Below, piece by piece: positions 1 through 33,233 of a stretch of 33,233 nt of DNA. The stretch's first letter is position 1; each line of letters opens with the position of its first letter. The notes beneath the pieces were generated by a model. The model made no database searches and was not told the DNA's origin. It saw nothing but the letters and a program-made list of their open reading frames with translations. Origin of the DNA: an uncultured Granulosicoccaceae bacterium (lineage in GTDB: Bacteria; Pseudomonadota; Gammaproteobacteria; Granulosicoccales; Granulosicoccaceae); assembly GCA_938003855.1 (NCBI GenBank), contig CALKXD010000017.1, positions 1 through 33,233 of the forward strand, read 5' to 3'. Position numbers and translations under genes: made by a program.

Positions 1-169
1 GAGCAGCACGTTGATATAGTAGAAATGTAACCAGAGGGCTCCATTAGCAACAATCCTTGCCACCAACCGCCACGACAGAGAAACAGTTTCAATTGTGTTG
101 CCCGCACCACGACCTCAGCAGCAACACAGCACATGAAAAAATAATTTTTATTTCACCCCGCTTCTCGCG

Positions 170-201
170 TTGGCGGGTTATTCACGTTACGATGCGCGCG
201 C
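170..201 (+). promoter_or_regulatory. Probable rnpB promoter
   Basis: A TACGAT -10 hexamer lies at 188-193, nine bases before the 5' end of the RNase P RNA. An alternating GC discriminator follows at 194-201, as seen in stable-RNA promoters under stringent control. The -35 element is unclear: TTGGCG at 170-175 is too close (12 bp). The -10 is supported by position; the rest is inference. Confidence 0.35.
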
Positions 202-547
<346 letters not shown>

Positions 548-727
548 TTCTTTACTGCTGACCTTTAAGCGCGGTTGCGCCTGCGCCATAACCCGGCTCT
601 GCCGATGTACAGGCCAGCTGCACGCCGGCAAGCCAATTGATACTCACCACCACCGCTGACAATGACGCACGCCGACAGGCGTTAACCTGCCCCCAGGCAT
701 GTGCGAAGAACAGCTTACCGACGACGC

Positions 728-758
728 CCCCGCATAGCTCGTCAGCGGGCATTTTTTT
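728..758 (+). terminator. Possible rho-independent terminator downstream of rnpB
   Basis: A 5-bp GC stem (729-733 with 745-749) is followed after two bases by seven T residues (752-758) on the plus strand. It lies about 180 nt past the mature RNase P RNA and overlaps the stop codon of the oppositely oriented rsmI. It could end read-through from rnpB. The stem is short, so this is a weak call. Confidence 0.35.
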
Positions 759-1605
759 GCGCAACCAGATACTCGTAGAGTATTTTTTTATCCACACCGG
801 TATGCCTGGCCACAATAGCAATCGCACGCTTCGGCGGAATTTCCGCCGCCACATCTACCAGGAGTCTGCGAACCTCGGGAGTCATTCCGGCCGGCTCTTT
901 TCTGGCACCACCAACAACCACCACAAACTCGCCTTTTTGCCAAATGTCATTGCCGCGGGTTTGTGCCAGCACCTCCGCCGCCGATCCGGATATTATGGTC
1001 TCGAACACCTTGGTGAGCTCGCGACAGAGACAGAGCTGCCGATGCTCACCAAGCACATCAACAACATCGGCCAGGGCATCGACAATGCGATGTTTGGACT
1101 CAAAGAACACCGATGTCGATGGCACATCCGAGAGCTCCGCCAACATTTTGCAGCGTGCCGTTGACTTAGCCGGCAGAAACCCGTGAAACGTAAATACATC
1201 GGTCGGCAGCCCACACACCGAGAGCGCCGCAATCAATGAGGAGGCACCAGGCACCGGGCTCACTCCAAGCCCATGCTGATGACACGCGGCAACAATACGG
1301 TAGCCCGGATCACTTATTAACGGTGTCCCGGCATCAGAGACCAACCCCACCGACTCACCTGATTGCAACTTACCTAATACCTCCGAGACCCGATCACGCT
1401 CGTTGTGTTCGTGCAAGGAATAGAGTTTTGGGTTTAAACCCAGCCTGCGGCACAATGCGCCGGTATGCCGTGTATCTTCAGCGTACACGCAATCAACCGA
1501 CGCAAGCGTTTGTTTCGCCCGCTCGGAAATATCAGACAAATTTCCGATTGGTGTGGCGATAACATAAAAGACACCATTTTTTGAAGGGCTCTTTTCTACG
1601 GACAT
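742..1605 (-). CDS. rsmI: 16S rRNA (cytidine-1402-2'-O)-methyltransferase RsmI
   Basis: The product is 287 aa, matching E. coli RsmI (286). It is a SAM-dependent enzyme that 2'-O-methylates C1402 in the decoding centre of 16S rRNA. The tetrapyrrole-methylase fold is clear: the N-terminal ATPIGNLSDIS loop, then AEDTRHTG, SDAGTPLISDPGYR and PVPGASSLIAAL. The frame continues upstream to a farther start at 1644, but ATG 1605 gives MSVEKSPSKNG directly before the conserved GVFYVIATPIGN and has GAAGG upstream. It is divergent from lpoA, the arrangement also seen in enteric bacteria (yraL/yraM). Confidence 0.96.
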   Translation of the reverse strand: MSVEKSPSKNGVFYVIATPIGNLSDISERAKQTLASVDCVYAEDTRHTGALCRRLGLNPKLYSLHEHNERDRVSEVLGKLQSGESVGLVSDAGTPLISDPGYRIVAACHQHGLGVSPVPGASSLIAALSVCGLPTDVFTFHGFLPAKSTARCKMLAELSDVPSTSVFFESKHRIVDALADVVDVLGEHRQLCLCRELTKVFETIISGSAAEVLAQTRGNDIWQKGEFVVVVGGARKEPAGMTPEVRRLLVDVAAEIPPKRAIAIVARHTGVDKKILYEYLVAQKNAR

Positions 1606-1699
1606 AGTACAATTACCTTCAAGCAGCGATGCCAATCCAAACACACAACCATGGAAGCGCGACGCTACTAATGAATCACCAACACAAGCACGGGTTTAG

Positions 1700-3706
1700 A
1701 TGCAAAGAAATGACTCGCGCACGGAGCAGCCAATAGTGCCCTATATTCGTCGTGCCAGTATCGCCACACACCTGCATTGCGGGATTTCGGTCGCCGCCAG
1801 AACCCTGCTGGCTGCCACTGTGCTCAGCACACTGATTGCCTGTGGCGGTCCAAACGTTGCCAAACCTACCGCCCGCGCACCTGCAGCCGCAACCATACCC
1901 ACTCCTGAACTGGGCAACCGGCTACTGGCCGAAGGCGACACTGCACAGGCCGCACACGTTTTTGCTCAACTGGCAAGCAAGGAGGTCAATCCCCTTCAAC
2001 GACAGGAGTACCAGTTACTGGCCACCGAGCTCTATTTCGACAGCGGATTATACAACGATGGAGCGCGGATGTTTGCAACATTCCCGCAAACACTGTCCAC
2101 CGACACGTCGAATCTACGCAGGGATATCCTTGCCGCCTATAACGCCCTGGCAAAGCAAAATCCGCAGCAGGCACTGGAACAACTACCAAACGCGCAAACA
2201 TTAACTGATCGCATTCTGCGAGTGCGGGCGCTCGAAATACAAGCTCGTGCACAGCAGCAACTGAGGCAACCCGACCTTGCCCTGAAAACCCGGATATTGC
2301 TGGAGGCGAATCTGGGTGTCCCAGAATCAATCGGTCTTAACCGACGAAAAATAAGAGACATGCTGGATCGGCTCGACAGACCCACCCTGCAAAAAATGGC
2401 CACGACACCGGCAGGATCAATCTATCGCGGCTGGCTGGAATACGCTTTGCTGATTCGCTCGCAACCGTCAGTCTCGCCCGAAGTCTATGCCCAGCGCAAC
2501 CAGAACTGGCTGACCAGATACCCGGGCCATCCAGCGGTCGACACCGACCATCAAAATCCGGTGGTGCAAGTGGTCGACACCTCACAGGCCATTTCCACCA
2601 ATCAGATTGCCTTGTTACTGCCGCTGACCGGCCAATTCAGCCAGTTGGGTGAGGCAATAAAAACCGGATTTGTTGCGGCAAGATTCGCAGACGGTGGTGC
2701 GTCATCAGTACGACTCTACGACACCGGCAGTGACACCAATGAAGCGCTGAAGCAATACGAAATCGCGACTGCTGAAGGCGCTACCCTGGTTATTGGTCCG
2801 TTGAATAAGGCGGCAGTGATTAACCTTGCGGCCAGTAACCGGATCAGCGTACCGACACTGTCATTGAACTACGTTGGCGATGATATGCCCGGACACAGCA
2901 ACCTGTATCAATTCGGCCTGCTGCCAGAGGACGAAGCACGCGATGTCGCCTATTATTCTCTCAGTAACCAATACAAAAAAGCACTGGTAATCGCAATCGA
3001 TAACACGCTCGGCACACGACTGACCACCGCCTTCACTGAAGCATTCAATAGCGCAGGGGGCAATGTCATTGGCACCGAAGTCATTAGCGAGGACGCCTAC
3101 GACTACTCCCCCCAATTGAAAAAACTGCTGGCGATAAACTCCAGCAATACCCGCAAGCGACGGCTGGAAACACTACTGAGTACAAAGCTTGAATTCGAAC
3201 CCGCCATACGTGGCGATGTCGACGCAATCTTCATGGCGGTCAGTGCCGAGCAAGCCAGACTGCTTCGACCGCAACTTCAGTTTCATCACGCTGGAAAACT
3301 GCCGGTACTTAGTACGTCAATGGTTTTCAGCGGCGAACCAGACGAACGTGCGGACGGAGACCTCACTGGAATTCGCTACAACGAAATACCCTGGCTACTC
3401 ACAGACGCACAGGCGAATACTCCGTTTTACCAAAGCGCCAGTGCAACGTTGCAAGATAACACTCCGGGTATTGCCCGTCTGATGGCTCTGGGTATTGATG
3501 CCTATACCCTGCACACACAAATAGAAAACATGCGCCTGGACCCGGCGTATTCTGTTAACGGCAAAACCGGCGCGCTCTCTCTGGTGGAGGGAAACCGAAT
3601 TCGCCGACGCCTGCAATGGGCTGAGTTTCAGAAAGGTATACCGGCGAAAATCGCCGATTCATTACCGCTGCCTGCCAGCCTGCCTCCGCTGAGCACAGAA
3701 CTCTAG
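1700..3706 (+). CDS. lpoA: Penicillin-binding protein activator LpoA (outer-membrane lipoprotein)
   Basis: The product is 668 aa (E. coli LpoA is 678). LpoA is anchored in the outer membrane and reaches through the periplasm to stimulate the transpeptidase of PBP1A. A signal sequence ends in a lipobox, LIAC, with the lipidated Cys at about residue 48. Residues about 60-260 are helical TPR-like repeats; residues about 300-650 form a periplasmic-binding-protein-like domain (IALLLPLTGQFSQLGEAIKTGF). The ATG at 1700 leaves a long N-region. A GTG at 1736 has a better Shine-Dalgarno (GGAG, 9 nt spacing) and would give a more normal signal peptide, so the true start may be 1736. It is followed by yraN, as in enterics. 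Confidence 0.92.
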   Translation: MQRNDSRTEQPIVPYIRRASIATHLHCGISVAARTLLAATVLSTLIACGGPNVAKPTARAPAAATIPTPELGNRLLAEGDTAQAAHVFAQLASKEVNPLQRQEYQLLATELYFDSGLYNDGARMFATFPQTLSTDTSNLRRDILAAYNALAKQNPQQALEQLPNAQTLTDRILRVRALEIQARAQQQLRQPDLALKTRILLEANLGVPESIGLNRRKIRDMLDRLDRPTLQKMATTPAGSIYRGWLEYALLIRSQPSVSPEVYAQRNQNWLTRYPGHPAVDTDHQNPVVQVVDTSQAISTNQIALLLPLTGQFSQLGEAIKTGFVAARFADGGASSVRLYDTGSDTNEALKQYEIATAEGATLVIGPLNKAAVINLAASNRISVPTLSLNYVGDDMPGHSNLYQFGLLPEDEARDVAYYSLSNQYKKALVIAIDNTLGTRLTTAFTEAFNSAGGNVIGTEVISEDAYDYSPQLKKLLAINSSNTRKRRLETLLSTKLEFEPAIRGDVDAIFMAVSAEQARLLRPQLQFHHAGKLPVLSTSMVFSGEPDERADGDLTGIRYNEIPWLLTDAQANTPFYQSASATLQDNTPGIARLMALGIDAYTLHTQIENMRLDPAYSVNGKTGALSLVEGNRIRRRLQWAEFQKGIPAKIADSLPLPASLPPLSTEL

Positions 3707-3785
3707 AACAGCCAGTTTGCGGAGGTTGTCGCGGGCCTGCACCACCGCGGCACACCACCGCCACCTGAAATAAGTGGTACGTTGT

Positions 3786-4142
3786 ATGACAACTCGCGAT
3801 GAAGGCAACCTGCACGAAGAGCAGGCCTGCCGGTTTCTGCAAGCACAGGGCTTGAAACTACTGACAAAGAATCATCATTGCCGTTATGGTGAGATTGACC
3901 TCATCATGAAAGACAATGCCACCATCGTATTTATAGAAGTGCGCTTTCGACGCAATGCCAGCTTTGGCGGGGCCGCCATCAGCATCACCCCTGCCAAGCA
4001 ACGCAAAATCGTCCTGACGGCGATGCACTACCTGCAATCAAAGCGACAAGACAATGCGCTGTGCCGATTTGACGTGTTTGCGGTAACCGGCAATGATGAG
4101 GCACCTGTATGGATTAAGCATGCCTTTGACGCCGATTGCTAA
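3786..4142 (+). CDS. yraN: YraN family (UPF0102) endonuclease-like protein
   Basis: The product is 118 aa. The PD-(D/E)XK-like core of UPF0102 is visible: GEIDLIMKD, then VFIEVRFRR and the FGGAA segment, with the acidic pair and the E-V-K/R position expected of a Holliday-junction-resolvase-like fold. The biochemical role of the family is not settled. The frame also opens at a GTG four codons earlier (3774), but ATG 3786 puts MTTRDEGNLHEEQA at the N-terminus, close to family proteins. It lies 79 bp after lpoA, the classic partner, and is probably co-transcribed. Confidence 0.88.
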   Translation: MTTRDEGNLHEEQACRFLQAQGLKLLTKNHHCRYGEIDLIMKDNATIVFIEVRFRRNASFGGAAISITPAKQRKIVLTAMHYLQSKRQDNALCRFDVFAVTGNDEAPVWIKHAFDADC

Positions 4143-4175
4143 CACGGCCGACTGGCCGGTGGCTTTCTCTTTTTT
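4143..4175 (+). terminator. Rho-independent terminator of lpoA-yraN
   Basis: A GC-rich hairpin (CAC-GGCC, loop GACT, GGCC-G-GTG, one bulged G) starts immediately after the yraN stop. It is followed by a pyrimidine tract of mostly T (4164-4175). It sits between convergent yraN and sspB, where a terminator is expected. Confidence 0.6.
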
Positions 4176-4218
4176 GGGGCGACAGGCCTATTGGCTCTCT
4201 ACCGCTTGATGCTCATCG

Positions 4219-4701
4219 CTACTTAACGACTTTGAGGTTCGGGCCTTTTTTGCGCCCACCTGCACCTGGCTTCTTGGAGGGCTCTGCACCTGCGTCTTCT
4301 TTCGCTGGCGGAGTGCCCGCGCTGCTGACAGATTCCAGCGTGGTTCGCTTACCGGCTTTTTCAGACGGTGCCGTTGATTCTTCGTCGCCACCCTCTCCGT
4401 CAAACATCATGCCTTGCCCGTTCTCACGGGCGTAGATAGCCTTCACACTGTATATTGGAACGACAATGCAGATCGCCTGACCACTGAACCGGGCGTTGAA
4501 TGTGACCTCCTCGTTATTCATCAGCAATTCGCTGGTAGCGCTCGGGCTGATATTGAGAATTATCATGCCTTTCTCATCCAGATAGTCTTCCGGCACAATT
4601 GTACCCTTTCTGGTGGCGTCAACCATGAGATACGGGGTCAGATTGTTGTCGACAATCCACTCGTATATTGCACGTATAAGGTACGGCTGACTGCTTGTCA
4701 T
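4219..4701 (-). CDS. sspB: ClpXP protease specificity-enhancing factor SspB
   Basis: The product is 160 aa. SspB is a dimeric adaptor that binds the ssrA tag on stalled-ribosome products and hands them to ClpXP. The N-terminal domain PYLIRAIYEWIVDNNLTPYLMVD and the strand VTFNARFSG match the family. A long charged, Gly/Ala/Pro/Lys-rich linker ends in PNLKVVK, the ClpX-binding (XB) tail seen at the C-terminus of E. coli SspB (LRVVK). The frame opens further upstream at a GTG (4743), five bases past the sspA stop. ATG 4701 is preferred because homologues begin just before the PYL motif. It is co-transcribed with sspA, as in most gammaproteobacteria. Confidence 0.93.
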   Translation of the reverse strand: MTSSQPYLIRAIYEWIVDNNLTPYLMVDATRKGTIVPEDYLDEKGMIILNISPSATSELLMNNEEVTFNARFSGQAICIVVPIYSVKAIYARENGQGMMFDGEGGDEESTAPSEKAGKRTTLESVSSAGTPPAKEDAGAEPSKKPGAGGRKKGPNLKVVK

Positions 4702-4748
4702 GCCGGGCTTATCACTGCCTGTTGTATCGTTATCTGATGTCACTTTTG

Positions 4749-5390
4749 CTAACGCATCTCTCGCTCACTTTCCGTGAGACTCATTTGAAAACCTTCACGA
4801 TCAAACATTCGCTTTGCATATTTCGTGACAGCTGCGGCCTTAGAGGGCAATTCAACCCCGTAATGGTTCAATCTCCACAACATTGGTGCGACAGTCGCAT
4901 CCACCAAAGAGTACTCGTCACTCAGAAAAAACTCCTTCAAAGCAAATACTTCAGCAGATTCAACCAGAGAATCATGCAATGCCTGACGCGCCTTGTCAGC
5001 TTTTTTTGCGTCGGGTCCTTCAATCAACGGTAGTAAGTCGTACCAGTCTTTCTCAATGCGATAGAGCGCCAGCCGGGAACGCGCTCGCGAAACCGGGTCA
5101 ACCGGCATCAGCGGAGGATGCGGGAACCGCTCATCGAGGTACTCAGACACAACACGGGAGTCGTATAACACCAGATCACGATCGACCAGTGTCGGCACCG
5201 TGTTGTAGGGGTTCAGATGCAACAGATCAGCTGGTTTGTTGTCTGGATCAACGTCTTCGATCTCAACACTGATGTCTTTTTCAAATAGAACGATACGAAC
5301 ACGATGACTGAAGATTGAGCTCGGGTCCGAATACAAGGTCATCACCGAACGGCGTGTCACTGGGGCTGTCACATTATCTCCAAAAGTCAT
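4749..5390 (-). CDS. sspA: Stringent starvation protein A (GST-fold RNA polymerase-associated)
   Basis: The product is 213 aa (E. coli 212). SspA has a glutathione-S-transferase fold without GST activity. It binds RNA polymerase and affects stationary-phase and acid-stress expression. The N-terminal thioredoxin-like half has RRSVMTLYSDPSSIFSHRVRIVLFEK. The interdomain EYLDERFPHPPLMPVDPVSRA segment is nearly identical to E. coli and contains the surface-pocket residues. The C-terminus ends SLTESEREMR. It lies between petC and sspB on the same strand; the petABC-sspAB order is typical of gammaproteobacteria. Confidence 0.96.
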   Translation of the reverse strand: MTFGDNVTAPVTRRSVMTLYSDPSSIFSHRVRIVLFEKDISVEIEDVDPDNKPADLLHLNPYNTVPTLVDRDLVLYDSRVVSEYLDERFPHPPLMPVDPVSRARSRLALYRIEKDWYDLLPLIEGPDAKKADKARQALHDSLVESAEVFALKEFFLSDEYSLVDATVAPMLWRLNHYGVELPSKAAAVTKYAKRMFDREGFQMSLTESEREMR

Positions 5391-5463
5391 GTTGTCCGGG
5401 TGGCGAAGGATCCAGGATGTCGTCAGCAGGCACCGGCAAACGCCAGACGCCTGCTTGTGCTGC

Positions 5464-6240
5464 CTATGAGTGCGGTACGTCTTTCCAGTACTCTTTCTTC
5501 AAGAGTATTGCCAGCACCAGAAAAATCAGCAGAAACAACATCACTTTAATCCCCAGGGAATGCCTTGCTTCCCGGTTCGGATCACCCAAGTAATCAAGGA
5601 AGCTTACCAGATCGGTGATCACAGAGTCGTATTCTTGCGCCGACAGTTTACCAGCAGTCACTTGCTGGAACCCTTTCAGCACCTCATGGCCTTCACCATC
5701 CGACTCATAAACGGGCTTTTGCCACCCCTGCAACCCCGCCAGCACATGCGGCATTCCGACTTGCGGATAGACCGTATTGTTAGCCCCCATCGGTCGGGAC
5801 TCATCGAGGTAGAACGACTTCATATAGGTGTACAGCCAATCCACACCGCGAGAGCGGGCAATCAGCGTCAGGTTAGGTGGCACCGCGCCGAACGCTTCCT
5901 TTCCGTAGTCTTTCGACATGTTGTTGACCATCAATGAGCCGATTTTGGTCCTCTCACCGTTTTTATCGGTGGTGAAGATCAGATTCTCAGACACTGCTTT
6001 ATCGCTTAACCCGATATCCCGGGCCATGTGAGAATACCGGTGATAGTCCGCGGAATGGCACGACATGCAGTAATTCATGAAAATTTTGGCGCCACGCTGC
6101 AGCGTTCTGTCCGTGCGCTCAGGGGTAAAGTGCTCGAGCGCCGCTCCGCCGCCGGCCGCGGCTGCCATCTCTGGCAACACAACCAACGCCGCAACAGACA
6201 GTACTATCCGGAGTGATTTTCTAGTCGGGAGCATTTTCAT
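5464..6240 (-). CDS. petC: Cytochrome c1, bc1 complex subunit
   Basis: The product is 258 aa. This is the membrane-anchored c-type cytochrome of complex III, which takes electrons from the Rieske centre and passes them to soluble cytochrome c in the periplasm. A signal peptide (about residues 1-28) precedes the mature chain. The heme-attachment motif CMSCH is at residues 58-62. M163 in VGMPHVLAGLQG is the probable axial ligand. A single C-terminal membrane anchor (about 229-248) is followed by KKEYWKDV. The start codon overlaps the petB stop (TAATG), indicating translational coupling. Confidence 0.97.
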   Translation of the reverse strand: MKMLPTRKSLRIVLSVAALVVLPEMAAAAGGGAALEHFTPERTDRTLQRGAKIFMNYCMSCHSADYHRYSHMARDIGLSDKAVSENLIFTTDKNGERTKIGSLMVNNMSKDYGKEAFGAVPPNLTLIARSRGVDWLYTYMKSFYLDESRPMGANNTVYPQVGMPHVLAGLQGWQKPVYESDGEGHEVLKGFQQVTAGKLSAQEYDSVITDLVSFLDYLGDPNREARHSLGIKVMLFLLIFLVLAILLKKEYWKDVPHS

Positions 6241-7460
6241 TAGTAGTTCACCCTTTCTGGTACAGGCTTGGTTTTTTCGCCCTTGCTGATGAAAAACAGC
6301 GCAACAAAGAAACCAAAATAAACCAGAGAACAGAGACGTGAAATCCAGGTTCCAACCGGTGTAACCGGCTGCATGCCGTAATAGCCGAGCACAATAAACG
6401 CGACCACGAAAGCGATCAGGATTGCCTTATAGGCAAATGAGCGATAGCGAATGGACCTCACCGGATTGCGGTCAAGCCACGGCAGGAAGAACAGCACAGC
6501 GATGGCTGCAAACATCGCTATGACACCAGCCAGCTTGTCTGGCATCGCACGCAGAATTGCGTAAAACGGAGTGAAGTACCACACCGGAGCGATGTGCTCT
6601 GGCGTTTTCAGTGGGTCGGCCGGGATGTAGTTTGCGTGTTCCAGGAAATACCCCCCCATCTCAGGCGCAAAGAACACAATAGCAAAGAAAACAATCAGGA
6701 AGACGACGACGCCAACCAGATCTTTGACCGAGTAGTACGGGTGGAAGGGGATGCCGTCCAACGGGTGCCCGTCGGCGCCTTTTACTTTTTTGATATCCAC
6801 ACCGTCGGGGTTGTTCGACCCGACTTCATGGAGAGCCACAATGTGCGCAAACACCAGCCCGATCAACACCAGCGGCATCGCGATGACGTGCAGTGCAAAA
6901 AACCGGTTCAAAGTTGCATCAGCAACGACGTAATCACCTCTCAGCCATAGCGTTATTGAATCACCGACGAGTGGAATTGCACCGAACAACGAGATAATTA
7001 CCTGCGCGCCCCAGAAAGACATTTGCCCCCATGGCAGCAGATACCCCATAAAGGCTTCAGCCATCAGTACCAGATAAATCAACATGCCGAAAATCCATAG
7101 CAGCTCCCGTGGCTTTTTGTAGGAGCCATACATGATGCCTCGCATCATGTGCAGATAGACCACCACGAAAAACAGCGAAGCGCCGGTCGAGTGCATGTAG
7201 CGAATCAGCCAACCCCAGTTCACATCCCGCATGATGTACTCGACGGACTTGAACGCCAGTTCGCCGTCAGCCTTGTAGTTCATGGTCAGGAAAATACCGG
7301 TCACGATCTGCAGCACCAGCACCAGCAGCGCCAATGATCCGAAGTAGTACCAGAAGTTGAAATTCTTCGGTGCGTAATACTTACCGACGTGCTTGTCCCA
7401 CGTGGCGGTAAGCGGAATCCGCTCATCAATCCACGACATCAAATTATTTGCCTTGCTCAT
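6240..7460 (-). CDS. petB: Cytochrome b, bc1 complex subunit
   Basis: The product is 406 aa, a single-chain cytochrome b (not split) with about eight membrane helices. It carries the two b hemes and the quinol and quinone sites of complex III. The four heme ligands are visible as H90, H104, H191 and H206. The quinol-oxidation loop reads PVWY at 292-295, the variant usual in beta- and gammaproteobacteria rather than the mitochondrial PEWY. The start overlaps the petA stop (TGATG) and the end overlaps petC, so the three are tightly coupled. Confidence 0.98.
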   Translation of the reverse strand: MSKANNLMSWIDERIPLTATWDKHVGKYYAPKNFNFWYYFGSLALLVLVLQIVTGIFLTMNYKADGELAFKSVEYIMRDVNWGWLIRYMHSTGASLFFVVVYLHMMRGIMYGSYKKPRELLWIFGMLIYLVLMAEAFMGYLLPWGQMSFWGAQVIISLFGAIPLVGDSITLWLRGDYVVADATLNRFFALHVIAMPLVLIGLVFAHIVALHEVGSNNPDGVDIKKVKGADGHPLDGIPFHPYYSVKDLVGVVVFLIVFFAIVFFAPEMGGYFLEHANYIPADPLKTPEHIAPVWYFTPFYAILRAMPDKLAGVIAMFAAIAVLFFLPWLDRNPVRSIRYRSFAYKAILIAFVVAFIVLGYYGMQPVTPVGTWISRLCSLVYFGFFVALFFISKGEKTKPVPERVNY

Positions 7461-8089
7461 CAGGCCTGCCCTCCTTCGTCAGCACCGATCAGTATTCTGG
7501 TATCGCTCAGGTATTGATGTGGCGGCACATCAAGATTGGTTGGTGCAGGGACACCCTTGTACACGCGACCCGAAATATCAAAGCGCGAGCCGTGACACGG
7601 GCAAAAGAAACCGCCCTGCCAATCATCGCCCAGATCCGCTGGAGCGACTTCGGGGCGATAGGTGGGAGAGCAGCCCAGATGTGTACAGATACCGACCATC
7701 ACCAGAATCTCCGGCTTGATTGAGCGGTACGAGTTTTTGGCATACTCAGGCTGAATCGATGCATCGGATTCGATGTCACGCAGATTGCCCTCCACCGCAT
7801 CCAGCCCTTCGAGCAGGGCCGGGGTTCGCTTCAGCACCCATACCGGCTTGCCACGCCATTCCACGATCACCCGCTGGCCTTCTTCAAGCTTGCTGATATC
7901 GATCTCGACCGGCGCCCCCGCTGCACGGGCACGTGCACTGGGAGACATCGATGACACCAGCGGCACCAACAACGCAGCCGCACCTGCAGCACCGACCACG
8001 CCTACTCCTGTAGTAAGCAGACGACGCCTTTTTTTATCGACTCCAACAGGGTTATTGTCCCCATCAGAAGCAACACGATCTGTTGCCAT
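7460..8089 (-). CDS. petA: Rieske iron-sulfur protein, bc1 complex subunit
   Basis: The product is 209 aa. It carries the [2Fe-2S] cluster that oxidises quinol at the Qo site. An N-terminal KKRRRLLTTGVGVVG stretch is a twin-arginine-type signal and membrane anchor. The two cluster loops are CTHLGC and CPCHGS, giving two Cys and two His ligands and the two disulfide cysteines. The frame extends four codons upstream, but ATG 8089 is chosen because GGAG lies 5 nt before it. This is the first gene of petABC; a structured leader precedes it. Confidence 0.97.
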   Translation of the reverse strand: MATDRVASDGDNNPVGVDKKRRRLLTTGVGVVGAAGAAALLVPLVSSMSPSARARAAGAPVEIDISKLEEGQRVIVEWRGKPVWVLKRTPALLEGLDAVEGNLRDIESDASIQPEYAKNSYRSIKPEILVMVGICTHLGCSPTYRPEVAPADLGDDWQGGFFCPCHGSRFDISGRVYKGVPAPTNLDVPPHQYLSDTRILIGADEGGQA

Positions 8090-8782
8090 TGGACACTCCA
8101 AAGATAATAAAAGAAATTTTTAACCACCTGCAGCGCTAACCTTGAACCGGTTTTCGCTGCAGCTGACAAATTTGGCTATTTCTGACGCCGTGAACACTGA
8201 AGCTCAGAGACCCTGGTGCAGACGTCGAAAATGCAGAGGTGAAAACCCTCCCCTGACAAACCCCCGACTATATCACAAAACCGCCCGAAATCTGACTTGA
8301 GGCACGTTTATAAGGCAACACTAGCGAGTTAAATGCCACGCCGGTGATTCGCTCGGCAAGACTGCCCGGCACACGCGTCAAAACAACGGCTGAGTTAGTG
8401 CTGGAAAACTCCATTTCGGTTGGCGCAAAAAACTCGATAACCGGGCATGTCTGTCCGGCGAAGACTCAACATGTGCCGAAAAGCTGCAGAAGCGCGACAG
8501 CTCTCCCTAAAGAGGGTTTCGGCCTGTTTCTCCACAGCTGTTGCCAGCATTTAATCTAGTATAGGCAATATAATTTTAAGCATTTGATTTTTTAGCAATT
8601 ACAACTGAATCTCGTGCTTTACAATGTGCACACTCGCGTGGCTCTAATGCACCTCGGGCGGCATTTCACGGGCGATCGCCATTCCGGCCGACACCAGCTC
8701 TGCATTAACTGGAATAACATCACTCAAAACTAATCCCCGTCTGACTGAAAAGTGCAGCTTGCCGCCCAACCGCTGATACAGA
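8090..8782. other. Gap between petA and hisD: petA leader and AT-rich stretch, no gene seen
   Basis: I see no convincing coding sequence in these about 690 bp. On the minus strand a TATAGT hexamer (8267-8272) without a good -35 is a possible petABC promoter. A strong hairpin follows it in the leader (8128-8162). The 8550-8620 stretch is AT-rich with TATAAT-like words on both strands. hisC, which often follows hisD, and rplM-rpsI, which often precede petABC, are both absent here. Confidence 0.5.
8128..8162 (-). other. Stem-loop in the petABC 5' leader
   Basis: CTGCAGCG (8128-8135) pairs perfectly with CGCTGCAG (8155-8162). Inside, AACC pairs with GGTT across a symmetrical 2x2 internal loop, leaving a 7-nt apical loop. 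The stem ends 38 nt before the petA start codon, so it would lie in the untranslated leader of petABC mRNA. Confidence 0.6.
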
Positions 8783-10084
8783 CTATCGAGGTATGCGTGC
8801 TTCCGCAGACACGGCATGCGCCTCCAGCCCCTCGCCGCGCGCAAGTACTGAAGCCACCTGACCCAATGCTGCGGCGCCCTCGGCAGAGCACGACACAATG
8901 CTACTGCGTTTTTGAAAATCGTAGACACCCAGCGGACTTGAGAACCGGGCTGTGCCTGACGTTGGCAATACATGGTTAGGCCCGGCGCAGTAATCCCCCA
9001 GTGCTTCTGCACTGTAGCGCCCCATGAATATTGCCCCCGCATGCCGAATACGCGGCAACAGCGATTCCGGATCGGCTACGGACAACTCCAGGTGCTCCGG
9101 TGCTATGCGGTTAATCAGATCAACCGTCTGTTGTTCGTTCTCCACCTGAATAAAGCACCCTCGCTCCCTGATCGACTGTTCTATTATTTCAGCGCGAGGC
9201 ATTGAGGCAAGCAACCGGTCCATTGCGTCGATGACCGACTCGATGAAAACGGCGTTATCGGAAATCAGTATGGCTTGTGCCTGCTCATCGTGCTCTGCCT
9301 GCGAGAATAGATCTGCTGCAATCCAGTCCGGATCCGTCAAACCATCACAGACGACGCAAATTTCCGAAGGGCCGGCGATCATATCGATACCCACCTTGCC
9401 GAATACCGCGCGCTTGGCAGTTGCCACATAGATGTTACCGGGACCCACTATTTTGTCGACGGCCGGCACCAGAGCGGTGCCGTAGGCCAACGCGGCTATC
9501 GCTTGCGCGCCACCAATGGTAAATACTCGATCGACACCGGCGACCGATGCGGCCGCCAACACCAGATCATTAAGCTCACCGTCTGGCGCAGGCACCACCA
9601 TTATCAGCTCACCCACCCCCGCCACCACAGCTGGTATCGCATTCATCAACACCGAGGACGGATAGGCGGCTTTGCCACCCGGCACGTAAAGCCCACAGCG
9701 ATCGAGCGGTGTGACCTGCTGGCCTAACATGGTTCCATCAGCTTCGCTGTAGCGCCATGAATCCGACACTTGACGCTGATGAAAGCGCTTGATGCGGGCT
9801 GCCGCTTCAACCAGCGCCTTGGACATTGGCTCTGGCAACCGATCAAACGCGGCTTGCAAGCGCTCAGCGGGAATTTCAAGCTCCGCGGCATCTGTCACAT
9901 CGCGTCGATCAAAAGTATTGGTCAGCTTGACAAGCGCGGTATCGCCCTGTTGCCGAATTTGCAGGATGATGTCGTCGACCACTGTCGACACGTCATTGTC
10001 CGACACTGACTCCCAGGCCAGCAGCGTCTGTAGCTGCTGGTCAAAATTGTCGTCAGCGACGTGTAAGCGGTTTGGCTTGATCAC
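8783..10084 (-). CDS. hisD: Histidinol dehydrogenase
   Basis: The product is 433 aa (E. coli 434). It performs the last two steps of histidine synthesis, oxidising histidinol to histidine with NAD and zinc. Visible active-site residues are Q262 and H265 ([10 protein letters not shown]), the catalytic pair E330-H331 (RIAPEHLEL), D364 ([12 protein letters not shown]) and H423 near the C-terminus. [12 protein letters not shown] and AGPSEICVV mark the NAD region. It starts with GTG, overlapping the aroG stop by 4 bp (GTGA). It is the last gene of murA-hisG-aroG-hisD. Confidence 0.97.
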
Positions 10085-11166
10085 GCCGGCTCACTGACAA
10101 CTTGGCGTCGCGTCGCGACAGCATCGCTGAGCTCCTGAAGCATCTCGACGGTATCGTCCCAGCCAATGCACGGATCGGTAATACTCTGACCTCGCAACAG
10201 CTCACGATCAGGCATTTGATCCTGCCGCCCTTCAACCAGATTGCTTTCAATCATCACCCCCATTATGCGGTGATCGCCTTCCGCCAGCTGCGAGCAGACA
10301 TCACGACACACATAGCGCTGACGCTTGAATTTCTTGCGACTGTTTGCATGACTGAAATCAATCATGATATTCGGGGTGACGTTGCTTTTTTCCATCAATG
10401 CAGAGGCGTCGTCTACGCTTGCCACGTCATAGTTGGTGTGCGGCCCGCCGCGCAGGATCAGGTGGCAATCGTTGTTGCCCGACGTAGAAAAAATAGCCGA
10501 TGCCCCGTCTTTCGTTACCGATAGAAAATGATGCCCCCGCGAAGCTGAGCAAATAGCATCTACAGCAATCTGCACACTGCCACCGGTACCATTTTTGAAG
10601 CCCACCGGTGCTGAGATCCCTGAGGCAAGTTCGCGGTGCCCCTGACTCTCCGTGGTACGCGCACCAATCGCCCCCCACCCCACCAAATCCGCGATGTACT
10701 GCGGGCTGATTAAATCCAGGAACTCGGTGCCAGCAGGTATACCCAGCGCGTTGATGTCGCGCAGCAGCGTGCGGGCAGTTTTGAGCCCCTTATTAATAGA
10801 GAAGCTGTCGTCGAGATCCGGGTCATTTATAAGACCCTTCCACCCCACTGTGGTACGCGGCTTCTCAAAATACACCCGCATCACAATAAGCAGGTTATCG
10901 CTAAGAGATTGCTGCACCGTGGCAAGCTTACCGGCATACTCGATTCCGGCATCGGGGTCATGAATCGAGCACGGTCCCACCACCACAACCAGTCGATCAT
11001 CAACACGATCAAGAATACGTCGAATGCCCATTCGACTGTCAAATACGGTTTGCGAGATCTCGGCATTTACCGGTATCTCTGCCATCAGCTGAGCCGGGGA
11101 CAGCAGCTCTTTGATATCTTTTATACGCAGATCGTCGGTGTCGAACTGAGCGGTGTTTTCGGTCAT
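10081..11166 (-). CDS. aroG: 3-deoxy-D-arabino-heptulosonate-7-phosphate (DAHP) synthase, class I
   Basis: The product is 361 aa, AroF/G/H type. It condenses PEP and erythrose-4-phosphate, the first step of the shikimate pathway. [17 protein letters not shown], the metal-binding GPCSIHD (C66), [49 protein letters not shown] and the SITDPCIGW segment are near-identical to E. coli AroG. The N-terminal extension used for allosteric control is retained, so feedback inhibition is likely. Which amino acid it senses cannot be read with confidence, and the aroG symbol is by overall similarity. It overlaps hisG and hisD by 4 bp each, so it is a translationally coupled member of a histidine operon, which is unusual. 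Confidence 0.95.
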
Positions 11167-11807
11167 ATCGCTTTTTCCAGCAAGGCGTTTTTAATATTAG
11201 CAATGAGCGCGTGAATGGTGTCGTGCTTCATTTTCATCGAGGCTTTATTAACGATCAGCCGGGCGCTGACGTCAGCGATTTCATCAAGCACCAGTAATCC
11301 GTTAGCTTTCAGGGTAGAACCGGTCTCCATGATATCGACGATGACATCGGCCATGCCCACCAGAGGTGCCAGCTCCATCGACCCATACAGCTTGATGATT
11401 TCGACTTGCTGACCACGGCTGGCAAAATAGCGACGGGTTACCTCGGGATATTTGGTCGCTACACGCAGGCCTTTTTTGGCATAAGGGTCAACTCCCTCTT
11501 TACCCGCCAGCACCAGTCTGCAACGACCAATACCCAGATCCAGCGGTTCGTACAGACCATTGCCATTGTGCTCCAGCAACACATCTTTGCCAGTGACTCC
11601 AATGTCGGCCCCGCCGTACTCGACATAGGCCGGCACATCTGACGCACGCACAAGCAGCAAAGAGGTGTCCGGCACATTAGTGCCCACCTGCAGTTTTCTT
11701 GTCGTGGTGGCGTCCTCTGCCGGCGCAATACCAGCAGCCAACAGCAACGGCAGGGTGTCGGTCAGAATTCTGCCTTTGGTCAAGGCAATAGCGAGTGTCT
11801 CAGCCAT
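11163..11807 (-). CDS. hisG: ATP phosphoribosyltransferase, short form (HisG-S)
   Basis: The product is 214 aa. It catalyses the committed step of histidine synthesis, joining ATP and PRPP. Family signatures are [31 protein letters not shown], the PRPP loop [15 protein letters not shown] and [13 protein letters not shown]. The length places it in the short form, which lacks the C-terminal regulatory domain. Short HisG enzymes are known to need the HisRS-like partner HisZ for activity and feedback control. No hisZ lies in this window. The stop overlaps aroG (ATGA); 21 bp separate it from murA. Confidence 0.96.
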
Positions 11808-11828
11808 TTTTATCGCTCATTGCCGTTG

Positions 11829-13118
<1,290 letters not shown>

Positions 13119-13246
13119 TCACGAGCACTGTCTTCTCGTGCTTGGTGCAACAGCGTAGTAAGGTCTGGTGCCGCTAGCAACGCGACCAGGCATGAATGAG
13201 GATAACTGAATCAGCGCTCCGCGGGCTGGAATTCTGCGTGGCAAAA

Positions 13247-13337
13247 TGCCCCGGGACATGCACGGTTTGTCAATCTCTAAAGATACCTGTAGTGATCATA
13301 GGTATCAGATTGACCGTGCAATTCCACCATCGGGGCA
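13247..13337. repeat. Long bulged inverted repeat (structured RNA candidate)
   Basis: The 21 nt at 13300-13320 are perfectly complementary to three consecutive 7-nt blocks at 13259-13265, 13270-13276 and 13282-13288. These blocks are separated by one-sided bulges of 4 nt (TTTG) and 5 nt (CTAAA). The apical loop is 11 nt (13289-13299). An outer 7-bp stem, TGCCCCG (13247-13253) with CGGGGCA (13331-13337), closes the whole. On the minus strand the outer stem is followed by four T, so one role could be termination of mlaC. An sRNA, a murA leader element or a mobile-element palindrome are alternatives. Confidence 0.6.
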
Positions 13338-13345
13338 CATTCACC

Positions 13346-13364
13346 ACAGCAGACTTTCTGCTGT
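13346..13364. repeat. Perfect 8-bp hairpin
   Basis: ACAGCAGA and TCTGCTGT are separated by only CTT. It lies 9 bp from the large bulged inverted repeat. It is followed by A residues on the plus strand and preceded by T on the minus strand, so it is not a classical terminator in either direction. Confidence 0.5.
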
Positions 13365-13668
13365 AAAAACTTGCGGCTCTGCTGGTCCTGCTCCAGAACG
13401 CTAACCGATCCACGTCCGGGGCGACTGGCACCTACCCACCGGCGGACCGCACAGCGCAGGCCGACATGATAGCTGATTATCAACACACACCCAACCGTTT
13501 GCCAATCGTTTCAAAGGCACCGAAAAAAGCGTGCAGATTACTTCGATAGCCCGGGGAAAGAAACCGTCATCAGCGCAAATAACGCGGCGCGGAAAGCAGA
13601 AACAAAGCGACCAGCCTTCACCCACACGCTACGCTGGGCTGCCCTGTCTGCAGCCGGGGCCGTCTTTG

Positions 13669-14253
13669 TTATTTTCCGTTTTTGGTTTCAAGGGCGGTGA
13701 TCAGCCCGGCGACACCGCCTTTCTTAATCTGACTGGAAAATTCCGATTTATAGCCAAGCACCAGGCTGATGTTTTCAACCTCGATATCATAGATCAACCA
13801 GTTGTCTTTCATTCTCAGCTTATAGTCGACGGGTATATCCGCACTGGCAGCAGGGTCCTTGAACAGCGTTTTGACTTCGGCCCGGTCATCACGTTTACCT
13901 TCCTTGAAAGGCAAAAACTCCATCGATTGACCCGAATACTCATCCAACGCCTTGGTGTAAGTGTTCAGCAGCAAATCACGAAATTCTGACACCAGTGAGA
14001 CTCTTTGCTCAGGTGTGGCCGTTTTCCAGTGCTTGCCGACAGTAAGTTTGGTCATGAGATCGAAGTCGATGTGCGGTAGCACATCTTTATCGACAACCTG
14101 ACGCACAAATTCGCTGTTACCTTTGGCTTCCGGATTGTCCAGCGCTGCAATCAGATCGTTGGTCAACTGCTTGATAAGATCTTCCGCAGGATGCGCGAGC
14201 GCAATTGCCGGAAGAAGGAATATCGCTGCAAGCACAGCGCGCAAAGTATTCAT
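13669..14253 (-). CDS. mlaC: Phospholipid-binding protein MlaC (Ttg2D family)
   Basis: The product is 194 aa. MlaC is the periplasmic carrier that shuttles phospholipids between the MlaA-porin complex in the outer membrane and the MlaFEDB transporter in the inner membrane. A signal peptide (MNTLRAVLAAIFLLPAIALA, cleaved before HPAE) is followed by the MlaC/Tol_Tol_Ttg2 domain: VLPHIDFDLMTKLTVGKHW, FRDLLLNTYTKAL and the final NWLIYDIEVENISLV segment, all typical. The frame extends 40 codons upstream, but ATG 14253 fits the signal peptide and has GGGA before it. mlaFED and mlaB are not next to it; instead mlaA is divergent. murA lies downstream, a neighbour also seen in enteric mla operons. Confidence 0.93.
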   Translation of the reverse strand: MNTLRAVLAAIFLLPAIALAHPAEDLIKQLTNDLIAALDNPEAKGNSEFVRQVVDKDVLPHIDFDLMTKLTVGKHWKTATPEQRVSLVSEFRDLLLNTYTKALDEYSGQSMEFLPFKEGKRDDRAEVKTLFKDPAASADIPVDYKLRMKDNWLIYDIEVENISLVLGYKSEFSSQIKKGGVAGLITALETKNGK

Positions 14254-14916
14254 GATTGGATTCCCGTTAAATTCTCTTAGAATAATTCGATTGTAAACCC
14301 TGTACCCGCAGGCGTATTTGAAACAGGCCCCGTACTCAAAGGCTGCAGACTGGTTGATGATTGAGCTCATCATATCAACGGCAACCTTAACCGGAGCTTT
14401 TCACTCACAACTGCCGACGGAACTCCCTGTGTGTTCAGGAATTGCCACTCCACGTCATTACCATATAAGTCCACTTGGAGAAAAATCCAGTAGCAACGCA
14501 GGTTCCGCCATGTGTCGGTGGCCCTGGTCAACACTATTTGCCAAAGTATCCGCACTAGGGAATAAAATTACCAGCCTCTGCACGATTCAGCCCGCTACAA
14601 CTTGTTACATCATTGCAGATCAAAGTGCGTGAATAATCCGAAAACCCGCAAGCGGGCGCAGGGAAATACCGCTGTATGAACTACAATTCATGCAACGCCG
14701 GAACCGCACACCAACTCACCGTACTATTGAAGAAAAGATCGCACAACGCGACCTGATCCTGTAACTTTTGGTGCCAGGTCAACATTGCGATAGAGACACA
14801 TACCTCCACCTGACACAGGCTTGCGCAGCATATTGGCCGGACATTGTTACACTACTGATTCGCACAACAATGAGACCAGTTCACCCTGCAAGGACAGAGA
14901 AGGGAATTTCAGCCAG
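14254..14916. other. Divergent intergenic region between mlaC and mlaA
   Basis: About 660 bp with no credible gene. It must hold promoters for both mlaC (minus) and the mlaA-kds run (plus), but I see no strong -35/-10 pair. A small GC hairpin (CCCGC-AA-GCGGG, near 14645-14656) is the only clear local structure. The frame upstream of mlaA stays open from 14821 but has no signal-peptide or lipoprotein character before 14917. Confidence 0.45.
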
Positions 14917-15828
14917 ATGAAAGCAAAGAATCTCTTACATTACATCAGGTTAGTTTTTTTCGCGTTGATCGCGCTTGCGCTGTGCAGTTGCGCAACAACA
15001 CGCCCGCCACCTGACGCCGTCTCCGACCCACTCGAGAAAGTAAATCGAGTTGTTTACAACTTCAACGAAAAACTGGACCGGTACGCTCTGAAACCTGTCG
15101 CAGTTGGCTACAAAAAGGTAACGCCAACGCTGGTACGACGCGGAGTAAGTAACTTCTTTGGGAATCTCGCCGACGTTTCGGTAGCCGCCAACTCTCTACT
15201 GCAGGGTAAATTCGAGCAAGGCCTATTCGACACCGCACGTGTCGCTGTCAATACGGTCATCGGACTGGGGGGCGTGCTGGATATCGCCACCAAAATGGAT
15301 CTGGTCCGGCACAACGAAGATTTTGGCCAGACACTTGGCGTCTGGGGCGTGCCTGAAGGGCCATACCTGGTGCTGCCGTTCTTTGGCTCGCAAACATTGC
15401 GAAGCACCGCCGGGCTGCTGGGGAACAGCCAGATTGAACCGCTCAATTCCGACAGCGTATCAAAGTCACTGCGCGGCAAGCTGGTTGCCGTGAATGTCGT
15501 CAATGCACGCGCCAACCTGCTTGCCGCCTCGTCAATACTCGACTCGGCATCGCTTGACCCCTACGTGTTTGTTCGCGACGGTTACCTCAACTGGCGTCGC
15601 CAGCAAGTCTACGATGGCGCTCCCTCTTTGTTTCGAAAGGACGACGAACTCGACATTGATGCCACCATGGGTCACGATGATATCGATAAACTCGACGATC
15701 TCGATGAAGACGACATCGACTTACTAGATCAAATGGATTTCGACGAAATAGACCAACTGGACCAGCTGGACGATGAACCGTTACAAGATGAACTGGATCT
15801 GATCGATCAACTGGACCAGCTCGATTGA
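14917..15828 (+). CDS. mlaA: Outer-membrane lipid-asymmetry lipoprotein MlaA (VacJ) with acidic repeat tail
   Basis: The product is 303 aa. MlaA sits in the outer membrane and removes mislocalised phospholipids from the outer leaflet, passing them to MlaC. A signal peptide with a lipobox (LCSC) lies at the N-terminus. The VacJ domain is clear: DPLEKVNRVVYNFNEKLDRY, NFFGNLADVSVAANSLLQGKF, VWGVPEGPYLVLPFFG and LDPYVFVRDGYLNWRR. The last 62 residues (242-303) are unusual: 30 are Asp or Glu, with recurring LDQLD and DDIDxLD units. The start at 14917 is chosen over the frame opening at 14821 because it begins the signal peptide. Confidence 0.95.
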   Translation: MKAKNLLHYIRLVFFALIALALCSCATTRPPPDAVSDPLEKVNRVVYNFNEKLDRYALKPVAVGYKKVTPTLVRRGVSNFFGNLADVSVAANSLLQGKFEQGLFDTARVAVNTVIGLGGVLDIATKMDLVRHNEDFGQTLGVWGVPEGPYLVLPFFGSQTLRSTAGLLGNSQIEPLNSDSVSKSLRGKLVAVNVVNARANLLAASSILDSASLDPYVFVRDGYLNWRRQQVYDGAPSLFRKDDELDIDATMGHDDIDKLDDLDEDDIDLLDQMDFDEIDQLDQLDDEPLQDELDLIDQLDQLD

Positions 15829-15856
15829 GCGACCCTTCTTAGTAGAGCACGGCAAC

Positions 15857-16921
15857 TTGAATACTGATACGCCTGTCCGGCCGGTACCGGTGGCAAACGA
15901 CAATCAACCGGTAAACAACGTGGCCCCCAGCAACGCCAACCCAACCGCACAGGCACCACTTGACACTCTGAAGATCGCCAGGGATGTCCTGACCACAGAA
16001 GCCGAAGCGATAAACACGGTTGGTCGACGCGTCGGCGAGGAATTTACGCAAGCCTGTCAACTGCTACTCAATTGCACTGGTCGTGTCGTCGTCTGCGGCG
16101 TCGGCAAATCCGGACACATCGCCAACAAAATTGCCGCCACCCTGGCCAGCACCGGCACACCGGCATTTTTTGTCCACCCCACTGAAGCCAGTCACGGCGA
16201 CTTCGGTATGATTCGCCAGGAAGATGTCATCATCGCAATTTCCTACAGCGGCGAATCCGATGAACTGAAAGCGATTCTGCCGCTACTGAAACATCGCGCT
16301 AACCCGATAATCGCTCTGACCGGCCGGTTGCAATCTTCCCTGGCACTATCCGCCGCAGTGACCATCGATGTCTCAGTCGACGTTGAAGCCTGCCCGCTCG
16401 GCCTCGCACCCACCTCAAGCACCACGGCAACACTCGCGATAGGCGATGCGCTGGCCATTGCCGTGTTGCAGCTGAGGGGTTTTAACGAATCCGATTTTGC
16501 ACTCACGCATCCTGGTGGGGCACTTGGCCGACGGCTGTTGTTACGTGTTTCAGATATCATGGTGACCGACGACGAAATCCCATTGAGCTCACCGGAAACC
16601 TCATTGAAAACCGCGCTGTGCGAAATGAGCGCGGGGAAGCTGGGGTTTTTAATCATCATCAACAGCAACGGCAAATTGCGCGGGGTGTTTTCCGACGGAG
16701 ACCTGCGGCGTGCTCTGGATCGCGACATCAACATCAACACCGCTCGTATGGCTGATCTAATGACTCCCGGCGGCGAGACCATCAGCCCGGGACAACTGGC
16801 GGTTGACGCCCTGACTCTAATGGAAAAACAAAAAATATACGCACTGCCAGTAGTGCAGTCAGACGGCACGGTCTGCGGCGCATTGAATATGCATTCGCTG
16901 TTGAAAGCCGGGGTAGTCTAG
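15857..16921 (+). CDS. kdsD: D-arabinose-5-phosphate isomerase KdsD
   Basis: The product is up to 354 aa. It interconverts ribulose-5-phosphate and arabinose-5-phosphate, the entry to Kdo synthesis for LPS. A sugar-isomerase (SIS) domain spans about residues 50-185: VVVCGVGKSGHIANKIAATLASTG, HPTEASHGDFGM, AISYSGESDE and LAPTSSTTATLAIGDALA. Two CBS domains follow at about 230-350. The start is uncertain: the frame opens with TTG at 15857 and no internal ATG occurs before the SIS core. This leaves an Asn/Pro/Ala-rich N-terminal extension of about 30 residues that most KdsD proteins lack; GTG 15890 is an alternative. It begins 28 bp after mlaA. Confidence 0.94.
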   Translation: MNTDTPVRPVPVANDNQPVNNVAPSNANPTAQAPLDTLKIARDVLTTEAEAINTVGRRVGEEFTQACQLLLNCTGRVVVCGVGKSGHIANKIAATLASTGTPAFFVHPTEASHGDFGMIRQEDVIIAISYSGESDELKAILPLLKHRANPIIALTGRLQSSLALSAAVTIDVSVDVEACPLGLAPTSSTTATLAIGDALAIAVLQLRGFNESDFALTHPGGALGRRLLLRVSDIMVTDDEIPLSSPETSLKTALCEMSAGKLGFLIIINSNGKLRGVFSDGDLRRALDRDININTARMADLMTPGGETISPGQLAVDALTLMEKQKIYALPVVQSDGTVCGALNMHSLLKAGVV

Positions 16922-17036
16922 ACATAACACCCACGCACGTTAATAACACGTGATTGCGGAGCCCGGCTCGCCCGGCTATCCGCACAGGTACGGCACAGTA
17001 ACAGTGGCAATAACAACCTTCATCCGAGTAGCATAA

Positions 17037-17561
17037 ATGGTTAGTGCAGCACATCTGGCAACGTCAATCGAAGCCATTATATTCGACGTCGACGGAGTCC
17101 TCACCGACGGCGGCCTGTACCGCAGCGATGACGGGCAGGAAACCAAACGCTTCCACGCAATGGATGGCCTTGGCATGAAAATGCTCGCCGAAACCGGCAT
17201 TACCATCGCAATCATTACCGGACGCACATCCGATGTCGTCACGCATCGTTGCAAAGAGCTGAACATTACACACGTCTACCAGGGACAGCACGACAAACTG
17301 TCCGCATTCGAAGACCTCTGCAGCAAACTGGATCTCGCCCCGTCGGCGTTCGCCTATATGGGTGACGACATCATCGACCTACCGGTCATGCGTCGGGTTG
17401 GACTGGCACTGACGGTTCCCGAGGCCAACGACGAAATCAGAGCAATAGCCCATTGGACCAGCACACGACGAGGCGGCAACGGAGCGGCCCGCGAAGCGTG
17501 CGAATTGCTGCTCAAAGCAAAAGGGCTGTACAGCCAGGCCGTAAAACGATTTATGGTCTGA
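17037..17561 (+). CDS. kdsC: 3-deoxy-D-manno-octulosonate-8-phosphate phosphatase KdsC
   Basis: The product is 174 aa. It removes phosphate from Kdo-8-P, giving free Kdo for LPS inner core. It is a small HAD-family enzyme without a cap: the nucleophile motif DVDGVLTDG lies near residue 17, followed by AIITGRTS (motif II), a Lys in QHDKLSAFE (motif III) and YMGDDIIDLPVMRRVGLALTV (motif IV). The C-terminus has the RGGNGAAREACELLL segment of KdsC. It lies between kdsD and lptC, the standard order. Confidence 0.96.
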   Translation: MVSAAHLATSIEAIIFDVDGVLTDGGLYRSDDGQETKRFHAMDGLGMKMLAETGITIAIITGRTSDVVTHRCKELNITHVYQGQHDKLSAFEDLCSKLDLAPSAFAYMGDDIIDLPVMRRVGLALTVPEANDEIRAIAHWTSTRRGGNGAAREACELLLKAKGLYSQAVKRFMV

Positions 17562-17756
17562 CCGAATCGGCAGCACGCCTGGTGCAGTGATGTGCACCGG
17601 CAGTATTCGGTAACGCGCCCGTAGCGTGTACAATCCCCCTGCCCGATCAGCATATTTTGATCAGACAATTATTCCTGCCGACAAGAAGCGGCAGTCGGCC
17701 ACATCACCGCTCACCACCGCCAACGATAGAGCGACTTACAGCACAGCAGCCCCACT

Positions 17757-18335
17757 ATGCCAAAAACGCTCGGCCGTACACTTTGGGTTTTCGCACTGTT
17801 GGTTATTGCCGTTCTTTCATGGCAGTGGCTGGATGATAGCGGCAGCGCAAGCAGCAGCGCTGAGGGCACAGTGTCTATGGCCAGAAACGAAACCGACTAC
17901 TACCTCGAAGACTTCCACATTGTCAGTGTCGACAACCGGCAGGGGCAGGTCTATGAGTTGCGGGGCAAGGCCTTATCGCATTATTTTAAAGGGGGAAATT
18001 CTGTTGTCGACCAACCCCTTGTGCGGGTTTACAGCGAACAGCAACAACACTGGCAGGGCAGTGCCGACTCGGGCGAAATCTCACCTGATTTTTCAACACT
18101 GAGCCTATCCGGTAATGTCGATCTCTACCGTGATCGCGACTCAAACCAGGCTCCTATACAGCTGGAAACAGAGTCAATCACCATTAACAATACCAGTCAG
18201 ACTATGCAATCCTCCGCCACCGTTCTGATCAAATCAGAAAACTGGTCGTTCAGAGCCAATCGCATGCAGGCCGATATCAACACCGGTATGCTGTCGTTTC
18301 AAACGGGGGTCGAGGCGGACTATGCGGTGCAATAA
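17757..18335 (+). CDS. lptC: LPS export protein LptC
   Basis: The product is 192 aa. LptC is anchored in the inner membrane by one helix and receives LPS from LptB2FG, passing it to LptA. The N-terminal helix (about residues 8-25, LWVFALLVIAVLSWQWL) is followed by a periplasmic beta-jellyroll with the family pattern DYYLEDFHIVSVDNRQGQVYELRGKALSHY and SLSGNVDLYRD. 195 bp separate it from kdsC, so it may have its own promoter. lptA follows closely. Confidence 0.93.
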   Translation: MPKTLGRTLWVFALLVIAVLSWQWLDDSGSASSSAEGTVSMARNETDYYLEDFHIVSVDNRQGQVYELRGKALSHYFKGGNSVVDQPLVRVYSEQQQHWQGSADSGEISPDFSTLSLSGNVDLYRDRDSNQAPIQLETESITINNTSQTMQSSATVLIKSENWSFRANRMQADINTGMLSFQTGVEADYAVQ

Positions 18336-18363
18336 CGCCAACAGCAGACAAGGAGCGATAACG

Positions 18364-18879
18364 TTGCCATTACTATCTGTGCTACCACGGGCACTTTGCA
18401 TTCTGGTGCTAACGTTGCCCTGGCAAATTTCATCGGCCAATCCGGCTGATCAAAAAAAAGCCATTAACGTTAAGGCAGACACCTCGGTGTTCGACGAACG
18501 CGCTGGCACCCAGGAACTTGCCGGCAATGTCGAAATCACCCAGGGATCCATGTCAATCAGTGCAGATTCGATCAAGATCGAGCTCAAAAACGGCGCACTT
18601 TTTCGCATCACCGGCACAGGCAGCCCTATCCGGTTCCAACAACTGTCAGAAAAAAACGAGCTGATGCGAGGGCAGAGTGAAGAGATTGTGTACAACACAC
18701 AAACCTCTGATATTACCTTCCGGGGTGATGCCAGATTCGAGAGACCGGGCCAGGAGTTTACCGGACACTCCATCGAATACAACATGAATGCACTGACCTT
18801 CAAAGCAGAGGGGCGCAAGAACAACTCAGACAACGGACGTGTCAGCATCGTGCTGCAGCCCGGGGAAATCAAGCAATGA
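18364..18879 (+). CDS. lptA: LPS transport periplasmic protein LptA
   Basis: The product is 171 aa. LptA oligomerises into the beta-jellyroll bridge that carries LPS across the periplasm. Its core shows the OstA repeats: [32 protein letters not shown] and [23 protein letters not shown]. The frame opens with ATG at 18322 inside lptC, but that start adds a polar stretch before the signal peptide. TTG at 18364 has a near-perfect Shine-Dalgarno (AAGGAG at 18350-18355, 8 nt spacing) and gives a clean signal peptide ending QISSA before NPADQ, so it is preferred. Confidence 0.94.
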
Positions 18880-18988
18880 GGCCCCGCACCGTCAGCGAGC
18901 CACTGCTCGCTCAGCACCGTGGCAAGATCCTGCAGAAAGCAAAGCCGCGCATTTTACACCTATGCCATGTCGACTCAGGCTTGCGCTG

Positions 18989-19714
18989 ATGGCAACTCTG
19001 GCAGCCACCGATATCAGGAAATCATACGGCAAACGACAAATCCTGACTGGCGTAAACCTGCATGTCGATGAGGGCGAGGTCGTTGGGCTGCTCGGGCCAA
19101 ACGGGGCGGGAAAAACCACCTGCTTTTATATTGTGGTGGGGCTGGTCAAGCCTGACAACGGTAAAATTGTACTCAATGATCGCGAAATAACCCACCATCC
19201 AATGCACGCCAGAGCGCGCCTGGGGGTCGGTTATTTACCCCAGGAAGCGTCAGTTTTCAGAAAACTGACTGTCGAACAAAACATTCTGTCAATACTCCAA
19301 TACCGCGACGATCTGCACAAACGCCATTACCGTGACACCGTCGAAGTGCTACTCGAAGATTTACAAATCACGCACATACGTGACAGCCTCGGCATGAGCC
19401 TGTCCGGTGGTGAACGCAGACGGGTAGAAATAGCAAGAGCATTGGCAGCTGACCCCGCTTTCATTCTTCTAGATGAACCGTTTGCCGGCGTTGATCCCAT
19501 CTCTGTACTCGATATACAGCGTATCATTGTGCACTTGCAGCAACGAGGTATTGGCGTACTAATCACCGATCACAACGTGCGCGAAACACTGGGGATATGT
19601 GAGCGCGCCTATATCCTCAGTGATGGCAAAGTGATCGCCGAAGGCAGCGCAGAACAGATACTTCAGAATCAGAAAGTCAAGGAGGTTTATCTGGGGGACA
19701 ATTTCACTCTCTGA
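18989..19714 (+). CDS. lptB: LPS export ABC transporter ATPase LptB
   Basis: The product is 241 aa, identical in length to E. coli LptB. It powers LPS extraction from the inner membrane with LptF and LptG, which are not in this window. Walker [10 protein letters not shown] lies at 36-44. The signature [16 protein letters not shown], Walker [14 protein letters not shown] and H-loop [10 protein letters not shown] follow, and the [17 protein letters not shown] and [17 protein letters not shown] segments are typical. Starts exist upstream (18962 and earlier), but ATG 18989 yields [14 protein letters not shown], aligned with the E. coli N-terminus. Confidence 0.97.
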
Positions 19715-20184
19715 AGAAGACAGCATGACCGTTCCGTACAACGGCAATCGCTTTACGCCAAACGCTATTGACAGCCGCATACAGGTCAGAGACGACGGCA
19801 GAAAAACGACGCCAACAATCGGACACACCACCGGTGATATCCCGGCGCCTGTGCAACATCTTTACCACATTTACCGATACAATAAGACACCATGCAATAC
19901 CGACAAATAAAGTAGGTTTCGCATTGCAGTTAGGGACTTTTGAACCATACTTTACTCGTGCATCGTCGCTGCAGTTGTAGCAACACGGAGCATATAACGA
20001 AGCAACAACGGTCTTTGGCATTTGGAGGTTCACGCTGGCAATGGACGCCGGGCGATCACTCCACCGAGGAATGCCAAAATGAGTTGCCCCCCAAACGACG
20101 CGCTACGTTGGCATGTTCGTGTGGGAGGCCACAATCTCAGTTGATCGTCCGCTACAAGTCATCAACGGGTAAACGCACATATCT
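19715..20184. other. Intergenic region before rpoN with a nested stem
   Basis: 470 bp with no gene-like frame. A nested dyad lies at 20014-20078: TTTGGCATT (20014-20022) pairs with AATGCCAAA (20070-20078), and inside it TGGAG (20023-20027) pairs with CTCCA (20059-20063). It would sit in the rpoN leader, about 110 nt before the start. I see no clear terminator after lptB. Confidence 0.45.
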
Positions 20185-21723
20185 ATGAAACACTCCCTGC
20201 AAATGAAAATCGGCCAACAGTTGGCCATGACACCGCAGCTGCAACAGGCGATAAAACTACTACAACTTTCTACTCTGGAACTACAAACCGAGATACAACA
20301 AGCGCTTGAAACCAACCCCATGCTGGAGGTTCAGGAAGACAGCGAAGACAACTCAGAGAAAGAAGCTGCCAAAATGCGCAGCGACAACGAAAGAGAAAGT
20401 AAGGAGCAAGATTCCGAAAAAGATTCCAGCGATGACAGTTCCATCGACCACATGGAAGACATGAACTCAGCCATTGAAGTGTCAGATGCTACACCGGACA
20501 TCCCTGACGAACTTCCAGTGGACAGCGCCTGGGAAGATATCTATGAGCCGGCCTACGGGTCCGGCTCTATGCAGTCCGGCGAAGAAAACCAGCGCGACTT
20601 CACCGAATACACCAGTGCCGGCAGCGGCAACCTGCAGGACCACCTGCTCGAACAACTGCGCCTGCGATCTATGACTGAGTCAGACCAGATCATTGCAGCA
20701 ACCGTGGTCAACTGCATCGACGATAACGGCTATCTCGAAGACGAAATAGAAGACATCCTCGAGGCCGTAAATGCAAACTTTACCAACCCGGAGGATTTTT
20801 GCGATGCCGAGGAAGTTGAAGCTATTCTTAGACTGATCCAGCAGCTTGATCCTATCGGCTGCGGATCACGGGATACCCGCGAATGCATGTTGATCCAGCT
20901 TCAGGAAATGGACACCAGCCCACACATTGAAGTCTGCAAGCAAATGATAAGCGAGCATTTGCAAATGTTAGCCGCACGCGACTTTGCGAAAATCAAGCGC
21001 CAGCTCAAAATTAATGACGCCCAGTTGCAGCAGTCAATTCAGACGATCCAAAGCCTCACTCCGCGCCCCGGGTCGCAAATCGTTTCAAACAAACCCCAGT
21101 ATATTGTTCCGGACGTCTTCGTGAAAAAAGTCAAAGGCGTCTGGCGCGTTGAACTGAACCCGGATATCGCGCCGAGACTTGCGGTAAATTCAATGTATGC
21201 CGGATTGGTTAAGCGAGCCGACAAAAGCGACGATAACAACTACATGCGAAACCAGCTACAGGAAGCACGGTGGTTCATAAAAAGCTTGCAAAGTCGCAAC
21301 GAAACACTGCTGCGGGTTGGTACCGCTATCGTTGAGCGCCAGCGCGGTTTCCTTGAGTACGGTGATGAAGCCATGCGACCACTGGTACTCAGAGATATCG
21401 CCGAACACCTCGAGCTCCACGAGTCCACCATTTCCCGTGTCACAACACAAAAGTATATTCACACGCCACGTGGTATATTTGAATTCAAATATTTTTTCTC
21501 GAGCCACGTGTCAACCTCTGACGGTGGCGAGTGTTCGGCAACTGCCATACGGGCAATGATCAGAAAGTTCATTGCCAAAGAAGACCCAGGAAAACCTTTG
21601 AGCGATAGCAAAATAGCAAGTACACTGGTGGCGTCAGGGATACAGGTAGCCAGACGGACCGTCGCTAAATATCGGGAATCTATGTCTATACCACCATCAA
21701 ACGAAAGAAAGCGACTGACCTAA
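20185..21723 (+). CDS. rpoN: RNA polymerase sigma-54 factor RpoN
   Basis: The product is 512 aa, slightly longer than E. coli (477). It directs RNA polymerase to -24/-12 promoters that need an AAA+ activator. Region I is Gln/Leu-rich (QQLAMTPQLQQAIKLLQLSTLELQ, residues about 11-35). A very acidic region II (about 50-150) accounts for the extra length. The core-binding domain includes LRLRSMTESDQ and LDPIGCGSRDTRECM. The HTH contains LELHESTISRVTTQKYIHTPRG. The RpoN box ARRTVAKYRE is at 489-498. The Shine-Dalgarno is weak. It heads the nitrogen-PTS block as in many proteobacteria. Confidence 0.98.
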   Translation: MKHSLQMKIGQQLAMTPQLQQAIKLLQLSTLELQTEIQQALETNPMLEVQEDSEDNSEKEAAKMRSDNERESKEQDSEKDSSDDSSIDHMEDMNSAIEVSDATPDIPDELPVDSAWEDIYEPAYGSGSMQSGEENQRDFTEYTSAGSGNLQDHLLEQLRLRSMTESDQIIAATVVNCIDDNGYLEDEIEDILEAVNANFTNPEDFCDAEEVEAILRLIQQLDPIGCGSRDTRECMLIQLQEMDTSPHIEVCKQMISEHLQMLAARDFAKIKRQLKINDAQLQQSIQTIQSLTPRPGSQIVSNKPQYIVPDVFVKKVKGVWRVELNPDIAPRLAVNSMYAGLVKRADKSDDNNYMRNQLQEARWFIKSLQSRNETLLRVGTAIVERQRGFLEYGDEAMRPLVLRDIAEHLELHESTISRVTTQKYIHTPRGIFEFKYFFSSHVSTSDGGECSATAIRAMIRKFIAKEDPGKPLSDSKIASTLVASGIQVARRTVAKYRESMSIPPSNERKRLT

Positions 21724-21787
21724 GTGGTCATTGCGCCCAGCGCATGAAGTCTATTTCAAGCACAATATCCCTCAGTCAGTGCAACCA

Positions 21788-21870
21788 CCAGGGCGGCGTA
21801 TCCGCCCTGGCGGCACCCGTAATATCAACAGCACCCTGCTGCGGCCCTGCCCTTCGGCGGACGGCCAGCA
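21788..21870 (+). other. Two GC-rich hairpins between rpoN and hpf
   Basis: A perfect 9-bp stem (CCAGGGCGG, loop CGTAT, CCGCCCTGG) lies at 21788-21810. A second, interrupted stem at 21837-21870 pairs TGCT/AGCA, GGCC/GGCC and GCC/GGC around a CTTC loop. Neither is followed by a T run. They may mark the end of the rpoN message, partial termination, or a processing site. Confidence 0.5.
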
Positions 21871-21980
21871 CCCTTCTGTTCCGGCCCCTCAAACATCGCG
21901 CTGTTCACTCTATACCCGGACGGCCGATGATTGTCCCTGCGCAAAGCAATTACGCAATAATTATCAGGAGAGAGACGAGC

Positions 21981-22313
21981 ATGAACTTAACCGTCACTGG
22001 ACACCACATCGACGTCACAGATTCGCTGCGTCATTATGTCACATCAAAAATGGATCGCCTCGAGCGCCATTCCGACGATGTAATGGATGTCCACGTTATT
22101 CTCACCGTTGAAAAACAACGACAACGGGCAGAAGCGACCGTAAACGTTAAAGGGGCTCAACTTTTTGCAGACACAATCGAGTCCGACATGTACGCTGCGA
22201 TCGACCTGCTCACCGATAAACTGGACCGGCAATTGATCAAGCACAAAGAAAAGCTGAAAGATCACCACCGTAAAGACAAAGATAAACTGAACATCGATGC
22301 TATTGAAGAATAG
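21981..22313 (+). CDS. hpf: Ribosome hibernation-promoting factor HPF (short form)
   Basis: The product is 110 aa. HPF binds the 30S decoding region of idle ribosomes and helps form 100S dimers in stationary phase. MNLTVTGHHIDVTDSLRHYVTSKMDRLERH and EATVNVKGAQLFADTIESDMYAAIDLLTDKLDRQLIKHKEK are characteristic. The frame runs much further upstream, but ATG 21981 begins the conserved domain and follows a purine-rich CAGGAGAGAGA. The basic tail after residue 90 is longer than in E. coli HPF (95 aa) but far shorter than the long-form dimerisation domain. It is the usual gene between rpoN and ptsN. Confidence 0.96.
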   Translation: MNLTVTGHHIDVTDSLRHYVTSKMDRLERHSDDVMDVHVILTVEKQRQRAEATVNVKGAQLFADTIESDMYAAIDLLTDKLDRQLIKHKEKLKDHHRKDKDKLNIDAIEE

Positions 22314-22365
22314 GTCGGCAATCCAGCCGCAACTGGCCCTGTACAGACCGGCCCTAACCTAGACA

Positions 22366-22860
22366 ATGTCAGAACACACAATCAGCAATTTACTGGACTT
22401 GTCCCGCATATCCTGCGGGGCATCTTCAACCAGCAAAAAGAAGAGCCTGCAACTGGTAGCCCAGCTCATGGAACACTGGTTGGGTTTCGACGATGATGAC
22501 GACGACGACGGCGTCGATATGGACGTCATGGACGCACTTGCCGCTCGAGAGCGGTTGGGCTGCACCGGAATGGGTCACGGCATTGCCATTCCGCATGGTC
22601 GGGTGGACTTCATCACCGAACCACTCGGCGCTCTGGTCACACTGGACCAACCTGTCGATTTCGATGCCCCTGACGAGCAACCGGTCGATGTCGTTTTTGG
22701 CCTGCTGATGCCGGAAGATCAAACCGAAGAGCACCTGAAAGTACTTGCTTCACTGGCAAAATTTTTCAACTCACCGGAAAACCGCGCTGCTGTTCGATTG
22801 TCGCGATCCGCCGAGGAGCTCATTGAGATCATCGCCACCGCAGAGTCACAGGACTCCTGA
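22366..22860 (+). CDS. ptsN: Nitrogen-regulatory PTS EIIA component PtsN
   Basis: The product is 164 aa. EIIA-Ntr accepts phosphate from HPr/NPr on His and regulates potassium transport and sigma-54-linked processes; it does not take up sugar. The phosphorylation site is H77 in GIAIPHGRV. RERLGCTGMGHG before it and FGLLMPEDQTEEHLKVLASLAKFF after it match the family. Seven consecutive Asp (42-48) plus further acidic residues form a loop just before the conserved ALAARERLG helix; E. coli PtsN has no such run. It follows hpf by 52 bp. Confidence 0.95.
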   Translation: MSEHTISNLLDLSRISCGASSTSKKKSLQLVAQLMEHWLGFDDDDDDDGVDMDVMDALAARERLGCTGMGHGIAIPHGRVDFITEPLGALVTLDQPVDFDAPDEQPVDVVFGLLMPEDQTEEHLKVLASLAKFFNSPENRAAVRLSRSAEELIEIIATAESQDS

Positions 22861-23093
22861 CCCACCGCATTGCCACCTGCGCACAACTGGCCACCGGCAA
22901 TGCAACCTCAGAGCGGGCTGGATCCACGGCGGACATAACGATCGACCCCTGCAAGTCCTGACGGTTTTCAACCAGCCACAACGGATAGCAACCCATTGCC
23001 GGGCAGCGACGTCTGTGCAATTCTCTACGGACCCGACGAGCACAGCCACCCGCTATCGGTAGCAACGAATACAGGACATTCCAGATCAATACA

Positions 23094-24008
23094 CTGACCG
23101 TCAACGAGCTGTTCCGGGATCTTAGTCAGCAATTATCTCTGACCTGGTCTGCTGGCCAGGACGGCAGTGATCGCTCGATTGAAAAGAGCTCAGCGGCCTA
23201 TCGACCCAATCTACTCGGCCTCCTCAACCTGATCAGTCCGAATCGCATCCAATTGATCGGCAAAGCCGAGGTTGCCGGCATGTCCCGGCTCAGCAGCTCG
23301 GTGCAACAGGAAATATTCCAGCAGAACAGTCAGCTGATTATCATGGCCGACGGCGTAGAGCCGGACAAAGAACTCATTGAGTTAGCCACCAAAACCTCGA
23401 CTCCGCTGCTGACCAGCCCGCTGCCGTGCCGCCGCCTGATCAACTCACTGGGGCAATATTTAACGCAACGCCTCAGCGACACTGTAATTATCCATGGCGT
23501 TCTGATGGAAGTGCTTGGCGCCGGCGTGCTGGTGACCGGCGAGAGCTCAGTGGGTAAAAGTGAATTGGCGCTGGAATTGATTTCGCGGGGTCACAAGCTG
23601 GTGGCCGACGATGCCCCTGAGTTCAGACGAATAGCGCATAATATAATTGAAGGCAGCTGCCCGCCTCTGCTGCGCGATTTTCTCGAAGTACGCGGACTTG
23701 GCGTTATAAATGTGCGCCGCATGTATGGTCATGCCAGCACCAGACACCAGAAAATACTGCGCTTCATCGTACGGCTTGAGTTGATGGACGAAGCCCGTCC
23801 GTTTGACGAAAGCACTCGACTCAGCGGCATCGAGCAAATCAGGGACGTACTCGGAGTTGAGATCTCCGAACTGACTATCCCGGTGGCGCCCGGTCGCAAC
23901 CTGGCAGTGCTGGTAGAGGCCGCTGTGCGCAATTATCTATTGAAGAAAAGCGGTTACGATAGTGCAGAAGAATTTGAATCTCTCCAACAACAAATGATGG
24001 ACCCCTGA
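23094..24008 (+). CDS. hprK: HPr kinase/phosphorylase HprK, probably starting at CTG
   Basis: The product is 304 aa. HprK phosphorylates HPr on Ser46 and can remove the phosphate, tuning PTS output. Walker A GESSVGKS is at 149-156, the preceding His of HGVLME is H134, and the family signature LEVRGLGVINVR is at 197-208. The first ATG/GTG/TTG-type start is TTG 23253, deep inside the N-terminal domain. Homology continues upstream in the same open frame (WSAGQDGSDR, NLLGLLNLISPNRIQ) to CTG-ACC-GTC-AAC-GAG-CTG-TTC at 23094, exactly where relatives begin M-T-V-x-x-L-F. No ATG, GTG or TTG occurs in this frame between the stop at 22986 and 23253. A CTG start is therefore inferred; a sequencing error is the alternative. 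Confidence 0.88.
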   Translation: MTVNELFRDLSQQLSLTWSAGQDGSDRSIEKSSAAYRPNLLGLLNLISPNRIQLIGKAEVAGMSRLSSSVQQEIFQQNSQLIIMADGVEPDKELIELATKTSTPLLTSPLPCRRLINSLGQYLTQRLSDTVIIHGVLMEVLGAGVLVTGESSVGKSELALELISRGHKLVADDAPEFRRIAHNIIEGSCPPLLRDFLEVRGLGVINVRRMYGHASTRHQKILRFIVRLELMDEARPFDESTRLSGIEQIRDVLGVEISELTIPVAPGRNLAVLVEAAVRNYLLKKSGYDSAEEFESLQQQMMDP

Positions 24009-24012
24009 TGTT

Positions 24013-24867
24013 ATGCAGATGATTATTGTCAGTGGCCTGTCGGGCGCCGGTAAAAGTGTCGCGCTCCACACCCTCGAGGACGAAGGCTTTTTTTGTGTCG
24101 ACAACCTGCCAATCAGCATGCTGGTAGACCTGGCCCGGAAAATGTCAGCCGACACAGAAAGCTACGACCGTGTAGCCGTGGGCATAGATGCACGCGGGGA
24201 AGTTGACCTGCTCGATCAGTTCGAATCTGTCGTGACCCAGGTTCGATCTCTGGGGGTTGAAACCCAATTGATATTCCTCGATGCACAGGGCGAAACACTG
24301 ATCACCCGTTTCAGTGAAACCCGCCGCAAGCACCCACTGTCCAGACACGGAGCGCCACTCGAAGCCGCCATTAGTACCGAACGCATTCTACTTGGACGTC
24401 TGGAGCAGATCGCTGACGTCGGCATCGACACTACCAACCTTAACTTACATCAATTGCGAGAAGTCATTCGCAGCCGGGTTATAGGCCTTAACCGCCAACC
24501 GATGAATATCATGCTGCAATCCTTCGGGTTCAAACATGGGCAACCACACGGCACTGACTTCATTTTTGACGTCCGCTGCCTACCCAACCCCTACTGGTCT
24601 GCCAACTTGCGACCAATGACCGGGCGTGATTCACCCGTGGCAGCATTCCTCGAGCAACACAACAGGGTCGAGCTCATGGTCGATCACATCAGTCACTTTT
24701 TTCTCGAGTGGGCGCCGATTTTCGAAGCGGAAAACCGCTCCTATCTGACGGTATCGATCGGCTGCACGGGTGGACGCCACCGTTCCGTTTACGTAGTTGA
24801 GGCTGTTAACAAACGGGTAAACACCAAGGTAGACAATATTACTGTTAAACACAGAGAGATTGACTAA
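24013..24867 (+). CDS. rapZ: RNase adapter protein RapZ
   Basis: The product is 284 aa, the same length as E. coli RapZ. It is a nucleotide-binding protein that in enterics binds the small RNA GlmZ and directs RNase E to it, sensing glucosamine-6-phosphate. Walker A GLSGAGKS is at residues 8-15. FFCVDNLP, VAVGIDARG, FLDAQGETLITRFSETRRKHPL, the FDVRCLPNPYW segment and the C-terminal IGCTGGRHRSVYV are all conserved. The start is four bases after the hprK stop, so the two are coupled. It may act on a different RNA in this lineage. Confidence 0.97.
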   Translation: MQMIIVSGLSGAGKSVALHTLEDEGFFCVDNLPISMLVDLARKMSADTESYDRVAVGIDARGEVDLLDQFESVVTQVRSLGVETQLIFLDAQGETLITRFSETRRKHPLSRHGAPLEAAISTERILLGRLEQIADVGIDTTNLNLHQLREVIRSRVIGLNRQPMNIMLQSFGFKHGQPHGTDFIFDVRCLPNPYWSANLRPMTGRDSPVAAFLEQHNRVELMVDHISHFFLEWAPIFEAENRSYLTVSIGCTGGRHRSVYVVEAVNKRVNTKVDNITVKHREID

Positions 24868-24908
24868 TAAATAGGTTTCTGCAGAATCGTTGGAGAATCC
24901 CGACTTTG

Positions 24909-24979
24909 CTCCCCGCTCAACACAGTGACAAACAAACCCGGGGAAATTAATACCAGCCAGTGACAGGTAAATCTCCCCG
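24909..24979 (+). other. ptsH leader with two competing partners for one GC block
   Basis: CGGGGAAATT (24939-24948) pairs with AATCTCCCCG (24970-24979), one mismatch, loop 21 nt. An identical CTCCCCG also occurs upstream at about 24909-24915, so the CGGGGA block could pair on either side. It lies between rapZ and ptsH. Any switching role is inference. Confidence 0.4.
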
Positions 24980-25005
24980 AGGCACCAGCACAACAAGGGA
25001 CTACA

Positions 25006-25275
25006 TTGCAGCATAAACACATAGACATCATCAACAAGCTTGGACTGCATGCCCGTGCTGCCGCCAAGCTGGTCAAGCTCGCCAGCAGTTTTGAAAGCAG
25101 TATCGAAATTGAAAAGGACGAGCAGCGTGTCAACGCAAAGAGCATCATGGGCGTTATGATGCTGGCCGCCAGTCGCGGCAACACCATTTCTATCTATGCA
25201 GAAGGTGCAGACGAAATCGACGCGATCCAGCAAATCGAAACCCTGATCTGCGATAAATTCGGTGAGCCCGAATAA
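25006..25275 (+). CDS. ptsH: Phosphocarrier protein HPr
   Basis: The product is 89 aa. HPr relays phosphate from Enzyme I to EIIA proteins. His15 lies in GLHARAAAKL and Ser46 in NAKSIMGVMML, so both phosphorylation sites sit at canonical numbering: His for Enzyme I, Ser for HprK. It starts with TTG, preceded by AAGGGA at about 6 nt. The stop overlaps the ptsI start (TAATG). Retention of Ser46 beside hprK supports a working HPr-kinase circuit. Confidence 0.96.
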   Translation: MQHKHIDIINKLGLHARAAAKLVKLASSFESSIEIEKDEQRVNAKSIMGVMMLAASRGNTISIYAEGADEIDAIQQIETLICDKFGEPE

Positions 25276-27008
25276 TGGCTTTGATGCTCAATGGCATGGG
25301 GGTGTCCCGCGGTGTGGCTATCGGGCCGGTGTTCATATTGCATCGAAATCAGCCGGAAATTATCGAAAAGGAGATTGACCGGAAAAACGTCGCCGCTGAA
25401 GTACGGCGATTTAAATCAGCCCACAGCGCTGCGCGTAAACAACTGCTCAAAGTAAGAGACGCTATTCCAGAGGGCTCACCGGAAGACATCAGCGCTTTCA
25501 TAGAAACCCACATATTGATGCTTGATGACTCGATGCTGTCCTCCACGCCAGGCGACCTGATCAAGCATCACCACTGCAACGCCGAGTGGGCGCTGAAGCT
25601 GCAGCGCGATGCGATTGTAAAAGTTTTCGAATCAATGAACGATCCCTACATCGCCACCCGTCGTGACGATGTCTACCACGTATTCGATCGGGTACTGCAA
25701 GCGCTGGCGAGCGGTGGTAAAAATCGTGAAATCGACGACACCGTCAGCTGGAAAGATCAGATCATAGTCGCCGATGACTTAACCCCGGCCGATACCGTGC
25801 TAATGCAGCACCATGGCGTGGCAGGATTTGTGACCGAAATGGGTGGTCCCTTGTCGCACACTGCGATTCTGGCACGCAGCCTGAACATTCCGGCGATTGT
25901 GGGACTGACTGAAGCACGGCGCTATCTCAAAGCCGGAGAGCAACTGGTGGTTGATGGCAGTTGCGGCCTGGTACTGGCTGATCCGGACGACCAGACCATA
26001 GATCACTTTCACAAGCGGCAGCGCGAAATTCGCCGCAAAGCGCGTGAACTGGTCAAGCTCACCGATGCAAAACCGCGCACCAAAAGCGGCGAAAAAATCA
26101 CTCTACTGGCAAATATTGAAATCGATGACGACCTAAAACTACTGCGCAAAGTCAACGCCGCTGGCGTCGGGCTGTATCGCACTGAATTTCTCTATATGCA
26201 TCGCAAAGATATCCCCGATGAAGAAGAACACTATAAAACCTACCTGAAGGTTCTGCGTGCACTACGTGGCGCGCCACTGACGATAAGAACTGTTGATCTT
26301 GGCGCCGACAAAGAAGTTGAACCGGTTTATACCGGGCCACTGGCGCACAATCCGGCAATGGGCCTGAGAGGCATTCGGCTTTGCCTGAATGACCCATCGC
26401 TGTTCGTGCCGCAACTGCGAGCTATTTTACGCGCGTCCGCCAAGGGCCCGATCAAAATCATGTTTCCCATGCTGACCACGGTGCCGGAATTACTGCAGGC
26501 GATTCAGCTACTGGAAAACACCAAAGACACTCTGCGCAGCAAGGGCATAAAGTTCGACAATAAAATTCAGGTAGGAGGCATGATTGAAGTCCCTGCCGCG
26601 GCAATATCAGCAGCGCATTTCGCTGAGCACCTTGACTTTCTATCAATCGGAACCAACGACCTGATTCAATACACACTTGCCATTGATCGCATTGATGATC
26701 AGGTCAACTACCTCTATGACCCGCTCAACCCTGCGGTACTGGCACTGATAAAGATTGTTATAGAGGCTGGGCTAAAACGAAAAATACCGGTTACCATGTG
26801 CGGTGAAATGGCAGGTAACAGCGAATACACCCGCCTGCTACTCGGCCTTGGGCTGCGCAACTTCAGCATGCCGCCCAATTCTATCCTCGAAGTAAAAAAT
26901 GTCCTGCGCGGCACTAATATCGCCACCATCCGGCGTCACGCTCTGGCACTGCTGCGATACAGTGATCGCAACAAGCAAGTTGACCTGATGGCCAAACTAA
27001 ATGCCTAG
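25275..27008 (+). CDS. ptsI: PTS Enzyme I (phosphoenolpyruvate-protein phosphotransferase)
   Basis: The product is 577 aa (E. coli EI is 575). It takes phosphate from PEP and passes it to HPr. The phosphohistidine is H195 in GGPLSHTAILARSLNIPAIVG. The C-terminal PEP-binding barrel shows GAAGVGLYRTEFLYM-like sequence, IMFPMLTTVPE, FLSIGTNDLIQYTLAIDR and TMCGEMAGN with the catalytic Cys. There is no N-terminal GAF domain, so this is EI rather than EI-Ntr (PtsP), although it sits in the rpoN/ptsN locus where PtsP-type chemistry would be expected. It overlaps ptsH and is coupled to it. Confidence 0.97.
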   Translation: MALMLNGMGVSRGVAIGPVFILHRNQPEIIEKEIDRKNVAAEVRRFKSAHSAARKQLLKVRDAIPEGSPEDISAFIETHILMLDDSMLSSTPGDLIKHHHCNAEWALKLQRDAIVKVFESMNDPYIATRRDDVYHVFDRVLQALASGGKNREIDDTVSWKDQIIVADDLTPADTVLMQHHGVAGFVTEMGGPLSHTAILARSLNIPAIVGLTEARRYLKAGEQLVVDGSCGLVLADPDDQTIDHFHKRQREIRRKARELVKLTDAKPRTKSGEKITLLANIEIDDDLKLLRKVNAAGVGLYRTEFLYMHRKDIPDEEEHYKTYLKVLRALRGAPLTIRTVDLGADKEVEPVYTGPLAHNPAMGLRGIRLCLNDPSLFVPQLRAILRASAKGPIKIMFPMLTTVPELLQAIQLLENTKDTLRSKGIKFDNKIQVGGMIEVPAAAISAAHFAEHLDFLSIGTNDLIQYTLAIDRIDDQVNYLYDPLNPAVLALIKIVIEAGLKRKIPVTMCGEMAGNSEYTRLLLGLGLRNFSMPPNSILEVKNVLRGTNIATIRRHALALLRYSDRNKQVDLMAKLNA

Positions 27009-27169
27009 AAAACGCCACGGGTGGAACGACGAACACCCGGACCGGCGCGCGCAACCATTACGATTAACCACCCTATCTATACAACAGCCGGACACAGTAA
27101 AACCCCCACGACCGGCCGACACGTAGCGGCCTTGAAAAACCGACAACCCTGAATTCAATCCAGAAGCCT

Positions 27170-28525
27170 ATGCCAGATTCCGCAAAGATAACTGACCTGG
27201 AAAGACAAGACGCTGTCGCGGAAATACTCAATAGTGGCAGCTTCAAAGCCGCACACAGGCTGATACAGGCGCTACAGCCAGCCGAAGTCGCCGACTTGCT
27301 GGAATCGCTACCACGCTCAAAGCGCAAGCTTCTATGGACACAGATTGCGCTGGAGGATGAAGGCGAAATTCTGCTGGAAGTCGGCGATGAGGTACGCAAC
27401 ACCTTACTCGAGGAGATGGATACCGCCGAGTTGGTAGCGATATCCGGCAACCTCGACATCGATGATCTTGCCGACTTTGTTCAAGCGCTGCCAGACAAGG
27501 TCACAGACGAAGTACTGCACAGCATGGACAAGCAGTACCGAACGCGCCTTGAGTCCGTTTTACTGTACCCGGAAGACAGCGCCGGCGGCTTGATGGATCT
27601 GGATGTTGTCACGGTTCGGGCTGATGTCACCCTCGATGTGGTATTGCGCTTTCTGCGCTTAAAAGGAAGCATGCCGCGCCATACCGACAGAATCGTCATC
27701 ACTGATCGCTTTGGCTTTTACCAGGGCGTACTACCGATACGCCGGCTGCTGACCAGAGACCCTGACACCAGAGTCGCTGATGTAATGCGGACTGACGTTG
27801 ACGTCATTAACGTCTCTGAAAGCGATACCGATGTGGCTCGGTTATTTGAAGATCATGATCTGATCTCGGCACCGGTGGTCGATGACGACAACCGGTTACT
27901 GGGTCGCATCACTATTGATGACGTCGTCGATGTCATTCGCGAAGACGCCGAACAAACCGTTATGAGCATGGCGGGACTCAGTCAAGAGGACGATTTTTTC
28001 TCTCCCGTGGTGCGCAGCATGCGACGACGCACGCTATGGCTTGGGATAAACCTGGCCACGGCGTTTTTGGCCTCATGGGTGGCCGGGCAATTTGCCACCA
28101 CACTCGACCAGATTGTGACTCTCGCCATTCTGATGACCATAGTTCCCAGCATGGGGGGCATCGCCGGCTCACAGACACTGACACTGGTCATTCGCGGACA
28201 GGCGCTTGGTCAGATCGGTACCGGTAACACCCGATGGATCCTGGCCAAGGAGGCAATCGTCGGCCTGCTTAATGGCCTGGTCTGGTCGATAATTGTGGCG
28301 CTGATCGCCTACCTCTGGTTCGGCGATAGTCGCATCGGTCTGGTCATCGGACTGGCGCTGATTGTCAATATGTCCACTGCTGGAATCGCCGGTGTGATGA
28401 TTCCGGTACTGTTGAAACGACTGAACATTGATCCAGCGCTCGCAGGTGGCGTGGTACTAACCACAGTTACAGACGTGGTGGGATTACTGGCTTTTCTGGG
28501 GCTGGCGACAAGCCTGCTGTTGTAG
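27170..28525 (+). CDS. mgtE: Magnesium transporter MgtE
   Basis: The product is 451 aa. MgtE is a homodimeric Mg2+ channel gated by cytoplasmic Mg2+. The N-terminal superhelical domain (ADLLESLPRSKRKLLW, about 35-130) is followed by paired CBS domains (about 135-255; SAGGLMDLDVVTVRAD and DHDLISAPVVDDDNRLLGRITIDDVVDVI). Five membrane helices occupy about 285-451. The pore segment GGIAGSQTLTLVIRG and VNMSTAGIAGVMIPVLLKRL are conserved. It lies 161 bp after ptsI on the same strand; a functional link to the PTS is not evident. Confidence 0.96.
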   Translation: MPDSAKITDLERQDAVAEILNSGSFKAAHRLIQALQPAEVADLLESLPRSKRKLLWTQIALEDEGEILLEVGDEVRNTLLEEMDTAELVAISGNLDIDDLADFVQALPDKVTDEVLHSMDKQYRTRLESVLLYPEDSAGGLMDLDVVTVRADVTLDVVLRFLRLKGSMPRHTDRIVITDRFGFYQGVLPIRRLLTRDPDTRVADVMRTDVDVINVSESDTDVARLFEDHDLISAPVVDDDNRLLGRITIDDVVDVIREDAEQTVMSMAGLSQEDDFFSPVVRSMRRRTLWLGINLATAFLASWVAGQFATTLDQIVTLAILMTIVPSMGGIAGSQTLTLVIRGQALGQIGTGNTRWILAKEAIVGLLNGLVWSIIVALIAYLWFGDSRIGLVIGLALIVNMSTAGIAGVMIPVLLKRLNIDPALAGGVVLTTVTDVVGLLAFLGLATSLLL

Positions 28526-28766
28526 GGCCGCTTCCGCCAGCCGGTTGCTGAATATTTGAGCAGTAGATTTTCTCGTCAACTGCGCCCCGCAACACACTCA
28601 CAAGTCACTGAAATCACCGAAACAAACCGGCCGGTCCGCGCCACAAAAAAACACCGATCAATTCTACCCACAAGTTATCAACAGCTAATCACCAGTCTGT
28701 ATACAAACAAATCCCCATTATGTTGTGGTTGAAATATTACAATCATCATTTTGTAGTGGTGCGCTC

Positions 28767-28796
28767 TTGACCTGCAAAACCCTCTGCCACTACTAT
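28767..28796 (+). promoter_or_regulatory. Candidate distal promoter for nrdJab
   Basis: TTGACC (28767-28772) and TACTAT (28791-28796) are separated by 18 bp, a reasonable sigma-70 match. It lies about 80 bp upstream of the NrdR-overlapped promoter and would give a transcript crossing both NrdR boxes. Confidence 0.4.
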
Positions 28797-28845
28797 TCCC
28801 TGGCTCAGCGATCATCACGCCAAACAGACCTAAAATTACCAAACA

Positions 28846-28892
28846 GCACTGTATCTTGTAGCCTGACAAAGAAGCAGTACAATATATAGTGC
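28846..28892 (+). promoter_or_regulatory. Tandem NrdR boxes overlapping a sigma-70 promoter
   Basis: Two 16-bp matches to the NrdR-box consensus start at 28846 (GCACTGTATCTTGTAG, 11 of 16) and 28877 (GTACAATATATAGTGC, 13 of 16). They are exactly 31 bp apart, the known spacing of paired NrdR boxes. Box 1 covers a TTGTAG -35 (28856-28861) and box 2 covers a TACAAT -10 (28878-28883), spacer 16 bp. NrdR bound with ATP/dATP would therefore block the promoter of the class II ribonucleotide reductase genes. NrdR itself is not in the window. Confidence 0.78.
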
Positions 28893-28924
28893 ATGGAGAC
28901 TGAATTACGATTCAGTCCAGCCAT
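28893..28924 (+). other. Hairpin at the predicted 5' end of nrdJ mRNA
   Basis: GACTGAAT (28898-28905) and ATTCAGTC (28910-28917) form a perfect 8-bp stem closed by TACG. An outer ATGG/CCAT adds 4 bp across a small internal loop. It begins about 3 nt after the start site predicted from the TACAAT box, so the mRNA would start with this stem. Confidence 0.6.
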
Positions 28925-29053
28925 CTCAGACCGTTACACTCACAATAAAGTCAAAAGCACTGCCACAGGTGGTTTTTTGACGCACACATCAGCGATACAG
29001 AACGTACGCGCGAATCCATAAGACTCGCGCAGCACACGGAGCACAACACAAGA

Positions 29054-31216
29054 ATGACCAAAGTCGTCGCAATTGAAAGTAAGGCGCAAACCGACTACGA
29101 AATCGGTATACCGCTGCAGGATGCGTCACTCGATATCTGGGATAAAAAATATCGTCTGAAAAGCAGAGAAGGCAATAACGTCGACGCCGACCTCGACGAG
29201 TCATTTCAGCGTGTTGCACGGGCACTCGCCGATGTTGAAGAAACCGAGGATAAAAAAGGACTTTGGTACGAGAAATTCCTGTGGGCACTGCGCCAGGGCG
29301 CAATACCTGCCGGGCGCATCATCTCGAATGCCGGTGCAAGAGAACACAAGCCTGCCACATCAACAATCAATTGCACCGTCTCCGGCACAATTGGCGACTC
29401 GATGGACGATATCCTTGGCAAAGTCCACGAGGCCGGCCTGACTCTGAAAGCCGGCTGTGGCATCGGCTACGATTTCTCAACCCTGCGTCCACGAGGTGCC
29501 TATGTGTCAGGCGCCGGTGCTTATACTTCGGGGCCACTGTCGTTCATGGATATCTACGACAAAATGTGCTTCACCGTGTCATCAGCCGGCGGACGTCGTG
29601 GCGCTCAAATGGCCACTTTCGATGTCAGACACCCGGATGTCTTTGAATTTATTCGTGCCAAACGCGAAGACGGTCGTCTGCGTCAGTTTAATCTGTCGTT
29701 ACTGATCACCGAAGACTTCATCAACGCGGTCAGAACCAACGACAACTGGCAACTCGCGTTTCCTGTCCAAAGTAAAGAAATTGAAAGTGGCGAAATCGAA
29801 CTCGACAACCCGGATCAAGTCATCTGGCTTGATTGGCCGGCCAAAGAAGGCTTCTATCAGAATGAAGAAGGCCTGACAGCATGTAAGATCTACCGCACTA
29901 TCAAAGCACAGCGCCTGTGGGATGCCATTATGGCCTCCACCTATGATTTCGCAGAGCCAGGCTTTATTCTGATCGATAAAGTCAACGACCTTAACAACAA
30001 TTGGTTTTGTGAGGAAATAAGGGCAACCAATCCCTGCGGCGAGCAGCCGCTGCCACCCTATGGCGCTTGCCTGCTTGGGTCGATCAACCTGACTCGCTTT
30101 GTCAGCAATGCATTTACCGAAGACGCCAGTTTTGACTGGGATAAATACCGCAATACTGTCTCTATCTTCACCCGCATGCTTGATAATGTTGTTGAAATAA
30201 ACGGATTGCCGTTGTTCAAGCAACGCGAGGAAATTCAATACAAGCGTCGTCACGGTATGGGCTATCTTGGCCTGGGTTCGGCGATGACCATGATGCAAAT
30301 GAGCTATGGCTCGAAAGAATCCCTGGAATTCACCGATAAAGTTACCCGGGAAATGGCCGTAAGTGGATGGAAAACCGGCGTTGAGCTCGCTCAGGAAAAA
30401 GGCCCGGCACCGATCATGGACGCTGAGTTCATTCTCACCAAAGACATGCTGCGCAAACGCCCCGAACTTATCAAAGACGGTTTTTCTGAAGGATCAAGAG
30501 TAAAAGGACGTGTGCTTATTGGTAAGTACAGCCGCTATATGCAGCAATTAGCCACCGTTGACAAAGAACTTACCGACTCAATAGCCGAAGTTGGTTGCCG
30601 CTTTACTCACCACACATCAATTGCGCCAACAGGAACCATCTCACTATCGTTAGCCAATAACGCCAGTAACGGCATTGAGCCCAGCTTTGCTCACCATTAC
30701 TCAAGAAATGTAATTCGTGAGGGCAAAAAATCCAAAGAGAAAGTAGATGTTTTTTCCTACGAAATGCTGGCTTATCGTGAGCTTATAAATGCAGATGCCG
30801 TACCCTACTCGACTGATGAGAATTGCCAGCTGCCGGATTATTTTGTATCCGCTGACGACATCTCACCAACCCAGCATGTAGATGTACAGGCTGCGGCACA
30901 GAAGTGGATCGATTCATCCATATCAAAAACCGCCAATGTACCAACAGACTTTCCTTATGATGAGTTTAAAGACATCTATCTTTACGCCCACCAGAAAGGC
31001 TTAAAAGGCTGTACCACTTTTCGTTTCAATCCCGAGGCATTTCAGGGTGTACTCGTAAAGGAATCTGATCTTGAAAACACGACGTACCAATTTACGCTTG
31101 AAGACGGCAGCACGATCTCGTGCAAGGGCAATGAGGAAATCGAGTACGACGGAGAGATCCACACTGCAGCCAACCTCTATGATGCGCTCAAGGAAGGTTA
31201 TTACGGCAAGTTCTAG
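29054..31216 (+). CDS. nrdJa: Adenosylcobalamin-dependent (class II) ribonucleotide reductase, catalytic subunit NrdJa
   Basis: The product is 720 aa. It reduces ribonucleotides to deoxyribonucleotides using a B12-derived radical and works with or without oxygen. The active-site loop NPCGE gives N326, thiyl-radical C328 and E330. The reducing pair is probably C107 (STINCTVSG) and C339 (YGACLLGSIN); the 11-residue step from the radical Cys to its neighbour is as in Lactobacillus RTPR. LKAGCGIGYDFSTLRPRG and the TSIAPTGTISLSLANNASNGIEP segment are typical of the NrdJ barrel. The C-terminal redox tail is missing and is supplied by the next gene, as in the split NrdJa/NrdJb of Pseudomonas aeruginosa. 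NrdR boxes lie upstream. Confidence 0.95.
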   Translation: MTKVVAIESKAQTDYEIGIPLQDASLDIWDKKYRLKSREGNNVDADLDESFQRVARALADVEETEDKKGLWYEKFLWALRQGAIPAGRIISNAGAREHKPATSTINCTVSGTIGDSMDDILGKVHEAGLTLKAGCGIGYDFSTLRPRGAYVSGAGAYTSGPLSFMDIYDKMCFTVSSAGGRRGAQMATFDVRHPDVFEFIRAKREDGRLRQFNLSLLITEDFINAVRTNDNWQLAFPVQSKEIESGEIELDNPDQVIWLDWPAKEGFYQNEEGLTACKIYRTIKAQRLWDAIMASTYDFAEPGFILIDKVNDLNNNWFCEEIRATNPCGEQPLPPYGACLLGSINLTRFVSNAFTEDASFDWDKYRNTVSIFTRMLDNVVEINGLPLFKQREEIQYKRRHGMGYLGLGSAMTMMQMSYGSKESLEFTDKVTREMAVSGWKTGVELAQEKGPAPIMDAEFILTKDMLRKRPELIKDGFSEGSRVKGRVLIGKYSRYMQQLATVDKELTDSIAEVGCRFTHHTSIAPTGTISLSLANNASNGIEPSFAHHYSRNVIREGKKSKEKVDVFSYEMLAYRELINADAVPYSTDENCQLPDYFVSADDISPTQHVDVQAAAQKWIDSSISKTANVPTDFPYDEFKDIYLYAHQKGLKGCTTFRFNPEAFQGVLVKESDLENTTYQFTLEDGSTISCKGNEEIEYDGEIHTAANLYDALKEGYYGKF

Positions 31217-31327
31217 CTAACCACTTTGCCTTCACCGCTGGCACCTTACTGATTAAAAAAAGGCGCTGGTAAAAACAGACTGAAGGCGAACTCATATTGG
31301 CTAACGGACCGCAAAAAATAGAAGCAC

Positions 31328-32020
31328 ATGACAAACATGACGATTAAAATTGACAACAAAATAGTCGGGTACAACGTCACCAAACCCGACCCGTCGATAG
31401 ACCCGAATCAACTGCCTGCTGCTGAAATCATTCAGATGCACGAGGCACTAAAGCGACCTGACAAGCTGATTGGATCGACCTACAAACTCAAAACACCAGA
31501 GCATGTATCAGAGCATGCGCTGTACATCACCATCAATGATATCGTTTTGAATGAAGGCACCAACCACGAAATCCGTCGCCCGTTCGAAGTGTTTATCAAC
31601 AGTAAAAACATGGACCATTTCCAGTGGATCGTCGCCCTGACCCGGATTATGTCAGCCGTTTTTCGCAAAGGCGGCGATGTTACTTTTCTGGTCGAAGAAT
31701 TACGCTCGGTATTTGATCCTCGCGGCGGCTACTGGAACAAGGGCAAGTTGATGCAATCTTTAGTCGCTGAAATCGGCGATGTTATTGAAGAGCACCTGAT
31801 TGGTATTGGCATGCTGCGCGATCCAAAGCAGGATACCGCCAAGCAGGTATACATCGAGATGAAGAAAGACGAATACCTCGAAACCACTAAAGAAACAGTG
31901 GACAGCAATACCGGGTATCCGGCTTCGGCAAAAGTGTGCCCGAAATGCTCAGTGAAAGCAGCGGTATTAATGGATGGATGCAGCACCTGCCTGAGCTGTG
32001 GCGATTCAAAATGCGGGTAA
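31328..32020 (+). CDS. nrdJb: Class II ribonucleotide reductase small C-terminal polypeptide NrdJb
   Basis: The product is 230 aa. It corresponds to the C-terminal part of single-chain NrdJ, split off as in P. aeruginosa (NrdJb, similar length). The body contains the TSCPD-like region (INSKNMDHFQWIVALTRIMSAVFRKGGDV). The tail has CPKC, CSTCLSC and a final CGDSKCG: a zinc-ribbon-like Cys set plus the mobile pair thought to re-reduce the active site. It follows nrdJa after 111 bp, which contain a 7-bp inverted repeat (GCCTTCA 31228-31234, TGAAGGC 31281-31287) and an A-rich stretch. Co-transcription is likely. The start could be ATG 31328 or the in-frame ATG four codons later. Confidence 0.92.
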   Translation: MTNMTIKIDNKIVGYNVTKPDPSIDPNQLPAAEIIQMHEALKRPDKLIGSTYKLKTPEHVSEHALYITINDIVLNEGTNHEIRRPFEVFINSKNMDHFQWIVALTRIMSAVFRKGGDVTFLVEELRSVFDPRGGYWNKGKLMQSLVAEIGDVIEEHLIGIGMLRDPKQDTAKQVYIEMKKDEYLETTKETVDSNTGYPASAKVCPKCSVKAAVLMDGCSTCLSCGDSKCG

Positions 32021-32051
32021 CCCCTGTCGTTACTGCGTAACGAGCCAACAT

Positions 32052-32924
32052 TATCGGGGTTGAGTTGCTCCACGGGCCTTTCACCTCGCGTAAGGTGCTC
32101 TCAGCTACTCGCGTATAGCGAGCAGTATGTTCATGCTTTGCATGTCCTAATAACGGTTGGCTAACCCGGATATCAACGCCATCCTCCAGTAGATGAGTCG
32201 CGAATGCATGACGACAGGCCGTGCATGGCGAAAGACTTCTTTATTCCAGCTTGACTGCAGGCAAAATGGATAGCGCGATTAAGCTGCCGGTTAGATATGG
32301 GTTGACAGGGTTCTGTCCCGGAAGCAGCCATCCACCGCGCAGCATCTTACGTTAGGCATTAGCGTGGCGGTACCACTGGCGCAGGCGTTCGAGTAAAGAG
32401 GCTGAAAGAATGGCAAAACGATCTTTATTGCCTTTGCCTTCGCCAACGCGTAACACCATCCGATCACTATCTATATCGTTGACTTTTAGATGGGCAATTT
32501 CATTGGTACGAAGACCTGCACCGTAAGCGATAGAGAAAGCAGATTTGTACTTCAGCGATCCTGCGTTCTCAATGAGTGCGGCAGCTTCTTCACGGCTTGG
32601 AAATACCGGCAGTCGCCTGGGCTTGTGGACAGCGGTGATCTTTTTGACTACTTCGGGTTTAGATAGTGTCGCCTCAAAGAAAAAGCGTAAACCGCAAACG
32701 GTAACGTTAATCGTAGCGGTAGAAGTGCCGGTCTCGGATAAATGCAGCTGAAATAAGCGAAGACCTTCTGCAGTGGCTTTAACTGGAGAGAAACCAAGAA
32801 ACGCATTTAACCGTCTGACGGCTCTAATGTAGCCGGTCTGGATGCCAGGTTTCAGGTTACGCATGGTCATATCGTCGATCATGAGTTGACGCAAAGGGCT
32901 GATAGGTTTGCTAGACTTCCTCAT
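32052..32924 (-). pseudogene. Broken tyrosine integrase of the IS91-associated type
   Basis: The frame starts at ATG 32922-32924 and encodes 190 aa, then a TAA stop (32352-32354). Reading on, the rest of a tyrosine recombinase is present: the same frame gives RKMLRGGWLLPGQNPVNP, a 1-nt deletion near 32299 moves it to ISNRQLNRAIHFACSQAGIKKSFAMHGL, and one extra base at 32214 restores the first frame with RHAFATHLLEDGVDIRV and ARYTRVAESTLREV. All catalytic residues can still be read: R (GAGLRTNE), K (GKGNKD), HxxR, GH and Y. The pattern SPLRQLMIDDMTMRNLKPGIQTGYIRAV is that of integrases carried beside IS91-family transposases. No transposase is present. The 3' end is approximate and lies about 30-60 bp from nrdJb. 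Confidence 0.85.
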
Positions 32925-32948
32925 GGCCCTGTACCTTGTAAATGTTAT

Positions 32949-33233
32949 GTTGTAGGAAACACAACAGATGCAGGGGACAAGCCCATTTTGATTATCTATA
33001 GCGCAATATAAAATCTAAATTCTATAGACGAGTTATTCAAAGAGGCTACCGCGCGAGCGGTTTAGTAGAGGGGTGCTTTGCTGACGGACAGTTGTCATTC
33101 TGTCAAACATTCGGACCCCAATGTAATGCCCTGATGGCAAGTGTTATACGGCCTAAGCGCAGGTTCTGACAGAGAAAGTAGCTGGATCATAACGCAAATT
33201 CCTCACCCTGTTGTCTCGTTGATTTCCTACAAC
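32949..33233. repeat. 285-bp segment bounded by an 11-bp inverted repeat
   Basis: GTTGTAGGAAA at 32949-32959 is perfectly repeated in inverse orientation as TTTCCTACAAC at 33223-33233, the last bases of the window. Further in, ACAACAG recurs on both sides at slightly different distances, so the ends look like imperfect terminal repeats. Inside are a TCTATAG/CTATAGA dyad (32995-33001, 33022-33028) and a 5-bp stem with a GCGA loop (33048-33061). No gene-like frame is present. It abuts the integrase start, so it may be the element's end, a small non-autonomous element, or an insertion scar. Confidence 0.5.

Follow-up and report, generated by a model that had tools for sequence, protein, structure and literature searches.

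A bulged hairpin between mlaC and murA in an uncultured Granulosicoccaceae bacterium, and its possible place in a murA leader

Does the elaborate inverted repeat that lies upstream of murA in an uncultured Granulosicoccaceae bacterium act on the genes that follow it, or is it a palindrome that has simply come to rest there? We examined it within a 33,233-nt stretch of DNA (the window) from a 6.8-Mb, 98% complete genome, where it lies in the 580-nt interval between mlaC and murA (13089–13668). Its parts and its neighbours are collected in Table 1.

Table 1. Hairpin components and surrounding features; coordinates are window positions.
Feature	Position	Strand	Remark
Bulged hairpin with outer stem, three stem blocks of 7 bp and a loop of 11 nt	13247–13337	-	Predicted to form in murA-sense RNA
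Contiguous 21-nt arm, AGGTATCAGATTGACCGTGCA	13300–13320		Complementary to blocks 13259–13265, 13270–13276 and 13282–13288
Outer stem, 7 bp	13247–13253 with 13331–13337		TGCCCCG with CGGGGCA
Stem blocks	13259–13265; 13270–13276; 13282–13288		TGCACGG; TCAATCT; GATACCT
One-sided bulge, 4 nt	13266–13269		
One-sided bulge, 5 nt	13277–13281		UUUAG on the minus strand
Hairpin loop, 11 nt	13289–13299		
UUUU	13243–13246	-	Immediately 3' of the outer stem in murA-sense RNA
Short open frame, MVELHGQSDTYDHYRYL	13277–13330	-	Speculative; terminates within the 5-nt bulge
mlaC	13669–14373	-	Best NCBIfam profiles HpnM and MlaC, both under cut-off
murA	11829–13088	-	Profile match above cut-off
hisG, DAHP synthase, hisD	8783–11807	-	Downstream of murA, in murA orientation
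Predicted murA promoter	13466–13494	-	TTGGGT-N17-TATCAT; motif common to the genus
-10 box to murA start, 377 nt	13089–13465	-	Contains the hairpin

Geometry and rarity of the fold

The first-pass annotation had described an arm of 21 nt paired exactly with three 7-nt blocks, set apart by bulges of 4 and 5 nt and closed by a 7-bp outer stem, and this description was confirmed with exact coordinates. Both bulges (13266–13269 and 13277–13281) are confined to one arm, and the hairpin spans 91 nt, of which the outer stem encloses 77. Folding of 13240–13345 yielded -44.0 kcal/mol on the plus strand and -48.5 on the minus strand (z = -5.60 and -6.16, respectively), and on neither strand did any of 200 shuffles match this stability. 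The competing GGCA-AAA-TGCC pairing that had also been pointed out is present but contributes only -2.9 kcal/mol. A second, small perfect hairpin (ACAGCAGA-CTT-TCTGCTGT) adjoins the bulged one at 13346–13364.

Rarity was assessed across 246,527 bases of this genome, namely the window and 19 fetched stretches (a twentieth, holding runs of N, was excluded), by counting layouts in which three exact blocks face a contiguous arm, with each bulge 0–6 nt long, at least one bulge present and a loop of 3–20. With 7-nt blocks this hairpin was the single occurrence, and each of four Markov resamples contained none; as regards the 7+7+7 layout, the earlier judgement that chance is an unlikely cause is borne out. 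The count was the same for 6-nt blocks (this hairpin once, none in four resamples); for 5-nt blocks there was no case in the real DNA and 0, 1, 3 and 1 in the four resamples. High stability is by itself nothing unusual in this genome, and the rarity lies in the layout: 333 of 24,454 strand-windows of 106 nt reached -44 kcal/mol, and 82 reached -48.5. After correction for G+C content the hairpin ranked eighth in stability among non-overlapping windows, or fourth once windows within open frames >1,200 nt were set aside. The two best of the windows ahead of it are copies of a palindromic repeat; of the remaining five, four fall inside open frames >1,200 nt and the last within an open stretch of 387 nt.

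A predicted promoter and a long predicted leader upstream of murA

murA was found in 13 of the 14 genus genomes, and a motif TTG-N3-N16-18-TATCAT occurs within 700 nt upstream of it in nine of 12 relatives as well as in the focal genome, i.e., at 10 of 13 genus loci. In the form TTGGG-N18(19)-TATCAT it was observed at window positions 13466–13494 and at loci L007–L010, L012 and L014–L017. Scored with a promoter matrix trained on eight relatives, the focal genome excluded, the site at 13494–13466 reached 18.3 bits, more than any other of the 493,054 positions on the two strands of 246.5 kb, the runner-up scoring 15.3. The eight training loci score 32.5–38.4 bits with the same matrix, so that the focal copy is recognisable, with a diverged spacer. 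TTGGG-N18-TATCAT was counted three times in the whole 6.8-Mb genome, and a reversed control once. We take the copy at 13494–13466 as the predicted murA promoter. The three relatives lacking a match to TTG-N3-N16-18-TATCAT upstream of murA differ in what they retain: L011 has the -10 half (14.1 bits) in an upstream stretch cut 132 nt before murA, L013 has a weak matrix match (7.5 bits), and L006, the closest relative, has nothing convincing (-0.1 bits). A consensus scan also returned a promoter-like site at 13505–13476 on the minus strand (TTGGCA/GATAAT, 10 of 12; 0.5 expected), which overlaps the murA motif in another register and was not preferred because that register is not the conserved one.

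From the last base of the -10 box to the murA start codon there are 97–106 nt in seven relatives, 179 and 188 nt in two, and 377 nt in the focal genome, whose predicted leader is thus unusually long, by ~270 extra nt. Because the motif stands so far ahead of murA, the hairpin falls within a long predicted, untranslated leader of murA-hisG-DAHP synthase-hisD, beginning 128 nt after the motif and ending 158 nt before the start codon. This is where a leader attenuator would be placed, between the predicted promoter (13494–13466) and the first gene (murA, start 13088). Taken in its entirety, the predicted leader has a fold little better than that of its shuffles (z = -2.19), and 3 of 100 shuffles did equally well.

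The genes behind this predicted leader keep their order at the loci compared. The order murA-hisG-DAHP synthase is present at all 13 loci compared, 12 from genus relatives and one from a neighbouring genus, and hisD was seen at 12 of these 13, one fetched stretch being cut. In the window the DAHP synthase gene is located between hisG and hisD (8783–13088), and of 41 named loci at which hisG and hisD are both present the only one to show that arrangement is L037, from the same genus, whose murA is 87% identical to the focal one. Upstream of murA the setting is less constant: mlaC is on the opposite strand in L007, L008 and L012, three of the 11 genus relatives that yielded both genes, and outside the genus 13 of 17 family loci have a STAS-like frame, by eye presumably of the mlaB type, before murA. 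No such frame was seen at the genus loci, and STAS_2 domains are present elsewhere in all 14 genus genomes. The idea that the interval is an mlaB remnant was rejected, the best match to the STAS-like frame in the focal interval having 42% identity across 31 residues (E 0.012, with this query one among dozens) and no such frame having been seen at the genus loci.

Searches for copies and relatives

The first-pass annotation had proposed looking for further copies in the genome and for conserved pairing in relatives, and neither search returned a counterpart, which are two of the three outcomes it had named as refuting. Within its own genome the hairpin was the only match by DNA at E ≤ 0.001, with one additional match of 27 nt at E ≤ 1; GCACGGTCAATCTGATACC with up to three mismatches occurs twice there, and its reversed control three times. 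Across 48 family genomes, E ≤ 1 gave 25 short non-self matches, spread over its own genome and 18 others. The best of these had E 0.00137 for one genome, or ~0.07 over 48, and the 12 of the 25 inspected by eye lie in unrelated contexts, none running on into the other arm of the hairpin. A covariance model built from the single sequence and run on the 48 family genomes (47 others) at E ≤ 1 with stricter filters found the hairpin alone, on both strands, its second own-genome hit being the same place on the opposite strand. On the 14 genus genomes at E ≤ 10 the model gave one chance-level hit (E 8.4), and nothing related at E ≤ 1 in the 13 others.

Wider searches gave the same picture. A search of 368 other genomes from a class sample, in which at most two candidates per genome were scored, gave no match to the hairpin. 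The 580-nt interval matched nothing in the other 56 genomes of the relatives set and nothing among phages and plasmids; in its own genome it matched itself and one 28-nt stretch at C64, inside an open frame and outside the hairpin, which we treated as chance. The exact 20-nt arm had no match in viral contigs. At the gathering threshold Rfam recognised only RNase P elsewhere in the window and no family for the hairpin, and neither of the two sub-threshold matches from a permissive scan lies within 13247–13337. The leader was not alignable with that of the nearest relative (L006, murA 90% identical), which also lacks the promoter motif.

Membership of a repeat family was therefore rejected, since DNA searches of the own genome, the family and the class sample, together with the covariance model, returned this hairpin as the only full match. 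As no second copy or homologue was found there is no covariation and no evidence of selection or of conserved pairing in the searched genomes. That relatives whose murA is 82–90% identical yielded no counterpart indicates that the hairpin is young or that its interval turns over quickly; rapid turnover is also suggested by the failure to align with the closest relative and by the mlaC genes on the opposite strand. We conclude that the hairpin probably represents an RNA structure of recent and local origin, and that it does not belong to any known or widely distributed element.

What the hairpin may do

The reading that we tentatively prefer, and to which we give somewhat less than an even chance, is a species-specific attenuator- or terminator-like RNA hairpin in the 5' leader of the murA-hisG-DAHP synthase-hisD transcript. 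RNA polymerase starting near 13459 would transcribe the hairpin, which may slow or partly terminate transcription in the manner of an attenuator and/or shield the mRNA, and the four genes would share one transcript. The claim that the fold is a selected RNA or single-stranded DNA structure survives in part: an RNA role is made likelier by the genus promoter motif upstream, while selection is unsupported and nothing favours single-stranded DNA. Like 5'-leader attenuators and premature terminators of bacterial biosynthetic operons, it is a GC-rich hairpin that runs into U residues and stands ahead of the first gene of a biosynthetic cluster, downstream of a predicted promoter; unlike them, it has a short U-tract, a very long interrupted stem, no recognised sensor and no conservation found. 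Of alternative terminator and antiterminator folds conserved among relatives there was no sign as far as the hairpin itself was searched for, the 47 other family genomes having no related hairpin by DNA or covariance model and 13 genus genomes none at E ≤ 1. According to PMC2965389, the signal-sensing structures of attenuators are diverse and evolve rapidly, and an example without conservation would agree with this; murA is not mentioned in the main text of that article.

With intrinsic (Rho-independent) terminators the hairpin shares a GC-rich stem base (TGCCCCG/CGGGGCA, in a fold of -48.5 kcal/mol in the murA sense) followed by UUUU, and it differs from them in spanning 91 nt with four U only, the tract giving way to GCC (UUUUGCCACG). 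Both the U-tract of four, where ~5–8 directly after the stem would be usual, and the 77 nt enclosed are atypical of such terminators. It is the best stem-plus-T-run of its interval (-42.1 kcal/mol), equalled by one of 60 Markov resamples, while the intervals of relatives range from none to -39.8, a rough comparison given that two of 21 intervals were mis-cut (L006 and L016, too long and extending into mlaC) and that most family intervals hold a gene. The likeness is accordingly suggestive only. A consensus scan of 12900–13800, limited to loops of 3–8 and five T in eight, limits outside which the hairpin falls, found no minus-strand terminator.

The main rival is neutral insertion: a small palindrome, or a perfect hairpin one arm of which was later broken by insertions of 4 and 5 nt, would have arrived with the ~270 extra leader nucleotides and have no function. 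We regard this as only a little less likely than the preferred reading. It would account for a hairpin found in this genome alone, in an interval that cannot be aligned with the closest relative and is flanked by an mlaC that is flipped in 3 of 11 genus relatives, and for the shorter promoter-murA distances of all nine relatives with the motif. The genome does, moreover, hold a multicopy palindromic repeat, to which the hairpin is unlike; nor was there a second copy (the single extra match at E ≤ 1 being 27 nt) or, by eye, a target-site duplication at the outer stem. REP- and MITE-like palindromic repeats resemble the hairpin as ~90-nt nested palindromes in non-coding DNA, and the hairpin differs in standing at one place by DNA search (E ≤ 0.001) and covariance model. 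The multicopy repeat itself is a nested palindrome of ~103 nt (L153:4921–5026, i.e., G000:C50:4921–5026, and other contigs) with at least 46 matches at at least 45 places in this genome, counts that are lower bounds with 40 of 97 candidates scored. Five pairs of copies start 162–164 nt apart and several copies stand at contig starts, which suggests arrays that break assembly.

That the hairpin instead terminates mlaC transcription, insulating the mla genes from a murA promoter located downstream of it, seems unlikely to us. A hairpin followed by UUUU between two co-oriented genes invites this explanation, the more so as no other minus-strand terminator came up in the consensus scan and TATCCT (13204–13199, minus strand) lies ~110 nt ahead of murA, at the place of the -10 box in relatives. 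Yet by eye no -35 element accompanies TATCCT, the top three matrix hits of the upstream stretch do not include it, the full motif stands upstream of the hairpin, and the U-tract is weak. Less probable still is a small RNA gene or a single-stranded-DNA element (integron attC-like, or a transposon end) acting in trans. The fold is stable on both strands, but the consensus scan of 12900–13800 showed no promoter-like site on the plus strand, and the hairpin has no Rfam match, no copies, no match to phages or plasmids and an arm absent from viral contigs. Integron attC sites have RYYYAAC and GTTRRRY ends and 1-nt extrahelical bases; by eye there is no attC core here, the ends being TGCCCCG/CGGGGCA and the bulges 4 and 5 nt.

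Amino-acid leader-peptide attenuators are known in his, phe and trp types, and MVELHGQSDTYDHYRYL resembles them as a short frame with codons for products of downstream genes. Ribosomes translating it would stall at Tyr/His codons and keep the hairpin open, coupling read-through to Tyr/His supply, an explanation we consider very improbable. The frame would run through the 5' arm, the loop and the first 3' block, and in a still less probable one-species variant stalled ribosomes would block the fold directly, coupling murA-hisG-DAHP synthase-hisD to Tyr/His. What makes the frame tempting is that the cluster contains his genes, for histidine synthesis, and a DAHP synthase, whose reaction opens the route to the aromatic amino acids. 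Its 17 codons include three Tyr and two His, its stop lies inside the bulge, a GGTGA stretch stands 10 nt ahead, and of 870 ATG frames of 14–20 codons only two, itself included, have at least three Tyr and two His. In L013 there is also a TTG frame, LSIASLLPHLFCWYHK, 52 nt before murA. Against all this, the Tyr/His test was chosen after looking, the codons are scattered and not consecutive, and it is not obvious why murA, which comes first in the cluster, should track Tyr or His. Unlike in known leader-peptide attenuators, the frame sits inside the hairpin, with no alternative antiterminator shown and no conserved frame found. Five of 12 relatives (L006, L008, L012, L013 and L014) have frames with at least three His/Tyr/Phe/Trp, in differing places and mutually unlike; none has one with three Tyr and two His, although all 12 loci share the murA-hisG-DAHP synthase order, and a run of conserved regulatory codons was not seen in their upstream stretches. 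Given the post-hoc test and relatives that have the same cluster without such a frame, we prefer the plain leader hairpin to the peptide model.

A leader hairpin present in a single copy and a single species is an ordinary kind of thing, and of wider bearing are the position of the DAHP synthase gene between hisG and hisD and the murA promoter motif shared within the genus. Should the hairpin regulate read-through, it would be an example of a cell-wall and amino-acid gene cluster gaining leader control in one species; otherwise, it is a useful case of a striking yet unconserved fold.
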